Source: Clostridiales bacterium
Lineage (GTDB): Bacteria > Bacillota > Desulfotomaculia > Desulfotomaculales > VENG01
Assembly (NCBI GenBank): GCA_016278505.1
Contig: JADQBQ010000020.1
Span: forward strand, 124,001 to 188,000
Length of the DNA stretch: 64,000 bases
Reading direction: 5' to 3'
The position numbers were made by a program, and so were the translations under genes. Under the pieces are notes generated by a model that saw only the letters and a program-made list of their open reading frames with translations, was not told the DNA's origin and ran no database searches. Positions 1 to 64,000 of this stretch are shown here, one piece after another; within the stretch, counting starts at the first letter, position 1, and each line of letters starts with the position of its first letter.

Positions 1-620
1 AGCAAAAGTCGGTAAAAACACAGTTTTGGCACAACGGTTTGCGGGCACGGCAAATAGTTCTACCGTGTTCAATGATGCGGTGGTGGAAATCACCTCTTTG
101 CTCTGGTGGTACAATATCCAACAGTTCCTTTTCTATTTGTTCCGGGGTAGCTCCATATGCTAAGCCCAACCGCCTGGTAACTCTAGATACATGCGTATCA
201 ACCGGCATGGTTGGTTGACCAAAGGCAATGTTTAAGACCACATTGGCTGTTTTTCTTCCTACTCCCGGAAGCTTTACCAATTCCTCCAGGCTTGAAGGTA
301 CTCTGGAGTTATGCTTGTTAATCAGAATTTGACTTGTTTTTATAATATTACGACTTTTATTTTTGTAAAGACCGCAACCTTTTATTAATGGTTCCAACTG
401 CTCAGGTTGTAGTCTGGCAAAGTGCTGGGGTTTATAATAACGTTCGAATAATCGGGCAGTAATTTTATTTACTTGCCGATCAGTGGATTGAGCCGATAAC
501 ATTACCGCTATCAGAAGTTCAAAGTGAGTTTTGGAATTAAGCATAGTGGTAGTGTTGTCCGGGTAAGTATTAGTCAATATGCCTATTAATTTGTGATATA
601 AAGAAGTTTTATTTGTCACA
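1..620 (-). CDS. nth: Endonuclease III, C-terminus cut by window edge
   Basis: DNA base-excision repair glycosylase/AP lyase that removes oxidised pyrimidines. I translated this frame by hand because it runs off the window. It carries the helix-hairpin-helix LPGVGRKTA with the catalytic lysine, followed by PVDTHVSRV with the catalytic aspartate. The iron-sulfur cluster cysteines are all present in the spacing C-x6-C-x2-C-x5-C close to the cut end, so only a few residues are missing. The start is a GTG (exact base uncertain by one) preceded by AAAGGAT, which is formed by the last codons of the CoA-binding gene just upstream. The two genes are therefore probably cotranscribed. Confidence 0.93.
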
Positions 621-624
621 TTAT

Positions 625-1041
625 TTATCCTTTTAACCTTCTGTGTTCTACCATTATACATTTATCCATGACGACAGCAATACCATTCAAATCCGCGGTT
701 TTAGCCGCTTCCTCGTTAATAATGCCTAGCTGTAGCCAAATTGCCATAGGATTAATCTTAATTGCTTCAGCCACTATTGAGGGTACATGTTCGCTTCTTC
801 TGAAAATGTTTACAATATCAATAGTATCTGGAATGGATAAAAAATCTGAATAGGATTGCTCACCTAAAACCTTATTAACTCTGGGATTCACGGGTATTAT
901 GCGGTAGCCTTTTTTTTGCATATATTGAGAAACTCTGAAACTGTCTCTTTCCGGTTTGTTGGACAGACCTACCACGGCAATTGAGCGTGCTTGCTCAAAT
1001 AACTTGATAATCATTTTATCATCAGAGAGAAGGCTGTGCAT
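625..1041 (-). CDS. CoA-binding domain protein (YccU-like)
   Basis: Small single-domain Rossmann-fold protein of 138 residues. Near the N-terminus it has the nucleotide-binding segment IAVVGLSNKPERDSF, then VIPVNP-like strand IIPVNPR, and it ends with the family signature CIMVEHRRL. Related proteins bind coenzyme A, but no reaction is established, so the role stays open. The start ATG has a good ribosome binding site, GGAGGTTATACTTC. It is followed after a few bases by nth, and the stop region supplies the ribosome binding site of nth. Confidence 0.85.
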   Translation of the reverse strand: MHSLLSDDKMIIKLFEQARSIAVVGLSNKPERDSFRVSQYMQKKGYRIIPVNPRVNKVLGEQSYSDFLSIPDTIDIVNIFRRSEHVPSIVAEAIKINPMAIWLQLGIINEEAAKTADLNGIAVVMDKCIMVEHRRLKG

Positions 1042-1336
1042 GAAGTATAACCTCCGGTTTTAATATTGATTGTGCATAAGTAAAGTGAAAAAAGCAAAAG
1101 CTTTATTTTGTTTGTTAGGTTATGTCTTACATTTCCTTCTATTAAATCCTCAGACAAGCTTTCCCTTCTAAATGGTCAAATTTTTATTTATAAACCCGCA
1201 AGCACTTGGCAATAATAAAAAAAGTGTTGGTGATTGATAAAATTATGCCCGACACATGTTTTTTTAACGGAATTATTTCCTTCCATGATTTAACGATAAT
1301 TAATACAGAACGATAAAAACTGAAGGAGGGCACTAC

Positions 1337-2089
1337 ATGAATCTGGTATTTACTTTGGTCCTCGGAGCTGCTGTTTTGCTCCTGGCCGTTTTTTTATGGC
1401 CGCTAAGGCGCCATCGGTCAAGAACGGCAGAAGAACGCCCATTGCAGTTTAAGGAAGAATTAGCGGAAGAATTAGCCATTCCAGACTGGAAACCGGAGGA
1501 ACCAAGGCCTGCGCCGCCTATGGAGCCCGAATTACCACAAGCATACGGGATAGACCGCCTGGTTTTGTTGGTGCGCGACCCCCAGTGGCTTTATGCCTAT
1601 TGGGAGGTTTCAGCGACAAAACAGGAAGAATTTAATTCCAATTTCGGACTGGAAGCATGGAATTCATCGAGACCGGTTTTACGTGTTTACGAAGTGGCCG
1701 GAGATAATTTTAACGGCACAAATGCTAGCTGCTATACGGATATTAATTTAGGGGTTCAGGATGACAATTGGCATATTAACGTCGGTAAGGCTAATAGTAC
1801 TTTTTGTGTTGACTTAGGTAGGGTTTTTGCGGACGGAAGGTTTATAACTCTCTTGCGGTCAAATATTGTCACTACCCCCAGGGAATCCCTATCGGATGTA
1901 TTGGATGAAGAGTGGATGTGGATTGAAGGGGTCTACCGTACGCTTAGTGGAGTTTCTTACGGCATGAGTTCTCCCATGCTAGCCGAGCAGATGGGACTAA
2001 AAAAAGACGTTATGCCACTGGGAATTAGCTCTCCGGGTGTAACTTCCCCTAGTGGTAGTTCACCCGGAGCGGGACAGTCCTGGAGATAG
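1337..2089 (+). CDS. DUF4912 domain protein, membrane-anchored
   Basis: Protein of 250 residues. Residues 1-23 form a hydrophobic segment that looks like a signal anchor, followed by a charged, proline-rich linker (about 25-70). The core begins with YGIDRLVLLVRDPQWLYAYW, a typical DUF4912 opening, and extends to about residue 205 (WMWIEGVYRTLSG). The tail is rich in Ser, Gly and Pro. Function is unknown; DUF4912 proteins often sit beside GH57 enzymes, as here, which suggests a link to storage-glucan metabolism. The start ATG has the ribosome binding site GAAGGAGGG. It is probably cotranscribed with the GH57 gene 48 bases downstream. Confidence 0.85.
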   Translation: MNLVFTLVLGAAVLLLAVFLWPLRRHRSRTAEERPLQFKEELAEELAIPDWKPEEPRPAPPMEPELPQAYGIDRLVLLVRDPQWLYAYWEVSATKQEEFNSNFGLEAWNSSRPVLRVYEVAGDNFNGTNASCYTDINLGVQDDNWHINVGKANSTFCVDLGRVFADGRFITLLRSNIVTTPRESLSDVLDEEWMWIEGVYRTLSGVSYGMSSPMLAEQMGLKKDVMPLGISSPGVTSPSGSSPGAGQSWR

Positions 2090-2137
2090 GAAATAAAAAG
2101 TAAACATTTATATTTTAAGTTTAAAAGGAGAGATAAA

Positions 2138-3745
2138 GTGGCTAAAGGTTACTTTTGTTTAGTATTACACGCCCATCTACCGTATGTAAGACATCCGGAG
2201 CATGAAAATTTTTTAGAGGAAAGATGGCTGTTTGAAGCCATAACCGAAACTTATATACCGTTAATAGATTCGTTTAATAAACTGGTGGGGGAGGGAGTTG
2301 CGTACAGGGTAACCTTCTCAGTTTCCCCTCCTCTGGCCTCCATGCTGGTTGACAAACTTTTGCAAGATAGGTATTCAAAACACCTTGATAAGCTTATCGA
2401 ATTGGCAGAAAAAGAGGTTCAACGTACGCGGGGAACACCTTTCCACGACACTGCCATGATGTATCGGGATAGGTTTTACCGTACAAAATATATATTTTGC
2501 GATCAATACGGAAAAAACCTGGTAAATGCATTTAAGCAGTTGGAAGAACAGGGAAGGCTGGAAATCACCACTTGTGCCGCTACCCACGGTTTTTTACCTC
2601 TTATGATGGTCAATCCTAACGCCGTAAGAGCACAGATAGGTACCGCCGTTGATTTGCATAAAAAATATTTTGGCAGGTCTCCCCGCGGTATATGGCTCCC
2701 TGAGTGTGCTTATGCTTCAGGCATTGACGATATTTTGAAAGAGTTTGGGATAAAATTCTTTTTTACAGATACGCACGGGATACTTTACGCTTCTCACCGT
2801 CCTCGGTTTGGAGTCTTTGCACCTGTTTTTTGTCCCAGTGGTGTTGCAGTGTTTGGAAGGGATATGGAGTCCTCCAAGCAAGTATGGAGTGCTGATGAAG
2901 GATATCCAGGTGATGCTAATTATCGGGAATTTTATCGCGATATTGGTTATGAACTGGATTTTGATTATATTAAACCATATATTCACCCTGACGGCATTCG
3001 AATCCATACCGGTATTAAGTATCATCGAATCTCAGGGCGGACAGAGGAGAAACAACCTTACAACCCCCATTGGGCGTGGGAAAAGGTCGTCCAACACGCA
3101 GGAAACTTCGTTTTTAACCGGGAACATCAGGTAGCTCACCTTTCTAGTCTTATGGATCGTCCACCAGTGATAGTAGCACCTTATGATGCAGAGCTGTTTG
3201 GTCACTGGTGGTTCGAGGGACCACTATTCCTGGAAAATTTATTGAGAAAGTTTCACACCGATCAGGATTCCGTGGAGCTGATTACTCCCAGCGACTACCT
3301 GCAAATGTTTCCCTGTAACCAAGTTGTCAAACCATGTGCCTCCAGTTGGGGTAACAAGGGATACAACGAAGTCTGGCTGAGCAGGGCAAATGACTGGATA
3401 TATCGCCATCTACACATGGCGTCAGATAGGATGACGGAGATGGCCGATCGGTACCCAAAAGCGGATGGATTGCTCCTTAGGGCCCTTAAGCAAGCAGCTA
3501 GGGAATTATTGTTGGCCCAAAGCAGTGATTGGGCTTTCATCATGAGCACAGGTACAATGGTTGATTACGCTGTAAAACGTACCAAGAATCATTTGTTAAA
3601 TTTCAACGGTCTTTATGAACAAGTTAAATATAATCGGCTGGAAGAGCCATGGATAGCAGAATTAGAATGGAAAAACAATATATTTCCAGATATTGATTAC
3701 CGCTTGTATGGTTGTGAGTACAATAAAAATACCCATACTGCGTAA
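2138..3745 (+). CDS. GH57 1,4-alpha-glucan branching enzyme
   Basis: Retaining glycoside hydrolase family 57 enzyme of 535 residues, the usual size for the bacterial and archaeal GH57 glycogen branching enzymes. Conserved regions are seen in order: HAHLPYVRHP near residue 10, CAATHGFLPL near 148, GIWLPECAYA with the presumed glutamate nucleophile near 185, and PYDAELFGHWWFEGP with the presumed aspartate acid/base near 350. The C-terminal DUF1957-type part has CASSWGNKGYNEVW. It would introduce alpha-1,6 branches into cytoplasmic glucan. An amylase or 4-alpha-glucanotransferase activity cannot be excluded from sequence alone. The start is GTG behind AAAAGGAGAG. Confidence 0.9.
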   Translation: MAKGYFCLVLHAHLPYVRHPEHENFLEERWLFEAITETYIPLIDSFNKLVGEGVAYRVTFSVSPPLASMLVDKLLQDRYSKHLDKLIELAEKEVQRTRGTPFHDTAMMYRDRFYRTKYIFCDQYGKNLVNAFKQLEEQGRLEITTCAATHGFLPLMMVNPNAVRAQIGTAVDLHKKYFGRSPRGIWLPECAYASGIDDILKEFGIKFFFTDTHGILYASHRPRFGVFAPVFCPSGVAVFGRDMESSKQVWSADEGYPGDANYREFYRDIGYELDFDYIKPYIHPDGIRIHTGIKYHRISGRTEEKQPYNPHWAWEKVVQHAGNFVFNREHQVAHLSSLMDRPPVIVAPYDAELFGHWWFEGPLFLENLLRKFHTDQDSVELITPSDYLQMFPCNQVVKPCASSWGNKGYNEVWLSRANDWIYRHLHMASDRMTEMADRYPKADGLLLRALKQAARELLLAQSSDWAFIMSTGTMVDYAVKRTKNHLLNFNGLYEQVKYNRLEEPWIAELEWKNNIFPDIDYRLYGCEYNKNTHTA

Positions 3746-3764
3746 ACACTTGTTTACGTATACC

Positions 3765-3795
3765 AAAAGACCCGAGGATATGCGGGTCTTTTTCA
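3765..3795 (+). terminator. Intrinsic terminator after GH57 gene
   Basis: The arms AAAAGACCCG and CGGGTCTTTT enclose an 8-base loop and end in a T-rich tract. It lies 20 bases after the stop codon and closes the DUF4912-GH57 unit. Confidence 0.88.
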
Positions 3796-4105
3796 TTTTG
3801 TAAATCTTTCTTATAACAGTGCTGCCGGGATCAGTTTACACTATGTATACCATGTTTTACACACAAAGAACAATGTAAAGATGTTCACTTGCCGCTTAAC
3901 CCCAATCCTGACCGCTGACGCTTGAAAACAATCATTTGGCGTAAATATATTGAAAAATGATACTATTTTTGCAATATATCTTCTCAAGATTCATAACATT
4001 CAAAAAAGGGCGCGGGGGGGGGTGAAAAATTAAAGTATTGCTTTCTTGGACTAATTTGTTCATGGTATTAATTTGAAATTGATAATCAAAGGAGGAAAAA
4101 TCTAT
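3796..4105 (+). other. Non-coding stretch before acetate transporter
   Basis: No gene is seen here. Two things stand out: an imperfect AT-rich inverted repeat at 3945-3958 and 3965-3979 (ATATATTG and CAATATAT outer arms, one unpaired G), and a run of nine G at 4014-4022 just before the probable promoter area. I find no convincing -35/-10 pair. Confidence 0.4.
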
Positions 4106-4738
4106 ATGTCAAGTGGACACGCTGCTAACCCGGGCCCTGCTGGCTTAGTTGCCCTTGCAATGGCATGCTTTACGTTTTTTGCTGTACACACAGGACAAGT
4201 TGAAGGATCAGCAATTCCTTTATTAGGTATTTGGTTAATTGGCGGATTTGTTGTTCAGGTTATCACGGGTGTTATGGAGTTACAGCACGGCAATGTGCTC
4301 GGAGGTAATATCTTTACTTTTTTCTCTGCCTTTTTCATGCTTGTTACCGGTCTTGAACTTATATTTAAATATTTTGCCGGTATGAATGGATGGGCAATTG
4401 ATGCCAGAATTGACGGCTGGGCCTGGCTGGCTCTGGCCATTGCGTTAGTGAGTTGGACACCGGGTTATTTCAAAGCTCCTCTTAGTTTGCTGGGCGTAGT
4501 TCTGGCCCTTGATGTAGCTGTTCCGGTAATTGCTTTGATGGATCTAAACTGGTTACCGCATTCCTTGCATATGGTATCCGGTCCTTTCCTCCTCCTCGCC
4601 GGACTATTCGGTTTGTATACTGCTGCAGCAGTAGTATTGAATACGGTGTTTGAGCGCACAGTAATTCCAACCGGTGGACCCCTTATTAAACCGCAGCCGG
4701 TTCCCCACGGTGGGACGGGGACCAGTAAAGCTCATTAA
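4106..4738 (+). CDS. Acetate uptake transporter (GPR1/FUN34/YaaH, SatP-like)
   Basis: Membrane protein of 210 residues with six predicted hydrophobic helices, the usual size for this family of acetate/succinate channels or proton symporters. The N-terminus has NPGPAGL, a variant of the family signature NPAPLGL. The longer frame would start at 4073, but ATG at 4106 follows the strong site AAAGGAGG at 4089-4096 and gives the usual N-terminus. The tail is Pro/Gly/His rich and probably cytoplasmic. It is a single-gene unit closed by a large palindrome. In an acetate-producing or acetate-oxidising anaerobe it would move acetate across the membrane; direction is not visible. Confidence 0.9.
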   Translation: MSSGHAANPGPAGLVALAMACFTFFAVHTGQVEGSAIPLLGIWLIGGFVVQVITGVMELQHGNVLGGNIFTFFSAFFMLVTGLELIFKYFAGMNGWAIDARIDGWAWLALAIALVSWTPGYFKAPLSLLGVVLALDVAVPVIALMDLNWLPHSLHMVSGPFLLLAGLFGLYTAAAVVLNTVFERTVIPTGGPLIKPQPVPHGGTGTSKAH

Positions 4739-4745
4739 AATGAAT

Positions 4746-4800
4746 GTAGGGTAACCAAACACTCCCGTGACAATGTCACGGGAGTGTTTGGTTACCCTAC
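4746..4800. terminator. 55-bp perfect palindrome, bidirectional terminator
   Basis: Arms of 26 bases (4746-4771 and 4775-4800) are exactly complementary around the loop AAT. The element sits between two converging genes. Its right arm contains the stop codon (4792-4794) of the minus-strand fusion gene. T-rich sequence follows on the plus strand (CTTTTTC) and ATTTTAAT on the minus strand, so it can work for both transcripts. Confidence 0.85.
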
Positions 4801-7305
4801 AACTTTTTCGTCACCTATAATTTTATCGTCTACTTTATCGCCTACAATGTTACATATTTTATCAATGTAAAAATCTGATAAAGATTGGGCTACTTCCATG
4901 GAGACTCCTTCACTAAACACTCTGCAAACAGGTTCTTCCGGATCAGGTAACACCAATGTCCAACCATTGGGGTGGAATACCTTAACCCCGTCTAAAAGTT
5001 CCATGTCTCCTGTTGCTTTTTCCCCGATAAGCCTGCGAATGACTCGGCCCTTAGCTTCCCAGGGTACGGAAACATCCTTTTTATCCATAAAGAAGGCAGG
5101 GATTTCATCCTTTAGGTCTGCCAGTGTAACATTATGGGCTGACATAAACCCTAAGAGGTTGCCCAGGGCAAAAAGGCCGTCAAAATTCATTAAAAACTGA
5201 GAGAAGGAGTCTTCTTTACGACCGTCACGATCTTCCTCCTTAAGCAGGAGTTCCAAGAAATCTTGCACAGCCGTTTTGGTGCGTACTACCTTTCCAGCAT
5301 ACTTTTCAGCCATCGAATCTATGGCCTTCGTGGCTGTAACTGGGACAATAACCGGCCCGTCTTGTGATTTTAGGGCAAGTAATGCAATTAAGGCAGTTAG
5401 GAGGTCTTCCTGTATTATTTCCCCCTGGTTGTCCACCAGAATAATTCTGTCGGCATTTGATTCTAAAACAAAGCCCATGGCAGCCTTTTGCTCAACCACG
5501 GTTTGGGTGAGCCGAGGTAAAATCTTTTGGCGGTCGGCCCAGCCTTGTGCTTCCTGATCATAGTTCAAAGATATTATTTCTAAATTAAGGTTTTCACTTA
5601 ATGGTTTAACAAAACGTTCCAGGGTTGTATGGTCATAAGCTGCCACTACTTTATAATGGGCATTACGGACTGATACTTTATCTATCTTTTGTAATATTGA
5701 TTCCAAATAGGCATCGGGGACGGCAGGAACAAACCGTCCGGCCAGCAAGCTATTGGTATCCGCCCGTCTGAAGTCCTCCCTGGCCATAACATTTTCCACT
5801 TTTCGTTCCTTGTTTCGAGACAGATTGCTCCCTTTTTCGTTGGTTATAATTATGTTCACAGCATCAGACTGTCTCGGGGAGAGTTTAAAGTGGATACCGC
5901 CGGTAAATTTATATTTTCTTAAAGCAAAGCGATGCATTGGTGTTATTCCCGTGCCCAGGTCAATGACTTCAACTCCCGCCGATTGTAAACCGCAGTATGC
6001 AGCTTTTTTAAATAAATCGGAAGCAGTGTGAGTGTCGCAGCTTAACGCTACTTTGGCCCCACTGCCTAAAGTAGAAGCATACGCCGCTGCAAGCTTGGTT
6101 ACAAACTCCGGTGTTAGTTCTATATTTACCAGGCCGGACACTCCTTCTAAACCGAATATTCTTTTTGGTTGACGGGTGCCCCAGATGATACTGTTCTGCA
6201 CAATAGAACCCGCCTCAACTGTTTTTTGGGGCCATAATTTAATATCCGGTTTGATTAAGCTTCTTTCCTTAATAATACAGTCACTACCAATAACTGCGCC
6301 TTCGAATACACTGGCATTATTATGTAGCTGTACCCGGCTGGCAATAACAGCACCGCTTGAAGATACAGCAGCTCTCGTATTCACATTGTTCCAAAAAACA
6401 CTCCGTTTAATTGATGTGTTTGTTCCCATGATGCAGGAGTCACCGACAACCGAATAAGAGTCTATTGTTACTTCGGCCCCTACCTTTGTCCCGTCACCGA
6501 TTAAAACCGGGGAGTTAATTTTAGCAGATGGGTGTATTTCGGTATTTTCTCCCACCCAGACGCCCGGTGATATTTGGCGACCGGGCATAGCAATTTTTAC
6601 TTGGCCGGAAAGAATGTCGTTGTGGGCCTGTAAATACTGCTGCAAGTTTCCAATATCACACCAATATCCCGGCAAAGTCACACCGTACAAGGGAAGACCC
6701 TTGGCAAGCAATAACGGGAAGAGGTCTTTACTAAAGTCGAATTTCTGTTGCTGCTGGAAATAAGATAAAACTTCCGGTTCCAGGACATAAATTCCGGTAT
6801 TCACTGTGTCGCTGAATACTTCACCCCAACTGGGCTTTTCAAGGAATTGTTGAACACTGCCGCTCTCATCGGTTATTACCACTCCGTATTCAAGCGGAGC
6901 ATCAACTCGCGTCAGTACAAGGGTAGCAATGGCCCCCTTTTGCTTATGAAAGTTGACAGCCTGGGTTAGATCCAGGTCAGTTAATGCATCGCCGCTAATC
7001 ACAATAAAAGTTTGATCGAGAAATTCCTCGGCATTCTTAACACTCCCTGCAGTGCCCAGAGGAACACCCTCAATAAAGTATTGTAAATTCACTCCGTTAT
7101 AAGCACCTTGGCCGAAATAATCTCGGATTGCCTCGGGCATGTATTGTAATGTAACCCCAATGTTATTAAAACCATGCTTTTTTAGCAGGTTAACAATATG
7201 CAACATAATGGGTTTATTAATCACGGGAACCATTGGTTTAGGCCTGCCGCAAGTTAAAGGACGCAGGCGGGAACCTTCCCCGCCGGCCATGATTATGGCT
7301 TTCAT
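4792..7305 (-). CDS. Sugar-1-P nucleotidyltransferase / phosphomannomutase-like fusion
   Basis: Protein of about 837 residues with three parts. Residues 1-235 are a nucleotidyltransferase with [11 protein letters not shown] and [12 protein letters not shown], as in mannose-1-phosphate guanylyltransferases. About 250-380 is a left-handed beta-helix of hexapeptide repeats. About 390-837 resembles phosphomannomutase/phosphoglucomutase. The mutase part looks degenerate: TASHNP is replaced by KLSPRQSD, and the metal loop DGDGDR reads ESNADR. It would make an NDP-hexose (GDP-mannose or NDP-glucose) for glycans. Similar fusions are common in Firmicutes and cyanobacteria. ATG at 7305 or 7311 follows AGGAGGTG; 7305 gives the usual MKAIIMAGG start. 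It is followed upstream by the GT4 gene in the same direction. Confidence 0.85.
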
Positions 7306-7325
7306 ACCCATATACACCTCCTGGC

Positions 7326-8564
7326 TTATTGTTTATTTAAAAACCTATAAAATTTATCCGGGATCCAGTTAGACCTGTTTTGGTCAAACATCGCATTTCC
7401 GAATGCCTGGTACACTTCGCGGTATACACTCACAGTGACATCCGCAATCTGCTGCCAGTTGAAGTGCTGTTTAACCTTTTGGTAAGCATGTTTTTCCAGT
7501 TTTTCAGCGAGTCCCGGTTCAAAAATCATCCTCAATATCATGTCGGCCAGCGAATTGGCGTTACCTGGATAGAATTTAAGGCCGTCTACACCATGTAGTA
7601 CGATTTCACTTAAACCACCTGTATCAGATATGATAACCGGAGTACGGGCGGCCATAGCTTCAAGGGCAACGATGCCGAAGGGCTCATATAGACTGGGGAA
7701 GACTGCTATGTCAGACCAACTATACAAGCTGTTGCGCAGACTATCGTCAACATAACCGGTAAAATAAACACTGTGTGTAATATTTAGCTGTGCACACTGG
7801 TGCCTTAAAGCATCTGCATGTGGTCCTTTACCGGCGATGATAAACTTAGTATTAGGGTGCCTGGCCAGTACTTTGGGAGCAGCGTCCAGTAAAACTTGTA
7901 CACCCTTTTCTCTTACCAGCCTTCCCACATAGAAAATTATTTTCTCGTCCGGGGCGGCAAAGTTTTCTCTGGCTGTGGAATGTTGTTTGACTGCGAAGTT
8001 TTCTGGATTAACACCATTGGGAATCGTTCTCAGTTTGTCCTTAGGAACTTGAAAAACGTGTTGCAGTTCACTTTTCATATACTGGCTGCAGCAGATTACC
8101 CGCCACGATTCATAAGTCAACCACCATTCAATCTCACTTATGTGGCGCTGGGTATCATTGTGAAGCCCGTAATTGCGTCCCCACTCTGTGGCATGTATGG
8201 TACAGACAAGCGGTAGGTTGCAGGAATGTTTCAATGCTCTCGCTGTATACGCCACGAGCCAATCGTGGGCATGAAGAATGTGAAATCGGTTATCTCTAAT
8301 CAGAGGGATTGCTTTTTCCAGCATGGCTACATTAAATTGAGCCACCCAGGTAACAAAATCCGGAGATGATATACTATAAGGATTTACCCTATGTACATGT
8401 ACTCTATTAATTTTTTCATATTCTGGGGCACCAGGAGTGCCGCAGGTAAGTACATGAACTTCAAGATTTAAATCGATTAGTGCTCTGGTGAGGTCATAAA
8501 CGTGCTGGGCTAGTCCCCCCACACTTTTGGGGGGATACTCCCAAGAAAGCATCAAAACACGCAT
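7326..8564 (-). CDS. GT4 glycosyltransferase, glycogen-synthase-like
   Basis: Protein of 412 residues with the GT-B fold of family GT4. The N-terminus [19 protein letters not shown] with the glycine-rich acceptor loop is typical of archaeal-type glycogen synthases. HAHDWLV lies near residue 95, and the C-terminal donor-site motif [12 protein letters not shown] holds the E-x7-E pair. It probably transfers glucose from a sugar nucleotide to an alpha-glucan. The open frame extends to 8639, but that part runs through a terminator; ATG at 8564 follows AAAGGAGGC. It lies 20 bases upstream of the nucleotidyltransferase fusion, which could supply the donor. Confidence 0.87.
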
Positions 8565-8602
8565 CGCTGAGCCTCCTTTTATATTTAGCTTGCCCGGGAT
8601 GC

Positions 8603-8633
8603 TAAAAATCCCTACCGGACGCCCGGCAGGGAT
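8603..8633 (-). terminator. Intrinsic terminator after CBM gene
   Basis: On the minus strand ATCCCTGCCGG and CCGGTAGGGAT pair around a short loop and are followed by TTTTTAG. It ends the starch-binding module transcript before the GT4 gene. Confidence 0.8.
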
Positions 8634-8641
8634 CGTCATTT

Positions 8642-9025
8642 TTAATGTTGCTTACCATTGTGAATCTGAAAACTCCAGTTATGGCCGGTATTGTTATCCC
8701 AATTATAAGCATTATCACGGAAACAAAAATTAAACTGAGTAGCATCTTTAATTTCTAATGTTTTTACAAAGCCCCACCCCGTGCGGGACATTTTGCTTTC
8801 CAAAAGATCGTGCCAGTTATTTGATTCGCCGTATCCGGCGTGTAAATGTATTTCCTGCGCTCCATTATTAGGTAAGAGACCGTTATAAAGGATGGTTATT
8901 TCTTCCCCGCTGGTAATTGGTAGCGGGTCAACCACAACTCCTCCCGGATTTTGGGCTTCGTGCATATCGGCTAAACGCATTCCACCTGATTGTCCACGCC
9001 ATCCGTAATTTGATGCGTGACTCAT
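8642..9025 (-). CDS. Free-standing starch-binding module (CBM25/53-like)
   Basis: Protein of 127 residues that is almost entirely one carbohydrate-binding module. After a Gly-rich lead it has ITILYNGLLPNNGAQEIHLH, then HAGYGESNNWHD, a methionine-containing strand, and the C-terminal FRDNAYNWDNNTGHNW. The aromatic residues and WDNN turn are typical of CBM25/CBM53 modules that bind starch or glycogen. There is no signal peptide and no catalytic domain, so it probably acts in the cytoplasm on storage glucan. ATG at 9025 is chosen because the longer GTG start at 9034 lies inside the ribosome binding site GGGAGGTGA. Neighbours in glucan metabolism support the role. Confidence 0.8.
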   Translation of the reverse strand: MSHASNYGWRGQSGGMRLADMHEAQNPGGVVVDPLPITSGEEITILYNGLLPNNGAQEIHLHAGYGESNNWHDLLESKMSRTGWGFVKTLEIKDATQFNFCFRDNAYNWDNNTGHNWSFQIHNGKQH

Positions 9026-9100
9026 AGCTATCACCTCCCTACTTCTCTTCCAATTAGAGTTACAATCATATTATTTTAACTTTTTATGGATTTTATTCAT

Positions 9101-9140
9101 AAAAAAAGCGCGCTAAGTCAGTTCCCTTAGCACGCTTTTA
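9101..9140 (-). terminator. Terminator downstream of the IDH operon
   Basis: AAAAGCG-C-GCTAAG and CTTAGC-A-CGCTTTT form a 13-bp stem with one mismatch. On the minus strand it is followed by seven T, so it can end transcripts from the isocitrate dehydrogenase operon, although it lies about 335 bases beyond that stop codon. The structured block lies between the two. Confidence 0.65.
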
Positions 9141-9161
9141 AAAAGCTAAAAAAGAAAGAAA

Positions 9162-9476
9162 GACTGGTTTCCTATTTTGGAAGCCAGCCAGGCCAATGAC
9201 AAACCTGTTTTTTGCGCAGAGCGAATGCATTGAATCGAGCAGCTAGCCAGGCTTGGCGAAGGCGGTACGCGGAAGCGGGGCTGAGCACAGGACGTGCGAA
9301 GCCGCCCCTTGAGCCAGGACGGCGAATGGGGCGGGAACCCCACTGGAGTGTCCGGCTGAGCCTTAGCCTGGCCTGCGAGATTCACCGCATGAGCGGGCGC
9401 AAAAGACAGGTCAACTACACAGCTGTCAATAACCTGAACCGGTTTCCCGTTTTTGGAAATCGTCCTGTAGTTTTTT
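9162..9476 (+). ncRNA. Candidate structured RNA, family unknown
   Basis: A GC-rich block with no credible gene folds into non-crossing stems. A 15-bp closing stem pairs 9203-9217 with 9397-9411. Inside it are 9225-9228 with 9387-9390 and 9246-9253 with 9365-9372. These lead to two arms: 9261-9265 with 9302-9306 (tip hairpin 9285-9297), and 9312-9320 with 9350-9357 (tip hairpin 9327-9342). Hairpins of similar sequence lie at both ends (9166-9185 and 9441-9459). A last stem, 9413-9419 with 9466-9472, is followed by a T run. Non-Watson-Crick positions are G-U only on the plus strand, so I place it there. It may be a repeat or a mobile-element relic. No promoter was identified. Confidence 0.5.
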
Positions 9477-10479
9477 ACCTGGGCAGCTTTTCGATAATGG
9501 CATCTGCCATCTCACTGGTACTGGCGTTTCCGCCCAAGTCGTAGGTAACCTTCTGTTTCTCATTAAGTACGGCTGTAACTGCGTGCATTATACTGTCGGC
9601 AGCCTGGTGCTCTTCCAAATGCTGTAGCATTAATATACCGCTCAGTAATATGGCCAAAGGATTTACCTTGTTTTTCCCGGCGTGCTTAGGCGCGCTACCG
9701 TGCACCGGCTCAAAAACCGCCGTTTTAAGGCCAATGTTGGCCCCTGGCGCAACGCCCAGACCTCCTACCAAACCTGCACACAAATCACTTACTATGTCAC
9801 CATAAAGGTTGGGCAAAACAAGAACGTCATAATTATCGGGAGATTGTACTAACTTCATGCACATGGCATCTACTATCATGTCTTCAAATTCGATATCGGC
9901 ATATTCTTCGGCAATGCGGCGGGCACAATCAAGGAATAAGCCGTCGGAAAGCTTCATAATGTTAGCTTTATGTACCGCGGTAACCTTTTTTCTTCCTTGG
10001 CTTCTGGCCAGGTCAAAAGCATGCCTGCAGATCCTTTCCGAAGCCTCCCGGGTGATGATCTTTATGCTTTCAGCTGCATCTTTCCCTACATTATGTTCGA
10101 TACCCGCATAAAGATCTTCTGTATTCTCCCTTACTACTACCAGGTTTACGTTATCGTACCTGGAGGTAATTCCGGGCAAACTGCGTGCAGGGCGTACGTT
10201 GGCGTAAAGATCAAGCTCCTGCCTAAGTGTAACATTGACGCTCCTAAAACCTTTTCCAATCGGCGTGGTCAAAGGACCTTTAAGAGCTATCCCATTTTTC
10301 TTGATGGATTCTAACACATATGGCGGAAGTGGGGTTCCGTGTTCTTCAATTAATGCTTCCCCGGCCTCTACAACTTCCCAATCTATAGCCACACCGGATG
10401 CATCAATTACTCGCCGTGCGGCCTGGGATATCTCAGGCCCAATGCCGTCACCGGGTATAAGTGTTACTTTATGTGCCAC
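9475..10479 (-). CDS. Isocitrate dehydrogenase (short type)
   Basis: Beta-decarboxylating dehydrogenase of 334 residues. [18 protein letters not shown], near residue 70, has the Ser and Asn of isocitrate dehydrogenases rather than the isopropylmalate-specific helix. Metal and substrate residues are seen in [26 protein letters not shown] and [10 protein letters not shown]. The length is that of NAD-type and homoisocitrate enzymes. The coenzyme loop [15 protein letters not shown] has Lys at the position that favours NADP in E. coli Icd, instead of the Asp-Ile of NAD enzymes. It would oxidise isocitrate to 2-oxoglutarate, or homoisocitrate to 2-oxoadipate. It is the last gene of the four-gene operon. 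Confidence 0.85.
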
Positions 10480-10500
10480 GACCTGATCCTCCTTCTAATT

Positions 10501-10998
10501 CTACAGATTAAAACCACCGTATTTTTTAAAATGGGGAGCCAGTCCCCCGTCATTTAAAATTTTAATCATAACAGGTGGCAGTGGTTTGGCCGGTATAGTT
10601 TGTCCTTTAGTTTTATTAATTACATTACCACCGGCCAGGTCAACCTCTAATTCATCCCCTGCATCAATGAGGTCGGTATCACATTCTACCACCGGCAAAC
10701 CGGTGTTAATAGCATTACGGTAGAAAATCCGGGCAAAAGATTTAGCCAGCACTGCACTGATATCGGCGTGTTTTATGGCCAGTGGAGCCTGTTCCCGGGA
10801 TGATCCGCAGCCAAAGTTACTGCCTCCTACAATAAAATCGCCAGCGTTAATTTTGTGGTAAAAATCAGGGTCCAGATCTTCCATCACGTGTTTTGCCAGC
10901 TCTTTCATATCAAGTGTCTTAAATTTATATCTTCCCGCGATAATATAATCGGTATTAACGTCATTACCAAATTTATGTGTATTACCTTCGAATTTCAT
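10501..10998 (-). CDS. Aconitase/LeuD-family small subunit
   Basis: Swivel-domain subunit of 165 residues of a two-subunit hydro-lyase. The N-terminus GNDVNTDYIIAGRY and the central GGSNFGCGSSREQAPLA are hallmarks of the LeuD/HacB/AksE group. The short loop after the Arg-Tyr, which helps select the substrate, reads KFKTLD and matches neither the isopropylmalate (YLV-like) nor the homoaconitase (YLRT-like) patterns I know. It pairs with the large subunit 8 bases upstream. Together they isomerise citrate, homocitrate or a related tricarboxylate. Confidence 0.85.
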   Translation of the reverse strand: MKFEGNTHKFGNDVNTDYIIAGRYKFKTLDMKELAKHVMEDLDPDFYHKINAGDFIVGGSNFGCGSSREQAPLAIKHADISAVLAKSFARIFYRNAINTGLPVVECDTDLIDAGDELEVDLAGGNVINKTKGQTIPAKPLPPVMIKILNDGGLAPHFKKYGGFNL

Positions 10999-11006
10999 TT
11001 CTTCAC

Positions 11007-12263
11007 CTACTTTATGAAGTCTCTGGGATCGGTAATTTTACCTGTTATGGCCGAAGCGGCTACGGTAACCGGAGAACCAAGGTAAATAAATGCCTTACTG
11101 TTACCCATTCTGCCTTTAAAATTACGGTTGGCAGTAGAAATAACATTTTCACCGTCTGAGGGAACACCATTATGGGTGCCCACACACGGTCCACATCCAG
11201 GCGTAACTACTGCTGCTCCCGCCTCTATCAATGTTTGCAGGGTACCGTCTTGCATTGCTTCAAGATAGATAAGTTTGGAAGCCGGTGCCACGACAAATCT
11301 TACGTCCGGGTGAACTTTACGGTTCTTAAGTATGGAGGCAGCTGCACGAAGGTCCTCCAGCCGGCCGTTAGTACAAGTGCCCAGTACCGCTTGGTTTATG
11401 GGTGTGCCCACCACTTCCGAAATAGGACACACATTGTCCACTGTATGTGGACGGGCTATTTGAGGTTCCAGATCAGACACATCAAATTCCTTTATCTCCG
11501 CATAAGTTGCATCTAAGTCCGCCTTTACCGGCTCAAACTCGGTATCGGAAAAGCGATCAAGCCAGGTGAAAGTTGTATCATCAGCTTCCATAAGACCTGC
11601 CTTGGCTCCCATCTCTATGGCCATATTGGATATTGTAAACCTGGCATCCATAGAAAGACAGCTTATGGCCTCTCCTGTGAACTCGGTGGCTTTATAGGTG
11701 GCGCCGTCAGCAGTTACATTACCTATAAGGTAAAGAATGAGGTCCTTGGAATAGACGCCCCGGGGCAGTTTACCTCGACATACGAATTTAATGGTTTCAG
11801 GAACTTTAAACCACATTTTGCCGGACACAAGTCCACCGGCCAGGTCGGTGGACCCGACGCCGGTGGAAAAAGCGTTTAAGGCACCGTAAGTGCAGGTGTG
11901 GGAATCGGCCCCGATAACCAAACTCCCGGGGCTAACTTTACCGCTTTCAGGCACTACCTGATGACAAACTCCTTCACCTATGTCGTAAAGATGCACGCCC
12001 TTAGACCGGGCAAACTCACGCATTAACTTGTGTAAAGCAGATACTCCGTCATTGGGACTCGGGGAGCTGTGGTCGATAACCAGGGCAACTTTTTGAGGAT
12101 CGAAAACCTCTTTCCCGTCCATATTTTCGAAGGCTCTTATAGCCAGAGGTGAGGTTCCGTCTTGACCCATGATGAAATCAACCTGGGCCACTACGATATC
12201 GTTAGCTTTTGCAGTCAGTCCACTGTGTTTTGATAATATTTTTTCTATTATAGTCTGGCCCAA
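11007..12263 (-). CDS. Aconitase/LeuC-family large subunit
   Basis: Catalytic subunit of 418 residues, the length of LeuC/HacA/AksD proteins. The three iron-sulfur cluster cysteines are seen in VLGTCTNGR and PGCGPCVGTH. HSSPSPNDG and IGADSHTCTYGALNAFSTG are typical of the aconitase superfamily. It dehydrates and rehydrates a tricarboxylate made by the synthase encoded 3 bases upstream. Annotation as 3-isopropylmalate dehydratase would be the automatic result, but the gene order (synthase, large, small, isocitrate-type dehydrogenase) argues for citrate or homocitrate as the substrate. Confidence 0.87.
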   Translation of the reverse strand: MGQTIIEKILSKHSGLTAKANDIVVAQVDFIMGQDGTSPLAIRAFENMDGKEVFDPQKVALVIDHSSPSPNDGVSALHKLMREFARSKGVHLYDIGEGVCHQVVPESGKVSPGSLVIGADSHTCTYGALNAFSTGVGSTDLAGGLVSGKMWFKVPETIKFVCRGKLPRGVYSKDLILYLIGNVTADGATYKATEFTGEAISCLSMDARFTISNMAIEMGAKAGLMEADDTTFTWLDRFSDTEFEPVKADLDATYAEIKEFDVSDLEPQIARPHTVDNVCPISEVVGTPINQAVLGTCTNGRLEDLRAAASILKNRKVHPDVRFVVAPASKLIYLEAMQDGTLQTLIEAGAAVVTPGCGPCVGTHNGVPSDGENVISTANRNFKGRMGNSKAFIYLGSPVTVAASAITGKITDPRDFIK

Positions 12264-12266
12264 AAC

Positions 12267-13415
12267 TTAACCCCTCTTTCCACCAAAGTAATCATCAAAG
12301 ATGTACATTAACTCCTTATCAAATAACGGCCTTTTGAGTGATACAGTATATGAGCGGATCGTGGGTAATAGCTCCTCAGCCTGGTGCTCGGTAAGTCTGA
12401 TGCCGAACTCGGCGTATTTATTCTTAAGTGCTGCTGTGCCGGAGTGTTTACCCACCACAATTTGCCTTAAAAGACCTACTTCTTCAGGCATGAAAGCCTC
12501 ATAAGTTTTTGGGTTTTTCAAAGTGCCGTCGGCGTGTATGCCCGATTCATGAGCAAACATATTAGATCCCACGATAGCTTTCCAGGTAGGTAGTTCGCGC
12601 CCGGAAGCACGAGACACGTACTCTGCTACTTCCAGGAACATTTCATGTTTGAGATCCAAATCAATTTTATAAAGGTGCTTCAGTGCCATAGCAACTTCCT
12701 CTAAGGCGGCGTTACCGGCGCGCTCTCCGAGACCGATTACCGTAACTCCCACATGAGTGGCACCGGCCCTAATACCCTCTAGAGCATTGGCGGTAGCCAT
12801 ACCAAAGTCATTATGAGTATGCATTTCAATATCTATGTCTACTTGATCTATGATGGACCTTATGTTTTTGTAGGTGGAGTTCGGTGTTAAAATCCCTACT
12901 GTATCACAATAGCGAAGCCTGTTACCGCCGGCCTGCTTAGCTACTTTGGCAAACTCAACCAGAAATTCATGGTCACTACGTGACGCATCCTCAGCGTTAA
13001 CCGAGATATAGACGCCTTCTTTAGCAGCAAATTCAACTGCTTCAGCCATATGCTCCAACACCCATTCCCTGGAAGTGCGAAGCTTATGCTTGATATGGAT
13101 GTCCGATGTAGAGATAGATATGGCTACGGAATCCACTCCGCATCGTAGGGAAGCCTCTATGTCTTTGATCACCGGTCGGTTCCACCCCATTATACTGGCT
13201 TTGAGGCCGGCCTGGCATATCTTTTTGATGGCTTTTTCCTCGTCGCCACCCATAATGGGAATACCCACTTCCAACTGGTGGACCCCTATTTCGTCAAGTA
13301 ATTTTGCCACTCTGACTTTTTCTCTGTTCGCAAAAACTACCCCCGCAGTTTGTTCCCCATCTCGGAGGGTAGTATCCACAATGGTTATTGGTTTGGTAGT
13401 TAAATTTTCAACCAT
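12267..13415 (-). CDS. Homocitrate synthase family (possible Re-citrate synthase)
   Basis: DRE-TIM metallolyase of 382 residues. VDTTLRDGEQTAGVVF holds the catalytic Arg and metal Asp, HTHNDFGMA the metal histidines, and SGIHADGTLKNP the C-terminal signature. The LeuA-type leucine-regulatory domain is missing, as in NifV/homocitrate synthases. It condenses acetyl-CoA with a 2-oxo acid. In several clostridia a homolog of this family is the Re-face citrate synthase, and the downstream aconitase-like and isocitrate dehydrogenase genes make that likely here. Homocitrate synthesis is the alternative. No nif genes are nearby. It is first in its operon. Confidence 0.82.
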   Translation of the reverse strand: MVENLTTKPITIVDTTLRDGEQTAGVVFANREKVRVAKLLDEIGVHQLEVGIPIMGGDEEKAIKKICQAGLKASIMGWNRPVIKDIEASLRCGVDSVAISISTSDIHIKHKLRTSREWVLEHMAEAVEFAAKEGVYISVNAEDASRSDHEFLVEFAKVAKQAGGNRLRYCDTVGILTPNSTYKNIRSIIDQVDIDIEMHTHNDFGMATANALEGIRAGATHVGVTVIGLGERAGNAALEEVAMALKHLYKIDLDLKHEMFLEVAEYVSRASGRELPTWKAIVGSNMFAHESGIHADGTLKNPKTYEAFMPEEVGLLRQIVVGKHSGTAALKNKYAEFGIRLTEHQAEELLPTIRSYTVSLKRPLFDKELMYIFDDYFGGKRG

Positions 13416-13815
13416 TTAGTATACATCAACCCCTTTTATTGGTTTTGCTATTTAAAAGGACAGAAATCCTTATAGTAAGGTTATCACATTAACAAGGGAG
13501 TGAAAAGGTTCAAGATTGTAAAATACAGTATACAAATGCCATTATGTTATCAATTTTGAAAGGAAGTGGTAGAAATATGTGCTTGAACGGTCTAAGGTTA
13601 ACTTTGTAGGAGCCCGGTTGTTCGCTTGCTAAACCAGTCAACCGTTAGCTGGTTAATTAGGGTAGTTAGCGGATAAAAGTTAGTCTTATGATACCAATTA
13701 TACTACAATAATAACACATAAAGTACCCAGACGAAAAAAAATGTAATGGGGGTGTTACATGCAGTAAAATTTCAGAAAATTGTGACAAATAAATATATTT
13801 TTGGAGGTGCTATCA
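13416..13815. other. Divergent intergenic region, promoters presumed
   Basis: This stretch of 400 bases separates the synthase operon (minus) from the MFS gene (plus) and must hold both promoters. I see no strong consensus. Two structures are worth noting: an H-type pseudoknot topology at 13615-13654 (CGGTTG with CAACCG, crossed by AACCAG with CTGGTT), and an inverted repeat ATGTAA-8-TTACAT at 13741-13760, a possible operator before the MFS gene. Confidence 0.4.
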
Positions 13816-15066
13816 ATGAATCAACTGCCACCTAACCCTGCAAAAGCCTGGACTGTTACCTTTGCCGGTACAGGAATCAACCTTGCCCTAGGGGTCTTGT
13901 ACACATGGAGTGTTTTTGCTAAAGCTCTGGTTGACCAGATGGGCTGGACTAAAACAGAGTCTGCCTTGCCTTATACACTTGCTTGCCTGGTTTTTGCCCT
14001 GTGCATGGTGCCCGCCGGACGCATGGTTGATAAGATGGGTCCGCGGGCCGTAGCAACAATTGGTGGTTTATTGGCAGGTGCCGGTATGATAGTAGCCGGA
14101 AGTTCAAGTTCAATAGCGATGACAACCGTTGGATTTGGTCTTATTTTGGGTGCTGGTATGGGCTTTGGTTATGCTGCTCCTACCCCGGCGGCTGTAAAGT
14201 GGTTTTATCCCCATAGAAAAGGACAGATCGCCGGTTTGGTCGTTGCAGGCTTTGGCTTAGCATCTGTTTACATTGCTCCTATGACTAGCTACTTCATGAA
14301 AAACTTTGGTATCCAAAGAGCGTTTTTCATTGAAGGAATATTGTTTCTTGCCATCATAGTTATTTTTGCTCAGATGCTATCATTCCCACCCCAGGGGTAT
14401 GTTCCTCACGGTGACCCGGCGCCAAAGAAAACCGGTGGGGCCGCAAGTTCAGGTAGAGACTACTCTGCTAAGGAAATGCTAGCTACACCGCAGTTCTATT
14501 TACTTTGGATTATGTATTGTTTTGCTGCTTCCGCGGGTCTGCTGATTATTGGGCACCTGTCCAAAATTTCGCAAATTCAGGGAGGTATTGAGTGGGGATT
14601 TATACTGGTGGCAGTTCTGGCCATTGGTAACGCCGGCGGCAGGATTGTAGCAGGTTACCTGTCTGACAGCTTGGGGCGTACCAATACTATGCGCCTGGTG
14701 TTTGTAGTGCAAGCGGCGAACATGTTCCTGTTTATCACGTACGGTAACCCTGCACTGCTGTTGATCGGATCGCTGCTTACCGGTATGGCTTACGGTTCAT
14801 TACTCTCACTGTTCCCGTCTGCAACTTTCGATTACTTTGGTCTAAAAAATGCCGGATTTAACTACGGAATAGTGTTTACTGCCTGGGGTGCCGCAGCCAT
14901 GATCGGTCCCATCATCGGCGGTCGCGCGGCTGACCTTACCGGTGGCTATGCGGGTAGTTATACCATTTCTGGTGTACTGCTTTTGGTGGCAGCCGGTTTA
15001 ACTTTCATCACCAAGTCTCCGAAGGCAATTCCTGTAAATGTTGATAGCACAGCAGAAAAAGCCTAA
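13816..15066 (+). CDS. OFA-family MFS transporter (oxalate/formate antiporter-like)
   Basis: Major facilitator of 416 residues with twelve predicted membrane helices. The first helix carries GTGINLALGVLYTWSVFAKAL, here quoted only in part as NLALGVLYTWSVF, a signature of the oxalate:formate antiporter family. The motif between helices 2 and 3 is GRMVDKMGPR, and the second half has GYLSDSLGR. Members carry oxalate, formate, pyruvate, lactate or other small carboxylates, so the substrate is uncertain. ATG at 13816 follows GGAGGTG. It is divergent from the tricarboxylate operon, which may indicate a carboxylate linked to that pathway. Confidence 0.85.
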   Translation: MNQLPPNPAKAWTVTFAGTGINLALGVLYTWSVFAKALVDQMGWTKTESALPYTLACLVFALCMVPAGRMVDKMGPRAVATIGGLLAGAGMIVAGSSSSIAMTTVGFGLILGAGMGFGYAAPTPAAVKWFYPHRKGQIAGLVVAGFGLASVYIAPMTSYFMKNFGIQRAFFIEGILFLAIIVIFAQMLSFPPQGYVPHGDPAPKKTGGAASSGRDYSAKEMLATPQFYLLWIMYCFAASAGLLIIGHLSKISQIQGGIEWGFILVAVLAIGNAGGRIVAGYLSDSLGRTNTMRLVFVVQAANMFLFITYGNPALLLIGSLLTGMAYGSLLSLFPSATFDYFGLKNAGFNYGIVFTAWGAAAMIGPIIGGRAADLTGGYAGSYTISGVLLLVAAGLTFITKSPKAIPVNVDSTAEKA

Positions 15067-15113
15067 ATGCAAAAGTATATATAGTCCAGTAAATAACTTC
15101 TCCTCTACCTCTT

Positions 15114-15152
15114 AAAAAGAAAGCAGGGTACACACTACCCTGCTTTCTTTTA
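15114..15152. terminator. Bidirectional terminator between MFS gene and gatB
   Basis: AAAAGAAAGCAGGGTA (15115-15130) pairs exactly with TACCCTGCTTTCTTTT (15136-15151) around CACAC. It has T tracts on both strands, and the gatB stop codon overlaps its right end. Confidence 0.9.
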
Positions 15153-16595
15153 CATATGGTCCAGTTTATTTTGTAGAATATCATTTACCACCTGTGGATT
15201 GGCTTTGCCCTTTGAGGCTTTCATCACTTGTCCAACCAAAAAGCCTATTGCTTTTTTCTTTCCTTTTTTGTAATCTTCCACTGATTTGGGGTTGTCCTCA
15301 ATGGCTCTGTCTATAATACCTTCTATGGCAGATGCGTCAGAAATTTGCTTCAGTCCTTTTTCTTCTACAATGACACCCGGGTCTTTACCAGTTTCGAACA
15401 TTGCCTCAAAAACTGTCTTGGCAATTTTGCCGCTTATAGTACCATTGTCCAAAAGCTTTAACATTTCAACAAGCTGTTGGGGTTTAATGCTGCACTCTTT
15501 GATATCCATGTTATGGGAATTTAGTAAGCGCGTAAGGTCTCCCATGATCCAATTGCTGATGGCCTTTGCTTCGGGGTAATTCCTGGTACATGCTTCAAAA
15601 AAAGAAGCGATATCTTTAGAAACCGTGATTACACTGGCATCATAAGGTGGCAGACCGAATTCTTCAATATAGCGGCGTTTCTTTTCATCGGGTAACTCCG
15701 GTAGGAGCTTTTTAATCGAATCAACCCACTCTCTTGATATTACCACCGGGACCAGGTCCGGTTCCGGGAAGTACCTGTAATCCTGGGCTTCTTCCTTACT
15801 GCGAAGGGCCAGGGTTATACCTTTATTTTCATCCCAGGTTCTGGTTTCTTGTACTATTTGGCCATTATCTTCTACAACATCAATCTGCCTTTCTATCTCG
15901 TATTCCAGGGCACGCTGCATAGCTTTAAAAGAATTTAAATTTTTTATTTCTACTTTAGTTCCAAACTCTTTGTTCCCTAGGGGCCTAACAGATACGTTAG
16001 CGTCGCACCGTAAAGAACCTTCCTGCATTTTACAGTCACTTACATCCGTGTACTGAATAATGGCTTTTAGTTTTTCTACGTAAGCTTTTGCCTCTTCCGG
16101 GGAGCGCATATCAGGTTCGGAAACTATCTCTATTAACGGTACTCCGGTACGGTTGTAGTCTACCAGTGAGTGGGTTGTTGTGGATATTGATCCCTGGTGA
16201 ACAAGTTTGCCTGCATCTTCTTCCATGTGAATGCGAGTAATCCCTACTCTTTTTTCACCCTCACCGGTATCAAATTCCAGGTGCCCGTGTTCTGCTATGG
16301 GCAGGTCATATTGGGATACCTGGAATGCCTTGGGCAGGTCGGGATAAAAGTAATTCTTGCGGTCAAACTTGGAGAAATCAGCAATTTGGCAATTCAAAGC
16401 CAATCCTGCTAAAATACCGTACTCTACCACCTTTTTATTTAAAACCGGAAGTACCCCTGGTAGCCCCATACAGACAGGGCACACGTGGTGGTTGGGTTCT
16501 GCCCCGAATTCAGTGCTACAGCTACAAAAGATTTTGGTCTTTGTTTTTAATTCTACATGTACTTCTAAACCGATAATTGTCTCGTACTGGGTCAT
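15150..16595 (-). CDS. gatB: Asp/Glu-tRNA amidotransferase subunit B
   Basis: Protein of 481 residues that activates Asp or Glu on misacylated tRNA and, with GatA and GatC, converts it to Asn-tRNA or Gln-tRNA. It opens with [20 protein letters not shown] and contains CPVCMGLPG-type zinc-region cysteines near residue 42, [11 protein letters not shown] near 150, and a C-terminal helical tail domain ([14 protein letters not shown]). The longer frame to 16688 was rejected; ATG at 16595 follows AAGGGGGTGA. It is the last gene of gatCAB. Confidence 0.96.
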
Positions 16596-16608
16596 GCATG
16601 TCACCCCC

Positions 16609-18066
16609 TTATATGCTCGGCTTGTTTTCATGATGGACGGTGTTTTGTTCAAATGTGTAGGCGGCGCGTAAGAGTGTTCCTTCGTCAAAGGGTTTACCCA
16701 TCAGCTGCAATCCCACGGGCAGACCATTGACCATGCCTGCAGGAAGTGAGATAGCAGGTATTCCGGCCAAGTTTACCGCTAGAGTGCATATATCCACCAT
16801 ATACATTTGAAGCGGGTCGTCCACTTTTTCTCCCCGCTTAAATGGTGGTATGGGACTAGTTGGCGATAATAAGACATCGTATTTTTCAAAGGCAGAATCA
16901 AAGTCTTGCTTGATCAGCGTACGTACCTTTAATGCCTTATTGTAGTAGGCATCATAATAGCCTGCGGAAAGAGCGTATGTACCAAGCATAATGCGTCTTT
17001 TAACTTCCGGCCCAAAACCTTCACTGCGCGTCTTTTTAAACATCTCAATCATATCTTCAGGGTCTTGTGCACGGTAGCCATAGCGAACCCCGTCATAACG
17101 GGCCAAATTAGAACTTGCTTCTGCAGGTGCGATAAGGTAATAAGCCGAAAGCCCGTGTTTTGTGTGGGGTAAGCCGGTCTCCTCTACCTCTGCCCCGAGG
17201 GAGGCCAATTTTTCAGCAGCCTCTTGAATAGAATTTTTAATCTCTGCATCAATACCTTCACCCATGTACTCCTTGGGAATACCAATTTTTAATCCTTTTA
17301 CGTTATTGGCAAGGAAAGTTGTATAGTCAGGAACATCAAATTTTACCGAAGTAGAATCCATGGGGTCGTGTCCGCAAATTACATTCATTAGCAGCGCGCA
17401 GTCTGTAACGTCTTTCCCAAACGGCCCTATTTGGTCCAAGGAAGAGGCGAAGGCTATCAGGCCATACCGGGAAACAGCGCCGTAGGTTGGTTTCATTCCG
17501 ACAACGCCGCAATAGGCTGCCGGAAGGCGTATTGACCCGCCGGTGTCAGAGCCTAGTGCTACTATAGCCTCATCAGCAGCCACGGAGGCGGACGACCCGC
17601 CACTGGATCCACCGGCAACCCTATCTGTTGACCACGGGTTACAGGTGGGGAAAAAGGCTGAATTTTCACAGGAGGAACCCATAGCAAATTCATCCATGTT
17701 AGTTTTCCCTATCATTACTGCGTCCACTTCACCCAAACGCTCTATTACAGTTGCGTTATAGGGAGGCATGTAATTATATAGAATTCGAGAAGAGCAAGTT
17801 GTGCGAATACCCTCGGTGCACATGTTGTCTTTTATGGCTATGGGAATGCCCGCCAAAGGGTGAATATTGGTGCCGTCTTTTATCTTACGGTCAACCTTAC
17901 GTGCCGTATCCAAGGCATTTTCACCCAGAACGGTTACATATGCCCCTACTTTTTCATCCACAGTACTAATTCTATTCAATACTGATTGCGTAATCTCTTC
18001 AGAACTGACTTCTTTATTTAAAAGCATCTCGTGCAGACGGTGTGCTGTCTTTTGGTACAATTTCAA
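16609..18066 (-). CDS. gatA: Asp/Glu-tRNA amidotransferase subunit A
   Basis: Amidase-signature subunit of 485 residues that releases ammonia from glutamine. The Ser-cisSer-Lys triad is visible: Lys in [10 protein letters not shown] near residue 79, and the serines in [14 protein letters not shown] near 152-178. [15 protein letters not shown]-type sequence follows ([15 protein letters not shown]). The start is TTG, seven bases behind AAGGGGG; no closer ATG exists. It is followed 13 bases later by gatB. Confidence 0.96.
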
Positions 18067-18083
18067 TTCTAAGCCCCCTTACA

Positions 18084-18365
18084 TTAAACTATTTTCGGTA
18101 CACGGAAGAAACTTTCTTCTTTATCAGGTGCGTTAGATAAAGCCTTTTCAGGATCCAAGTGGTCTCCAACTTCATCCTCTCTGAATACATTCTTCAAAGG
18201 AAGGACATGGGCAGTAGGGGGTACATTTTCGGTATCCAGCTTGTTTAATGTTTGGGCATGCTCTAAAATGTCGCTTAGTTGTTTAGTATATAATTCTTTT
18301 TCCTCTTCGCTCAATTCCAATCGGGCCAACAAGGCTACGTGTTCAACGTCAGATTTTTTAATCAT
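18084..18365 (-). CDS. gatC: Asp/Glu-tRNA amidotransferase subunit C
   Basis: Small stabilising subunit of 93 residues, normal length. It has the family opening VEHVALLARLELSEEE and the C-terminal LREDEV-like stretch VFREDEVGDHLDPEKAL. It is first in gatCAB, with a promoter about 40 bases upstream of its ATG. Confidence 0.95.
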   Translation of the reverse strand: MIKKSDVEHVALLARLELSEEEKELYTKQLSDILEHAQTLNKLDTENVPPTAHVLPLKNVFREDEVGDHLDPEKALSNAPDKEESFFRVPKIV

Positions 18366-18400
18366 GCTAACACCTTCCTTAATGTATAAAAACTGTCAAC

Positions 18401-18430
18401 ATTATAACCCACGGAGAATTACCGTTGCAA
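18401..18430 (-). promoter_or_regulatory. Sigma-A-type promoter of gatCAB
   Basis: TTGCAA (18425-18430) and TATAAT (18401-18406) are separated by 18 bases on the minus strand. A transcript would start near 18394, about 30 bases before the gatC start. Confidence 0.7.
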
Positions 18431-18480
18431 GAAAACCTTTATCAAGTGATAACACCTGCACTGGGTTTTACTGCCGCCGG

Positions 18481-22685
<4,205 letters not shown>

Positions 22686-22740
22686 TCAAAAAGTCCTCCT
22701 AATGATGCACCAATGATGCCTAAGCAAAAAACTATGGTAG

Positions 22741-22769
22741 ATTATATCATAACAAGAATTTTTCGGACA
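22741..22769 (-). promoter_or_regulatory. Probable extended -10 promoter of pcrA-ligA
   Basis: TGATATAAT on the minus strand gives a consensus -10 (22741-22746) with the TG extension. The -35 position (TGTCCG) is poor. It lies between the his operon terminator and the pcrA start. Confidence 0.5.
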
Positions 22770-22779
22770 GGGTAGGGAA

Positions 22780-22811
22780 CAAAAAGAACAGCCGGGTACA
22801 GTCCCCGGCCG
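22780..22811 (-). terminator. Terminator of the his operon
   Basis: On the minus strand GCCGGG and CCCGGC pair around an eight-base loop and are followed by TGTTCTTTTTG. It starts six bases after the hisE stop codon. Confidence 0.8.
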
Positions 22812-22816
22812 TGAGA

Positions 22817-23089
22817 TCATTTTGCTCTTCTTTTAAGTTCGCTGACGACTTGTTCGGGGTTTACTCCTTGAGCTACCAGTAGTACCAGTAGATGATAAGT
22901 CAAATCAGCGTATTCATGTATCAAGTTTTCATGATCATTATTTTTCGCTGCCAGTATAACTTCTGTCGCTTCTTCCCCAACTTTTTTCAATATCTTATCG
23001 GTACCTTCTGTGAACAGATAAGTGGTGTAAGATCCTTGCGGGCGTTCTAAATACCTGGTCCTCACAATCCCATAAAGCTCAGTAATCAC
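22817..23089 (-). CDS. hisE: Phosphoribosyl-ATP pyrophosphatase
   Basis: Second step of histidine synthesis: phosphoribosyl-ATP to phosphoribosyl-AMP. Protein of 90 residues, an all-alpha MazG-like fold. GSYTTYLFTEGTDKILKKVG is followed by EEATEVILAAKN, which holds the metal-binding glutamates, and HEYADLTYHLLVLL with a metal Asp. It is a separate gene, not fused to hisI as in enteric bacteria. It is last in the operon. Confidence 0.95.
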   Translation of the reverse strand: MITELYGIVRTRYLERPQGSYTTYLFTEGTDKILKKVGEEATEVILAAKNNDHENLIHEYADLTYHLLVLLVAQGVNPEQVVSELKRRAK

Positions 23090-23112
23090 GTTTTGGCTTT
23101 CAGACTCTGTTA

Positions 23113-23505
23113 CTACTTTTTTTTACCGTATACTTCCTCCGGGTCAAAAATCTGTTCACCTTTAACGGTAACTGTGCCGTCAGTTTCTATTTTATTGTGA
23201 AAGCAGCTGTAATAGCCTTCGTGACAGGCAGCGTCTTTCTGCTCCACCTGAACCAAAAGGGTGTCGGCATCGCAGTCAAAGGTTACCTCATTTACTTTCT
23301 GTACATTGCCTGAGGACTCACCTTTGTGCCAGAATTTTTGCCTACTGCGGCTCCAGAACCAGGTTTCGCCTGTTGATAGAGTTTTTGTCACGGCTTCTTT
23401 ATTCATGTAGGCCATCATTAAAACCTCGCCACTGTTTGTGTCCTGAACAATAGCAGGAATAAGCCCGGCCTCATCGAATTTAAGCTTGTCCACGCTAAAC
23501 TGCAT
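23113..23505 (-). CDS. hisI: Phosphoribosyl-AMP cyclohydrolase
   Basis: Third step of histidine synthesis: opens the purine ring of phosphoribosyl-AMP. Protein of 130 residues. Metal-binding residues lie in VTFDCDADTLLVQV and in DAACHEGYYSCFH; the two cysteines of the latter bind zinc. WSRSRQKFWHKGE(S)SG is the usual substrate stretch. It lies 23 bases before hisE. Confidence 0.96.
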   Translation of the reverse strand: MQFSVDKLKFDEAGLIPAIVQDTNSGEVLMMAYMNKEAVTKTLSTGETWFWSRSRQKFWHKGESSGNVQKVNEVTFDCDADTLLVQVEQKDAACHEGYYSCFHNKIETDGTVTVKGEQIFDPEEVYGKKK

Positions 23506-23544
23506 AAATTTTGCACCCCATTTAGCTTCAAATAATATTGTAAA

Positions 23545-24318
23545 TTAGTTGGCTGCTGCCGGCATTCTTACCGGTATCTGATGTGATAGTAAATACTTTT
23601 TGGTTTCTTCCATGGTATATTCTCTAAAGTGGAATATGGATGCGGCCAAAGCTGCACTGGCTTCACCGGCGGTCAGTCCATCTTTAATATGTTCCAGGTT
23701 GCCTACACCGCCCGAAGCGATAACAGGAATATTCACTGCACGAGCTACGTTCCTCGTCAATGGAATATCAAAACCTGATTTTGTCCCATCACGGTCCATA
23801 CTTGTCAGCAGTATTTCTCCTGCCCCTAATTGCTCTACCCGGTGCGCCCATTCAATGGCATCGATTCCAGTTGTTTTCCGTCCTCCGTGGGTATATACTT
23901 CCCATTTGTCTTGGCCCACCTGGCGGGCGTCAATAGCTACCACTATACATTGGCTTCCGAATCGGATTGATGCATCACTGATAATATCAGGATTTTTTAC
24001 GGCGGCAGTATTGATCGATACCTTATCGGCACCAGCGTTCAGGGTAACTCTTATATCCTCCAGGGTGCTAATGCCGCCGCCCACAGTATAAGGAATAAAT
24101 ACCTCTGCCGCGGTACGGTAAACCATATCCAGAGTTGTTTTTCTGTTTTCATGCGAGGCAGTAATATCTAAGAATATCAGTTCATCTGCTCCTTGCTGGT
24201 CGTACAAAGCAGCTAATTCCACCGGGTCTCCGGCATCACGAAGGTTAACAAAATTAGTACCTTTAACCACCCTACCGTCGGCAACATCCAGGCAGGGTAT
24301 TATTCTTTTCATTAACAT
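23545..24318 (-). CDS. hisF: Imidazole glycerol phosphate synthase, cyclase subunit
   Basis: TIM-barrel cyclase of 257 residues that uses ammonia from HisH to make imidazole glycerol phosphate and AICAR. The catalytic aspartates are in [15 protein letters not shown] near residue 11 and [15 protein letters not shown] near 132; phosphate is held by GGVGNL and the C-terminal SIFHFRE region. The start may be ATG 24318 or ATG 24312, both overlapping the hisA stop. AICAR feeds directly into PurH of the neighbouring operon. Confidence 0.97.
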
Positions 24319-25055
24319 ATGTGTGCCCTTTCGTTGCTGGCGATGGCCAGTGCTTCCTCAAGATCTACGGTTCCAGCATAAAGAGCCTTACCGACAATAA
24401 CCCCTTCTACGCCAAGGTTTTCCATTTCTTTAAGCGAATGAATATCCTTGATAGTGGATATACCCCCGGAGGCTATTAGTTTTAAGTTAGTGGATTTAGC
24501 AATGTCCTTGATGGCCTCTAAATTAGGGCCCTTTAGGGTGCCATCCCGCCATATATCCGTAAAAATAATGCGCTGTATGCCTTTTTGTTTCATCTCTAGT
24601 GCTAAATCCACAGCTTCTTTTTCGGCGGTTAAACCCCATCCTTCAATGGCAACTTTACCGTTTCTGGCGTCAAGCCCTAATACGATACGCTCACCGTGCC
24701 GATTACAGATTTCTTCAACCAAATCGGGATTTAGTATTGCTACTGTTCCCAGTATCACGCGGGAAGCGCCCAGTTCCAGGAGTTTATCAACGGTTCCAAT
24801 ATCCCTGATACCCCCTCCAATTTGCACGGGGATATTAACTGAATTAATTATTTCGCTGATTACATCAAGGTTCTTAGGTGTTCCGGTAAATGCTCCGTCC
24901 AAATCAACAACGTGCAGGCACTCTGCACCCATTTTCTCCCAAAGCTTTGCAACGGTTGCAGGTTCATCAGAGTAAACTGTCTCTCTGTCCAGTCTTCCTT
25001 CTACCAAGCGCACGCATTTCCCAGCCCGCAGGTCTATTGCCGGGATTATTAACAT
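24312..25055 (-). CDS. hisA: ProFAR isomerase
   Basis: TIM-barrel isomerase of 247 residues, fourth step of histidine synthesis and a paralog of hisF. Catalytic Asp near residue 8 in [14 protein letters not shown], and the second in [15 protein letters not shown] near 128. IGGGIR and ASGGIST hold the phosphates. Its stop overlaps the hisF start and its start overlaps the hisH stop, suggesting translational coupling. Confidence 0.97.
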
Positions 25056-25660
25056 TTTGCCACCAACCCCCCAAAGTTTCGCAAAATACGCAGGCCCAAG
25101 ACACTGCTTTTTTCCGGGTGAAACTGTATGCCAAAAATATTATCTCTTCCAACTATGGAAGCAAATTTAATACCATAATCGGTATGACCAATAATTATTT
25201 CCTTATCCTCAGGATCAACATAGTATGAATGGACAAAGTAAAATGCAGATTGATCAGGTACATCTTTCAGCAGTTGAGTAGGCTTAGCAACCTCTACCTG
25301 GTTCCATCCCATATGTGGAATTATTTGCCCCGGCGGGAGGCGGCGAACCTTGCCCGGGAAAATGCCCAGTCCTTCAGTTATGCCCCATTCCTCGCTGGTT
25401 GTAAAAAGAAGCTGCTGCCCGAGACAAAGACCAAGCAGAGGTTTATGCTGGTGGCATGCCTCTAAAATTACTTGATCCATGCCTGAAGTGCGCAGATTTG
25501 TCATGGCATCTCCAAAAGCACCGACACCTGGAATAACTAAACCGGACGCCTTTCTTGCCTCATCGGGGTCATGGCTGATTACTGCAGAATAACCACATTT
25601 CTCAAATCCTTTTTTTACGCTCCGCAGGTTGCCCATACCGTAATCAATGATAGTGATCAA
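25049..25660 (-). CDS. hisH: Imidazole glycerol phosphate synthase, glutaminase subunit
   Basis: Class I glutamine amidotransferase of 203 residues that passes ammonia to HisF. The nucleophile is in LLGLCLGQQLL near residue 78, and the His-Glu pair in FGIQFHPEKSS near 180. The oxyanion-strand PGVGAFGDA is present. The start is TTG, preceded by AGTAGGT. A gap of about 98 bases separates it from hisB, long for this operon; I see no terminator in it. Confidence 0.96.
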   Translation of the reverse strand: MITIIDYGMGNLRSVKKGFEKCGYSAVISHDPDEARKASGLVIPGVGAFGDAMTNLRTSGMDQVILEACHQHKPLLGLCLGQQLLFTTSEEWGITEGLGIFPGKVRRLPPGQIIPHMGWNQVEVAKPTQLLKDVPDQSAFYFVHSYYVDPEDKEIIIGHTDYGIKFASIVGRDNIFGIQFHPEKSSVLGLRILRNFGGLVAKC

Positions 25661-25758
25661 AATTTATAACCTACTTTCATGCCTTGAGACCAGGCTGGAG
25701 AATCTCTTACGCTAGTTGACCGGCGTGTTCATTATAAATTTTTTTGGTATAATCTTCT

Positions 25759-26355
25759 TTACAGAATTCCTTTAGTGGACGGTATCCCGTTTTGTGGGCC
25801 TAATTTTGTTGCCTGACTGAGTGACCGTCCCAATCCTTTAAATATGCCTTCTATGATATGATGACAATTCCTTCCCGCAAGTTTTTTTACGTGCAGGGTT
25901 ATTTTTGCATTATGGGCAAAAGCCCGCAAAAACTCTTCTACTAATTCGATATCAAAATTGCCTACCTGCATGGATGGAAACTCCACGTCATAAGCTAGAA
26001 AAGCTCTGCCGCTTATATCAGCGGCGATTAAAACCAGTGCTTCATCCATGGGCGTTATGGAGTGCCCGTAGCGGCATATACCCTTTTTATTCTCTAGACA
26101 GCTGTCAATAGCCTTTCCTATACAAATTCCTATATCTTCCACAGTGTGGTGGTAATCAATATGTATATCGCCCCTGGCCTGTAAATTTAAGTCAAAATTA
26201 CTATGTTTGGCAAACAAGCTCAGCATGTGGTCAAGGAAAGGGACACTTGAATCTACATTGTATTTTCCGGTGCCGTCCAAATCCAAGCCTATCAATATTT
26301 GGGTTTCGGTTGTATTGCGGTTAATTTCTGCTATGCGCTTTTCGCTCAATTCCAT
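25759..26355 (-). CDS. hisB: Imidazoleglycerol-phosphate dehydratase
   Basis: Manganese enzyme of 198 residues, monofunctional (no N-terminal phosphatase domain). The metal histidine motifs are DIHIDYHHTVEDIGI near residue 62 and KKLAGRNCHHIIEGIFK near 160. SSVPFLDHMLSLFAKH is the usual N-terminal signature. ATG at 26355 is chosen; ATG at 26364 is in frame but its ribosome binding site is no better. Confidence 0.96.
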   Translation of the reverse strand: MELSEKRIAEINRNTTETQILIGLDLDGTGKYNVDSSVPFLDHMLSLFAKHSNFDLNLQARGDIHIDYHHTVEDIGICIGKAIDSCLENKKGICRYGHSITPMDEALVLIAADISGRAFLAYDVEFPSMQVGNFDIELVEEFLRAFAHNAKITLHVKKLAGRNCHHIIEGIFKGLGRSLSQATKLGPQNGIPSTKGIL

Positions 26356-26386
26356 GCACCCCATTTCACAGGAGAAAAAGATGAAA

Positions 26387-27454
26387 TTATCCTACCACGT
26401 TAAGTAAGGATTCTAAGAAGGTTTTATTTTCATCATCTGTACCTACAGATACACGCAAATAGTTTTCCAGTCCCGGCCCGCTAATGTTGCGAATCAGAAC
26501 TCCTTGCTTAATTAGTTGTTGATGTATCTCATCTGCTGATAGTGCGGTCTTAAAAGTAATAAAATTTGTTATAGTTTCTAAAACTTCGATTTCCTTCATA
26601 TTGTTCATTTGCTTCCATAGGTGGTCACGTTTGTACATCATATCGGCTATTAATTTTTTAAAAAGAGTTAGGTGTTCCAGTACAGCCAGGGCCGCTTTTT
26701 GAGAGAAGCTGTTTATATTAAAAGGCTGTTTTACCCTACTCATTTGGTCTATAACGGTAGGGTGGGCAATTAGATAGCCTACTCTCAATCCGGCCAGCCC
26801 GAAGGATTTGGAGAAACTACGCATTACAGCTAAGTTAGTATACTTATCCATCAATGGAAGACAGCTTTGGCCTCCGAATTCAACGTAAGCCTCATCAACG
26901 ATCACCAGTGCAGATGTATTTTGTAGTAAGTTTTCTAACTCACCCCAGGTAGCTTCGTTAGCTGTTGGGTTGTTGGGCGAACAAACGAAGATCAGTCTGG
27001 TGTCCCCAATTTTGCCTTCGCTTATCATTTGATCTAAGTTAAGTGAAAAATCATTATTGCGTGGAATGAATTTGGCGTGTGCTCCAGCTACCAGGCTGTG
27101 TACCTCGTACATGGAAAAGGTAGGGGTAGGTATTAATACATTTCCCCCGGTGGCAAAAGTTAATGCCAGGTTGAGAATAATCTCGTCTGAGCCGTTTCCC
27201 ACCAAAATGCACTCCACGGGTGCCCCGGTGTAATTTGCTAATGCCGCCCTGAGATCCTGCGCCATAGGATCAGGATAACGATTAAATGACTGCGGATGCA
27301 TATTGCGATAGATATAATCGTTTATTTCTTTCGGAAAATCAAAGGGACTTTCATTGGCGTCCATTCGGATTATCCCGGGAAGTACCACAGGCTCATAGGG
27401 TTTAAGGTTTTTTAAGTCCTGCCGCGCTAGTGATGATGCATTAAATGCCATCAT
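26387..27454 (-). CDS. hisC: Histidinol-phosphate aminotransferase
   Basis: PLP-dependent fold-type I aminotransferase of 355 residues, normal length. The Schiff-base lysine lies in SFSKSFGLAGLRVGY near residue 222. Other family features are LVGNGSDEII, CSPNNPTAN and VDEAYVEF. The start overlaps the hisD stop, so hisD and hisC are coupled. Confidence 0.96.
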   Translation of the reverse strand: MMAFNASSLARQDLKNLKPYEPVVLPGIIRMDANESPFDFPKEINDYIYRNMHPQSFNRYPDPMAQDLRAALANYTGAPVECILVGNGSDEIILNLALTFATGGNVLIPTPTFSMYEVHSLVAGAHAKFIPRNNDFSLNLDQMISEGKIGDTRLIFVCSPNNPTANEATWGELENLLQNTSALVIVDEAYVEFGGQSCLPLMDKYTNLAVMRSFSKSFGLAGLRVGYLIAHPTVIDQMSRVKQPFNINSFSQKAALAVLEHLTLFKKLIADMMYKRDHLWKQMNNMKEIEVLETITNFITFKTALSADEIHQQLIKQGVLIRNISGPGLENYLRVSVGTDDENKTFLESLLNVVG

Positions 27455-28752
27455 GAAATACTCCCTTCCTTTCCGAAAAGTCTTATTTTAACCGCCCTGG
27501 CGTGTGCATCAAGGCCTTCCACTTGTGCCAATTTAATTACTGCGGGGCCTGTTTGTTCCAGGGCATGACGCGAGAAAGATATTACACTGGTTTTCTTGAT
27601 AAATGAGTCTACGTTAAGGGGAGAGAAGAACCTGGCTGTACCACCGGTGGGCAGAATGTGATTCGGCCCCGCCAGATAATCCCCCACCGGCTCGGGAGAA
27701 TACGCTCCCAAAAAGACAGCTCCGGCATTTACTACCTGCCCCAACAAGCGGTGCGGGTTATTTACCATTAATTCTAAATGTTCCGGAGCAAATCGATTGG
27801 CTAATACCATGGCCTCGTCCAAGCTGTCGGTAACAACAATCACTCCAAAATTGGCCAGAGATTTTCTTGCTACTTCATGCCGCGGTAGGTCTGATAACTG
27901 CGTGGTAAGTTCATAGCGTACTGCCTCAGCCAATGAGCGACTTTCCGTGATTAAAACCGCTGAAGACATTACATCGTGTTCTGCTTGAGATAGCATATCC
28001 GCAGCAATGTAGGCTGGGTCAGCCTCTCTGTCTGCCACTATCAGTACTTCACTGGGCCCGGCCAACATATCTATATCTACCAGGCCGTAGACCTGCTGTT
28101 TGGCCAGTGTTACATAAATATTTCCCGGTCCGGTTATCTTATCAACTTTTTCGATGGTAGTGGTTCCCACTGCCATCGAGGCAATTGCCTGGGCTCCTCC
28201 CACTCGAAAAATCTTTGTAACTCCGGCCTCCGCAGCGGCCACCAGTGTATGAGGATTAATTTGACCTTGAGAGTCCGGTGGCGTTACCATGATAATTTCT
28301 TTTACCCCCGCTACTTTGGCCGGCAGTGCGTTCATCAGCACCGAAGATGGATATGCGGCAGTACCGCCGGGGACGTAAATCCCTACCCTTTCTAATGGTC
28401 TAAGTAGTTGGCCGAGCATAGTCCCGTCCGGTTCCGGCTCAAACCAGGATGTCCTAAGCTGTTTCTCGTGATATTTTGTTATGTTACGCAGGGCCAAAGA
28501 CAGGGCCGAAAGAAAATGTTCGTCCACTTTATCGTAAGCATCCTTGATTTCTTCCGGTTGTACCTCTAATTGACTGGGATTTATATGTACTTTGTCGAAC
28601 TGGGCGGTATAACGGCAAAGCGCGCTATCACCAACCTGTTTGACTTGTTTTATGATTTCGGCTACTGCTTCGGTGATTTTATCCCGGTTAGCTTCTTTTC
28701 TGGTTATGATGTTTTTTAGTGCGGGGTGTGCGGGGTGTAATATTTCAAGCAA
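27451..28752 (-). CDS. hisD: Histidinol dehydrogenase
   Basis: Last enzyme of the pathway, NAD- and zinc-dependent, 433 residues. VGIYVPGGTAAYPSSVLM and MLAGPSEVLIVAD are typical. The zinc and catalytic histidines lie in SQAEHDVMSS, FAPEHLEL and GPNHILPTGGTA. It is the first gene of the operon; hisG and hisZ, which usually come before it, are absent. The start is TTG, eight bases behind AGGGG. Confidence 0.97.
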   Translation of the reverse strand: MLEILHPAHPALKNIITRKEANRDKITEAVAEIIKQVKQVGDSALCRYTAQFDKVHINPSQLEVQPEEIKDAYDKVDEHFLSALSLALRNITKYHEKQLRTSWFEPEPDGTMLGQLLRPLERVGIYVPGGTAAYPSSVLMNALPAKVAGVKEIIMVTPPDSQGQINPHTLVAAAEAGVTKIFRVGGAQAIASMAVGTTTIEKVDKITGPGNIYVTLAKQQVYGLVDIDMLAGPSEVLIVADREADPAYIAADMLSQAEHDVMSSAVLITESRSLAEAVRYELTTQLSDLPRHEVARKSLANFGVIVVTDSLDEAMVLANRFAPEHLELMVNNPHRLLGQVVNAGAVFLGAYSPEPVGDYLAGPNHILPTGGTARFFSPLNVDSFIKKTSVISFSRHALEQTGPAVIKLAQVEGLDAHARAVKIRLFGKEGSIS

Positions 28753-28799
28753 ACCAATTTCCCCTTCCCTTTAATTGGTTAAAGCGATAGTGTAATAAC

Positions 28800-28829
28800 A
28801 TCATAAAACTTTTGCTGTACCATTGTCAA
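28800..28829 (-). promoter_or_regulatory. Promoter of the his operon
   Basis: TTGACA (28824-28829) and TATGAT (28800-28805) with an 18-base spacer on the minus strand, between yerC and hisD. AACTTTT and AAAAGTT arms flank the -35 element and could be an operator, possibly for the regulator encoded upstream. Confidence 0.65.
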
Positions 28830-28853
28830 TTAAAAAGTTTAATTTAATTACTG

Positions 28854-29147
28854 TTAATCTTGAAGGCGGGAAAGAACTGTTTTGTAACCGTCTGCACCGT
28901 AATTTAAAGCACGCTTTACCCTGCTTATGGTGGCTGTGCTGGCGCCGGTTTTGGCAGCTATTTCGCCATAAGTATAATTTGTTTCCAGCATTTTGGCGAC
29001 TTCCATGCGCTGAGCCAAAGATTTAAGCTCTGCCACGGTACATACATCCTCAAAGAATTGATAGCATTCATCAATATTCTCCAGTAACAATATTGCTTTA
29101 AACAGACGGTCCAAGAGAGGATCGCGCAATTTCCCACTATAAGTCAA
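28854..29147 (-). CDS. yerC: TrpR-like regulator YerC/HisR
   Basis: DNA-binding protein of 97 residues in the TrpR/YerC-YecD family. The middle has VCTVAELKSLAQRMEVAKML, and the helix-turn-helix is TYGEIAAKTGASTATISRVK at residues 58-77. Members of this family have been proposed to repress histidine genes (HisR) in Gram-positive bacteria, and its position directly before the his promoter agrees. In Bacillus yerC lies near pcrA and pur genes, as here. Start TTG, nine bases behind GGGAGG. Confidence 0.88.
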   Translation of the reverse strand: MTYSGKLRDPLLDRLFKAILLLENIDECYQFFEDVCTVAELKSLAQRMEVAKMLETNYTYGEIAAKTGASTATISRVKRALNYGADGYKTVLSRLQD

Positions 29148-29266
29148 AGCAATAGACCTCCCGGTGGTTTTAGTAATAAGGGCATACTTTATTCATTGCA
29201 TAAAGTTTCTTCGACATTACTACCACATATTCCTTTTAGTACGGCAAAGATTTAAAGTGTTACAGG

Positions 29267-29295
29267 CAAAAAAAGGGGAGTTAAGCACCCCTTAA
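29267..29295 (-). terminator. Terminator of the pur operon
   Basis: On the minus strand AAGGGG and CCCCTT pair around nine bases and run into a T tract. The stem begins within the purD stop region. Confidence 0.82.
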
Positions 29296-30554
29296 GATAA
29301 TGCCTTTTTTCCGATATCATTTCTGTAGTGCATACCTTCAAAAGATATTGCCTTAACGCCCTTGTACGCAAGTGTAATAGCGGACGGGATGTCCTTATCT
29401 ATCGCGGTCACACCGAGAACCCTGCCCCCCGAATTGACAATCTCACCTGCTTTTTTAGAGGTGGCGGCATGGAAAACTTCTATGCCCGGGGGTACATCAT
29501 CAAGACCACAAATGGGGAGGCCTTTGGTGTAATCGCCAGGGTAACCGCCTGAAGCTAAAACAACACAAACAGTGGTACCGTTTTTCCACTGCAGTTCAAT
29601 ATCTTCAAGTTTTTCGTCCAATACCGCATCAACTATTTCTATTAAATCTGAATCTAGAGCAACAAGCAGTGGTTGTGCTTCCGGGTCCCCAAAACGAACG
29701 TTGTATTCTAATACTAGGGGGCCCTGCTCTGTAATCATTAGTCCGGCATATAGTACACCTTTATACGGTATTCCCTCAGTTTCCATAGCCTTTACCGTAG
29801 GAATCATAATCTCGTTCAAAACCTTCTGCTGTAAGTCAGGTGGGCACACTGGGGCGGGGCAGTATGCTCCCATGCCTCCGGTATTCGGACCCTGGTCACC
29901 GTCGAAAACTCGTTTATGATCTTGAGCCGGCAGCAGCGGTAAGACTGTTTTCCCATCTGTAAAGGCCAAAATGCTAACTTCTTCTCCCACCAGGCATTCC
30001 TCAATGAGGATTCTTTTCCCCGCACTACCGAAAACGCCTTCGATCATTATTGATTGGATAGCTGCAAAAGCGGTTTCTTCATCATGGGCAACTATTACCC
30101 CTTTGCCTGCTGCCAGTCCTTCCGCCTTAATCACACACGGTAAACTTATTTCTCGAATGTAATTGAAGGCGGGCTCAGCCTCGGTAAATACTTTGTATTT
30201 TGCTGTGGGGATGTTATATTTATGCATTATTTCTTTTGCAAATACTTTACTGCCCTCCAGGGCAGCAGCCTGCATGGTAGGACCGAATACCCTGAGGCCG
30301 GCTTTTTCAAAGACATCCACTATTCCGGCCGTTAAAGGCGCTTCCGGTCCCACAAATGTAATGTCCACCGCTTCTTTTTGAGCCAGGTCAACCAAGCCTG
30401 AAATATCACCTGCGGATATATTGATGCATGTTGCCATTTCAGCGATGCCTGCGTTACCAGGAGCGCAAATAATTTTGTCTATTTTGGGGCTTTGGGCCAA
30501 TTTCCAAACCAGAGCGTGTTCCCGCCCTCCTCCGCCTACTACCAGAGCCTTCAT
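29292..30554 (-). CDS. purD: Phosphoribosylamine-glycine ligase
   Basis: GAR synthetase of 420 residues, an ATP-grasp ligase joining glycine to phosphoribosylamine. N-terminus KALVVGGGGREHALVWKLA; the ATP-grasp region has CVIKAEGLAAGKGV near residue 140; LEYNVRFGDPEAQ near 288 binds metal. The frame is open to 30680, but ATG at 30554 has GGGGAGGTAATT upstream and is the standard start. Last gene of the pur operon. Confidence 0.97.
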   Translation of the reverse strand: MKALVVGGGGREHALVWKLAQSPKIDKIICAPGNAGIAEMATCINISAGDISGLVDLAQKEAVDITFVGPEAPLTAGIVDVFEKAGLRVFGPTMQAAALEGSKVFAKEIMHKYNIPTAKYKVFTEAEPAFNYIREISLPCVIKAEGLAAGKGVIVAHDEETAFAAIQSIMIEGVFGSAGKRILIEECLVGEEVSILAFTDGKTVLPLLPAQDHKRVFDGDQGPNTGGMGAYCPAPVCPPDLQQKVLNEIMIPTVKAMETEGIPYKGVLYAGLMITEQGPLVLEYNVRFGDPEAQPLLVALDSDLIEIVDAVLDEKLEDIELQWKNGTTVCVVLASGGYPGDYTKGLPICGLDDVPPGIEVFHAATSKKAGEIVNSGGRVLGVTAIDKDIPSAITLAYKGVKAISFEGMHYRNDIGKKALS

Positions 30555-30576
30555 TTGAAGAATTACCTCCCCTGTT

Positions 30577-32118
30577 TTAATGCTTGAAGTGACGCATCCC
30601 TGTAAAGACCATAATAATCCCATGCTCGTTAGCCGCCTTAATGGACTCTTCATCCCGCATGGATCCACCGGGTTGAACAATAACTTTTATTCCTGCCCGT
30701 GCCGCTTGATCAACGGTGTCCCTGAACGGGAAAAATGCATCAGAAGCCAAAATAGCGCCGTGGGCCTTTTCACCGGCCTGTCCAAGAGCTATGCGTGCTG
30801 ACCCCACTCGATTCATTTGGCCGGCACCGACTCCTAAGACCTGACGGTCTTTGACTACCACTATGGCGTTTGATTTTACATGCTTGGCTACTGTCATGGC
30901 GAATAATATGTCCTGCATTAACTGGTCTGACGGCCTTTTTTCGGTAACCGCTCGTAATTTTTTAGGGTCGAAAACCTCTCGGTCAGCATCCTGCAACAGA
31001 AACCCGCCATTGACTTTGCGGACATCCAAAAAGTCAGTGGAAGAGGTATCCAGGGCACCTGTTTCCAGCAGGCGCAGGTTTTCTTTGGTTTTTAAAACCT
31101 CTAATGCATCGGGCTCAAATGCGGGTGCAATTACCGCCTCCAGAAATATTTTTGTCATTTCCTCTGCTGAAGCCTTGTCCACCGGGTTATTAAACGCCAC
31201 TATGCCACCAAATGCCGAAACCGGGTCAGTCACGTAAGCCAGTTTATAAGCTTGAACATTGTCTTGGGCGCAAGCCGTTCCGCAGGGGTTATTGTGTTTA
31301 ATAATTACACAGGCAGGCTCAGTAAATTCTTTTACCAGCTCCAGGGCTGAGTTTAAATCTAAAATATTATTATAAGAGAGCTCTTTGCCGTGTAGTTGTT
31401 TAGCATTGGCAATGCAGGGACCTTGAATGGAATTATCCTGGTAAAAGGCGGCCTGTTGGTGTGGGTTTTCTCCATATCTTAAAAGCTGCCTTCTTTGTGC
31501 ATTTAGGTGGAAGGTTGCGGGAAACGCACTGTCGGGTTGTACAATGCCGCTTAAATAGCTACTGATGGCTGCATCATAAGATGCCGTATGGGAAAATGCT
31601 TCCAAGGCAAGCTCCTGGCGAAGTTGAGTGTCAACTTTACCGGCCTTAAGGGTATCCAGTATTTCTGAATATCGATGGGGAGACACAACTATGATTACAT
31701 CCTGGTGGTTTTTCGCTGCCGCCCTTACCAAAGTGGGACCACCTATATCGATATTTTCTATCGCCTGCTCCAATGTTACACCAGGGTTAGCAACTGTCTC
31801 CTCAAAGGGATAAAGGTTAACAGCAACCAGATCTATAGGCTCTATATTGTGCTCTTGAATTTGTTTCAAGTGGTCCGGAGTGCGCTGAGCGAGAATGCCA
31901 CCATGAACCGACGGGTGTAAGGTTTTAACCCGTCCTGCCAAAATTTCAGGAAAACCGGTAACATCTGATACAGAGGTAACGGGAACCCCTGCCTTTTGGA
32001 GAGCACTTGCAGTTCCTCCGGTGGAAATAATTTCCACTCCCAGTTCGACAAGCCCTTTGGCAAAATCTGCAATTCCAGACTTATCCGATACACTTATCAG
32101 AGCACGCTTGACAGACAC
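30577..32118 (-). CDS. purH: AICAR transformylase / IMP cyclohydrolase
   Basis: Bifunctional enzyme of 513 residues for the last two steps to IMP. The N-terminal cyclohydrolase has LISVSDKSGIADFAKGL and STGGTASAL; the transformylase part has IIKHNNPCGTA with the catalytic Lys-His near residue 265 and ends in AANEHGIIMVFTGMRHFKH. AICAR released by HisF in the neighbouring his operon is its substrate. Confidence 0.97.
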   Translation of the reverse strand: MSVKRALISVSDKSGIADFAKGLVELGVEIISTGGTASALQKAGVPVTSVSDVTGFPEILAGRVKTLHPSVHGGILAQRTPDHLKQIQEHNIEPIDLVAVNLYPFEETVANPGVTLEQAIENIDIGGPTLVRAAAKNHQDVIIVVSPHRYSEILDTLKAGKVDTQLRQELALEAFSHTASYDAAISSYLSGIVQPDSAFPATFHLNAQRRQLLRYGENPHQQAAFYQDNSIQGPCIANAKQLHGKELSYNNILDLNSALELVKEFTEPACVIIKHNNPCGTACAQDNVQAYKLAYVTDPVSAFGGIVAFNNPVDKASAEEMTKIFLEAVIAPAFEPDALEVLKTKENLRLLETGALDTSSTDFLDVRKVNGGFLLQDADREVFDPKKLRAVTEKRPSDQLMQDILFAMTVAKHVKSNAIVVVKDRQVLGVGAGQMNRVGSARIALGQAGEKAHGAILASDAFFPFRDTVDQAARAGIKVIVQPGGSMRDEESIKAANEHGIIMVFTGMRHFKH

Positions 32119-32142
32119 TATAAAAAACCTCCCATCATGTTT

Positions 32143-32751
32143 TTAAAGAATCTCTACTTTCCTACCCTCAATCTTCAGCCTGCCTTCTAAAAGCAACTTA
32201 ATTGCCTGCGGGTATATCTTATGTTCTTGTTCCAAAATACGTTTTGACAGGCTGTCAGGGGTGTCATCCTGTATAACCGGTACTACTGCTTGTAAAACAA
32301 TGGGTCCCGTATCCATACCCTCATCTACAACATGAACTGTGCAGCCACTGTATTTAACTCCGTATGACACTGCCTGCTCCTGAGCGTGAAGGCCGGGAAA
32401 AGAAGGCAGCAGGGCCGGGTGAATATTGAGCATCTTGGTAACAAAATTTTTTAGCAATACCGGACCTACCAGGCGCATATATCCGGCCAGGCAAATTAAT
32501 TCCACACCGTATTCAATGAAAAGATCAGACACGGCCTGTTCATACTGGTCTTTAGTATCAAACGAGGTGGGGTTAATGCAAAAAGCCGGAATGTTTTCTT
32601 TGGATGCTCTATGCAGCGCGTAGGCGTCAGGATTGTCACTGATCATCAGTGCGACGTGCCCGGGAATTGTGCCGTCGGAACATGCGTCCATAATAGCCTG
32701 TAGATTGGAGCCTCGCCCGGAAGCCATGACACCTATGCCGTGATCAGACAT
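32143..32751 (-). CDS. purN: Phosphoribosylglycinamide formyltransferase
   Basis: Folate-dependent GAR transformylase of 202 residues. VMASGRGSNLQAIMDAC binds phosphate; NIHPALLPSFPGLHA holds the catalytic Asn and His near residues 106-108; HVVDEGMDTGPIV the catalytic Asp near 144. The formate-dependent alternative PurT is not seen in the window. Confidence 0.96.
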   Translation of the reverse strand: MSDHGIGVMASGRGSNLQAIMDACSDGTIPGHVALMISDNPDAYALHRASKENIPAFCINPTSFDTKDQYEQAVSDLFIEYGVELICLAGYMRLVGPVLLKNFVTKMLNIHPALLPSFPGLHAQEQAVSYGVKYSGCTVHVVDEGMDTGPIVLQAVVPVIQDDTPDSLSKRILEQEHKIYPQAIKLLLEGRLKIEGRKVEIL

Positions 32752-32781
32752 AATTTCTCCCCCTAAAAGGATGTTAAAACT

Positions 32782-33819
32782 CTACTCTATAAAAGATACT
32801 CCGCTTGTATTGGTTACTCTGCCTATGCAGTGCGCATGTTCACTACCCAGATACTTCAGTATTTCATCCTTTTGCGATGGTGAAACTACTACTACCATAC
32901 CTATCCCCATGTTAAAAGTGCGCAGCATTTCATATTCTTGGGTGCCGGCAACTTCTTTAATTAAGTCAAAAACAGGCGGAACAGGCCAGCTTCCTTTTTG
33001 TATCTGGACGCCCAGGCCGGCCGGCATCATGCGTGGAATGTTTTCCACCAAGCCTCCCCCGGTGATATGGGCCAGCCCCTTTATGGAAAAACGATCAAGT
33101 AGAGAGCGAACAGTTTGCACATAGATACGGGTAGGCTCTAAAAGTTCCTCTCCCACTGTTTTTCCTAACGCATCAATGTAAGTATCCATTTTGTATTCTG
33201 CGCGTTCCAGTAAAGCCTTACGGGCCAGTGAGTAACCATTACTGTGTAAACCGGAAGAAGATAGGCCTATTAGTGTATCTCCTGGTTGAATACTTGTCCC
33301 GTCTATAATACTATCTTTATTTACCACCCCAACTATAAAACCGGCAATATCGTATTCTTCTTCACCGTAAAACCCTGGCATTTCGGCCGTTTCGCCGCCT
33401 ATGAGAGCGCATCCGGCCTGGCGGCAACCTTCTGCTACACCGGAAACTATAGAAGCCACCTTTTGCGGTACCAATTTTCCTACCGCAAGGTAATCCAGAA
33501 AAAACAAGGGCTCTGCGCCTTGTACCAGTATGTCATTGGCGCACATGGCCACGGTGTCGATGCCAATAGTATCATGTCTTCCAGTTAGCATGGCAATCTT
33601 TAATTTTGTGCCTACTCCATCGGTCCCGGATACAAGCACCGGCTGGGTGTACCTGGAAGTATCAAGAGAAAACAGGCCGCCGAACCCACCAATGTCAGTA
33701 AGAACCTCAGAGCGGAAGGTGCTTTTTACCGCATTGCGCATTAAAGACACCGCTTTATTACCGGCATCAATGTCAACTCCCGCATCCGCGTACGTGAGCG
33801 GGAAGCGATCCTCCTGCAT
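32782..33819 (-). CDS. purM: AIR synthetase
   Basis: Phosphoribosylformylglycinamidine cyclo-ligase of 345 residues. Signature stretches: [48 protein letters not shown] and [16 protein letters not shown]. The frame opens with TTG at 33834, but ATG at 33819 has GGGGAGGAATTCC directly upstream. The substrate comes from PurLQS, which are not in this operon. Confidence 0.97.
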
Positions 33820-33888
33820 GGAATTCCTCCCCAAAGGGTATTTTTACAATGTCAAAATAATGCATTACTCTTGTCCTTCAAGGGTCAC

Positions 33889-35307
33889 CTACTCTAAGCT
33901 GTATTTACCGGTGTCTTTAGGCTTTACTACTTCTACTGGGTAGATACCGCTAAAACATGCGGTGCAAAAGTTATCCCGGTAATCATCGAAGATGTCCAAT
34001 AGACCCTCCAGGCTTAAGTAATGTAAAGAATCAGCGCCAATGGATTGGCGAATTTCATCAAGCTGCATATTGGCGGCAATAAGTTCCTTTTCGTCTGAAG
34101 TATCAATCCCGTAGTAACAGGAACGAATTACCGGGGGTGAGCTAAGACACATGTGTACTTCTTTAACGCCGCAGTCATGCAGCATAGCAACCAGCTTGCC
34201 GCTTGTTGTCCCTCTCACAATGGAATCATCTACCATAACTACCCTCTTGCCTTCCAATACTTCTCTTACCGGGTTAAGCTTAAGTCGCACGGCAAGATCA
34301 CGCATATCCTGTGAAGGCTGGATAAAGGTGCGTCCAATATACCGGTTTTTCATGAGGCCTTCTTCAAAGGGAATGCCTGTTGCTTCTGCATATCCCCGGG
34401 CTGAAGCTGTCCCGGAGTCTGGAACGGGAATAACCAAGTCGGCATCCACGGGAAATTCCGCAGCCAATTGATGTCCCAATTTCCTGCGCACCCTGTTTAC
34501 GTTATAATTGTCTATTGTACTGTCCGGCCTGGCAACATAAATATATTCAAAGATACAGTGTGCCCTGCATTTAGCAGGAAGTACATGCGCCGATTTTAGG
34601 CCGGTACTGTCGATTGTTACTATTTCTCCAGGCTCAACATCCCTTAAGAATTTGGCACCGACGGTATCAAGTGCACATGATTCTGAAGCAACAACGTACC
34701 CGTTTCCCAGTGACCCGATGCACAAAGGCCTAAAACCATAAGGATCCCTGACGGCAATAAGTTTGTCTTCGGTTAAGAGCACCAGTGAATAGGCACCTTT
34801 AATATCAATCATAGTTTTCATCACTGCTTCTTCTAAAGTGCTTTGGCTATAGCGGGCGATTAAGTTTACTACGACCTCACTGTCCGTGGATGATTGAAAT
34901 ATGGAGCCTGTAGATAAAAGTTGGGACCGCAGCTCAGTAACATTAGTAAGGTTACCATTATGGGCAAGTCCTAACTGGCCCCCGGTATATCGAAATACTA
35001 AGGGCTGGGCGTTAAGGGGACTGCTGGAGCCCGTAGTTGAGTAACGCACGTGGCCAATGGCCAGGTCCCCACTCAGATTGTCTATGGTATCAGCGGAAAA
35101 AACCTCAGGTACCAATCCCATGGCCTTAGAAAGTTGAATACGATCACCGTCAGCCACCGCAATACCCGCACTTTCCTGACCGCGGTGCTGAAGCGCATAC
35201 AATCCGTAATAAGTAAGGCGAGCCACATTGGTGCCCGGGGCGTAGATGCCGAAAACACCGCATTCATCTTTTGGTTTATCTGTTCCGCTTTGATGCCCCA
35301 ATGTCAT
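33889..35307 (-). CDS. purF: Amidophosphoribosyltransferase
   Basis: Committed step from PRPP and glutamine to phosphoribosylamine; 472 residues. It has a short propeptide ending before the catalytic Cys of DECGVFGIYAPG near residue 17, as in Bacillus. The PRPP loop is RVVMVDDSIVRGTTSG near 354. Iron-sulfur cluster cysteines are visible at the C-terminus (FCTACFSG) and in the middle (CRAHCIFEYIY). Oxygen-sensitive clusters of this kind are known in Bacillus PurF. ATG at 35307 follows GGGGGGAGT. Confidence 0.97.
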   Translation of the reverse strand: MTLGHQSGTDKPKDECGVFGIYAPGTNVARLTYYGLYALQHRGQESAGIAVADGDRIQLSKAMGLVPEVFSADTIDNLSGDLAIGHVRYSTTGSSSPLNAQPLVFRYTGGQLGLAHNGNLTNVTELRSQLLSTGSIFQSSTDSEVVVNLIARYSQSTLEEAVMKTMIDIKGAYSLVLLTEDKLIAVRDPYGFRPLCIGSLGNGYVVASESCALDTVGAKFLRDVEPGEIVTIDSTGLKSAHVLPAKCRAHCIFEYIYVARPDSTIDNYNVNRVRRKLGHQLAAEFPVDADLVIPVPDSGTASARGYAEATGIPFEEGLMKNRYIGRTFIQPSQDMRDLAVRLKLNPVREVLEGKRVVMVDDSIVRGTTSGKLVAMLHDCGVKEVHMCLSSPPVIRSCYYGIDTSDEKELIAANMQLDEIRQSIGADSLHYLSLEGLLDIFDDYRDNFCTACFSGIYPVEVVKPKDTGKYSLE

Positions 35308-35331
35308 GTTACTCCCCCCTCAGTGTTTAGG

Positions 35332-36042
35332 TTATTTGATGCCGGTAAGCCTGCGCTTGATTTCCTGATAAGCTTCTTCCACATTGCCAAGGTCTCTGCG
35401 AAATCTATCTTTGTCTAACTTTTCCTTAGTGGTTTTATCCCAGAAGCGGCAGGTGTCTGGCGAAATCTCATCACCTAAAAGGACGTTACCTTGAAAACGG
35501 CCGAATTCAAGTTTAAAGTCAACCAGGTCTAAATTCTTTGTTTCCAAGTGATCTGTCAAAACTTCATTAACCTTCAATGCAATACGTTTGATATACTGCA
35601 TCTCCGCCGGAGCGGCAAGACCGGCCGCTTTGATATGGTCGTCATTAATTAAGGGATCTCCTAAATCATCACTTTTATAATAATATTCTACTACGGGAGA
35701 CGCGAGGGAAGTTCCTTCTTCCATGCCCAGGCGTTTAGCCAGGCTCCCGGCAGCTATGTTGCGCACAACAACTTCGACTAAGATTATTTCCAGTGGCTTT
35801 ACCAGCATCTCATTATCGCTGAGATGTTTAACAAAATGAGTCTGTATCCCTTTTTGTTCTAAGAGCTCAAAGAAGTACGTAGAAATTTGATTGTTGAGGT
35901 CACCTTTTCCTGCTATGGTACCTTTTTTGACTCCGTTAAAGGCGGTGGCATCATCTTTGTACTCAACCCATAAAACATCGGGCCGGTTAGTCTTGTAAAT
36001 TCTTTTGGCCTTGCCCTCATAGAGAAGTTCTGTTTTCTCCAC
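35332..36042 (-). CDS. purC: SAICAR synthetase
   Basis: Joins aspartate to CAIR; 236 residues from the chosen GTG start. The N-terminus [20 protein letters not shown] and [21 protein letters not shown] are typical; [20 protein letters not shown] holds the metal region. The frame extends to 36108 inside purB, but GTG at 36042 has AAAGGAGGG upstream, so the two genes are spaced by 13 bases rather than overlapping. Confidence 0.96.
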
Positions 36043-36055
36043 TGGACGCCCTCCT

Positions 36056-37351
36056 TTAAAGCCCGAAGCGGGCATATATTTGATCAATATGTCGCAAGTG
36101 ATGCTCATAGTTGAACAGTTCGTCCATTTCGGATGCTGTCAATAAATCTGCTACGTCAGAATCATTTTCCAGGAGAGTACGGAATTGCTCGCCCGTTCTC
36201 CAGCATTCCATGGCATTTCTTTGCACTAATTCATAAGCTGTTTCCCGGCTTTCAACCTTTTCCAGTAGGGCTAAAAGTACTCGCTGTGAATAAATAAGTC
36301 CCTTTGTGCGCTGCATATTATGTTTCATCTTCTCGGGGTAAACTAAAAGGTTTTCTACTATCTGTATAAATTTGTATAACATATAGTCAAGGGTAATGGT
36401 GCTGTCCGGGATGACTACTCTTTCCACTGAGGAGTGGGAAATATCACGCTCATGCCAGAGGGCTACATTTTCCAAGGCCACCAATGAGTTTGCCCTCAGT
36501 ATCCTGGCCAGACCGCTAATGCGTTCCACAGTAATGGGATTTCTCTTATGAGGCATGGCCGAAGAGCCCTTTTGTCCCTTGGCAAAATATTCTTCAGCCT
36601 CTCGAATATCTGTGCGCTGTAGGTTTCTTACTTCAGTAGCGAATTTCTCCAGGGAACTTCCGATCACGGCCAGGGTAGACATGTATTCTGCGTGCCTGTC
36701 CCGCTGCAGTACTTGAGTGGAAATAGGTGAGGGGGTTAATCCCATACGCTCACTTACATGTGCTTCCACCTTGGGGTCAATGTTGGCGTAACTACCCACG
36801 GCACCGGAAATTTTCCCTACACTAATGGTTTCGATAGCCTGCTCCAGACGCTTTATGTTGCGCTGCGTTTCTGCCGCCCAAAGAAGCATTTTTAGTCCAA
36901 AGGTCATGGGTTCGGCATGAATACCATGCGTTCGCCCGATCATAACTGTTTCTTTATGATCCTTTGCCTTTTGCAAAAGCACCTTGTGCAGTTGCTTCAG
37001 ACGGACTAAAACCTGCTCAGCTGCCTCTTTCATTAAAGCGGCCATGGCTGTGTCCACTACATCGGAAGATGTAAGTCCCATGTGGATGTATTTTTTTGCA
37101 GGCTCGCCCACGTATTCGCCGACACAGGTTAAGAATGCAATCACGTCGTGATTAGTCACGGCTTCAATCTCGTCAATACGGTTTACATCGAAGTGGGCCT
37201 TTTCTTTGATCACTTGCAGATAGTCCTCGGGCATAAGGCCCATTTCACACATTGCTTCGCAGGCGAAGATTTCTACCTCTAACCATTTGCGAAACTTGTT
37301 TTCCTGGGACCATATGTTCTTCATTTCCGGTAAAGTGTAACGATCAATCAT
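36056..37351 (-). CDS. purB: Adenylosuccinate lyase
   Basis: Acts twice in purine synthesis: on SAICAR and on adenylosuccinate. 431 residues. [18 protein letters not shown] at the N-terminus, [13 protein letters not shown] near residue 87, the catalytic His in [11 protein letters not shown] near 141, and the flexible signature loop [12 protein letters not shown] near 262. ATG at 37351 follows ATAGGAGGT, which overlaps the purE stop. Confidence 0.97.
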
Positions 37352-37364
37352 GGAAACTAACCTC

Positions 37365-37889
37365 CTATTCGCCTTTTTCACTTAAGTATTTTTCTATACC
37401 TAAAGATTGGAGACGATCATCTTTTTTCTCTACCTGAGTCGCCAGTTTTTGCTTATAGTCTACAATTCTATTTTGCGTTTGCGGGTCGGCAATACCGAGC
37501 ATTTGGACGGCCAGTAAAGCTGCATTTTTAGCACCGTTAATTCCTACCGTGGCTACAGGTATTCCCGGGGGCATCTGGACTGTGGAATAAAGTGCATCCA
37601 TACCCTCTAATGCCCCGGAACGAATAGGAACTCCTATTACCGGCAGGGGGGTATGGGCAGCAATAACACCGGCCAAGTGAGCTGCCTGCCCGGCACCGGC
37701 GATAATAACGGACATACCGCGTGTGGCAGCGGTTCGAGCGTATTCAGCCGCCTGGTCAGGAGTCCTGTGCGCCGACATTATTTTTGTCTCATAGGATATT
37801 GTAAACTCTTCCAGTAATGCCGCAGCACCGGCCATAACCGGCAGGTCGCTGTCGCTTCCCATTAATATTCCCACCAGTGGATTTTCCAT
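37365..37889 (-). CDS. purE: N5-CAIR mutase
   Basis: 174 residues. MGSDSDLPVM and MSAHRTPDQAAEYA match class I PurE, which needs the carboxylase PurK, although purK does not follow it here. The usual GAAHLPG reads GQAAHLAG. It is the first gene of the pur operon and lies behind a riboswitch-controlled terminator. The gene order then is purB, purC, purF, purM, purN, purH, purD. Confidence 0.95.
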   Translation of the reverse strand: MENPLVGILMGSDSDLPVMAGAAALLEEFTISYETKIMSAHRTPDQAAEYARTAATRGMSVIIAGAGQAAHLAGVIAAHTPLPVIGVPIRSGALEGMDALYSTVQMPPGIPVATVGINGAKNAALLAVQMLGIADPQTQNRIVDYKQKLATQVEKKDDRLQSLGIEKYLSEKGE

Positions 37890-37930
37890 ATTAAACTCTC
37901 CTTGCTTTCAATTTAGTACAAAAAAAATAT

Positions 37931-37990
37931 AAAAAAGCCCAAGCAGGAAGGTTTCACTAAAATTGAGTGAACCTCCCCGCCTGGGCTTTT
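37931..37990 (-). terminator. Switchable terminator in the purE leader
   Basis: On the minus strand AAAAGCCCAGGCGGGGAGG and its partner (37931-37955) form a stem of more than 20 pairs with a few mismatches, then a long T tract. Its 5' arm (37977-37990) is the 3' part of the riboswitch aptamer, so aptamer and terminator exclude each other. Confidence 0.85.
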
Positions 37991-38089
37991 ATCCCGACGG
38001 TGTAGCCTGTACCCCAAAATTAAGGTACGGGCCTGTACCGCTTGGACCGAACCGCCCTTAGTAGGACGTGGAACCCTAGGTACACTTCT
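37977..38089 (-). promoter_or_regulatory. ykkC-family riboswitch, PRPP type (subtype 2b)
   Basis: Minus-strand leader of purE. It has the conserved blocks of ykkC subtype 2 RNAs in order: GTGTACCTAGGGTTCC, GGTCCAAGCGGTACAGGC, a variable hairpin, and CTACACCG followed by GGGATAAAAGCCCAGGCGGG. This family binds guanidine, ppGpp or PRPP depending on subtype. Position before a de novo purine operon points to PRPP, with which the aptamer would form at high PRPP and prevent the terminator, turning the operon on. The ligand assignment is inference; ppGpp cannot be excluded by eye. Confidence 0.85.
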
Positions 38090-38138
38090 TCTCAGGTTAC
38101 AGTCTTTTTGATTTTGCATACTTCACCATAATAAATTC

Positions 38139-38167
38139 ATTCTAGCAGAGTTTAACCATAGGGTCAA
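38139..38167 (-). promoter_or_regulatory. Sigma-A promoter of the pur operon
   Basis: TTGACC (38162-38167) and TAGAAT (38139-38144) with a 17-base spacer on the minus strand. It lies just after the guaA stop codon; the leader to purE would be about 240 bases. Confidence 0.8.
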
Positions 38168-38171
38168 CCTA

Positions 38172-39713
38172 TTACTCCCATTCAATGGTGGAAGGAGGCT
38201 TGGAAGTAATGTCATAAACAACACGGTTAACTTCCTGCAATTGATTTACTATTCTATTTGATATTATTTCCAATACTTCATATGGAATTCGTACCCAATC
38301 AGCAGTCATGCCATCCTTACTTTCTACCGCCCTGATGGCAATGGTATGAGCGTAGGTTCTTTCGTCTCCCATCACTCCCACACTTTTCAGGTTTGGTAAC
38401 ACTGCAAAGGACTGCCATATTTCTCTGTATAAGCCGGCCTTCTTTATTTCTTCCGTTACAATGGCATCAGCTTCTCTAAGGATTTCAAGGTTTTCACCGG
38501 TTATTTCGCCTAGTATTCTAATGGCTAGGCCAGGCCCAGGAAATGGCTGACGCCACACAATCTCATCCGGGAGGCCCAACTCTGACCCCACTCTTCGCAC
38601 CTCGTCTTTAAACAGCCAGCGCAGGGGCTCAACTAACTGTAGTCTCATGTCTTCCGGCAGACCACCCACATTGTGATGTGATTTGATCACTGAGGCTGTA
38701 GCAGTACCGCTTTCCACCACGTCCGGGTACAGTGTGCCTTGAACGAGGAAGTCTATCGTTCCCAGCTTTCCCGCTTCCTCTTCAAATACATTGATAAACT
38801 CATTACCAATAATTTTTCTTTTTTGTTCGGGGTCCGTGATGCCGGAGAGTTTACTGAGGAATCGTTCCCGCGCATCAACATGGATAAGATTTATCTTAAA
38901 TACATCTCTAAATGTTCTTATTACTTTTTCCCCTTCACCCTTGCGCAACAACCCGTGGTCAACAAAAATGCAAGTAAGCTGCTCCCCAATAGCTTTATGA
39001 ACTAAGGCCGCGGCAACAGAGGAGTCAACCCCGCCACTTAAAGCGCAAATAACTTGACCTTGTCCTACTTGTTTTGTTACTTCGTCCTCTGCATGCTCAA
39101 TAAAAGAGCCTGTGGTCCAAGAGGCGCCGCATCCGCAAACTTCATACAGGAAATATTTTAATAGATCCTGCCCCTTGGGCGTGTGGATCACCTCCGGGTG
39201 AAACTGAACTGCATAAAGGCCCCGGGATATGTCCGCCATAGCGGCAACCGGTGCCTGCTCAGTCCTGGCTATTATTTCAAATCCGGGCGGGGGTGCATCT
39301 ACCCTGTCCCCGTGGCTCATCCAACACTGCTCGTACTCTTCCATGCAGCATAAAAGGCCTTCCCTGTTTACTACCTCCAGGCGGGTTTTACCGTACTCCC
39401 TACGGGCTGAGGCAGAAGTTACACCTTCCAATTGGTGACTCATCAATTGCATACCGTAACATATACCTAAGATAGGTATCCCCATTTTGTAAATTGCCGG
39501 ATCCACTGTGGGAACACCGGGCTGGTAAACACTGGATGGCCCGCCGGAAAAAATAATGCCCCGCGGCCTTTTACTTGCAAGGTCTGCCAACGGAGTATTA
39601 TAAGGTAGCATCTCGCAAAATACATTGCATTCTCTTATCCGGCGAGCAATGAGGTGGCTGTACTGCCCGCCAAAATCCAACACTATTATAAGTTCCTGTT
39701 CCGGAACGGACAT
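38172..39713 (-). CDS. guaA: GMP synthase (glutamine-hydrolysing)
   Basis: XMP to GMP; 513 residues. N-terminal glutaminase with the Cys in [11 protein letters not shown] near residue 84 and the His-Glu in [12 protein letters not shown] near 172; ATP pyrophosphatase P-loop [11 protein letters not shown] near 229; C-terminal dimerisation domain ending [17 protein letters not shown]. The ATG overlaps the hpt stop codon (TAATG), so translation is coupled. No terminator separates it from the pur promoter. Confidence 0.98.
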
Positions 39714-40264
39714 TATTCTTCCCCCTGTTTTTGGTATATCTCAGGCCTCAGGACAAGTATATCCTTAAGGTTTCTGTATTTCTCATTATAATCTAAACCA
39801 TAACCAACAACAAATTCGTCAGGAATAGTGAAGCCATTGTAATTTACCGTGACTTCGGCCTGCCGCCGTTCGGGCTTATCCAATAAGGTACAGGTTCTCA
39901 AGCTGGCAGGTTCCCTGGTTTGGAGATTTTCCAGCAGGTACTTAAGAGTAAGCCCCGTATCTACAATGTCTTCCACCAACAGAACATGCCGACCTTCAAT
40001 ACTTTGCTCTAAATCCTTTAAAATTCTTACCACACCCGAAGATTTGTTGGCGCTTCCGTAACTGGATACCGCCATAAAATCAAATTCTACCGGAATATTA
40101 ACTGAACGTACCAAGTCGGCCATAAAAATCATAGCACCTTTTAAAATACCTACCATTAAGAGTTCTTTATTTGCGTAATCAGTGGAAATGGTTTGGCCCA
40201 GCTGTAAAACCTTGGCTGTTATTTCTTCTTCCGTAAGTAATATTTTTTCTGCGTCTGATCGCAT
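39713..40264 (-). CDS. hpt: Hypoxanthine phosphoribosyltransferase
   Basis: Purine salvage from hypoxanthine or guanine with PRPP; 183 residues. The PRPP-binding loop is [15 protein letters not shown] near residue 95; [18 protein letters not shown] and [16 protein letters not shown] are typical. It leads a two-gene operon with guaA behind a strong promoter and a structured leader. Confidence 0.95.
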
Positions 40265-40280
40265 TGTAACCCTCCCGGTT

Positions 40281-40414
40281 TAAGCTAGAGCTTATCTTCG
40301 CACAGCCTGTAAGACCCTGAAGTCGGAGATTAACAGGTTGTAGGCTGCGAAATAAGTGCGACTATGGTTCAGATGGGGTTACGTGCACCCGAAGGGTGAA
40401 ACCCCACCTGAACC
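40281..40414 (-). promoter_or_regulatory. Structured 5' leader of hpt-guaA, family unknown
   Basis: Three hairpins lie in the transcribed leader. The first pairs 40400-40414 with 40366-40380 (15 pairs including one G-U) and contains an inner CACCC-GGGTG hairpin. The second pairs 40342-40351 with 40297-40308 with a two-base bulge. The third is TAAGCT-AG-AGCTTA at 40281-40294. No T tract follows, so it is not a simple terminator. It does not match a guanine aptamer, T-box or ykkC RNA. Confidence 0.5.
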
Positions 40415-40443
40415 AAGTCTTCTTTAACTCAAAAATCTGGATT

Positions 40444-40472
40444 ATTATAACAAGGCGGGGGTTGCATGTCAA
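40444..40472 (-). promoter_or_regulatory. Consensus sigma-A promoter of hpt-guaA
   Basis: TTGACA (40467-40472) and TATAAT (40444-40449) with a 17-base spacer on the minus strand: both hexamers are perfect. The -35 lies directly after the stop codon of the upstream minus-strand gene. Confidence 0.9.
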
Positions 40473-40476
40473 TAAT

Positions 40477-41190
40477 CTAGTCAGGAAGGGTCAATTCATC
40501 CGGTTGGGGTGGAGATATTTTTATTTGTTTATTATAATCCCATAATTCTATGCCAATTTTCATTAGATCTTGTTCCCCTTGAAGTCCTTTGGCCTCTATT
40601 ATGGCCTTACGTATTAATTTACGATTGGGATCAATCCATACCTGGTAGGAAAAGTTACTGAAACGTGTAAGTAAAAATTGGTTATTAAGGTTAGGTTGTA
40701 GTTCCAACAAAGCTAATTTCTCTTCGCCTAAATTTTTTATCCCCTGGTATGTAATCACCGGGATATCTTTAAAATTAAAGTTTTCCAAAGGATTTAATTC
40801 TATAAATAAATCTGATTCAATCATTTTATTTCCCGTCACGGCAAACCATTTTCCGGTAGAGGATTCTTTGAAATACGTTTTATCATCTATACTAATAAGT
40901 TCGAATTCCGTGTCCTGCAAAGTGCCTTGAATATAGATGCGTCCGGGTGTCCTCTTTCCTTTAACCGTTGAAGCCTGGTTTTCTCTGCCTAGTTCAGTAT
41001 TGATTTGATAACGAAAACTGTCCGCGCTGATGGTGTTTTCTAAAGAAGAGTAAAAGAGTTCTTCCGGATTAATTTTTGATTGCTGCCAGTATTGGTATCC
41101 TTTAACGATGCCGAGAATACTGATGATTAAAACAGTAATAACTAGTAAACTTACTTTCTTGTTTAAGATCAACCAACGAGTTTTTGACAC
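40477..41190 (-). CDS. Membrane-anchored LolA/LppX-like protein
   Basis: Protein of 237 residues. Residues 13-33 form one hydrophobic helix (LLVITVLIISILGIVKG) with positive residues before it, a signal anchor without a lipobox cysteine. The rest is a beta-rich extracytoplasmic domain with regularly spaced aromatic residues, resembling the lipoprotein-sorting/LppX fold (for example SFRYQINTELGREN, TYFKESSTGKWFAVTG, YQVWIDPNRKLIRKA). Function is not known. It is a single gene upstream of the hpt promoter and divergent from the MazG gene. Confidence 0.7.
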   Translation of the reverse strand: MSKTRWLILNKKVSLLVITVLIISILGIVKGYQYWQQSKINPEELFYSSLENTISADSFRYQINTELGRENQASTVKGKRTPGRIYIQGTLQDTEFELISIDDKTYFKESSTGKWFAVTGNKMIESDLFIELNPLENFNFKDIPVITYQGIKNLGEEKLALLELQPNLNNQFLLTRFSNFSYQVWIDPNRKLIRKAIIEAKGLQGEQDLMKIGIELWDYNKQIKISPPQPDELTLPD

Positions 41191-41340
41191 ATTTTTTCAC
41201 CCCTTATCAGCCGGTTAAGACATTATACTGCTGACGGTGCATAAATATGCTTGTTCCATTACGCAGACTGTTAAGGCGTACTAAAATATGATAAAATTAA
41301 TCTGCTTCTCCGCATTACCATTTACATAGGCGAGGTAACG

Positions 41341-41667
41341 ATGATGAAAATACAAGAGATGCAGCAAGAAGTACACCAGTGGATTGACCAATTTGAAGAA
41401 GGATACTGGCATCCCCTCTCCATGCTGGCCCGGTTAACAGAGGAAGTGGGTGAACTGGCTAGGGAAGTCAACCACAGATTCGGTGAAAAGCCCAAAAAAG
41501 CAGGAGAACCGGAAGGGGATTTAGCCCTGGAATTGGCGGATATACTGTTCGTTGTCATTTGTTACGCCAATTCTCAACATATTGATCTGGAAGAAGCCTT
41601 CCGCCGTATGATGCAAAAATACAGAGCAAGAGATGCACAGCGTTGGACTAAAAAGAAAGAGTTTTAA
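41341..41667 (+). CDS. MazG-type nucleotide pyrophosphohydrolase (YpjD-like)
   Basis: Protein of 108 residues with the all-alpha NTP pyrophosphohydrolase fold. The metal-binding pattern E-x-x-E then E-x-x-D is visible as LTEEVGELAREVN near residue 35 and ALELADILFVVICYAN near 66. It probably hydrolyses non-canonical or surplus nucleotides to monophosphates. Two ATG codons occur in tandem; the first, after GAGGTAACG, is used. It lies 18 bases before the DUF1015 gene. Confidence 0.85.
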   Translation: MMKIQEMQQEVHQWIDQFEEGYWHPLSMLARLTEEVGELAREVNHRFGEKPKKAGEPEGDLALELADILFVVICYANSQHIDLEEAFRRMMQKYRARDAQRWTKKKEF

Positions 41668-41685
41668 TAAGATGGGAGAGATACT

Positions 41686-43023
41686 ATGGCTACCATTGTT
41701 CCTTTTCAGGGAATTCGGTTTAATGAACAGACAGATGCACTGAATAAGTTAGTAACACCACCCTATGATGTTATTGACGAGGAAAGCCAGGATGCCTTTT
41801 ACCAGTCCAGCCCGTATAATATCATTCGCTTGGAATATGGAAAAAAATATAGCAATGACAGTCAGAGTTCAAACAGGTACACACGGGCTGCGGAATTTTT
41901 CGGTAAATGGCGTAAACAAAATGTATTGGTCAAGGATGAGGAGCCCTCACTTTACCTTTACCAGCAGGAGTTTGAAGTTAACAGTGAAAAGATAGTACGT
42001 ACCGGATTTGTTTGCGGAGTAAAGCTGGAGCCATATGAAAATGGAGTTGTACTACCACATGAAGAAACAATGCCCAAGCACAAGGCTGATCGTTTGGAGT
42101 TAATGCGTGCCTGCAAGGCTAATTTTAGCCCTGTATTTGGGCTTTTTACTGACCGTGAAAGACTTGTTGATAAGCTTTTATTGGAGACAGCCCAGGGATG
42201 TCAGCCGGATGTTGAATTTACAGATGGGGATAACCAGGCTCATCGTATGTGGGTCATCTCTGATCCCGTAACCATTGCCAAAATACAGGATCTCATGGGT
42301 GAGCACAAAGTTTTTATTGCTGACGGGCATCACCGTTATGAAACAGCCCTGGCCTACAGGGATGAACGAAGAAATTCAGATGCAAATGCTACGGGCATTA
42401 AACCCTATGATTACGTAATGATGACGCTGGTAAACTTATACGACCCCGGTTTGACAATCCTGCCCACACACAGGTTGGTTAAGCAGGTGGACAACACGGA
42501 ACGTTTTTTATCCCAGTTAGAAGGCCAATTCTCGGTGGAAAACATTGATTTTGATCAGCATTACGGCTCACCGGGTAAAATTGAAAGTTTATTAAAAGAC
42601 CGGGCGTGTTTAGATGAAAGTGAAGGGACAAAACAAAGACATGTTTTTGTAGTTTACAACGGACAACATTGCTTGCGATTAGTGACTTTAAAAGATGATC
42701 AAAAGCTTCAGGCCATGATGCCGGCGGGACATTCAGATGCATGGCACCGGCTCGATGTTTCCATACTGCAAAATCTGGTGCTGGAAAAATACCTGGGCAT
42801 AGGACGGGAGGAAAGGGCATCAGGTGAATACTTAAAATATACACGGGATGGGAATGAGGTCTTTCGTGATGTGGACAATGGCAATTTCGACTTGGGTATC
42901 TTTATGAATCCCACCTTGATGGAAGAAGTTATCCAGGTGGCCAGCGGAGGAGAAAAAATGCCGCAGAAATCAACTTTCTTTTTCCCCAAGCTAATTACGG
43001 GGCTTGTAATCAACGAATTGTAA
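41686..43023 (+). CDS. DUF1015 family protein
   Basis: Protein of 445 residues belonging to DUF1015. It opens with ATIVPFQGIRF and VTPPYDVIDEES, and has the family's central IADGHHRYETALAYRDE near residue 211 and a C-terminal PKSTFFFPKLITGLV-like end (KSTFFFPKLITGLVIN). The biochemical role in bacteria is not established. It ends two bases before a perfect palindrome. Confidence 0.87.
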   Translation: MATIVPFQGIRFNEQTDALNKLVTPPYDVIDEESQDAFYQSSPYNIIRLEYGKKYSNDSQSSNRYTRAAEFFGKWRKQNVLVKDEEPSLYLYQQEFEVNSEKIVRTGFVCGVKLEPYENGVVLPHEETMPKHKADRLELMRACKANFSPVFGLFTDRERLVDKLLLETAQGCQPDVEFTDGDNQAHRMWVISDPVTIAKIQDLMGEHKVFIADGHHRYETALAYRDERRNSDANATGIKPYDYVMMTLVNLYDPGLTILPTHRLVKQVDNTERFLSQLEGQFSVENIDFDQHYGSPGKIESLLKDRACLDESEGTKQRHVFVVYNGQHCLRLVTLKDDQKLQAMMPAGHSDAWHRLDVSILQNLVLEKYLGIGREERASGEYLKYTRDGNEVFRDVDNGNFDLGIFMNPTLMEEVIQVASGGEKMPQKSTFFFPKLITGLVINEL

Positions 43024-43060
43024 TAATAGCTGCCGCTCCTGACAGGAGCGGCAGCTATTA
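43024..43060. terminator. 37-bp perfect palindrome, bidirectional terminator
   Basis: The 18-base arms (43024-43041 and 43043-43060) are exactly complementary around one A. It separates the converging DUF1015 and fliY genes and contains the fliY stop codon (43058-43060). Confidence 0.85.
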
Positions 43061-44305
43061 TCTTGATTTGACCAACTTGGCAACCCTTTCAGCCGGCGTT
43101 AAAATATCAGTGATTTTAACGCCAAAGTTTTCATTTACCACTACCACTTCACCCCGCGCCACTAACACACCGTTAACCAGTATTTCCACAGGTTCCTCTA
43201 CATGGGAAGATAGTTCAACAATAGCCCCGGGGGTATAAGTTAACACGTCTTTAATTGGTCTTTGAGTTCGGCCTAGCACAACAGTTGCCTTCAGCGGAAT
43301 GTCCATCAGCATGGCCAGACGTTCCTGATCAATTTTTTCTAATCCGTTTTGCAGGTTACCGTTTGTCGCCGAGTTGTCGGCAGGATCCGGATTAATACCA
43401 TTGGCGTGATCCTCATCGGCCGTCGAAGGTTGATGCGAAACTTGTGGTGATTGTTGTTCAACTTCGCCGGACTGTTCACCGGTGGAAGCATCGTCGTCAC
43501 CGGCCCCGTAAACTGCCTGCCATAAAAGGGATGCCTCCTCTCTGGCTGTATCCAGGCTCAAAATCTGCATTACCTCGGTGTCTACTAACTGGCCGATGGT
43601 TAGCCGGAAAGAAATGACTACTATTGGATCTTCTTCCGGCAACTGAAAACCTTCCTGCTCCGACGATTCTAAAACCTTTGTCACCGGGGGCGATATATTA
43701 ATGCTGCGGCTAAACATGGTGGCAAGTGATGTAGAGGCTGTACCAATCATTTGGTTCATGGCTTCAGAGGCTGCACTTATCTCCATTTCGGAAAACTGTT
43801 CAGCAACATTGCTACCGTCACCACCCATCATTAGATCAGACATCACCATAGCATCTTTAACCTGCATCACTAGAACATTAAATCCCATTAAACCTTCCGT
43901 AAATTCTACTTGGATGACCAGGTAAGGTACCTCAAATGCAGAAAATAATGTGTCCTGGTTTGTTACATGTACCTTAGGACTGGTAATGGATACCCGCTGC
44001 TGCAGCAGCTCTGACAACGTAGTGGAAGCAGTACCCATAGAGATGTTTCCTATTTCCCCTAAAGCGTCTTTTTCTTGAGAGGAAAGGTATTCAGGCTCGG
44101 ATTCAGCCACTTTTGATTCTATTATTCGTTCAGGGGACTCGTCCGTGCCGGGAGACTGCACATCTTGTGTATACCCGTCTTCATTTGTCCCGGAACCTGT
44201 TTCAGCATCCGGGGATTCTTTAGCCGGTGCCGCGGTTTCTGTTTTGTTCGGTTGGTTAAGAAGAGCATCTATTTCCTCTTGACTTAACATTAGGTCATCA
44301 GACAC
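43058..44305 (-). CDS. fliY: Flagellar motor switch phosphatase FliY
   Basis: C-ring protein of 415 residues combining a CheC-like CheY-P phosphatase with a FliN domain. The N-terminal LSQEEIDALLNQ is the CheY-binding type peptide shared with FliM. The first phosphatase motif is LGEIGNISMGTASTTLSEL near residue 82; the second is degenerate looking, AASEAMNQMIGTA near 182. An acidic, Gln/Ser-rich linker (about 270-325) leads to the SpoA domain (LMDIPLKATVVLGRTQRPI). Last gene of the cluster; overlaps the fliM stop. Confidence 0.95.
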   Translation of the reverse strand: MSDDLMLSQEEIDALLNQPNKTETAAPAKESPDAETGSGTNEDGYTQDVQSPGTDESPERIIESKVAESEPEYLSSQEKDALGEIGNISMGTASTTLSELLQQRVSITSPKVHVTNQDTLFSAFEVPYLVIQVEFTEGLMGFNVLVMQVKDAMVMSDLMMGGDGSNVAEQFSEMEISAASEAMNQMIGTASTSLATMFSRSINISPPVTKVLESSEQEGFQLPEEDPIVVISFRLTIGQLVDTEVMQILSLDTAREEASLLWQAVYGAGDDDASTGEQSGEVEQQSPQVSHQPSTADEDHANGINPDPADNSATNGNLQNGLEKIDQERLAMLMDIPLKATVVLGRTQRPIKDVLTYTPGAIVELSSHVEEPVEILVNGVLVARGEVVVVNENFGVKITDILTPAERVAKLVKSR

Positions 44306-45290
44306 TTTGATTCTCCCCTTCTTTTAACGAAACTACCTGCACAGCTTTTTGCAAGTCCAGCGCTCCTGTTTGCACTCCAAACTTCGCAATGCCTTCTACT
44401 TTTAATGCAAGATCCTCGTTTATCTTACGCTCAAGCAAAAGGGTATCTCCTGCCTGAAGCTGTAAAAAATCTTCAATAGTTATATCAGTGATCCCAAGAT
44501 CAACTTCAAGTTTTACCAGTGATTCCCCGAGCCAGTGCTTCACAGCCTGTGTATCCTTTTCAGATGCCTCTTGGCTTTTCCGAACCTGAAATTGTTGCCT
44601 GATAGACAGCATTGATATAGCCGGCTCTAGAAACATAAAGGGTAAACAAATATTTATCATACCGCGAGTTTCTTCATTTACGGAGACTGCACAGGTGACC
44701 AGAGCCACCACTTCATTAGCGGAATATAGCTGCTGCATGCGAGGGTTAGTCTCCACATGCTGAACTTGAGGATTTATTTCGAATACTTCTTTCCAAGCAG
44801 CACCCATATTTTCGAAAACTTTGCCATATAATTTTTTAAGGACTGCTATTTCTATATCGGTTAACTCTCTTTCTTGTTCAAGTGCTGTGCCCGGACCTCC
44901 AAAGAGAAGGTCAACCACCGGCAGGGCAAATTGGGTGTTAGTTTCCATTAATGCCGAGCCCGGTAATGGATCAGCGGAAAAAACGGTTAATACTGTAGGA
45001 CTTGGTACCGACCGTACAAATTCGTCATAAATCATTTGACTTACCGAAACTATCTCAATGTTGATACTGGAGCGAAGATAACCGGAAAGGAAATTTGAGA
45101 GTAGCCTGGCAAATTGTTGGTGAACCATTTCCAGGGTACGCAGGTGCTCTTTGGAAAACTTGTTGGGACGGCGAAAGTCATAACTTCTAGTTTCACTCTC
45201 TGCTTCTTTCGTTTCTTCCAGATCCAGGTCGCCCGAATTTAATGCTTGAAGTAAAGAGTCAATTTCTTGTTGTGACAGAACGTCCTGCAA
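44298..45290 (-). CDS. fliM: Flagellar motor switch protein FliM
   Basis: 330 residues. N-terminal CheY-binding peptide LSQQEIDSLLQALN, then the acidic linker and YDFRRPNKFSKEHLRTLEMV; the middle CheC-like domain and a C-terminal SpoA domain (LGITDITIEDFLQLQAGDTL). It carries CheY-P signals to the rotor. It is separated from fliL and lies after cheY, unlike the Bacillus order. Confidence 0.96.
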   Translation of the reverse strand: MQDVLSQQEIDSLLQALNSGDLDLEETKEAESETRSYDFRRPNKFSKEHLRTLEMVHQQFARLLSNFLSGYLRSSINIEIVSVSQMIYDEFVRSVPSPTVLTVFSADPLPGSALMETNTQFALPVVDLLFGGPGTALEQERELTDIEIAVLKKLYGKVFENMGAAWKEVFEINPQVQHVETNPRMQQLYSANEVVALVTCAVSVNEETRGMINICLPFMFLEPAISMLSIRQQFQVRKSQEASEKDTQAVKHWLGESLVKLEVDLGITDITIEDFLQLQAGDTLLLERKINEDLALKVEGIAKFGVQTGALDLQKAVQVVSLKEGENQSV

Positions 45291-45318
45291 AATAGTGCCT
45301 CCCTAACATTGTATTTCG

Positions 45319-45684
45319 TTATTTAGCCAATACTTTTTCTAACGCCTGCATAATTCTGTCCGGCTGAAAAGGCTTAACAATAAAGTCTTTGGCCCCGGCT
45401 TGAATGGCCTCCATAACCATGGACTGCTGCCCCATAGCACTGCACATAATGATTTTTGCGTCCGGTGCTTTGGCCATAATTGCTTGCACTGCTTCTATAC
45501 CGTCCATCTCCGGCATGGTTATGTCCATTGTTACCAGGTCAGGGGTAGTTTCAAAATATAAATCAACAGCCTGTTTACCGTTTTCTGCCTCTCCCACCAC
45601 TTCGTATCCTTGCTTGGTAATTATGTTTTTAATCATCATCCGCATAAAGGTAGCATCGTCAGCAATAAGTACCTTGGTGCTCAT
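45319..45684 (-). CDS. cheY: Chemotaxis response regulator CheY
   Basis: Single receiver domain of 121 residues. Acidic pocket ADDATFMR near residue 8, phospho-acceptor Asp in LVTMDITMPEMDG near 54, switch Ser/Thr in IIMCSAMGQQ near 83 and Lys in DFIVKPFQ near 104. No output domain. It lies between cheC, which would dephosphorylate it, and fliM, its target. Confidence 0.97.
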   Translation of the reverse strand: MSTKVLIADDATFMRMMIKNIITKQGYEVVGEAENGKQAVDLYFETTPDLVTMDITMPEMDGIEAVQAIMAKAPDAKIIMCSAMGQQSMVMEAIQAGAKDFIVKPFQPDRIMQALEKVLAK

Positions 45685-45713
45685 ATCTCTTTTTCCTCCT
45701 AAATTCAGAATGG

Positions 45714-46328
45714 TTACTCGGTTAGGCCCAGGGCCTCTAAAAGCTTATCAACTGCATCAGGATCCGCAAAAAAGAAAAAATGACCCTTCACCTTCTGGTT
45801 CGATTGAAAAAGCTCATTCTCTATGGCCAGAATTTTGTCTTCCACTCTGCCGCTGGCGATCATAACAGATGGTAAAATAGCTCCCAGCATGTCCAAAGCA
45901 AAAACAGGAACTGTTGTTACCAGCTTGAGTTGGGACATCATGCCGATGGCACTGGTGAAAGAACCGGTCAATACATTACCCACTTCCTGCACCGCGGACT
46001 GTCCCATTTCGTCCAACATGGTGGTTGAGCCTTCGGGAAGTCCCATTAAAAGATCTATAAGTAAATAAGTGCTCTGTTCATCAAAAACGAACATTACTGT
46101 TCCCTGTATATCCCCAAGTACTCGCAGGATGACGCAGGAAACAAGCTTTTCCTCCCCTCCAACCTGAGAAATCACATCTTCGAGTGGGTAAAATCCTGTT
46201 TGAGGAACAGTCATGCTTAATTCCTGATTAACTAATTGAGATAATGAAGTTAAGGCGTTTCCCATGCCAATATTTCCGATTTCTTTAAGGGCATCAAGAT
46301 GCATGGGTGACATTTCGGACTGTGACAT
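45714..46328 (-). CDS. cheC: CheY-P phosphatase CheC
   Basis: 204 residues with both phosphatase helices: ALKEIGNIGMGNALTSLSQL near residue 14 and AVQEVGNVLTGSFTSAIGMM near 108. CheC is stimulated by CheD in Bacillus, and cheD is encoded two genes upstream. No FliN domain, which separates it from FliY. Confidence 0.95.
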   Translation of the reverse strand: MSQSEMSPMHLDALKEIGNIGMGNALTSLSQLVNQELSMTVPQTGFYPLEDVISQVGGEEKLVSCVILRVLGDIQGTVMFVFDEQSTYLLIDLLMGLPEGSTTMLDEMGQSAVQEVGNVLTGSFTSAIGMMSQLKLVTTVPVFALDMLGAILPSVMIASGRVEDKILAIENELFQSNQKVKGHFFFFADPDAVDKLLEALGLTE

Positions 46329-46363
46329 TTTGTGCTCCCTTCACTGAGCATTAACCGGGGAAA

Positions 46364-47137
46364 TTACCCGCGGTTTTTTTGATAAAAACCATGAGAGATT
46401 TTTTCTAAACCCAACTGCCGATAATTAAAAATCATTTCACTTCCACCTATAAATAAAATGCCTCCGTCTTTTAAAGACCGGGCAAAATTTGTGTTTACCC
46501 GGTCTTGAGCTGCACGGGTAAAGTAAATGGTAACATTACGACATAAAATAAGGTCAAAGCCGGTGTCATATTTATCCTGCAATAAATCGTGGTGTTTGAA
46601 TGTAACTTTATCTTTTATAAATTGTTTGATCAGATAATCTTTGTTATTTAAAGTAAAATACCGATTGAGCCTGTCTTTGCTAACGTTTTTTATGGCATCA
46701 TAGCCATAACTGCCCAAGGCAGCACGGCTTAAAATATCTCTGTCCACATCTGTGCCCAGAATAGTATGCTTTACCCGGGGGGCCATTTCGTCTAAAATGA
46801 TGGCCATAGAATAAGGTTCCGCCCCTATTGAACAGGCCGCACTCCATATTTTAAGGGGCTGCTTTCTTTTTAAAAGATTGGGCAGGTGTATAGTTTCAAG
46901 TTCATTAAACTTTTTAGGATCACGAAAAAATTCAGATACATTAATTGTTAAGTGGTTTAAAAAAGCTTCGTAAATGGTTTGTTTGGTCCGGAGTAAATTA
47001 AAAAACTCAGCATAGGTTTGGGCCTGGTACTTATGCATAAAATTATCGATTCTTCTCCGAAGTTGGTTTTCTTTATAGCTTTCCAGGTCAATTCGAAACT
47101 GATCCCTTACTCTGTCTCTGAATTCTTGAAATTCCAT
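46364..47137 (-). CDS. cheR: Chemoreceptor glutamate methyltransferase CheR
   Basis: 257 residues. N-terminal helical domain, then the SAM-binding domain with LKIWSAACSIGAEPYSMAI near residue 98, LGTDVDRDILSRAALGSYG near 132 and FDLILCRNVTIYFT near 195 (the usual NVLIYF reads NVTIYF). Methylates receptors for adaptation. The partner methylesterase cheB is not in the window. Confidence 0.96.
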   Translation of the reverse strand: MEFQEFRDRVRDQFRIDLESYKENQLRRRIDNFMHKYQAQTYAEFFNLLRTKQTIYEAFLNHLTINVSEFFRDPKKFNELETIHLPNLLKRKQPLKIWSAACSIGAEPYSMAIILDEMAPRVKHTILGTDVDRDILSRAALGSYGYDAIKNVSKDRLNRYFTLNNKDYLIKQFIKDKVTFKHHDLLQDKYDTGFDLILCRNVTIYFTRAAQDRVNTNFARSLKDGGILFIGGSEMIFNYRQLGLEKISHGFYQKNRG

Positions 47138-47138
47138 G

Positions 47139-47636
47139 TTAGATCACCTTTTGCTGCTTTCCTAAAGTTCGTATGTATACTTTGCCGTTGGTAGCATCGA
47201 CTATCATTGTCCTTCCTTTGTTACCGCCAACATCTTGTGCGGCAACGGATATCGATAAGGATTTCAGTATTTCTCTGGTTTTCTCTACATTACGCTTCCC
47301 AATGTTCATAGTAAGTTTATCATCCATACCGCTGAACATTTGGGCACCGCCAACCAGTTTGGCAATTAGTTTGGAAGTAATTGCCCCGTTCTTTTTCATT
47401 AGACTTATTAATTCCTGAATCCCTAAATCAGCGAACTTAGCTTTTTTAGTTACCTGGCTGAATTTAGTGCTGTCCGGAAGCATTAAATGAAGTAATCCGG
47501 CAGTGTGGGTCGTTGGATCATAAAGGCATACACCCACACATGAACCAAGTCCCAGTGTGATCAGCCGATTTGGTGTTCTTACCACCTTCAGGTCTGCTAT
47601 GCCTACCGGTATTTCTTTAATATTTTCGTTCACCAT
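47139..47636 (-). CDS. cheD: Chemoreceptor glutamine deamidase CheD
   Basis: 165 residues. Catalytic Cys in GLGSCVGVCLYD near residue 32 and His in AGLLHLMLPDS near 49, with Thr of the triad further on. It deamidates receptors and regulates CheC. Its stop is one base from the cheR start. Confidence 0.95.
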   Translation of the reverse strand: MVNENIKEIPVGIADLKVVRTPNRLITLGLGSCVGVCLYDPTTHTAGLLHLMLPDSTKFSQVTKKAKFADLGIQELISLMKKNGAITSKLIAKLVGGAQMFSGMDDKLTMNIGKRNVEKTREILKSLSISVAAQDVGGNKGRTMIVDATNGKVYIRTLGKQQKVI

Positions 47637-47649
47637 TGTTTCTCCTTAT

Positions 47650-48399
47650 TTACCTGCGAAGGTTGTTTGCCATTTCCCACAACTGGTCGGCAGTCTTAGT
47701 AATAGATTGAGAGCTCATAGAGATTGTCCTTTGGGTCTGGATAAGGTTGACCATTTCCATAGTCCAATTAGTGTTCGAGGATTCTAAACCGCCTTGCTTT
47801 AGCCGGGCAACCTCATCCCCGCCGGGGGTGAATTCCTGCGGCTCTCCGCTGAGTTCGCCGGCAGTGAACAAATTCCCGCCAACAGCCTTCAGTTCCTGAG
47901 GACTGTTAAAGAGATACAGATTTATTTGGCCGGCATTGTTTATATCCCCTTGGAAATTTTGATAATCAACACTTCCATCAGAACGAATGTACACCTTCTG
48001 GGTATCATCAGGTAGATCTATTCCCTCTAAGTAATATCCCGCTGGATGCATCAGTCGTCCCTGAGCATCTTTATGAAAATTCCCGTCTCGGGTATAGTAG
48101 TCATTCCCGTCAGCGTCCTTAACGCGAAAATAGCCTCTTCCTTCGATAGCGATGCTATATGGATTTTCACTCTTGGCAATAACTCCTTGGGCGAAATCCC
48201 GGGAGGTGCGGGCTTTTTTAGCCACACTTTCGGTTAGATTGACATTGTTTAAAGTTTTGTCATTAACAATGTCACAAAAAGCTATTTCCTGCGCCTTATA
48301 ACCGGTTGTATTCATATTGGCCAGATTGTTAGCTATAATATCCAGACGCTGTACCTGACGGGAAATCACTGAAGCCCCGTTTTGTAAATACTTTTGCAT
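47650..48399 (-). CDS. Flagellar rod/hook-basal body protein (FlgG/FlhP-like)
   Basis: 249 residues. N-terminal rod signature QRLDIIANNLANMNTTGYKA, central EGRGYFRVKDADGNDYYTRD and C-terminal NWTMEMVNLIQTQRTISMSS. These terminal coiled-coil segments are shared by rod, hook and hook-junction proteins. ATG at 48399 follows GAGGGGTGATTTG; the frame's GTG at 48414 is less likely. It forms a tandem pair with the next gene, as flhO-flhP do in Bacillus. Confidence 0.88.
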   Translation of the reverse strand: MQKYLQNGASVISRQVQRLDIIANNLANMNTTGYKAQEIAFCDIVNDKTLNNVNLTESVAKKARTSRDFAQGVIAKSENPYSIAIEGRGYFRVKDADGNDYYTRDGNFHKDAQGRLMHPAGYYLEGIDLPDDTQKVYIRSDGSVDYQNFQGDINNAGQINLYLFNSPQELKAVGGNLFTAGELSGEPQEFTPGGDEVARLKQGGLESSNTNWTMEMVNLIQTQRTISMSSQSITKTADQLWEMANNLRR

Positions 48400-48423
48400 C
48401 AAATCACCCCTCACCTACGGTTA

Positions 48424-49149
48424 TTAAACTTTACCTACTTCTCTGATGGCTAGATCTGAAAGACGGTCATGGGCCTGGACCATTTTATTACCCACTTCGT
48501 AAGCACGTAATACTTCCATAGCCGTGATCATTTCTTTAGTGGAATCTACATTGGACCTTTCCACGTGCTCCTGTTGAAGTTGAGGGTTTTCAACGGTGAT
48601 ACCCTCTAACCCCTCCGGGGTTGAATATAAACTATTACCGGACTTTTGTAACAATGCGGGGTTATCAAAACGGGTAATTAGAAGTTTGCTAATTTCTTCC
48701 CCGCCGGATGAAAGCACACCTTTTTCAGAAACTGAAAATCTCTCCTCAGGGATTTTAACAGGTCCATTTTCACCCACCAGTTGCAGACCGGTTCCGTGGC
48801 ATATAGACCCGTCGGGTTCAACGAAAAACTGTCCATTTCTGGTATAATAACGGTTTCCGTCTTCATCTTGCAAAGTAAAAAAGCCTTCTTCGACGATGGC
48901 AATGTCCCCCATTCTATTAGTCATTGCATATACGCCTTCGCTAAAATCGGTAGCTACATCGGTAACATGAGCCCCTTGGTGAGTAATTCCAATTTGGTTT
49001 GCAAGCACCATTTCATGAAATGGTGAAACAACGGTAGTCCTTCGCTTGAAGCCGTTTGTTGTTACATTGGCCAAATTATTGGAAACAATCTCCATCCTAT
49101 CCAACTGAGTGTTCAGCCCTGCAATACCTGTATAAAATCCCCGGTTCAA
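48424..49149 (-). CDS. Flagellar rod/hook-basal body protein (FlgF/FlhO-like)
   Basis: 241 residues. RGFYTGIAGLNTQLDRMEIV and NNLANVTTNGFKRR at the N-terminus; EEGFFTLQDEDGNRYYTRNG in the middle; STKEMITAMEVLRAYEVGNK at the C-terminus. The chosen TTG at 49149 is eight bases behind AAAGGAG; GTG at 49155 would be too close. Probably part of the distal or proximal rod. Confidence 0.87.
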   Translation of the reverse strand: MNRGFYTGIAGLNTQLDRMEIVSNNLANVTTNGFKRRTTVVSPFHEMVLANQIGITHQGAHVTDVATDFSEGVYAMTNRMGDIAIVEEGFFTLQDEDGNRYYTRNGQFFVEPDGSICHGTGLQLVGENGPVKIPEERFSVSEKGVLSSGGEEISKLLITRFDNPALLQKSGNSLYSTPEGLEGITVENPQLQQEHVERSNVDSTKEMITAMEVLRAYEVGNKMVQAHDRLSDLAIREVGKV

Positions 49150-49167
49150 AGTCACACTCTCCTTTCC

Positions 49168-49926
49168 TTATTCTCCGGATAAGTGGGCCAGTTTTTTTCT
49201 CAGCCGAATGATGGCCCGGCTGTGAAGTTGGCAAACCCGTGACTCTGTTATTTCTAAAACTTCTCCTATTTCCTTGAGAGTAAGTTCTTCTTGGTAATAA
49301 AGCGCCAATATAAGTTGGTCTCTATCATTTAATAGTTTTATTGCTTTGATTAAGGTCTCCTTATCATCAGCTGTACAAATTTCTTGTACAGGGTCAGGTG
49401 AAGAAGAATCAGGTAGTATGTCGGCAAACTGAATGGAATCACTGTTACTGTCTTCCATGTGAGCGCCTTCCAGGGATAAGGGTGTTAATCTGGTTAAATG
49501 GTTGTTTAATGTATGTATATCATGTAACGGAACGTTTATTTCCAGGGCCAATTCCTGGTCGGAGACACTTCTTCCCTTAGCTTGTTCTAATTTCTGCCGC
49601 TCGGCGTAAATGTAATTGAGTTTCTGCCACGTAGTCCTTGGAATCCAATTGGTCTTGCGCAATTCATCGTACATTGCCCCCCTAATTCGCCGGTAGGCAA
49701 ATACTTCAAATGCAATATCCAGGTCGGGGTTAAACTTGTCAATGGCCTCCATCAACCCTATAATTCCACAACTTTCCAGGTCTTCTTTACTCATGCACGG
49801 TGGTAGTTTGATTGAAAGGCGGCTGGAAAGGTGTTTTACAAGGTCAAGATAAGCCATAACCAGTTCCTGTCTGGTAAGATCATCCCTAGACCGGTTATAT
49901 TTTTGCCATAGATCCACGTTTGACAT
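49168..49926 (-). CDS. fliA: Flagellar sigma factor FliA/SigD (sigma-28)
   Basis: 252 residues with regions 2, 3 and 4 but no region 1. LVKHLSSRLSIKLPP and GLMEAIDKFNPDLDIAFEVF-type region 2, RRIRGAMYDELRKTNWIPR typical of sigma-28, and a C-terminal helix-turn-helix ELTLKEIGEVLEITESRVCQ. It would transcribe late genes such as flagellin. No anti-sigma factor flgM is in the window. Confidence 0.95.
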   Translation of the reverse strand: MSNVDLWQKYNRSRDDLTRQELVMAYLDLVKHLSSRLSIKLPPCMSKEDLESCGIIGLMEAIDKFNPDLDIAFEVFAYRRIRGAMYDELRKTNWIPRTTWQKLNYIYAERQKLEQAKGRSVSDQELALEINVPLHDIHTLNNHLTRLTPLSLEGAHMEDSNSDSIQFADILPDSSSPDPVQEICTADDKETLIKAIKLLNDRDQLILALYYQEELTLKEIGEVLEITESRVCQLHSRAIIRLRKKLAHLSGE

Positions 49927-49943
49927 TTTTGGTCACTTCCAAA

Positions 49944-50597
49944 CTAACGCAGTTGCTTTTGCTTTGCCATCCTGGAAAAGATGTAGGCTACTATACTATC
50001 CTGCTCGCGGGGGGAAATATTTAAAAATGCGATGCCGGTATGGAAAAGCCTTCGGCTATCTTTTAATTCCTTAACTTCTAAACGAACTACTTTACCTTCA
50101 AGCTCGAAGTCAATCGGTGTATCCTCGCTGTTTAGTTGAAAAGAAACCATTAGCTTGACTCCGGGCCGGTACGGGTGATTAAGTGCCAGCTTAATGCCCC
50201 CACCGCTAATGTCAACGCTATAAGCGTGAAAATATTCAAGATTCTTTGTTTCTTCTCGGACTATGGCGTATTTCACGGGAATGGATATCGGACAACGAAC
50301 AAAATCACGCTGCTGCACACGTTCTATTTCTTTTGGTTTAGCTAACACGTAGAGGGGAACTTTATCTTCTACGCGCCCTATCGTTCTGGTCTTGAATGCA
50401 TAGGCAGCGTCTTCCCCAGAAAACCTGATAAATATTTCATTCCCTTGGTTTAAAATAAGAGGCTGAGATTTTTGGTATGGCATGGCAATTAGGATGTTTT
50501 CCTTATTAATTTCCTGTATCGATGTGATATACCAGTCTCTGTCATCCTTTGATACGAATATTTTTTGGTAAGTTTCAAGGTTTAACCGTTCCGGCAA
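49944..50597 (-). CDS. PilZ-domain flagellar brake protein (YcgR/YpfA-like)
   Basis: 217 residues: an N-terminal YcgR-like beta domain and a C-terminal PilZ domain. The c-di-GMP binding residues are visible as QRDFVRCPISIPVKY (R-x3-R) near residue 93 and SVDISGGGIKLAL near 126. It likely slows or stops the motor when c-di-GMP is high. Location between flhG and fliA supports a flagellar role. Confidence 0.9.
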   Translation of the reverse strand: MPERLNLETYQKIFVSKDDRDWYITSIQEINKENILIAMPYQKSQPLILNQGNEIFIRFSGEDAAYAFKTRTIGRVEDKVPLYVLAKPKEIERVQQRDFVRCPISIPVKYAIVREETKNLEYFHAYSVDISGGGIKLALNHPYRPGVKLMVSFQLNSEDTPIDFELEGKVVRLEVKELKDSRRLFHTGIAFLNISPREQDSIVAYIFSRMAKQKQLR

Positions 50598-50602
50598 AAT
50601 AA

Positions 50603-51481
50603 TTACCTCCTAAAAAGCCGGACAAGCTTGTTGGCAAATTCCATAATACCGGAATTAGCTTCATTATCATCGAGGCTTTTGTCATTAATATTTATACTAA
50701 TCCGTGCAATGCACTTAGCCGCGGGTGATTTTTCCCGGTGCAAAAGCAAGGGGTTTTGTGCCTTTATCGCTTCAGGCACTGAACGATCTTCGTATATATA
50801 GCCTAGATAACTGATAGATATTGATAAAAAATGTGTACATACACTTTTAAATCTTTTTAAGGTATCTGCTGCCTCACCGGGTGTTGACACTCTGTTTATG
50901 ATGAGGTGAATATTATCGTGTAAACCATACCTGGAAACAATTTTGGCTAAGCTGTAAGCATCCGCTATGGAGGTGGGTTCAGGTGTGAGCACTAAAACCA
51001 ATTCTCCTGCAGCGGCTGCAAAGGCCAATACATTTTTAGAAATACCGGCAGCAGTATCTATAAAAATGAAGTCCGCCTCATTGTCAAGTACTTGTAAAGA
51101 ATCCATAAGATCTTGCAGCATTTGGTCTTTCAAATGTGCCAATTCAATGAATCCGGATCCACCGGAAATCAGACGTACTCCTTCCGGACCTGGAACAAGA
51201 ATGTCTTTAATTTGGGCACGGCCTTTCAGGCAATCATACAGTGTAAGCGGTGGACTTATACCCATTAGAATTTCGGCGTTTGCTAAACCTAAATCGGCGT
51301 CAAATATGACTACTTTCTTTCCTGCATGGGCCAGTGAAATAGCAAGGTTAACTGTAGTGCTGGTTTTACCGACTCCACCTTTACCACTGGCAACTGCAAT
51401 AATTCGCGGTTTGTCTCCCGATGTGGTTGGGTGTTTAGGATATTGTTTAAAACTCCAATCTTTCACTGCTATCAAACCCAT
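50603..51481 (-). CDS. flhG: Flagellar number regulator FlhG (MinD-like ATPase)
   Basis: 292 residues. Deviant Walker A VASGKGGVGKTSTTVNLA near residue 30, IFDADLGLANAEILMGI near 60, and IDTAAGISKNVLAF near 142. It controls FlhF and flagellar number or position. The start overlaps flhF by 35 bases; GTG at 51466 is an alternative, and neither has a clear ribosome binding site. Confidence 0.93.
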   Translation of the reverse strand: MGLIAVKDWSFKQYPKHPTTSGDKPRIIAVASGKGGVGKTSTTVNLAISLAHAGKKVVIFDADLGLANAEILMGISPPLTLYDCLKGRAQIKDILVPGPEGVRLISGGSGFIELAHLKDQMLQDLMDSLQVLDNEADFIFIDTAAGISKNVLAFAAAAGELVLVLTPEPTSIADAYSLAKIVSRYGLHDNIHLIINRVSTPGEAADTLKRFKSVCTHFLSISISYLGYIYEDRSVPEAIKAQNPLLLHREKSPAAKCIARISININDKSLDDNEANSGIMEFANKLVRLFRR

Positions 51482-52700
51482 CTAATATAATGCTTGCTAG
51501 TTTTTTAGGATTTATAGGTTCTATGTCATCAGGTATATTCTGTCCTTTCGTTACATAGCTTACCGGGGCGCCAATTTCGCAGACAACGTTTAACATCGAA
51601 CCCAGTGTATCGGTCTCGTCCAACTTGGTGAAAACCAGCCTATTGATACCTACCCGGCTGAAATCATTGGCTATGCGTACAATGTCCCGGTTTTTTGTAG
51701 TTGCACTTAATACCAATAAAACATCCTGCTCATCTTCAATAGAATCAATGAATGTTTTTAATTCAAGTATTTGCCCGGTATTTTTTGATGGCCGCCCTTC
51801 AGTGTCAATAAAAATATAATCTTTATCTTTATGCTTCTGAACTGACTTCACTAACTCTTTGGGGGTCATTACGACTTCAATAGGAGCTCCAATAAGTTCT
51901 GCATAATAATTTAATTCTTCTAAAGAACCAAAGCGGTGGTCATATAAAGCAATAAGTGCAATGCTTTTTTCATGCGACACTTTATATCTGGTTGCCATTT
52001 TTACCAGTGTGGTGGTTTTACCTACACCGGTAGGACCAACAAAGGTAATTATCCTTTGACTGTTATTGCGTTTGTAGGCAGGCTCTACCAACTTTATAAT
52101 ATTATTCTTCAACGAAACCTGGAGAAAATCCTCTGCACTTGTCGTATTTTGGTAATCAGTTTCTTTCAAGTCGGATAAAATAATTTCTGAGATTTTGTCA
52201 TGTACCTCTAAATTCCTAAATATTTGCTTCCATTTGCCGGCTTGATTGGTTTCCATCTCTTCCCCCTCCTGTTGGCTGACGATGTCATCCAGCAAAATCT
52301 TAAACCAGGCATCTGTATTCTGATCACTGCTAGATATTAGGGGTTCGGGGAGCCTTGTAGGCATCACATCCTGAGGAATGAGAGGCCCTTCCCCAGACTT
52401 GGGTCGGGTGACGTCTAAACCTCCGCCGGAGTTTGTTTCCGGCTGAGTTCTATATACCGATGATGCCGCTGCCAGCCGCTGCTGATACTTATCACTTTCC
52501 GGCTGGCTAGGTAATGATTGCTCACGGTCATCTTCTTCCACGGCCGCTGTAACTATTAATTCTCGGGGTCCTAAAAAATCCCGTATATTTTTTCGACGCA
52601 CTTTTTCGGAACTAACAATGACCGCATTGGGTCCTAAATCCTGCTTAATCAGATTCATTGCTTGCTGCATGTTTTCCGCAGTATACTTTTTAATTTTCAT
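51447..52700 (-). CDS. flhF: Flagellar biosynthesis GTPase FlhF (SRP-type)
   Basis: 417 residues. N-terminal B domain (KIKKYTAENMQQAMNLIKQD), a low-complexity acidic middle, and the SRP-type NG domain: FVGPTGVGKTTTLVKMATRY near residue 221, FIDTEGRPSKN near 298 and FTKLDETDTLGSMLNV near 357. The usual DTAGR of the G3 loop reads DTEGR. It marks the site of flagellar assembly. Overlaps the flhA stop. Confidence 0.95.
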   Translation of the reverse strand: MKIKKYTAENMQQAMNLIKQDLGPNAVIVSSEKVRRKNIRDFLGPRELIVTAAVEEDDREQSLPSQPESDKYQQRLAAASSVYRTQPETNSGGGLDVTRPKSGEGPLIPQDVMPTRLPEPLISSSDQNTDAWFKILLDDIVSQQEGEEMETNQAGKWKQIFRNLEVHDKISEIILSDLKETDYQNTTSAEDFLQVSLKNNIIKLVEPAYKRNNSQRIITFVGPTGVGKTTTLVKMATRYKVSHEKSIALIALYDHRFGSLEELNYYAELIGAPIEVVMTPKELVKSVQKHKDKDYIFIDTEGRPSKNTGQILELKTFIDSIEDEQDVLLVLSATTKNRDIVRIANDFSRVGINRLVFTKLDETDTLGSMLNVVCEIGAPVSYVTKGQNIPDDIEPINPKKLASIILDGFDSSERLEF

Positions 52701-54771
52701 CTGTACTCACCGTTCCCATTGCTTCAATTTCTACGCCGTGACTAATTTCGTTAAGAGATAGCACCGGTAATTGCGGGAAATGCCTAAGTGTAAGGCGTTT
52801 AAAAGGCAGGCGTACCTGGGGAGAACATATTACCACCGGGTTTATCCCCTGTGCCGCTAACCTTTCCATAACTTCCTGAATCTTTTCCATTATTTGTCTG
52901 GCCAATTTGGGTTCTAGAACTGGGTAATTGCCCAGTTGAGTTTGCTGAATAGAATCTGCAATATTGTTTTCCAATTGCGGGTGCAGGGTTATAACCGCAA
53001 GTACATTATCAGCATTTGTATACTGGCGGCATATAGACCTGGCCATATGTTGGCGCACGTGGTCAGTTAAAAAATCAATATCTCGGTTTAACCTTAAGCC
53101 ATCAGCAGTGGCCTCAAGAATGACAACGAGATCCCTTATAGGTACGCGCTCCCTCAATAGGTTGCGCAGTACCTTCTGGATATCTCCCAAGCTCATATTG
53201 TCCGACATTAATTCGTCAACCAGAGCAGGGTTTGTTTCTTTTACTATGTCAACCAATTCTTTTACCTCTTGGCGGCCCAGCAGTTCATCCGCATACTGTT
53301 TAATAAATTCGGTCAGGTGGGTCACCAGTACTGTGGAGCAGTCCACCAGTGTAAGGCCGCGAATTTCCAGGTCGTCCCGTTCGTCTTCAGTTATCCACCA
53401 AGCCGGAAGGCCGAATGTAGGTTCAGTGGTGGAAATGCCGTTTATTTCGGTTTCCTGCCCGGTGGGATCCATAGCCAGGAATCGTCCGGGCAACAACTCT
53501 CCGTATGTCATGTCATCTCCCCTCAATTTAAAAACATATTGATTAGGCCCCAGTTGGAGGTTATCACATATTCGTATAGGACGGACGTAAATGCCCATTT
53601 CGGAGGCACACTGCCTGCGTATCGAAGCTAAACGTTGTAACAGGTCACCGCCCTGGTTTTCATCAGTTAAGGGTATTAGATTGTAACCTATTTCGATTTG
53701 CAGGGGATCCACCTGGAAGTAAGAGAATACTTCTTCGGGCTGCCTGTGTTGCTGGGATTCCTCCAGAGCTTCAAATTCCAGCTCTTGTTTTTCCTCTTTA
53801 TGTTTGTTCTTGATTAAAGTATGACCCGCAAAGGCAAGGGTCCCCGCTAAAGTTATAAAGATGAAGTGGGGCATTTGTGGAAGCAGCCCAATCAAAAGAA
53901 TCACACCTGCCACCGGAAAAAGTATCTTGGGAAAGTTTGTGAATTGAGTTGATACTTCTTGTCCAAAATTAGAACCGGAAGTCGCCCGGGTAACGAGGAT
54001 TCCTGCCGCCGTTGATATTAAAAGGGCAGGTATTTGGCTGACCAACCCGTCTCCAACAGTTAAAAGCGTATATGTATGTATTGCTTCCATTACCGTCATA
54101 CCATACTGTAAGGCGCCTATACTAATGCCACCCACTATGTTGATTAATATGATCACAATTCCGGCAATGGCATCACCTTTAACGAATTTACTGGCACCGT
54201 CCATGGCCCCGAAAAAATCTGCCTCTTGCTGTAGAGTGCGGCGCCTTTCCCGTGCCTCAACTTCACTGATCAGACCGGCGTTAAACTCAGCATCAATGCT
54301 CATTTGCTTACCGGGCATGGCATCCAGTGTGAAGCGGGCCCCAACTTCAGCGACCCTGCCGGCCCCGCTGACAATTACCACAAATTGAATCACCGTAATA
54401 ATGGTAAATACTATAATTCCTACTATATAATTTCCACCCACCACAAAGTGGCCGAAGGCGCTAATTATTTTCCCTGCCTCTGCATCTCCCAGTATTAACC
54501 GGGTGGAAGATATGTTCAGGGCCAGCCGGTATAACGTAGTGATTAACAGTAAAGAAGGAAATATGGAAAACTGTAATGGTTCTGTGGTGAACATGGTAAT
54601 AAGTATAACAACCAGGGCAATCGTTATGTTAACTGTTAGCAGCAGGTCCAGCACTACCGGTGATAAAGGAACCACGATCATTAAAACTATCCCCAGCACC
54701 AGACCCCCGATGAGTAAATCGATATTCTGTTTAGCCATGCTTAAAATGCTATTCCCCTGGGGCGGAGACAT
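52690..54771 (-). CDS. flhA: Flagellar export gate protein FlhA
   Basis: 693 residues, normal. About eight membrane helices in the first 320 residues, with ITMFTTEPLQFSIFPSLLLI and the FHIPEP-type loop DAMPGKQMSIDAEFNAG, then the cytoplasmic domain that binds chaperone-substrate complexes. ATG at 54771 follows TGGAGG; the frame's extra seven residues are discarded. Confidence 0.97.
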   Translation of the reverse strand: MSPPQGNSILSMAKQNIDLLIGGLVLGIVLMIVVPLSPVVLDLLLTVNITIALVVILITMFTTEPLQFSIFPSLLLITTLYRLALNISSTRLILGDAEAGKIISAFGHFVVGGNYIVGIIVFTIITVIQFVVIVSGAGRVAEVGARFTLDAMPGKQMSIDAEFNAGLISEVEARERRRTLQQEADFFGAMDGASKFVKGDAIAGIVIILINIVGGISIGALQYGMTVMEAIHTYTLLTVGDGLVSQIPALLISTAAGILVTRATSGSNFGQEVSTQFTNFPKILFPVAGVILLIGLLPQMPHFIFITLAGTLAFAGHTLIKNKHKEEKQELEFEALEESQQHRQPEEVFSYFQVDPLQIEIGYNLIPLTDENQGGDLLQRLASIRRQCASEMGIYVRPIRICDNLQLGPNQYVFKLRGDDMTYGELLPGRFLAMDPTGQETEINGISTTEPTFGLPAWWITEDERDDLEIRGLTLVDCSTVLVTHLTEFIKQYADELLGRQEVKELVDIVKETNPALVDELMSDNMSLGDIQKVLRNLLRERVPIRDLVVILEATADGLRLNRDIDFLTDHVRQHMARSICRQYTNADNVLAVITLHPQLENNIADSIQQTQLGNYPVLEPKLARQIMEKIQEVMERLAAQGINPVVICSPQVRLPFKRLTLRHFPQLPVLSLNEISHGVEIEAMGTVSTDEN

Positions 54772-54821
54772 ATTAAAAACCTCCATTGGCATATCGCCGG
54801 GTACATTTATGTTAAAAATAT

Positions 54822-55889
54822 TTAGTAATTTTTATCCAACTTATATACCGTTGCAATAATCTCTGCCACCGCCTGGTATAGTTCGGCCGGAATCTCTTGG
54901 CCGGGTTCCGTTTGATGGTAAAGCGCCCGGGCCAGTTCCGGTTGTCTGATCACCGGAACTTCATGTTCAGCAGCAATCTCTTTTATTTTTTGGGCCAGGT
55001 ATCCTGCCCCTTTGGCTGTAACCATCGGTGCCGGCATCTTTTCCTCCAGGTATTGTAGAGCGACAGCGAAGTGTTGTGGGTTTGTCACTACTACCGTGGC
55101 TTCTGGAACCTCTTCGCGGATTTGGTTCATGGCGATTTCCCTTTGTCGGCGCTTAAGCCACGACTTAAGGTGCGGATCGCCCTCGGATTGTTTCATTTCG
55201 TCTTTGACTTCCTGCTTGGTCATTTTAAGGTTTTTAGTATGTTCGAATCTTTGAAACATCAGGTCAAACACAGATAATACAAAAAAGGCAATAGTGGCCG
55301 CGGTTGCGACAGCAAGCAAGATGTCCGTCAAAGTGGTAAAAATATCGGTAGGACTGCGGAAAAACATCAGTAAAAGATCCGGTATTTTTGATTTTATCAC
55401 CAGGTACACAACGGTGGCGGTAATGACTACTTTTAAAACGCTTTTTGAAAGTTCCACCAGGCTCTTTAAACTGAAAATACGCTTTAAACCCTTAACAGGA
55501 TTAACCTTTTCTGCTTTAGGTTTTATGACTTTAGTGGAAAAGAGAAAACCCACTTGAACTAGGTTGGCTAAAATAGCCATCACTACAGCTACGATAAATA
55601 CCGGTGCCATGAGCATCGCCGTATCCAGGCCAAAATTTGTTAGGGCCTGGGTCATATATTTAGGAGATAAATTATAATCAAAAGCCGACCTGAAATAATT
55701 GGTGAGGTAGGCCAGAAATGTCTGTGCTGAACTTTTGAAGGAGGCATAGGCCAGAATAATCATGGCCACCATTATGACGGCTGCGGCAAGATCCTTGCTC
55801 TTGGCCACTTGGCCTTTTTCCCGGGCCTGCTGCAGCTTTCGTGGTGTTGGGTGTTCTGTCTTTTCCTGGGCCTGATTTTGATCTGCCAT
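54822..55889 (-). CDS. flhB: Flagellar export switch protein FlhB
   Basis: 355 residues. Four membrane helices, then the cytoplasmic domain with the self-cleavage motif: VTNPQHFAVALQY has NPQH in place of the usual NPTH, near residue 268. It changes export from rod/hook to filament substrates. KTEHPTPRKLQQAREKGQVA is the standard N-terminus. Its ATG overlaps the fliR stop. Confidence 0.96.
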   Translation of the reverse strand: MADQNQAQEKTEHPTPRKLQQAREKGQVAKSKDLAAAVIMVAMIILAYASFKSSAQTFLAYLTNYFRSAFDYNLSPKYMTQALTNFGLDTAMLMAPVFIVAVVMAILANLVQVGFLFSTKVIKPKAEKVNPVKGLKRIFSLKSLVELSKSVLKVVITATVVYLVIKSKIPDLLLMFFRSPTDIFTTLTDILLAVATAATIAFFVLSVFDLMFQRFEHTKNLKMTKQEVKDEMKQSEGDPHLKSWLKRRQREIAMNQIREEVPEATVVVTNPQHFAVALQYLEEKMPAPMVTAKGAGYLAQKIKEIAAEHEVPVIRQPELARALYHQTEPGQEIPAELYQAVAEIIATVYKLDKNY

Positions 55890-56656
55890 CAGGTCAGTCC
55901 TTTCAGTAAAAGCAGTAAATCTTTTTCCATTAATTCAAATATACCGCTAAATATAGATCCCATTACCGGAACCAGTATGCTTAGAGTAAAGATTCCCACT
56001 ACTATTTTTAAAGGGAACCCAAGCATAAAAATGTTCATTTGTGGAGCAGTACGTCCCACCAACCCCAGAGAAACGTCGATGGCAAGTGTAACCGCCATAA
56101 TAGGAGCTGCAATTTTTATTGCCAGTACCATCATATCTGCAAAAGCCCTTATAAAGAGTAGTCCAAGCTCTCTTGCCGGGGCAGCTTTAGTCACCGGTAC
56201 GGCTTCAAAACTTTTAGCTAGAATGGCAATAAGGTCATGGTGTATGTTAGTCGCTAAAAGAAATGCTATTCCTAACAGGAAAAAGAATCGCGATATAATG
56301 GTAACTTGAGCACCCGTCATAGGGTCAAACATTTGGCTGGCAAAAAAACCGATTTTGATGTCGATTATCTGTCCGCCCACAGATAATGCAGAGAATATCA
56401 ATGTACATATAAATCCCATGGCCAGACCCACCATGACTTCCTTGGCAATGGCCAGGGCGAAATGGAGTATGCCTGAAAACTGGGCTTCCGGTGCAGGTAC
56501 CAGCGGAACGAGAACAACCGTGATCCCCAGAGCAAGTCCAACCTTGGCCTTGGTGGGAAAGTTCTTTAAAGAGAAAAAGGGAGCTGCAGCTAAAAATGCA
56601 GAAATTCTAACTAAGATAAGTAAAAAAAGTATTAATAAGTCAAAGCTGGGGATCAT
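55889..56656 (-). CDS. fliR: Flagellar export gate protein FliR
   Basis: 255 residues, very hydrophobic with about six membrane helices. LILVRISAFLAAAPFFSLKN at the N-terminus and FASQMFDPMTGAQVTIISRF in the middle are family features. Forms the gate with FliP and FliQ. Starts 11 bases after fliQ. Confidence 0.95.
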   Translation of the reverse strand: MIPSFDLLILFLLILVRISAFLAAAPFFSLKNFPTKAKVGLALGITVVLVPLVPAPEAQFSGILHFALAIAKEVMVGLAMGFICTLIFSALSVGGQIIDIKIGFFASQMFDPMTGAQVTIISRFFFLLGIAFLLATNIHHDLIAILAKSFEAVPVTKAAPARELGLLFIRAFADMMVLAIKIAAPIMAVTLAIDVSLGLVGRTAPQMNIFMLGFPLKIVVGIFTLSILVPVMGSIFSGIFELMEKDLLLLLKGLT

Positions 56657-56667
56657 TCAATTACACC

Positions 56668-56937
56668 TCAACCCAGCACGTCGGGAAGCCTGCTGAAAAT
56701 TTTGGTTGTAAATTCAGTTATAACCCTGATTAGCCACGGGGCCGTAACTGCCAGGCTGACCAGAACAGCGATTATTTTTGGAACAAAGGCCAGGGATTGC
56801 TCCTGCACCTGGGTGGTGGCCTGCAGCAGACCCACAGTCAATCCCACCATCAGGGCTACAGCCAGAGTAGGCAACGCCAGAATTATTACCGTAAACAGAG
56901 CTTCTCGTATAATATCAATAATAAATGTATCAGTCAT
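56668..56937 (-). CDS. fliQ: Flagellar export gate protein FliQ
   Basis: 89 residues with two membrane helices. TVGLLQATTQVQEQSLAFVP and KIIAVLVSLAVTAPWLIRV are the standard stretches. ATG at 56937 is eight bases behind AGGTGG and gives the usual length; the ATG at 56949 has no room for a ribosome binding site. Confidence 0.96.
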   Translation of the reverse strand: MTDTFIIDIIREALFTVIILALPTLAVALMVGLTVGLLQATTQVQEQSLAFVPKIIAVLVSLAVTAPWLIRVITEFTTKIFSRLPDVLG

Positions 56938-56957
56938 ATACTCATCCACCTAACCGG

Positions 56958-57713
56958 TTAGCCAAAACTTTCCACCAGGGATTTTATTATCAGGTGCCAC
57001 CCGTCCACCATTACAAAAAGAAGTATTTTAAATGGTAGAGAAATTATCACCGGCGGAAGCATAAACATGCCCATGGACATCAATGTGCTGGCCACTACCA
57101 TGTCTATAACCAGAAACGGAACATAAATCAAAAATCCCATTTGAAATGCCGTTTTCAATTCACTGATCACAAAGGATGGCATCAGCACTGACAGTGGCAC
57201 ATCCTCTTCGGACTCCAGAGTAGGCGTATCAGAAATATCTACAAACAGCTGTAAATCTTTTTCCCTGGTTTGGTTGAACATAAATTCCCTAACCGGAGCA
57301 GTAGCCCGTTCCCATGCTTCCTCCTGTGCTAACTCATTGGCCAGATATGGCTGTACAGCCTGTTCATTGACCTGTTCGTAAACCGGAGACATGATAAAAA
57401 AAGTGAGAAATAAAGCCAGTCCGATCAGTACCTGATTAGGCGGAGTTTGGTTGATTCCCAGCGCTGAACGCAAAAGAGAAAGCACAATAATGATCCGGGT
57501 AAAGCTTGTCATCATTAGAATAAAAGCCGGAACCAAGGAAAGCAGCGAAAGGAGCACCAACAGCTTTACACTGTTTACCACCTGCTGTGGCTCGTCCGTC
57601 GGCTGAATTTGCAGGTCTATGCCCGGCAAAGGCTGGGCATATGCCGGTTGTACAGACATAAAGATGGTTATTGCAGTTAAGATAACAAAGAAAAGTACCC
57701 GGTTATTTTTCAT
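56958..57713 (-). CDS. fliP: Flagellar export gate protein FliP
   Basis: 251 residues with a cleavable signal peptide (about 1-25, ending PAYAQ) and four membrane helices. FTRIIIVLSLLRSALGINQT and PPNQVLIGLALFLTFFIM are typical; MSMGMFMLPPVIISLPFKI lies near the C-terminus. ATG at 57713 is nine bases behind AGGGGA and inside the end of fliO. Confidence 0.96.
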   Translation of the reverse strand: MKNNRVLFFVILTAITIFMSVQPAYAQPLPGIDLQIQPTDEPQQVVNSVKLLVLLSLLSLVPAFILMMTSFTRIIIVLSLLRSALGINQTPPNQVLIGLALFLTFFIMSPVYEQVNEQAVQPYLANELAQEEAWERATAPVREFMFNQTREKDLQLFVDISDTPTLESEEDVPLSVLMPSFVISELKTAFQMGFLIYVPFLVIDMVVASTLMSMGMFMLPPVIISLPFKILLFVMVDGWHLIIKSLVESFG

Positions 57714-58062
57714 GGTTGTCATTCCCCTGCTGCTTCCATTTATTTGCAAGTGTGGATAATATGTTTACCGGCATCCCGGCATGTTCATTGCTGAGTTCAG
57801 CTGGGATCTCTTTCATTTCCTTCACCAAAACGGTAGAACCGTCCTGGTGGGCAAGCAAGAAATAGTTTTCCCCCACCTGAACCAGGCTTAAAGAAACTTT
57901 AGGTCCCAGGGACACTTGTTCCACAACTCTCATATGACGACATTTCTGCCCCCCAACCGTACGGCGCCCGAGCCCGTACTTAATAGCCAGGTACGAAAGG
58001 GCTGCCACTAAGGGTAACGAGATGGCCAGGCGCACTGCAGCCTTCAAAATTTCCTCATCCAT
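57703..58062 (-). CDS. fliO: Flagellar biosynthesis protein FliO/FliZ
   Basis: 119 residues. One membrane helix near the N-terminus (LAISLPLVAALSYLAIKYGL) and a cytoplasmic domain with MRVVEQVSLGPKVSLSLVQV typical of FliO. Helps FliP assembly. Start at ATG 58062 behind TGGAGA, overlapping the stop of the small fliN gene. Confidence 0.88.
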   Translation of the reverse strand: MDEEILKAAVRLAISLPLVAALSYLAIKYGLGRRTVGGQKCRHMRVVEQVSLGPKVSLSLVQVGENYFLLAHQDGSTVLVKEMKEIPAELSNEHAGMPVNILSTLANKWKQQGNDNHEK

Positions 58063-58435
58063 TTTCGTTGTCTCCATTTACATTGGGTGCAGAAATTGAA
58101 TGTATGCGTAAGCCCAGATTGTTACCCAGGATCACCACTTCGCCGTGTCCGAAACTTTGTTGGTTAAGGTATAGGTCCACAGATTCTCCCGCCGGCCTGT
58201 CCAGTGTGAGCACAGAGTCTTCTTCCAAATTCAGGAGGTCGCGCACCTTGATGATGGTCGAACCCAACTCGGCTCTGATCGTAACCGGTACTCCATCCAG
58301 ATAGTTTATGCCGATTTTCATCTGGCTGGCGTTGGGATCAGCAGGTTCCAACTGAGGAAATTTGACCTTGTTTACAACCAGTTCTCTATCATCCATACCT
58401 TTTAAAAACTCTTTAATTTCACGTTCATTCATCAT
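58055..58435 (-). CDS. fliN: Second FliN-type SpoA protein
   Basis: 126 residues, almost entirely one SpoA domain: DGVPVTIRAELGSTIIKVRD, LLNLEEDSVLTLDRPAGESV and FGHGEVVILGNNLGLRIHSI. It has no CheC-like domain and no CheY-binding peptide. A full FliY with its own SpoA domain is also encoded, so the C-ring probably mixes both or this one serves export. Encoded between fliL and fliO. ATG 58435 follows GAGGAGGC. Confidence 0.88.
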   Translation of the reverse strand: MMNEREIKEFLKGMDDRELVVNKVKFPQLEPADPNASQMKIGINYLDGVPVTIRAELGSTIIKVRDLLNLEEDSVLTLDRPAGESVDLYLNQQSFGHGEVVILGNNLGLRIHSISAPNVNGDNENG

Positions 58436-58457
58436 CACATGCCTCCTCAAATTATGG

Positions 58458-58946
58458 TTATTGAATGATAAATTCTGTAAAGAAGAGGCGCGAAATTTTT
58501 CCTTTAGTTAAGCGTGTATTGATAGCGTTTATAATTTCATTTTTTAATGGTGCTACTTTATCCAACGGTTGTATTTGTTCCACAGTCTTGCTGCGCAAAG
58601 TAGTTATGACCACATCTGTAATTTCGTGTTCTTTCTCACCTAGTTCCTCTGTTATAGTCTCATTTTCAGGGTATTCCAGTACTACATCGCACTTTAAATA
58701 GCGGTTGCCCCCGGGGTTAGCCAGGTTTACGATAATCGTTCCCAGCTCAAGGGTGGCAGTTGGTACTTCTTCCTTCTTTTCTTCCTTTTTCTCCGCCTTC
58801 TCTTCCCCCGGAATACCTATTACATTAAAATAACCGATAACCAACCCGCCTCCAAGTAAAAAGACAAGGAGACCGGCCATAACCATTTGGAGAAACCCCG
58901 GCTGTTTTTTCTGTTGTTCCGCTTTATCCTTTTTATCATTAGCCAT
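58458..58946 (-). CDS. fliL: Flagellar stator-associated protein FliL
   Basis: 162 residues. One membrane helix (about 20-42), then a Lys/Glu-rich linker (KAEKKEEKKEEVP) and the FliL domain with TLELGTIIVNLANPGGNRYLKC-type strand, ending ISRLFFTEFIIQ. Stabilises stators and motor torque. motA and motB are not in the window. Confidence 0.9.
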   Translation of the reverse strand: MANDKKDKAEQQKKQPGFLQMVMAGLLVFLLGGGLVIGYFNVIGIPGEEKAEKKEEKKEEVPTATLELGTIIVNLANPGGNRYLKCDVVLEYPENETITEELGEKEHEITDVVITTLRSKTVEQIQPLDKVAPLKNEIINAINTRLTKGKISRLFFTEFIIQ

Positions 58947-58976
58947 GAAAGTCCACCTGATATTTCGTTAGATTAG

Positions 58977-60125
58977 TTACCTTTTGAGGTTAATCAGTTC
59001 TTCCAACATGGTATCGGATACCGTGATAATTCTTGCCCCGGCCTGGTAGCCGCGCTGGGTGGTAATCATGTCGGTAAACTGGTCGGTTAAGTCCACGTTG
59101 GACATTTCGATGTAGCCGCTTTGGATGGTGCCAAAACCAGGGGTGGCGGGTGCTCCGGAGGAGGCATCACCACTGCTGGCAGTTCTTTGGAAAAGGTTTT
59201 TGCCGGCCCTCTCCAAACCGTCCTGGTTTTTGAAAACATTTAACGAGATTCTGGCTACGTCTTGACCACCAAATGTGAGCGCGTTACCACCGGTATCAGT
59301 TCCCGTAATTAAGCCCTCATCTAATATGTTTAGAGTTGCAACCGGAATATTGTCAATGACAATATCGGCATTGGAAGTGTAACCGGATGGAGAATCAGTT
59401 GCTCCACTTGTTAAACCTAATTCTGTTAGTATGGCCGGTGTTGATGATGGGGTTGGGTCAATTGTTAGTGTATTATTTGAAGTATAGCCGTCATAGACTG
59501 TTGAAAGAGTCAATTGGTTAGACGAATCTTTAGCTGCTATAACGCCTGTCGTGTCTTTATATTGATTAATATGGCTAATTATTTCATCTAAGTTTAGTCC
59601 ACCGGTGAATGTTATACTTGTTGCCGCCCCTGCTGAACCATCAGCAAGAGTTCCCTGTAATTCCAAGATACCACCAGCAGCTGGAATAGTCGGTGATGCT
59701 TGTGTTCCGGTGATTTGCGCTTTATCCCAAGACTCTCCGATAACCTGATATCCGTTCGAGTTCACAAGATTACCGTTTTGCGTCAAATTAAAAATACCGT
59801 CTCTGGTGTAATAATCATTAACCCCATCGGTCACTTTAAAAAAACCACTGCCGCTTATAGCCAGGTCCAGCGTTCTGCCCGTACTTTTAAGCCCCCCGGA
59901 AGTCATGTCGGAGGTAATACTGGCCAGGCTGATTCCCAAACCCGCCTGGGCGGGGTTTGTTTTCTCGCCGGCAGCATTAATTGTTTGATAAAGAGTATCC
60001 TGAAAGTTAGCCCTGCCGGCTTTGTAACCTGTGGTGTTCACGTTTGCTATGTTGTTACCCACCACATCCATTCTCACCTGGTGGCTTTTCATGCCCGAAA
60101 CGCCTGAATACAAAGATCGGATCAT
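58977..60125 (-). CDS. flgE: Flagellar hook protein FlgE-like
   Basis: 382 residues. N-terminal SGMKSHQVRMDVVGNNIANV, D-domain entry ISGSGFFKVTDGVNDYYTRD, and C-terminal GYIEMSNVDLTDQFTDMITT ending in TMLEELINLKR. Residues about 140-270 are a Ser/Thr/Gly-rich insertion that would form outer hook domains. ATG 60125 follows GGAGGGTTGATA. It is the longer of two tandem paralogs, so it is the better hook candidate. Confidence 0.88.
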   Translation of the reverse strand: MIRSLYSGVSGMKSHQVRMDVVGNNIANVNTTGYKAGRANFQDTLYQTINAAGEKTNPAQAGLGISLASITSDMTSGGLKSTGRTLDLAISGSGFFKVTDGVNDYYTRDGIFNLTQNGNLVNSNGYQVIGESWDKAQITGTQASPTIPAAGGILELQGTLADGSAGAATSITFTGGLNLDEIISHINQYKDTTGVIAAKDSSNQLTLSTVYDGYTSNNTLTIDPTPSSTPAILTELGLTSGATDSPSGYTSNADIVIDNIPVATLNILDEGLITGTDTGGNALTFGGQDVARISLNVFKNQDGLERAGKNLFQRTASSGDASSGAPATPGFGTIQSGYIEMSNVDLTDQFTDMITTQRGYQAGARIITVSDTMLEELINLKR

Positions 60126-60153
60126 TATCAACCCTCCAAAATTCTAATTTTGA

Positions 60154-60951
60154 TTAACGTTTTAACTCTATAATTTCCCTCAATACATCATCTGCTGTGG
60201 AAAAAACCTTGGTATTGGCCTGATACCCACGGTGAGTGGTAATAAGGTTAGTTAATTCTTTGGCCAAGTTAATATTAGCTGACTCCAAGTAACCCGAGTG
60301 AATAGTACCAAACCCTTCAGCATCATCACTTAGGCGGGTGACCTCACCTGTTGTGTTATTTTCCATGAACAAATTATTTCCCACTTTTGTTAACCCGGAG
60401 ACGTTGGCAACACTAAAAAGTTCGATGCGTCCAATATCCTTACGGGGTGGTTTCTCAGCCCCGTCTTCACGTTCGAACCTGTAGATATTTCCCTTGTCGT
60501 CTATTCTAATATCGTTAATATACTTACTATCAATGGGATATCCAGACTCCTCGGATAATTCCACTCGCATGCCCATGGAGTTTACCAGGTAACCTTCACT
60601 GTCGACTGAAAAGGTCCCGTCCCTGGTGAATTTGATTTGGCCGGATTCGCCGTCCTTAACACCGAAAAAGCCCCGGCCGGAGATGGCTAAGTCAAGTGTT
60701 CTACCGGTGGGCTTTAGATCTCCCTGCGAAAAGTCATTAGATATGCAGGAGACACTGATGCCTGTCCCCACCTGGAATGAACCTTGTTCCTTACCGGATG
60801 AATCCAGAGCCATGTAAAGAGCATCTTTAAAGGTAGTTCGCCCGGCTTTAAAGCCGGTGGTGTTGATATTGGCAATATTGTTACTGACCACATCCATTCG
60901 GGTTTGGTGGTTTACCATGCCAGATATGCCTGAGTACATGGAACGAATCAT
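60154..60951 (-). CDS. Flagellar hook-basal body protein, short FlgE/FlgG-like
   Basis: 265 residues. Near-identical ends to the following gene: SGMVNHQTRMDVVSNNIANI, ISGRGFFGVKDGESGQIKFT and SANINLAKELTNLITTHRGY ending LREIIELKR. It lacks the large central insertion of the downstream paralog. It could be a rod protein (FlgG type) or a short hook protein. Three bases separate it from flgD. Confidence 0.85.
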   Translation of the reverse strand: MIRSMYSGISGMVNHQTRMDVVSNNIANINTTGFKAGRTTFKDALYMALDSSGKEQGSFQVGTGISVSCISNDFSQGDLKPTGRTLDLAISGRGFFGVKDGESGQIKFTRDGTFSVDSEGYLVNSMGMRVELSEESGYPIDSKYINDIRIDDKGNIYRFEREDGAEKPPRKDIGRIELFSVANVSGLTKVGNNLFMENNTTGEVTRLSDDAEGFGTIHSGYLESANINLAKELTNLITTHRGYQANTKVFSTADDVLREIIELKR

Positions 60952-60954
60952 GCT

Positions 60955-61479
60955 TTAACCTCCCTTCGAACTATCTGTATTGGTTTCGGAAGTAGAATCG
61001 GTGGCATTTTGAGTATTAGTTTCCGCGTTAACTTCAGCTTCAGCGTCAGTTTCGGTTGATGGCTCTTCCACGGGTGGTTTGCTGATATATACCAGCTGGC
61101 CTAAGCTGTATTCGCTGTTATTTACTACCAGCCTGGGTTCCCCATCGGCCATAGATACTTTTTCTATAGTCCCTTCCATCGGTTCACCATTGGTGTTCAA
61201 TACGGTCACCTGGTGACCGATAAGGCTCACAGCCCGGTTAAATTCATTGGATTGAAGCATCTTTTCCATATTGGCAGTAAGATTTGCCATTTGCTCCATA
61301 GTGCTCAGTTGTACCATTTGATTAATGAAAGTACTTGAATCTTTTGGCTTCATAGGGTTTTGGTATCTTAACTGGTTAACAAGAATTTGCATAAAGGCAT
61401 TTTTATCTAATTCCTGTGTTGGTTTTTGGGTTTGTTGATTATCTACATAGTAATCATTTGACGTTGAATTTACTTGCAT
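60955..61479 (-). CDS. flgD: Flagellar hook assembly scaffold FlgD
   Basis: 174 residues. The conserved N-terminus is LDKNAFMQILVNQLRYQNPM and FINQMVQLSTMEQMANL. A short beta domain (ALIGHQ-like VSLIGHQVTVL) follows, and the tail is a low-complexity Thr/Glu/Asn stretch (about 137-174). It caps the growing hook. Confidence 0.93.
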   Translation of the reverse strand: MQVNSTSNDYYVDNQQTQKPTQELDKNAFMQILVNQLRYQNPMKPKDSSTFINQMVQLSTMEQMANLTANMEKMLQSNEFNRAVSLIGHQVTVLNTNGEPMEGTIEKVSMADGEPRLVVNNSEYSLGQLVYISKPPVEEPSTETDAEAEVNAETNTQNATDSTSETNTDSSKGG

Positions 61480-61496
61480 TTGTAATGACCTCCCTG

Positions 61497-63473
61497 TCAG
61501 ACCAGGTGATTCAGGCCTCTATTTTCAGATATCTCTGATTCATCAAGCGGGTCATCAGCTATTAATTCCTCCGGTGACATAAGTGAGGGCTCATTTTCTC
61601 GGGCTCGATGCTGTTTCTGCTGAAACGGGCTTTGCTGTCCCCATTTGTTGCTCTCATCGCCGGAAGAGGTGGAAGCATCATTAAGGTTAATATTTAATTG
61701 CAAAAGGTTTTCTTTCAGATGCACCATGGACTGGTCTAACAACTCGCGCGCGTGCGCATTGGCAGCGACAAAATGGGCCTGTAAGCTACCCTGATTATAA
61801 ACCAGGCGAATGGTAACTTCCCCCAGATGTTCGGGTTTCAGTTTCAGGTGAAGCGATGTTGTTCCCTTATTGTTTGAAACTACTTGCTGGATAAGTGGTG
61901 CAACCCTGGCAGCTAGCTGAACCTGTTGCGATATGCCGGTATTGCTGAGATTTTGTTGGATTCCGGGTGATGACTCACGACCGGGCTGTAGTTGTATTTG
62001 CTGCAAAATCTGATTGTCTTTGTTCCCAGTATTTACTTCCTTGATCGTAGTAGTTGTCGCTGCCGTCTGTTGATTTACACTTTCTGATTTATTTGCTGCA
62101 AGTGAACTGTCGTTACTTTTTTGAGATTGCTGTTGATTAGGGTTTTCCCTTACATAATCTGTAGTGCTACCGGGACTTTGATTAACGGTTGGTTTGCTGA
62201 CGATACGGGTCGCTTTACCCTCGTCGTTAAAGGCATTCTGTATATTTACCTGCTCTTTTGGCAAGGTGTTTTGAACAGATTTGCCCCTATTTACTTTGCG
62301 ATTTGGCTCAAGCATACCCGGCACAAGTTTCGATCGCTCCTGAGTTCCTTGAATCAATACACCTGCTTTACCAACTTCACTTTTGTCTTCAGGCGTAGCA
62401 AGTACTACATTCCCTTTGCTTATACCCTGATTATTACCCTCTTGGTGCTGACCGGATTGATGTTCCAATGTTTTAGTGCCCAATGCGGTATTGACCATAC
62501 TGGTTGCTTCCAATTGGCCTGCATGTTTTTTTGTGTCGTTTATAAAACGTAGTAAATTAGAGATATTTATTGACTTGCCAAGCGTTTCTTTATGGGATGC
62601 TTCAGTTTCAGAATGTATATTTAATGGTGTCAGTATATTTTTGCTAGATTTGCCCCAAGTTTTATTGTTTTGCGCCGAATAATTATTTAAAGGGCTTTGC
62701 GTTAAATATTGAAGGACAAATTTATTTATTGCATCTGGGGCCTCGGATGGCTTGTTTGGTTGACTGCCGGTTTCTTTAGTCCCCTGTTTTTGTGAACTAA
62801 TTGAGTCTGGATTGAATTGTGATTCTAAAAATTGGAGCAAATTAGTGCTTAATGGGCCCCAAGTTTCCTTACTTTGTATCGAATAATTGTTTGTAAGCTG
62901 GTTGGTATCTTGAGTATCCAACCCTAAATTTTTCGTTAAATATTGTAAAACTGATTCATTTACTTCTTTTGGTGTCTGTTGTGGTTGATTCTGTTGTTGA
63001 TTGGCAATCATTTCTGGATTCAATTGTCCCAACAGGTTTAATAGGGCTGTAAATGTATAGCTATCTAATAACTTACCAGGTTTTTCTGTGCCGGTTTCTT
63101 CAGCGCTCTGTTTTTGTGAACCACTTATATCTGAATTAAGTTGTGAGTCCAAAAATTGCAGCAAATTAATGCTTAATGGATTCCAGGTTTTATTGTTATC
63201 TGCCGAATAATCATTTATGAGATTTTGCTTCAAGCGTTGAAGTAATGGTTGATTTGTGTCTTCCGGTGTTCCGGGTGACTTTATCGCATTAAATTGTTTA
63301 TCTGAGTAATTTGAGTTTAGCCCGTTTTGTTTTTGATTAGCAACAATTTCTTGATTCGATTGTCCCAGTAAATTTAGAAGCGCGGCAAAGCTATCACCTG
63401 CCGTTGTTTTGATTGCCGCATTATTTTTGCCTGGTTGTTTTTCCAGGTGGTTTGCTTGGATTACCGATTGCAT
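61497..63473 (-). CDS. fliK: Flagellar hook-length control protein FliK
   Basis: 658 residues. The conserved C-terminal domain (about 540-610) has TSLHLKLKPEHLGEVTIRL and a following helix. The rest is Gln/Asn/Ser-rich ruler sequence with internal repeats: ALLNLLGQ at 32-38 and 143-150, and three copies of a unit containing LQ-x-L, NDYS/NNYS and TW (residues about 77-108, 175-216 and 253-281). Length of this part should set hook length in relatives. It lies between fliJ and flgD. Confidence 0.9.
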   Translation of the reverse strand: MQSVIQANHLEKQPGKNNAAIKTTAGDSFAALLNLLGQSNQEIVANQKQNGLNSNYSDKQFNAIKSPGTPEDTNQPLLQRLKQNLINDYSADNNKTWNPLSINLLQFLDSQLNSDISGSQKQSAEETGTEKPGKLLDSYTFTALLNLLGQLNPEMIANQQQNQPQQTPKEVNESVLQYLTKNLGLDTQDTNQLTNNYSIQSKETWGPLSTNLLQFLESQFNPDSISSQKQGTKETGSQPNKPSEAPDAINKFVLQYLTQSPLNNYSAQNNKTWGKSSKNILTPLNIHSETEASHKETLGKSINISNLLRFINDTKKHAGQLEATSMVNTALGTKTLEHQSGQHQEGNNQGISKGNVVLATPEDKSEVGKAGVLIQGTQERSKLVPGMLEPNRKVNRGKSVQNTLPKEQVNIQNAFNDEGKATRIVSKPTVNQSPGSTTDYVRENPNQQQSQKSNDSSLAANKSESVNQQTAATTTTIKEVNTGNKDNQILQQIQLQPGRESSPGIQQNLSNTGISQQVQLAARVAPLIQQVVSNNKGTTSLHLKLKPEHLGEVTIRLVYNQGSLQAHFVAANAHARELLDQSMVHLKENLLQLNINLNDASTSSGDESNKWGQQSPFQQKQHRARENEPSLMSPEELIADDPLDESEISENRGLNHLV

Positions 63474-63475
63474 AT

Positions 63476-63943
63476 CTATTCCAAATCACCTCCTTCGAAA
63501 CCTTGAAAAGGATTGGATTGATGGCGCAAAATTACCTGGGCTGCCAGTTCGTCAAGTTGCTTTTGCTCTGCCTTATTTTGCTTTTCTATGTGCGTGGCAA
63601 ATTGATTTTCTTTTAATTTTTCTAGTATTAATTTTTGTTTGCGAGCCTCTAATGTTTTCCGGCGGCACTTTTTAAACTTTTGATAAGCAGTGTCAACACT
63701 CTTCTCTTCCTGAACAACTTTGTTTTTTAACCATTGGCGATACATAGTGTTATGCAGCACATCAAAACAATCGCCGCTAAGTTCGGTTTGTAATGAGGTT
63801 TCCAGATTCATTCTGGTCTTATTTAAACAACTTAGTTGACTCAGGTATTTCTGGTGTGCACTGGCCTGGGTCAATGCCGCTTGTTGCTCTTTATTTTCCC
63901 GGTGTTGAAGGACAGGTTCCAGTTGAAACTTAAAATTTTTCAT
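63476..63943 (-). CDS. fliJ: Flagellar export protein FliJ
   Basis: 155 residues, charged and helical throughout, a coiled coil. FKFQLEPVLQHRENKEQQA is a typical FliJ N-terminus. It links the FliI ATPase to FlhA. Its ATG overlaps the stop codon of the upstream gene. Confidence 0.88.
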   Translation of the reverse strand: MKNFKFQLEPVLQHRENKEQQAALTQASAHQKYLSQLSCLNKTRMNLETSLQTELSGDCFDVLHNTMYRQWLKNKVVQEEKSVDTAYQKFKKCRRKTLEARKQKLILEKLKENQFATHIEKQNKAEQKQLDELAAQVILRHQSNPFQGFEGGDLE

Positions 63944-64000
63944 TTGCCGGTCCCTCCTGTGCCCAGGTTCATTAGTTGCTGTATGGTTGCGGGATAATCA
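63940..64000 (-). CDS. fliI: C-terminal end of upstream gene, probably fliI
   Basis: Only the last 19 residues are visible (DYPATIQQLMNLG and a Gly/Thr-rich end), followed by TGA overlapping the fliJ start. The position directly before fliJ and the helix resembling the FliI tail make the flagellar export ATPase likely. Confidence 0.6.
   Translation of the reverse strand, partial: DYPATIQQLMNLGTGGTGK

Follow-up and report, generated by a model that had tools for sequence, protein, structure and literature searches.

The hpt gene in the analyzed window (the whole stretch of 64,000 nucleotides) is preceded by a long and strongly folded leader, which raises the question of whether this structure is a regulatory RNA of hpt-guaA or a sequence of another origin. 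The gene, encoding a protein of 183 aa, is located at 39713..40264 on the minus strand and has homologues in 39 of 40 genomes; guaA (38172-39713, minus strand) lies 3' of it. The promoter consists of a -35 hexamer TTGACA (40467..40472, minus strand), conserved in relatives, and a -10 hexamer TATAAT (40444..40449, minus strand), followed by the discriminator AATCCAGATTTTT, also common to relatives (aa.CCaGATTTT). The -10 box ends 179 nt before the hpt ATG, and about 170 nt of this interval are transcribed. The ribosome binding site GGGAGGG, assigned from the sequence, is found at 40270..40276 (minus strand), outside the repeat described below.

An earlier, sequence-only reading of this locus proposed an exact TTGACA-17-TATAAT promoter, a long structured transcribed leader with a 15-pair hairpin, no terminator-like T tract and no resemblance to known purine aptamers. 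Each of these descriptions holds. The promoter at 40472-40444 (minus strand) is the sole 12/12 match within 38000-43000. The first hairpin of the leader, GGTTCAGGTGGGGTT / AACCCCATCTGAACC, has by eye 15 pairs, including one G-U pair in the sense strand. The predicted fold of the leader has an energy of -66.2 kcal/mol, compared with -47.5 +/- 4.1 for shuffled sequences (z -4.58), and none of 200 shuffles was as good. The minus strand of the leader showed no T-tract terminator. No Rfam family reached its gathering score there, and the best sub-threshold hits were chance-like (E 0.07 to 8). The 6S RNA and the purine, PRPP and ppGpp aptamers were among the families that stayed below the gathering cut-off in the window, in the leader searched at a permissive E-value and in 8 further loci, most of them with other copies of the repeat.

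Between guaA and purE, the Rfam model Guanidine-I (ykkC, RF00442) matched window positions 37976-38090 (minus strand) with 66.5 bits, just over the cut-off of 63. For this ykkC-class RNA located before purE, a PRPP or ppGpp variant is more likely than a guanidine sensor.

Leaders of hpt in related genomes

Regions upstream of hpt were compared in 30 genomes, including the genome under study, with up to 2 mismatches allowed in the promoter. The promoter was found in 22 of the 30 loci; the scan gave none in the other 8, where at least two of the regions (L161 and L166) were misplaced. Within the 22 promoter-bearing genomes the promoter is strongly conserved, and the discriminator aa.CCaGATTTT is common to many of them. 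In 20 of these 22 genomes, the -10 box is separated from the hpt start by 31-78 nt. Long leaders were found only in the genome under study (179 nt) and in G020 (228 nt), and each of them holds a copy of the repeat.

The G020 leader (L176, ~2060-2250) contains a reversed copy with a nested unit, and this genome belongs to a different family of the order. The G020 copy is an independent insertion. The two hpt-leader copies have opposite orientations, forward in the genome under study and reversed in G020, which argues against a strand-specific regulatory RNA.

Since 20 of the 22 leaders are short and keep the promoter, the structure is not conserved at orthologous hpt leaders. The suggestion that the leader belongs to hpt is therefore not supported: the hairpins are missing in the relatives, where the promoter is retained, an outcome that the sequence-only reading had itself named as grounds for refutation. 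Removal of 132 bp from the leader gives 47 nt, inside the normal range of the relatives. The predicted empty site at hpt would read ..TTTGAGTT|AAGCTCT.., with a leader of about 47 nt. For the hpt locus itself, this presumed insertion rests on comparison with more distant relatives rather than with a close strain.

A dispersed repeat with a conserved fold

The folded part of the hpt leader has sharp borders (40425..40294) that recur across the same genome. It corresponds to a 132-bp copy of a dispersed structured repeat, subfamily A, with the ends AAAGAAGACTT...GCGAAGAT (40294..40425, minus strand), identified by its borders and by other copies and matched by covariance model R1 with 82.8 bits (E 2.5e-17). 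According to the fold and the covariance model, domain 1 (40360..40419, minus strand) is GACTT-hairpin-ATAGTC with the extended loop variant TTTCACCCTTCGGGTGCACGTAA, and domain 2 (40294..40352, minus strand) is TTTCG...CGAAGAT around a second, partly degenerate hairpin. This domain 2 has diverged, with several pairs lost. The hpt leader very probably holds a mobile DNA repeat, short and non-coding, that landed in the 5' untranslated region between the ribosome binding site and a conserved promoter of ancestral origin. Copies of this repeat are dispersed and have fixed ends, empty sites are restored at other loci without duplication, the target is (T/C)AAT|NAA, and the single-strand fold of two hairpins is conserved.

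A BLAST search of the same genome with the hpt leader gave 22 matches with common ends. The end patterns were found there 17 times for the left end and 17 times for the right end, compared with 0 for reversed control patterns. Two left and two right ends have no good partner; these are truncated or divergent copies. Among 100 genomes of the order, DNA matches were found in 18 and covariance-model matches in 20, both counts including the genome under study and the latter including two weak cases (G043 and G053). Genomes of different families carry copies with 97-99% identity to a single consensus, which suggests that the repeat has moved recently between lineages. In G099, a genome that is probably that of Desulfotruncus arcticus DSM 17038, the left end occurs 128 times, against 1 match for the control pattern. 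Other carriers are Peptococcaceae BRH_c8a (G095), Desulfotomaculum sp. BL5_bin.2 (G090) and Desulfotruncus alcoholivorax (G045). No match to the repeat was found in phages, plasmids or viral contigs, the last being scanned with one exact 23-base end.

The copies range in size from ~45 bp, with the ends fused, through ~121 bp to ~308 bp when nested units are present. In the ~45-bp copies, the ends were apparently fused via deletion between short direct repeats. At one filled site, BRH_c8a and BL5_bin.2 have matching flanks and differing interiors (45 vs. 132 bp); hence, interiors change after insertion. The nested small units, TTGGGGACAT(T/A)CCT..AGGTGTGTCCCC, recur inside the hairpin loops of the repeat (L183-L210, for example L189 603-846, plus strand; also L013, L014 and L015 in the genome under study) and are sometimes nested within one another (L197, L205). 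One candidate for a long autonomous copy was L103, where the left end runs into other sequence; the nearby ORFs, judged from their translations, look like ordinary cellular genes, and L103 was taken as a truncated copy. Additionally, a second dispersed repeat, met via one flank of L186, is present in BRH_c8a in dozens of ~100-bp copies (e.g., C20:154177-154281 and C14:46778-46879).

For the analysis of the fold, 15 copies of subfamilies A, B and C were aligned. All of them have a common fold of two domains. The first combines an outer helix, containing a CTTG/CTTAG internal loop, with a long hairpin; the second is another hairpin, which in subfamily A is closed by TTCG..CGAA pairs. Among subfamilies with different stems, both sides were changed in 10 of 35 pairs with the same fold kept, and 98.7% of the cells are paired, compared with 35-50% for slid controls. 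The covariation score exceeded those of all 500 shuffles; the count of pairs changed on both sides, taken alone, was equalled by 85 of 500 shuffles, the independent events being subfamilies and not sequences. The covariance model built from these copies, which matches the hpt copy, was made without subfamily D and nevertheless finds D at 55 and 41 bits. The two hairpin domains are seen in subfamilies A, B, C and D and in most of the divergent copies. More divergent copies, by eye, retain an outer helix built from different bases (AAG/CTT, AAGT/ACTT, AACA/TGTT and AAAT/ATTT). The CTTG/CTTAG loop is not universal, being replaced by paired bases in L316 and L332.

In the folded strand, G.T cells outnumber A.C cells by 59 to 5 in subfamily A and by 66 to 6 in subfamily B (25 to 11 without consensus G.T pairs). 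From this excess, the strand of importance is probably the folded one, whether in the form of RNA or of single-stranded DNA. A check for covariation in hpt leaders had been proposed by the sequence-only reading; covariation is indeed present, but it lies across scattered copies of the repeat and not among hpt leaders. Since it spans copies in unrelated places, it shows selection on the repeat rather than on hpt control.

Insertion sites and possible means of movement

Half of the 18 joined flanks (nine, making up the first 2340 of 4680 bases) were used to look for empty sites, copies of BRH_c8a being compared with sister genomes. Eight of the nine aligned through the junction, six of them cleanly (L183, L184, L186, L187, L189 and L191) with 79-90% identity. 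The empty sites read ..AAT|AAA.. or near (..AAT|NAA..), with nothing gained or lost and no target duplication.

A flank logo was built from the 110 copies in which both ends could be identified and the flank extended over 60 bp or more. On the left side the flank reads (T/C)AAT, with T at -1 in 99% of the copies, A at -2 in 89%, and A in 61% and T or C in 86% at the next two positions outward; the right flank is NAA, with A at +2 in 96% and at +3 in 82%. The left flank is other than AT in 13 of the 110 copies, and in 13 of these 13 the last two bases of the element are AT. Therefore, this AT belongs to the element and does not stem from duplicated target sequence.

Copies adjoin many unrelated genes in both orientations, and coding is mostly on the same strand for 46 of the 110. 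Many copies are located just before start codons (15-60 nt) or in stop codons, which are restored by the first bases of the element. According to simple ORF calls in an 89-copy set, mostly from D. arcticus, 10 of 89 copies lie inside ORFs, compared with 887 of 1410 candidate target sites.

Three copies have nearly the same left flank as one another, ending with TATCCGGCTAAT, and nearly the same right flank, beginning with CAAGCCGGAGGTATA: L206 3381 (minus strand) and L210 737 (plus strand) (G086), and L094 2773 (plus strand) in D. arcticus. These copies, from two genera, may stem from a single insertion carried within a larger segment that is shared or mobile.

A GC-skew proxy, confounded with gene direction (r 0.90), was positive in 42 of 110 copies and, within the 89-copy set, in 20 of 63 for subfamily B and 14 of 26 for subfamily A. 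Thus, the folded strand is on the C-rich side in 43 of 63 subfamily B copies, mostly from D. arcticus, with no bias in subfamily A there (14 of 26). Insertion of the folded strand into the lagging-strand template would give a bias opposite to that of subfamily B. By this proxy, however, the bias is weak.

Elements of 45-308 bp are too short for a transposase gene, and no tnpA or tnpB was seen inside the copies. In the mechanism proposed here, a transposase acting in trans would recognise the folded strand and make two cuts, one following ...AAT in the left flank and the other following ...GAT, a similar sequence, at the right end. The single-stranded element would then be pasted in, as for IS200/IS605-derived palindrome-associated transposable elements (PATEs). 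The 3' end of the repeat resembles its left target (GAT vs. AAT), and in IS605 the 3' end likewise resembles the target. IS605-type insertion requires no restriction of the right flank, whereas the right flank of the repeat is restricted (NAA). At hpt, the copy would only lengthen the leader from ~47 to 179 nt, and a change in translation or mRNA lifetime, if any, would be a side effect.

We slightly favor a Y1/HUH enzyme as the mover; this assignment is tentative, and the mobile-repeat reading is firm. No full ends of subfamilies A, B, C or D were found near 50 sampled Y1-gene loci (30 from 77 Y1 matches and 20 further regions, with D included in a second run and the nested unit also searched). 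Short matches were found at four Y1 loci: hairpin-core matches of 22-24 nt to subfamily B (and D) at three, and one of 25 nt between two Y1 genes of the genome under study. No copy stood beside any Y1 gene examined, and no Y1 gene linked to the repeat was found at the sampled loci. Y1 genes occur in 84 of the 100 genomes, a frequency at which their presence carries no diagnostic weight. In the genome under study, L285 (C5:85300-95000) contains two 96% identical Y1 (RAYT-type) genes, at 1135-2035 and 8013-8925 on the reverse strand. Each gene is flanked by GGGGTCAGGCTTGAATAATT on one side and the reverse complement of this sequence on the other, and so is apparently a mobile transposase unit of its own.

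Several other explanations can be weighed against a mobile DNA repeat. A cis-regulatory RNA specific to hpt-guaA, such as a new riboswitch or a protein-binding leader sensing purines, PRPP or ppGpp, would agree with the strong fold in the transcribed strand, the excess of G.T over A.C and the real covariation. However, it is absent in 20 of the 22 leaders with a promoter found and reversed in G020, the same sequence adjoins numerous genes of unrelated kinds in either orientation (with coding mostly on the same strand for 46 of the 110 copies), and other copies are shortened to 45-50 bp; such an RNA is very improbable. It is unlikely that the copy, though mobile in origin, has been co-opted and now tunes hpt mRNA stability or translation. 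The hpt copy has lost several pairs in domain 2, the opposite orientation in G020 argues against a shared function, and positions in 5' UTRs are ordinary for a family rarely inserted in coding regions (10/89 vs. 887/1410 candidate sites). On the other side, the promoter and the ribosome binding site are intact around the copy, two independent hpt-leader insertions occurred among 30 genomes, including the one under study, and many family copies lie 15-60 nt before start codons. A local effect of the copy on hpt expression is possible.

Spread as a structured RNA, via an RNA intermediate (retro-insertion) or an RNA-guided system instead of single-stranded DNA, has a slim chance of being correct: neither a poly-A tail nor a target duplication is present, orientation is not tied to transcription, and the anatomy matches a known DNA class, even though the G.T asymmetry and the compensatory changes fit RNA and single-stranded DNA equally well as the folded molecule and no linked DNA transposase was seen at the 50 sampled Y1 loci. 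A further alternative has a low probability as well: the copies would be REP/REPIN-like repeats on which the long RAYT-type Y1 enzymes act, frames of ~185-390 aa for such enzymes being present in 9 of 9 genomes examined. The long Y1 genes whose flanks were read have other ends, e.g., GGGGTCAGGCTTG..CAAGCCTGACCCC, and the two domains of the repeat differ and so are not an inverted REP pair. Beyond the mobile DNA repeat preferred here, a broader proposal is put forward as a tentative possibility: Desulfotomaculum-like Clostridia may harbor a whole superfamily of structured mobile repeats with two domains. This superfamily would have at least four covarying subfamilies, a mover that is possibly not Y1 and possibly acts via RNA, a double-sided AAT|NAA target and frequent positions in 5' UTRs, where it would add ready-made hairpins to transcripts.

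Comparison with known mobile elements

For the hpt locus, the present analysis removes a false riboswitch candidate, the good fold being explained by the inserted repeat. As a caution, a leader that covaries and is highly structured may turn out to be a mobile element. Being abundant in G099 and having clear ends, a target, empty sites and a covariance model, the repeat family can serve as a test bed for the movement of transposase-free elements within this group of bacteria.

The ends of the element, AAAGAAGACTT.. and ..GCGAAGAT / ..AACGAGAT, read directly, are not reverse complements, i.e., there are no terminal inverted repeats. The PATEs of Haloquadratum walsbyi likewise lack terminal inverted repeats and target duplications, have palindromes close to either end and are too small to code (PMC3119063). 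Core deletions of PATEs leave ~50-bp forms, and smaller repeats, there SMR-A, occur inside the palindromes (PMC3119063). The TTGGGGACAT..GTGTCCCC units nested in the hairpin loops of the repeat resemble SMR-A in this position but are shorter, ~30-65 bp vs. ~110 bp for SMR-A (PMC3119063). In contrast to the archaeal PATEs, the repeat is bacterial, being found in Desulfotomaculum-like Clostridia; no IS605-type relative with matching ends was found near the 50 sampled Y1-gene loci; domain 1 has an outer helix and, in most subfamilies, the CTTG/CTTAG internal loop; and both flanks are restricted (AAT|NAA) (PMC3119063).

A PATE-like ends-only element of the IS200/IS605 family is described for Halanaerobium hydrogeniformans (PMC7290912). 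The repeat shares with IS200/IS605 hairpins near both ends, the lack of inverted repeats and of duplication, and insertion 3' of a short fixed sequence; it differs in that no tnpA/tnpB was seen in copies, no Y1 gene adjoined a copy among those examined, and the strand bias of subfamily B is opposite (PMC7290912). No description of such repeats in these genera was found in the literature searched. By its anatomy, the repeat apparently represents a new, undescribed family of a known kind, that of the PATEs.
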